Part shown: piece by piece, positions 1 through 7,789 of the stretch
Layout of the letters: each line of letters opens with the position of its first letter
Position numbering within the stretch: position 1 is the first letter of the stretch
Assembly: GCA_913060845.1 (NCBI GenBank)
Contig: CAJXVF010000098.1
Coordinates: forward strand, 1-7,789
Length of the DNA: 7,789 bases
Source: an uncultured Alphaproteobacteria bacterium
GTDB lineage: Bacteria > Pseudomonadota > Alphaproteobacteria > Bin95
Direction: 5' to 3'
Translations under genes and position numbers: made by a program
Notes under the pieces: model-generated
The model's database searches: none
The model's input: only the letters and a program-made list of their open reading frames with translations
What the model was told of the DNA's origin: nothing

Positions 1-44
1 CACCTCTCTATTCGTCGGCAGCGTCAGATGTGTATAAGAGACAG
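1..44 (+). other. Nextera/Tn5 sequencing adapter (artefact)
   Basis: This is synthetic library sequence, not genome. It reads CAC (end of the P5 arm), an 8-base i5 index CTCTCTAT (4-11), the Nextera read-1 primer part TCGTCGGCAGCGTC (12-25) and the 19-base Tn5 mosaic end AGATGTGTATAAGAGACAG (26-44). The insert starts at base 45. Translated leftwards, the adapter adds the foreign tail LSLIHI and a stop to the SDR gene. Translated rightwards, it yields the known artefact peptide beginning MYKRQ. Confidence 0.98.
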
Positions 45-422
45 GAATGGCGCTTTCAGATTAAGGTCCAGCACAACGTCATACAGGCGCTCGTCAACAC
101 TGGTCAGAGTCTCATAGAGCGGCGACTTGCCCGCATTGTTGACGAGGATATCAACCCGTCCAAACCGCGCATACGCGGCCTCAATCAACGCATCGCATTG
201 ATCCCAATGGGAGATATTGACCGCAACCGGCAAAGCCTGCCGGCCAAGCGCTTCGACTTCTGCGCATACGGCTTCACAAGCTTCCAGCTTACGGGAGGCG
301 ATGATGATATCGGCACCTGCTGCCGCCATACCAAGCGCAATCTCCCGGCCAAGGCCGCGGCTACCGCCGGTGATCAGCGCCACTTTGCCGGAGAGATCGA
401 TAATGTGCTTCGGTCCACTCAT
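45..422 (-). CDS. SDR-family oxidoreductase, 3'-truncated by contig end
   Basis: Short-chain dehydrogenase/reductase, N-terminal half only: 126 genomic residues of the roughly 250 usual for classical SDRs. The Rossmann cofactor motif TGGSRGLG (residues 18-25) and the NNAG motif (95-98) are visible. The SRK segment at 43-45, after the second beta strand, suggests NADP(H) rather than NAD(H). The active-site Ser, Tyr-x-x-x-Lys and the substrate-specific C-terminus lie beyond the insert edge, so the substrate cannot be guessed. I start it at the ATG at 422, which shares its A with the thiolase stop (TGATG) and has GGGAG seven bases upstream. A start at 449 would overlap the thiolase gene by 28 bases for no gain. 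The six residues LSLIHI that appear after residue 126 are adapter. Tight coupling to the thiolase and DUF35 genes suggests a hydroxyacyl-CoA or keto-intermediate reductase, which is inference. Confidence 0.93.
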
Positions 423-1591
423 CAGCCCGCTCCCAGGATCAGCGAACAATGAGACGACATGATGCCGCCTTCATTGTGCACAAAGGCCCGCTCCCGCTTC
501 GCGACCTGGCGGCCTTCAGCATCGCCGCGTAGCTGGCGCGCAGCCTCAACAATGGCGAACAATCCACCTGCCGCCCCTGCATGCGCATGGCTCAACATGC
601 CACCATGGGTGTTGACTGGGAATTTGCCGTTGAAATTGGTTTCTTTCGACAAGAACAATTCCCCTGCTTCTTCTGGCGTGCCAAACCCGGCCTCAGACAT
701 CTCGATCAAGGGGGCAGGTGTGAAGCAGTCATAAAGTTCAGCAAAATCGATATCTTTCGGGCTAAGTTCCGCCATTTTATATGCAGCAGCACCTGATTGC
801 TTGCCACCGAATTCCGTCAGGCTGGGCGCGGCCATAATGTGTTCATGGGTATGAAACTCACCAAACCCCAGAATATCAACGGGCTGCAATGGCATATCCC
901 GCGCCCGGTCCGCCGCCGTAATAATCAGCGCGCCGCCGGCATCAGAAATCAGGCAGCAGTCCAAGATGTTCAGCGGTGTTGCAATGGGCTTAGATGCCAG
1001 CACGTCCTTAATCGTAATGGGTTGGGACATGTTAGCATTCGGGTGCAAGCCAGCATGAAAGCGCCCGTTTACGGCGACTGCGGCCATCATTTCACGGGTA
1101 ACGCCGGTTTCATGCATCAATCGATTTGCGATCATGCCGTAGAAAGCCGGGATCAGCGGGCCATAGATCTTTTCGTAATATGGATGGCCGACGCTGGAGA
1201 GTGCTGCAACGGCTTCATCCCGTGTCTGCCCTGTCGCCCAATTTTCACCAACAACGACCAATACGTTCGTCGCAACCCCTGTCGCTACGGCCTGGACGGC
1301 ATGGTTCACAAGTGCGGCTGGCGTAGCACCACCAAGCACCATGGATGAGAGATAACTTGGCTGAATGCCTAGATATTCGGCAACGACCGTGCCGAACATG
1401 AAGTAAGGCTCCGTCATCGAATAGGCTGTCAGCAACCCATCAATGTCACTGGGGCGAAGGCCCGCTTCATCCATAGCTTGCTTTGCTGCTTGTGCGGCAA
1501 GACCGATACCAGATTGACCGGGGACTTTGCCGATTTCAGATTCGCCAACGCCAGCAATGCTGGCCGCGCCTGAGAGCATGTGTTTCGCCAT
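422..1591 (-). CDS. Thiolase-fold acyl-CoA enzyme (SCP2/Ltp2-like), lacks catalytic cysteines
   Basis: A 389-residue protein of the thiolase superfamily, SCP-x/lipid-transfer-protein branch, full length for that group. Lineage landmarks: GGATP at 87-91, DCCLISDAGG at 211-220, YDCFT at 287-291, GGMLSHAHAG at 330-339 and NEGG at 373-376. By eye alignment, the nucleophilic Cys of true thiolases falls on Gly (about 87), the NEAF asparagine on Tyr287, and the C-terminal Cys on Asn373. Only the GHP-type histidine (His337) remains. Claisen thiolysis is therefore unlikely. The related Ltp2 steroid side-chain enzymes are aldol-lyases that use tyrosines and pair with a DUF35 partner, which is the best model here. 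The start ATG at 1591 follows the DUF35 stop by three bases, with a strong GGAGGAG nine bases upstream. The real substrate is unknown. Confidence 0.93.
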   Translation of the reverse strand: MAKHMLSGAASIAGVGESEIGKVPGQSGIGLAAQAAKQAMDEAGLRPSDIDGLLTAYSMTEPYFMFGTVVAEYLGIQPSYLSSMVLGGATPAALVNHAVQAVATGVATNVLVVVGENWATGQTRDEAVAALSSVGHPYYEKIYGPLIPAFYGMIANRLMHETGVTREMMAAVAVNGRFHAGLHPNANMSQPITIKDVLASKPIATPLNILDCCLISDAGGALIITAADRARDMPLQPVDILGFGEFHTHEHIMAAPSLTEFGGKQSGAAAYKMAELSPKDIDFAELYDCFTPAPLIEMSEAGFGTPEEAGELFLSKETNFNGKFPVNTHGGMLSHAHAGAAGGLFAIVEAARQLRGDAEGRQVAKRERAFVHNEGGIMSSHCSLILGAG

Positions 1592-1594
1592 GGC

Positions 1595-2029
1595 TCAGCG
1601 CTCCTCCCGCAGGAATTGAGGCACGTTTATGCCCTCACCACGCGCTTCGAAGACACAGCGGACTTTGTCTCCGATCGCCACACCAAGCGCATTTGGACCG
1701 ATGATATTTGTCATCATGCGCGCGCCTTCCTCCAGATCGATCAAGGCGACGACAAAAGGTGTCAGCGGCCTATATCCAGGCTCTGACGCGCGGTGGACAA
1801 TGCTGAAACTATGCACCTCACCCAAGCCAGACGCTTCAAACCATTCTACATCCGCAGCATCCCAGGTGGCTGGTGATATCTGGCGGGGATAGAACCAGAC
1901 TTGGCCGCTCTTCCGGCAGCGCTGAAGCAACAGCCTGCCTTCCGCAGCCCCGTCCCAATAGGGCGCATTGTCAGCGTTCCGTCGCGGGACAGGCAGAGGT
2001 GGATCAGGGGTATAAGCTTGTTCGGTCAA
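1595..2029 (-). CDS. DUF35 OB-fold protein, partner of the thiolase-like enzyme
   Basis: A 144-residue member of the Zn-ribbon/OB-fold (DUF35) family, which normally binds a thiolase or Ltp2-type enzyme and helps position acyl-CoA. Family landmarks: proline-rich N-terminus, YW at 24-25, the rubredoxin-like stretch EGRLLLQRC at 30-38, FYPR at 46-49, then the OB-fold with WFEASG (63-68), SFSIVHRA (74-81), FVVALIDLEEG (92-102), MTNIIG (106-111) and the closing PQF at 137-139. The usual four ribbon cysteines are reduced to Cys38: the second is Ser41, and the second pair is replaced by the stretch ISPATW (51-56), so zinc binding is doubtful. The start is TTG at 2029: an in-frame stop lies at 2042-2044, AAGGAA sits eight bases upstream, and the nearby ATG at 2034 is out of frame and stops after two codons. 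Confidence 0.9.
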   Translation of the reverse strand: MTEQAYTPDPPLPVPRRNADNAPYWDGAAEGRLLLQRCRKSGQVWFYPRQISPATWDAADVEWFEASGLGEVHSFSIVHRASEPGYRPLTPFVVALIDLEEGARMMTNIIGPNALGVAIGDKVRCVFEARGEGINVPQFLREER

Positions 2030-2037
2030 CGCATCAG

Positions 2038-2043
2038 TTCCTT
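2038..2043 (-). promoter_or_regulatory. Ribosome binding site deciding the TTG start of the DUF35 gene
   Basis: AAGGAA on the minus strand lies eight bases before TTG at 2029. An out-of-frame ATG (2034-2032) lies only three bases from it and is followed at once by TGA, giving a two-codon reading frame overlapping the true start. This site favours TTG over any later start. It sits in the 44-base gap after the immunity gene. Confidence 0.6.
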
Positions 2044-2073
2044 ATGCTAAGCACAAAAGGATATGACGCCGTG

Positions 2074-2418
2074 TCAGGTCTCGCTAGGGCCAGCGCCATA
2101 GGCAGCGGCAAGGGCGCGGTCCCGTAGATCATGCGCCCCGCGTGTAAGGCCATAGGGATGCGCAAACACTGCCCAGTTCACATCGGCAGCAGCCAGAAGC
2201 GCTTGCCAGCCTGCATCATCCAGAGCCAAAGCTTGCGTGACCGCAATTTCTTCGGCCAATTGCGCCGCTTCAGCCTTGCTAGCCTCTTTTAGAAACTGAA
2301 CTGCGGGTGCTGGCCAAGGTGCATTCCCCTCATCCCAGTCCTCATTGGCATAGGCCTTCAGAAGCTGCCACAGCATGCCATCTTCGGAAAGCGACGGTGG
2401 CGCGCTACTTCTCGACAT
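2074..2418 (-). CDS. CdiI-type immunity protein (CdiI_2-like), partner of the RNase A-fold toxin
   Basis: A small 114-residue soluble protein with no signal peptide or membrane segment. It is rich in Ala, Leu and Trp and is acidic (16 Asp/Glu against 7 Lys/Arg). The pattern LWQLLKAYANEDWDE (16-30), then AVQFLKE (39-45), an EEIA helix (56-59), and GLT (90-92) with a final helix resembles CdiI immunity proteins with the 'LxxLxxAYxxxDW' signature. This is recognised from memory, not by a search. Position supports the call: it directly follows the toxin gene and overlaps it by 14 bases, as toxin and immunity pairs do. Its proposed job is to bind the basic RNase domain in the cytosol and block it. 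The start ATG at 2418 has only a weak binding site and probably relies on coupling to toxin translation. Met15 (2376) is an alternative start. Confidence 0.75.
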   Translation of the reverse strand: MSRSSAPPSLSEDGMLWQLLKAYANEDWDEGNAPWPAPAVQFLKEASKAEAAQLAEEIAVTQALALDDAGWQALLAAADVNWAVFAHPYGLTRGAHDLRDRALAAAYGAGPSET

Positions 2419-3019
2419 AGGCCGTTAGCAAGCGGTAGCTCTGCTTGCCTTTGCTTGTCCATTTTGTCAGCACCACTTCGGCCGTGTTGCCTTGGCGTCG
2501 ATCACCACCGCGATAGGCGATGCGGCCGATTGGTTTGTCAAAGAACCGGCGGAGGGCCAAGCGTCGTTTGCTATCATTATCCGCGAGCCATCTTTGTACG
2601 CGCGGCTTATTCGGCTTGTGATTGATAGTTCGCACAATCGCGATGGCTGCCGATTCAGTGTCAAAGAAACCGGATGCGACGCTCTTATCGTCCCGTTTAA
2701 TCCGGTCTTCCAGATCGTCATAGGACTTGCCAACATGGCGGGCGATTGTGTGGCCGCGATGTTTGCCACCCTCTTGCGCTTTCAGCCAACGAACCGCCTG
2801 GGCGACAGCGTCATCCCGATTGCGGACAGGCGTTACAGACCGTGCTTCAGTGGTCTGCTGCTGCGCCTCAACCGGAGGCGGCGCTGCATTCTCCGCCTTG
2901 CTTTTGGCAAGGCGTGGATCGTCTCCCTGAAGGAAGGCGATCAGCAGCGCTACCCCCAAGGCTATGAAGGATAGAATTATTCGCTGGGTCTTAAGATCAA
3001 TGTTGAAGCGTTTAAACAC
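2405..3019 (-). CDS. Membrane-anchored RNase A-fold toxin (bacterial CdiA-CT RNase A family)
   Basis: A 204-residue protein in three parts: a short basic N-terminus with a hydrophobic segment at about 14-30, a Pro/Ala/Gln-rich linker (43-65), and a C-terminal domain (about 70-204) matching the bacterial CdiA-CT RNase A family. That domain has GHTIARHVGKS (89-99), the QRWLADN region (142-148), PIGR (163-166), and LLTAY at 197-201. In the Y. kristensenii CDI toxin the active residues are, as I recall, His175, Arg186, Thr276 and Tyr278. Here His95, Arg106, Thr199 and Tyr201 show the same spacings within each pair (11 and 2). There are no cysteines, as expected for this disulfide-free group. The domain is strongly basic (about +17 for the whole protein), suited to RNA. 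It has a GTG start at 3019 with AGGG six bases upstream. Basic residues before the segment predict the domain on the periplasmic side. Predicted role: RNA-cleaving antibacterial toxin. Confidence 0.82.
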   Translation of the reverse strand: MFKRFNIDLKTQRIILSFIALGVALLIAFLQGDDPRLAKSKAENAAPPPVEAQQQTTEARSVTPVRNRDDAVAQAVRWLKAQEGGKHRGHTIARHVGKSYDDLEDRIKRDDKSVASGFFDTESAAIAIVRTINHKPNKPRVQRWLADNDSKRRLALRRFFDKPIGRIAYRGGDRRQGNTAEVVLTKWTSKGKQSYRLLTAYVEK

Positions 3020-3040
3020 TGTTCGCCCTGCGCCTATTGA

Positions 3041-3547
3041 TTAAAGCTTGCCGTATGCCGCCGTGAACCCACGGAGCGAAACATTCAGATTGAGCTTCTG
3101 TCGGCGAATATTCTGCATGCCGATCACTGCCTTTGAGCCGCGCTTCAAGGCATTGACCTTGCCAGCAGCAAGCTGGATCTGCGCAAGGCAGCCGCCTTTG
3201 AGGCAGAACTCAAAATTTACCCGGTCAGCCTTGCCGCCATCAATGCCGAATGTCAGGCCTGGACGCAGCCAAACGCCAAGCGGCGCGCGCAGCGACAAGA
3301 TAACGCCAGACAGATTGGGTGGCTTCGCAACAACGACTTCCATCAGCGGATTGCCGTTTTTCGGGTCTTTGACGTTCTGAACCATGCGGCAGAGACGACC
3401 AGCCTGCGGGTTCTGTACGCATTCAACGGACCAATCGCCACTTTGCGTCCGCTCGACGTTCTGTTCCGCCTGCTGTGCCGAAGCTGGGAGCGCGCCAATG
3501 GAGCTGGCGATAAGGCCTGCGGCCAATGCAATTATGACTTTACGCAT
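3041..3547 (-). CDS. IalB-family (invasion-associated locus B) periplasmic protein
   Basis: A 168-residue exported protein. It has a clear signal peptide: MRK, a hydrophobic core to about residue 20, and PASA before QQ, with cleavage expected after Ala24. The mature part fits the alphaproteobacterial IalB family: GDWSVEC (37-43), a second Cys at 53, the MEVVV strand (69-73), GVWLRPG (91-97), FEFC (112-115) and GGC (118-120). The four cysteines at 43, 53, 115 and 120 fit two disulfide bonds in the periplasm. Named after a Bartonella invasion factor, the family is common in free-living species, where its function is unsettled. ATG at 3547 follows a good binding site (AGAGGAAAGG, 3556-3565). It appears to head the gene train running into the toxin, whose GTG start lies 21 bases past its stop. 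A shared role with the toxin is only inference. Confidence 0.88.
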   Translation of the reverse strand: MRKVIIALAAGLIASSIGALPASAQQAEQNVERTQSGDWSVECVQNPQAGRLCRMVQNVKDPKNGNPLMEVVVAKPPNLSGVILSLRAPLGVWLRPGLTFGIDGGKADRVNFEFCLKGGCLAQIQLAAGKVNALKRGSKAVIGMQNIRRQKLNLNVSLRGFTAAYGKL

Positions 3548-3672
3548 ATGCGAAGCCTTTCCTCTTAGGAATTAGGTGTTCATTCGGCGGGACACTGCCT
3601 TGAACCACCCCTTAGATGCAAGACCAATCCGCATGATCCGGTCCATTATTACAGCGAATTAAAGTCTGCTGC
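3548..3672 (-). other. 125-base intergenic gap, probable transcription unit boundary
   Basis: This is the longest gap in the insert, between the hydroxy-acid enzyme stop and the IalB start. It holds the IalB ribosome binding site near its downstream end. I see no convincing -35/-10 pair, no hairpin followed by a T run, and no small gene. Its length suggests the IalB-toxin-immunity train has its own promoter here, but no specific element can be named. Confidence 0.4.
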
Positions 3673-4797
3673 TTAAGGGTGCTGGCGGCCAAATCGGATA
3701 TGCGGGAAGGCGCTGAACTCACTTGGGCTGTACACCGGCGGCGCCGAAGTCAGATAGCTTGAATCCAACTCCGCGAAGGACTGAACGCCGAGCAGGCCGA
3801 GTGCCGACTCACATTCACGCTCCAACAGTTCCAACATGCGGACCAAGCCATCGATGCCGCCAGCGGCTAGCGCATAGCCTTGCATTCGGCCAATGCCAAC
3901 AACGTCTGCACCCAGGATCATTGCTTTTACGATGTCCGTACCGCGGCAGAACCCACCATCGACTGCAATTTTAGCTTTGCCGCCAACGGCTTCAACGACC
4001 TCCGGGAGCACGTCAATGGAACCTCGACCAAAGTCGAGCTGACGGCCGCCATGGTTAGAGACATAGATGCACTCAACGCCATATTCGACGGCCTTAGCAG
4101 CGTCTTCGGCTGTTGCAATGCCTTTTAGGATCAGCGGCATGTCGTGCTTTTCTTTGAAGCGCGCGACCTTGGCCCAATCAAAGCCAGACTGGAATTTTTG
4201 TCCGCTACCGCCCCGGCGCCGCCCAGCTGGCAGATATCGACGCACAATGTCCCGCTCGCGCCTGGAATAAACTACGGTATCCACCGTGATGCAGAACGCG
4301 CGATATCCGGCGTCTTTGGCGCGGACGGCGGCATCATCAACAAAAGCGTCGTCACCGCGCACGTAAAGCTGGAACAGCGTTGGCTGATCGACGCTAGCGG
4401 CAACGGTTTCCATATCCGGCTGGCAGACGGAGCTCAGCATATGGTCAACACCGAACGCATCGGCCCCTTTAGCCGCCGCGACACCGCCACCTTCGGCAAA
4501 ACTCTCCAGGCTGCCAATCGGCGCCAGGAGGACCGGAATACGCAAATCGCGGCCAAGAAAGCGCCCCGTTACATTAGATGTAGTGACGTCTTGCAGGACG
4601 CGAGGCCGGAATGCCAAGCAATCAAGCGCCAAGCGATTACGAAGATATGTGGTCTCGGTTTCAGCCGCACCCGCCAAGTAATCCCAGGTCGTATCTGGCA
4701 GGTTAGCGCGAGCGCGTTCTGGGAACTCCTGAAGTGTGAGGAATTCAGGCGTAATATATCCACCGCCGGTCAGGCTGGATTGAGTCAGTTTGGTCAT
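3673..4797 (-). CDS. FMN-dependent alpha-hydroxy-acid oxidase/dehydrogenase (LldD/glycolate oxidase family)
   Basis: A 374-residue TIM-barrel flavoenzyme oxidising 2-hydroxy acids to 2-keto acids. All expected active-site residues are visible: Tyr40 in WDYLAG, Tyr145 in LFQLY, Asp173 in TVD, Lys225 in LILKG (flavin lysine), and the catalytic His249 and Arg252 in SNHGGRQLD. Phosphate-binding residues follow in VDGGFCRGTD (279-288) and GIGR (301-304). There is no membrane segment and no fused cytochrome b2 domain, so the electron acceptor (oxygen, quinone or a carrier) is open. The variable loop at 178-205, unusually rich in Arg and Gly, covers the active site and sets substrate range. I cannot tell lactate, glycolate, mandelate or another acid apart. 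The start ATG at 4797 lies 24 bases after the kinase stop, with AGGA 11 bases upstream, so the two genes are probably co-transcribed. Confidence 0.92.
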   Translation of the reverse strand: MTKLTQSSLTGGGYITPEFLTLQEFPERARANLPDTTWDYLAGAAETETTYLRNRLALDCLAFRPRVLQDVTTSNVTGRFLGRDLRIPVLLAPIGSLESFAEGGGVAAAKGADAFGVDHMLSSVCQPDMETVAASVDQPTLFQLYVRGDDAFVDDAAVRAKDAGYRAFCITVDTVVYSRRERDIVRRYLPAGRRRGGSGQKFQSGFDWAKVARFKEKHDMPLILKGIATAEDAAKAVEYGVECIYVSNHGGRQLDFGRGSIDVLPEVVEAVGGKAKIAVDGGFCRGTDIVKAMILGADVVGIGRMQGYALAAGGIDGLVRMLELLERECESALGLLGVQSFAELDSSYLTSAPPVYSPSEFSAFPHIRFGRQHP

Positions 4798-4821
4798 GCC
4801 GCAAGAAATCCTGTTTCAAGG

Positions 4822-5916
4822 TCAAATCGAATCCGCAGCTTCGATTTTGCCCGGCAGGGAAAACTTCACAAGGGCACCCGGTCCAGCCTCTGGCGAGCGC
4901 GCGGTAATCGTGCCGCCAGGGGCATTTATTAAACGTCGCACGCCCAGCAACCCGAAACCGACACCCTTGCGGACCTTGCCTTCTTGCAGCAACGCGCCCG
5001 CATCGCCTTGAAACCCAGTGCCATAATCACGAACTGAGAACTCAATCGCATTGCCGCCATCCGGTGATGCAGAAATCGACAATTTTTTCAGCGCGTCGCC
5101 AGAATGCCTGAAGGCATTGTCAATTAGGTTCCGAAGCACAATCTGCAATGCCGTCTCGTCAGCTGTAATGCGAACATTTTCTACCTGCACGTCATGGGTA
5201 GCTGTGGGATCGAGCTTAACCAGGACTATTGTGCACAATTCGCGAAGGCTAAATGTGCTGACACTCGCCTCTAAATCCGTCGCCTGCGCATGAGCAAGCA
5301 AATCTGTAATCAGCGTCTTCGCGTTGGCCGAAACATCATCAAGCATCTTAATGATCTCGATTTTGCCATCGTTGTGGTCCTCAAACCCTTCACGCAGCAT
5401 ATCGAGCAACATTGTGATCTGCCGCATCGGCGCACGCAGATCGTGGGCTGCCAACTTTACAAAATTTTCAATCTCGCGCATTTGCGTTTCTGCATCGATC
5501 CGGGTTTCCCGAAGCGTTTGCTCGCTTGAGATATCTGCTGAGGTCCCTACGAGAAAGACGACATCGCCGTCATCGTCAAATACAGGCTCCAGATGCGTCC
5601 GCACTGTGCGTTCCTGGCCACGCAGCGGCAACGTTAGCTCATAGCTGACAGGGCGTCCGCCAAAGATTGTCTGGACATGCCGGGCATAAGCCAGCGATCC
5701 GAAACGTCCGCCGTAAATCTCCTCAGCGGTCTTGCCAATCACATCCTCGATAGCAAAACCTGCGATATCACAGGCAAAAGCATTGAATGCGGCATAGATA
5801 GGTCGCTGATTATCATCAACCTTAAGTACAAATATAGGCGACTTCACACAATTGAATGCATCAAACGCAGCGGCGGCCATTTCTACATTCACATTCAACG
5901 ATTTAGAGGCGGCCAT
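4822..5916 (-). CDS. Soluble PAS-domain sensor histidine kinase
   Basis: A cytoplasmic sensor kinase of 364 residues from this start. Numbered from the GTG two codons upstream, it has a single PAS domain at about 20-131 ending in the typical GTSADIS, then a linking helix (132-155). The phospho-acceptor box is KLAAHDLRAPM, with His160. The ATPase part has the N box (NLIDN, 265-269), G1 (DYGTG, 299-303) and G2 (GVGFGLLG, 320-327). No membrane segment is present and no LOV photoactive cysteine motif is seen, so the signal is unknown. There is no receiver domain and no response regulator gene in the insert, so its partner is encoded elsewhere. The AAHDLRAP form resembles phytochrome-type kinases. 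Start: ATG at 5916, eight bases after AAGGAAAG (5925-5932). GTG at 5922 fits almost as well. Its stop lies 24 bases from the hydroxy-acid enzyme. Confidence 0.93.
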   Translation of the reverse strand: MAASKSLNVNVEMAAAAFDAFNCVKSPIFVLKVDDNQRPIYAAFNAFACDIAGFAIEDVIGKTAEEIYGGRFGSLAYARHVQTIFGGRPVSYELTLPLRGQERTVRTHLEPVFDDDGDVVFLVGTSADISSEQTLRETRIDAETQMREIENFVKLAAHDLRAPMRQITMLLDMLREGFEDHNDGKIEIIKMLDDVSANAKTLITDLLAHAQATDLEASVSTFSLRELCTIVLVKLDPTATHDVQVENVRITADETALQIVLRNLIDNAFRHSGDALKKLSISASPDGGNAIEFSVRDYGTGFQGDAGALLQEGKVRKGVGFGLLGVRRLINAPGGTITARSPEAGPGALVKFSLPGKIEAADSI

Positions 5917-6026
5917 CAGCACAACTTTCCTTTTCTACCCAGGCACTTAGAATACCCAAGCAGCGAACGTTAGCGGCGGATGCCTCACAACATTACCGCC
6001 AAACAACTACTCGTCTGAAGGTCGTT

Positions 6027-7738
6027 CTATCCTATAAATCGTTCAGATCGGTTAAGCTCATCATTAAACGTACGGAGCGTGGCTTGAACGCGGCCAAAGA
6101 TGCTTTCTGGCGGATAATCGCCGCTGTCATCCGGCTCACCCGTTGGCGTTGAAAGCAGCTTTTTCAAGGCGTCGGAAAGTGATTCCGCTGTCCAGATGGA
6201 GAATGTTCCGGCAGCGATAGCGCTTGTCACTTCCTCATCCAGCACCAAACTATCGGCATTGCTCGCAGGCACGATGCAGCCTTGAGTTCCGGTCAATCCG
6301 CCAGCTTCAACGCAAGTACGGAAGAATCCTTCGACCTTGTGATGCACACCGCCGACAGACTGTGCCACGCCGAGCTGGTTCATTGATCCCGTGATCGCGA
6401 TGTCCTGGCGTGCGGGCAGTTGCGTTAAGTCAGAGATGATCGCAACCGCCTCCGCCAAGGTCGCGCTGTCGCCTTCTACGCCGCCATAATTCTGCTCGAA
6501 CGTCATAGACGCCGTGAAGGATGGCGGAATGCGGCGGGCGAACTGGCCAGCAAAGTAGCCTTGCAGGATCATCGCTGCTTTCTGCTGGATAGGCCCGCCC
6601 ATGGAGACGTCACGTTCGATATTCAGCACGCCACGGCGACCGATATAAGCGCGCGCCGTGACACGAGACGGACCGCCAAAAGAGTGATCGCCCTGGCTAC
6701 GGACCGTCAGCCCGTTCACCTGTCCAATCACCTCACCCTTAACGTCTATCTTGATCGCGCCTTTTTGGATTGCCTCTTGTGAACGATCCTCAACCCGTTG
6801 ATCCCGGCGGAGTTTGGCTGCGCGAGCGGCCTGGATATCGTCCTGCTCAATCGTGTCCTTGCGGCCATTACTGCGTGCAATAATGACGGCTTCCGCAATG
6901 AGATCATCCAACTTTTCGAAGCGCGCGGAGACTTTGGTGCGGTCCGCAGCCCAGCGGCTTGAAATCCCGAAAAGTTCCGTCAACGCACCTTCAGAACACG
7001 CGCACGATCCACGCTTCTCAGCCATCTGCTGTGCTACCGCGCCAAGGCATGAAAGATTGGAAGCGGTCGCCTCCATATCAGAATCGATATCGGCCTTGAT
7101 CTTGAAATAGGCCTGAAATTCAGGGTCCGCCGAAAAGAACGTGTAGTACCAGCGCGGCGCGCCGACGATCACGACTTTCAGCTTCAAAGGAATTGATTTT
7201 GGCCGTGGTGCCCCGGCAATTGGAATTCCGTTGAAACGATGCAACTCCTCAATCTGGATCACGCCATCCCGGATCGCACCTTTCAGGAACTGCCAGACGA
7301 GCGGCTGGGATGCGAGCGCTTCTGCGCGCAGCACCAAGACGCCGCCATTCGCCCGATGCAGCGATCCAGCACGGATCAGAGAGAAATCCGTGGTAACCCC
7401 TGCCCCGGCCTGACGGTATTCCAATTGCCCAAACAAGTTCTGATATGTCGGATTGGCTTCCAACACGACATTGGGATGTTCATCGTCAGCGTGGTCGACT
7501 AACAGATTAACTGCGTAGCGGATTTCCGGCGGCTGGAAACCCGGCTGCTTTGCAGCTTCCGCGCCGAACTGCTGCAAGTTCTCAACAGCATCTTCTTTCA
7601 AAGCGTCCAGCCAGCGGGCAATGCCGGTGTGTTCAGTGAATTCAAGCTTGACGCTATCTACGAGTAACGCAATTGCAGCCTCCGCAATCGTCTTACTCAT
7701 GCCTTGGGCTTGCTCTGCAATCTTCTTCTGTTCGCCAG
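6027..7738 (-). CDS. Lon-family AAA protease (YcbZ/LonB-like), 5'-truncated by contig end
   Basis: The C-terminal 570 or so residues of an ATP-dependent Lon-like protease. The frame is open to the insert edge at 7738. The ATG at 7700 is an internal methionine in a long charged helix, since a plausible sequence (GEQKKIAEQAQG) precedes it. Counting from that Met: a substrate-contact helical region to about 60, the AAA part with LHRANGGVLVLRAEAL (114-129, Walker B-like), ADPEFQAYF (191-199) and a helical lid, then the S16 protease domain from about 315. Catalytic Ser412 lies in EGDSA and Lys455 in GGVHHKVEG, 43 residues apart as in E. coli Lon. Walker A and the true start lie outside the window. 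It degrades damaged or regulatory proteins in the cytosol; specific substrates are unknown. The gene ends in TAG about 110 bases before the kinase gene. Confidence 0.93.
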
Positions 7739-7789
7739 CTGTCTCTTATACACATCTGACGCTGCCGACGAATAGAGAGGTGTAGATCT
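7739..7789 (-). other. Nextera/Tn5 sequencing adapter (artefact)
   Basis: Reverse complement of the left-end adapter, seven bases longer. It holds the mosaic end (7739-7757), the read-1 primer part (7758-7771), index ATAGAGAG (7772-7779) and the start of the P5 arm GTGTAGATCT (7780-7789). Together with bases 1-44 it forms a perfect 44-base inverted repeat that mimics transposon or linear-replicon ends. It also places a false in-frame stop upstream of the Lon fragment. Confidence 0.98.

Follow-up and report, generated by a model that had tools for sequence, protein, structure and literature searches.

The window analysed here, a 7,789-nucleotide stretch (contig CAJXVF010000098.1, positions 1 to 7,789) from an uncultured Alphaproteobacteria bacterium, carries two overlapping genes that encode a predicted membrane-anchored RNase A-family protein and an acidic CdiI-like partner (Table 1). 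Both open reading frames were found where an earlier note on this DNA had placed them, and the net charges given there, +17 for the RNase and −9 for the partner, are correct when counted as K+R minus D+E. Protein searches at E ≤ 0.001 returned 28 proteins for the RNase and 25 for the partner, so chance is excluded as an origin of either reading frame. Their overlap likely reflects translational coupling. The IalB-family gene ends 21 nt upstream of the RNase gene on the same strand and is likely on one transcript with it; it is a neighbour that lies outside the RNase/partner pair. Both contig ends (window 1-44 and 7739-7789) are adapter-like and mutually inverted. We take this motif to be the Illumina Nextera read-1 adapter, and reading frames that run into the ends would therefore be artefactual there.

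Table 1. Features of the RNase/partner locus, in window coordinates.
Feature	Position	Strand	Details
RNase A-family gene, predicted membrane-anchored protein	2405..3019	-	204 aa, GTG start
CdiI-like acidic partner gene	2074..2418	-	114 aa, ATG start
Gene overlap	2405..2418	-	14 nt
Predicted transmembrane signal anchor	2927..2980	-	residues 14-31, 4 basic residues before; N-in/C-out by charge bias
Variable linker	2822..2926	-	residues 32-66; low confidence in model
RNAse_A_bac domain	2417..2755	-	residues 89-201, PF18431; predicted active H95, R106, T199, Y201
IalB-family gene	3041..3547	-	PF06776, E 5.9e-33

The C-terminal part of the RNase protein matched PF18431 with an E-value of 1.7e-20 and a score of 74.4 bits, the threshold being 27. 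This profile search had been proposed as a check in the earlier note, which had recognised an RNase A-family signature in the C-terminal domain. A missing profile match and a model fold unlike RNase A had been named there as refuting outcomes; neither occurred, the structure model of the protein being RNase A-like. PF18431 was the sole domain over its cut-off in the protein. In an alignment with the PDB sequence 5e3e_B (the Y. kristensenii CdiA toxin domain; E 3.1e-4), H95, R106, T199 and Y201 pair with H175, R186, T276 and Y278, the active residues of CdiA-CT Ykris (PMC9086364, excerpt), and the active-residue spacing claimed earlier is borne out. H95 and R106 are invariant in the 27 aligned rows (alignment A1, the window protein with 26 of its 28 relatives), and 26 of the 27 also have T199 and Y201, the remaining row being P0008, which stops early. 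P0008 is an 85% identical relative that ends before Thr199/Tyr201 and thus misses half of the active residues. The mean majority fraction across the aligned rows is 0.76 in the RNase domain versus 0.35 in the linker, and full-length relatives exist at about 50% identity. From its sequence, the protein is predicted to be a ribonuclease with H95, R106, T199 and Y201 as active residues. It scored below the cut-off of NCBIfam NF041883 (RNase_A_lipo; 59.7 versus 200), a weak Pfam match to DUF2188 below cut-off was set aside, and its PHROGs match (E 2.3e-12) is to a family of unknown function.

For the partner, the match of the window protein to CdiI_2 (PF18593) had an E-value of 0.0017 and 19.5 bits, under the cut-off of 26.7; CdiI_2 was found over cut-off in none of the 14 genomes of the order, and no NCBIfam model matched the partner. 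At the level of the family (alignment A2, the window protein with 23 of its 25 relatives), 23 of 24 members matched CdiI_2 at E ≤ 0.1 (best 7.2e-7), and a profile-profile comparison with CdiI_2-type partners gave 93.8% (E 1.8e-7), a link that was reached via the partners of other RNase A genes. Of the earlier assignment as a CdiI-type partner, the overlapping gene and the family homology to CdiI_2 therefore stand, while the window protein itself stays below the PF18593 threshold. The structure model of the partner is all-helical and matched the fold of CdiI Ykris; this fold, like that of the RNase, is a predicted model. Neither a single-sequence nor a family-profile search of the partner against PDB sequences found CdiI. 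The best PDB matches were designed TIM barrels (E 7e-5), which were taken as low-complexity matches and rejected; a weak Pfam match to Tle3_C below cut-off was set aside, and PHROGs held no family for the partner. The protein is acidic in all 24 rows and shows no transmembrane-like segment (best 19-residue mean hydropathy 1.0 in the window and at most 1.40 in the 24 rows), and for these reasons it likely stays in the cytoplasm. We consider it the likely inhibitor of the RNase.

The N-terminus of the RNase is hydrophobic, with a mean hydropathy of 2.48 over residues 14-32, a net charge of +3 in the preceding flank and of 0 in the following one. The structure model places a helix at residues 9-30 and has pLDDT under 50 at residues 32-64, where the linker (32-66) is likely to be disordered. 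An N-terminal 19-residue segment with a mean hydropathy of at least 1.88 was found in 24 of the 25 close rows, the exception being P0006, which begins within the hydrophobic segment (1.46). Where 7 or more residues precede this segment (22 rows), the preceding flank carries a net charge of +2 to +5, and the next 15 residues −4 to +1. By a simple pattern, a lipobox was absent from all 25 close rows and present in the distant row P0027; a similar Cys was recognised by eye in P0028. According to the positive-inside rule, a basic flank stays on the cytoplasmic side. The basic N-flank therefore predicts an N-in/C-out protein, anchored in the inner membrane with its RNase domain facing the periplasm.

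Both genes are present in 3 of 14 genomes of the order and absent from the other 11, in which no lone partner gene was detected at E ≤ 0.01. The carriers are the window genome (G000, 83% complete) and two genomes, G001 and G003, that are each 99% complete. Direct adjacency of the two genes was seen in all three (window; L005 in G001; L006 in G003), and so was the order of FMN-dehydrogenase gene, IalB-type gene and pair. Beyond the pair in G003 lies an H+-pyrophosphatase gene (recognised by eye); in G002, apparently the same gene is located 400 nt past the IalB-type gene with no pair between, and these 400 nt contain no detectable pair remnant (best tblastn E 7.9). Because G003 has the pair where G002 lacks it, the two genes were acquired or lost together at this place at least once. 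In G004 the best E-value was 0.54, on a contig that stops 643 nt past the ialB-type gene and shows the site only in part.

Between the window and G001, dN/dS is 0.021 for RNase residues 89-204 (2.5 nonsynonymous versus 28.5 synonymous differences), compared with 0.149 for residues 1-88 and 0.143 for the partner; in this one genome pair, the RNase domain is under strong purifying selection. Evolutionary distances of the enzyme domain and of the partner correlate (r 0.86 over 11 pairs, 3 of them assigned by direct adjacency and 8 circumstantially from equal-sized contigs; none of 5000 permutations was as high), a correlation that shared descent alone can produce. As to mobile settings, no match was obtained in 50,697 phage records, and a plasmid home was rejected, the 8 matching Pantoea plasmids showing 30-32% identity over the domain only; plasmid records carry the name ‘RNase A-like domain-containing protein’. 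A viral-collection contig (L070:3640-3792) matches partially, at 47% over residues 59-107. PADLOC gave no defence-system match. The conserved N-terminal transmembrane anchor, the chromosomal ialB-type setting and the purifying selection were missed by the earlier note, and because of them ‘toxin’ is doubtful as the biological role.

At E ≤ 0.001, PF18431 matches occurred in 8 of the 385 genomes from the class and 9 of the 398 from the phylum, own genome included. For a wider census of architectures, 46 loci were entered; the A1 profile recognised 43 of them at E 1e-3 (but not L047, L074 and L076), and the exclusion of L075, a fragment with an internal stop, left 42, in a sample biased by the 35 loci that were found by searching with the window's own family. 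These were classified as 16 small exported forms (judged from hydropathy and by eye as having a signal peptide, anchor or lipobox), 18 with one common short N-terminal domain (12 by motif, 6 by eye) and 8 with another, longer pre-domain, start codons being uncertain and L016 and L023 possibly longer than the rest. The pre-domain reaches at least 500 aa in 4 of the 8 (L018, L030, L038 and L073). The earlier statement that known cases sit at the end of huge toxins thus does not hold here, with 4 of 42 loci having such a pre-domain and 16 of 42 being small exported forms. In L008 (Chloroflexota) and in L009 and L021 (Acidobacteriota), an exported RNase A gene is overlapped by a CdiI_2 gene over Pfam's cut-off. 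Of the 16 exported loci, three (L012, L020 and L044) lack a partner-like ORF close downstream, and a fourth, L024, stops at a contig edge. Alignment A3 comprised 17 proteins encoded downstream that were chosen by eye for a Y-x-x-Q-D-like motif, without the near-duplicates L025, L027 and L033 and without L010, L026, L029, L045, L046 and L047.

A tree built from 50 domains needs 4 changes to account for the three architectures; shuffling gave a mean of 21.3, with a value as low in none of 200. Good support was obtained for the window subfamily (8 rows, 99/99), for a clade of 6 exported rows that belong to three other phyla (99/96) and for a signal-peptide clade (8 rows, 95/84), and the 18 shared-domain rows all fall on one side of a branch (99/96); taken together, the exported forms do not make a single clade, and 21 of the 47 inner forks stay open. 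The proteins of L011, L013, L016, L022, L025, L028, L031-L034, L037, L039 and L043, mostly 270-330 aa long, have a common N-terminal hydrophobic domain with an S/T-P-x-Q-L-A-A-like motif before the RNase A domain, in most cases precede an ORF that is CdiI_2-like by motif, and form one clade. By eye, L019, L020, L026, L029, L035, L036 and L044 show one Cys just ahead of the domain and a second close to its end (C-x-L-L/P-T), which suggests that the proteins of the signal-peptide clade form a disulfide and therefore reside in an oxidising compartment. Three Maritalea proteins (L019:7827-8723, L035:5453-6316 and L036:7908-8726) consist of a signal-peptide-like N-terminus, the RNase A domain and a further domain similar to proteins that are encoded separately, downstream, in L026 and L029. 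They are possible exported enzyme-inhibitor fusions; the further domain was discarded as evidence, its link to CdiI_2 being weak (38.8%) and that to the window partner nil (2.0%).

Several known systems are comparable with the window pair. CdiA-CT/CdiI of Yersinia kristensenii (PDB 5E3E; Batot 2017, per PMC9086364) shares the RNase A fold, the His/Arg/Thr/Tyr active residues and an all-helical partner, and CdiI Ykris contacts His175, Thr276 and Tyr278 of the toxin (same excerpt). The Ykris domain is, however, the C-terminal toxin of a two-partner-delivered CdiA, whereas the window domain belongs to a 204-aa protein with its own predicted anchor and, at odds with CDI membership, does not form the tail of a large protein exported by a two-partner route. 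As for a CdiB-type transporter (ShlB, PF03865), there was no match in G000 (83% complete) or G003 and one partial match in G001. Ribocin (RbcN) of Pseudomonas aeruginosa is likewise a stand-alone RNase A-fold protein with an export signal, in its case a signal peptide; its activity requires His, Thr and Tyr, it cleaves eukaryotic ribosomes, and it is 15% identical to CdiA-CT Ykris and carries no domain annotation (PMC13189344). The available part of that source mentions no inhibitor gene, whereas the window RNase has a CdiI-like partner. The RNase_A_lipo family (NF041883) and the proteins of L008, L009 and L021 are small exported RNAse_A_bac proteins, as the window protein is predicted to be, but the window protein has no lipobox and falls in a separate clade. 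SitA/SitI of myxobacteria also combine an envelope-bound protein with a linked partner gene; SitA proteins, which carry other toxin domains acting in the cytoplasm and have linked immunity genes, are outer-membrane lipoproteins that depend on TraA-mediated outer membrane exchange (SitA1-FLAG, about 62.6 kDa; PMC5562445, excerpt), whereas a simple pattern found no lipobox in the 25 close rows of the window protein.

The likeness to barnase-barstar is one of working mode and not of membership, since the window model is RNase A-like and not of the barnase-type fold. Barstar protects the producing cell from barnase, and the folds of both proteins differ from those of RNase A and CdiI. Barnase is secreted free, whereas the window enzyme is predicted to remain anchored. 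The combination of an exported ribonuclease with an intracellular protein inhibitor, described for barnase-barstar of Bacillus amyloliquefaciens (PMC8625414), is for the window pair a prediction from sequence. Standalone toxin cassettes are known from work on polymorphic toxins (PMC3482391). Among the titles and abstract openings examined, none described a membrane-anchored RNase A with a CdiI-like partner.

Our leading interpretation, held with roughly even confidence, is that the pair consists of an anchored periplasmic RNase A-family enzyme and a cytoplasmic CdiI-like inhibitor, most likely a resident exported ribonuclease with a safety inhibitor. The RNase would be fixed to the inner membrane, its catalytic domain on the periplasmic side, and would digest extracellular or incoming RNA. 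The partner would remain in the cytoplasm and block the active site of RNase copies that fold before export; such masking is suggested by analogy with the solved Ykris complex. The system would work like barnase-barstar, but from RNase A and CdiI folds, and would be closer to that pair than to a giant toxin handed over at contact. The purifying selection and the lack of the tested delivery machines and of lone immunity genes favour this resident role over that of a polymorphic weapon, though none of them is decisive.

The main alternative, which we consider distinctly less probable, is an antibacterial effector: the anchored RNase would be released or passed to neighbours at contact and enter their cytoplasm, and the partner would be a true immunity protein. 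Homology to the Y. kristensenii CDI toxin and CdiI points this way, as do the patchy presence of the pair as a unit and the suitability of a cytosolic immunity protein for a cytosolic target. RNAse_A_bac is also listed among Klebsiella T6SS effector domains (PMC12469244, excerpt), and SitA shows that envelope-bound toxins can be delivered (PMC5562445). However, the T6SS sheath protein VipB (PF05943) was found in none of the three carriers, and VirB4-type PF03135 in none of the five genomes of the genus. VipB did occur in G002 (sheath gene G002:C116:19317-20216), alone in the genus, and this genome is without the pair at the usual place. The lack of a lipobox in the 25 close rows, the absence of lone partner genes from the 11 pair-less genomes at E ≤ 0.01 and the strong purifying selection on the RNase domain also argue against an effector.

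A cytosolic toxin-antitoxin or cell-suicide module appears unlikely; its RNase domain would lie on the cytoplasmic side (N-out), kept at the membrane until stress frees or disinhibits it. Such a module would unite the cytosolic partner and the RNA substrate in one compartment, and it accords with the gene overlap, but a basic N-flank together with a C-flank that is near-neutral or acidic predicts the reverse orientation, several related small forms have signal-peptide-like or lipobox N-termini (by eye), and PADLOC recognised no system. Least credible of all is that the pair is what remains of a polymorphic toxin cassette, either decaying or maintained by addiction, with an RNase that has no present role, for although just 3 of 14 genomes have the pair and P0008 is truncated, the low dN/dS of the domain, the conserved active residues and the full-length relatives at about 50% identity speak against it.

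Returning to the resident exported ribonuclease, we tentatively raise the possibility that at least three phyla (Pseudomonadota, Acidobacteriota and Chloroflexota) run a resident envelope-anchored RNase A with a cytosolic CdiI-type guard, a fold-swapped barnase-barstar, and that such pairs, more than giant toxins, may be a main home of the family, of which CDI/Rhs toxins would be one use. Most of what is known of bacterial RNase A proteins concerns their use as warheads of toxins delivered by contact. A conserved, apparently anchored RNase A with its own CdiI-like partner, in genomes where the tested delivery machines are lacking, suggests that the family has a resident extracytoplasmic role too, and the question of topology, with the enzyme outside and the inhibitor inside, becomes directly testable.
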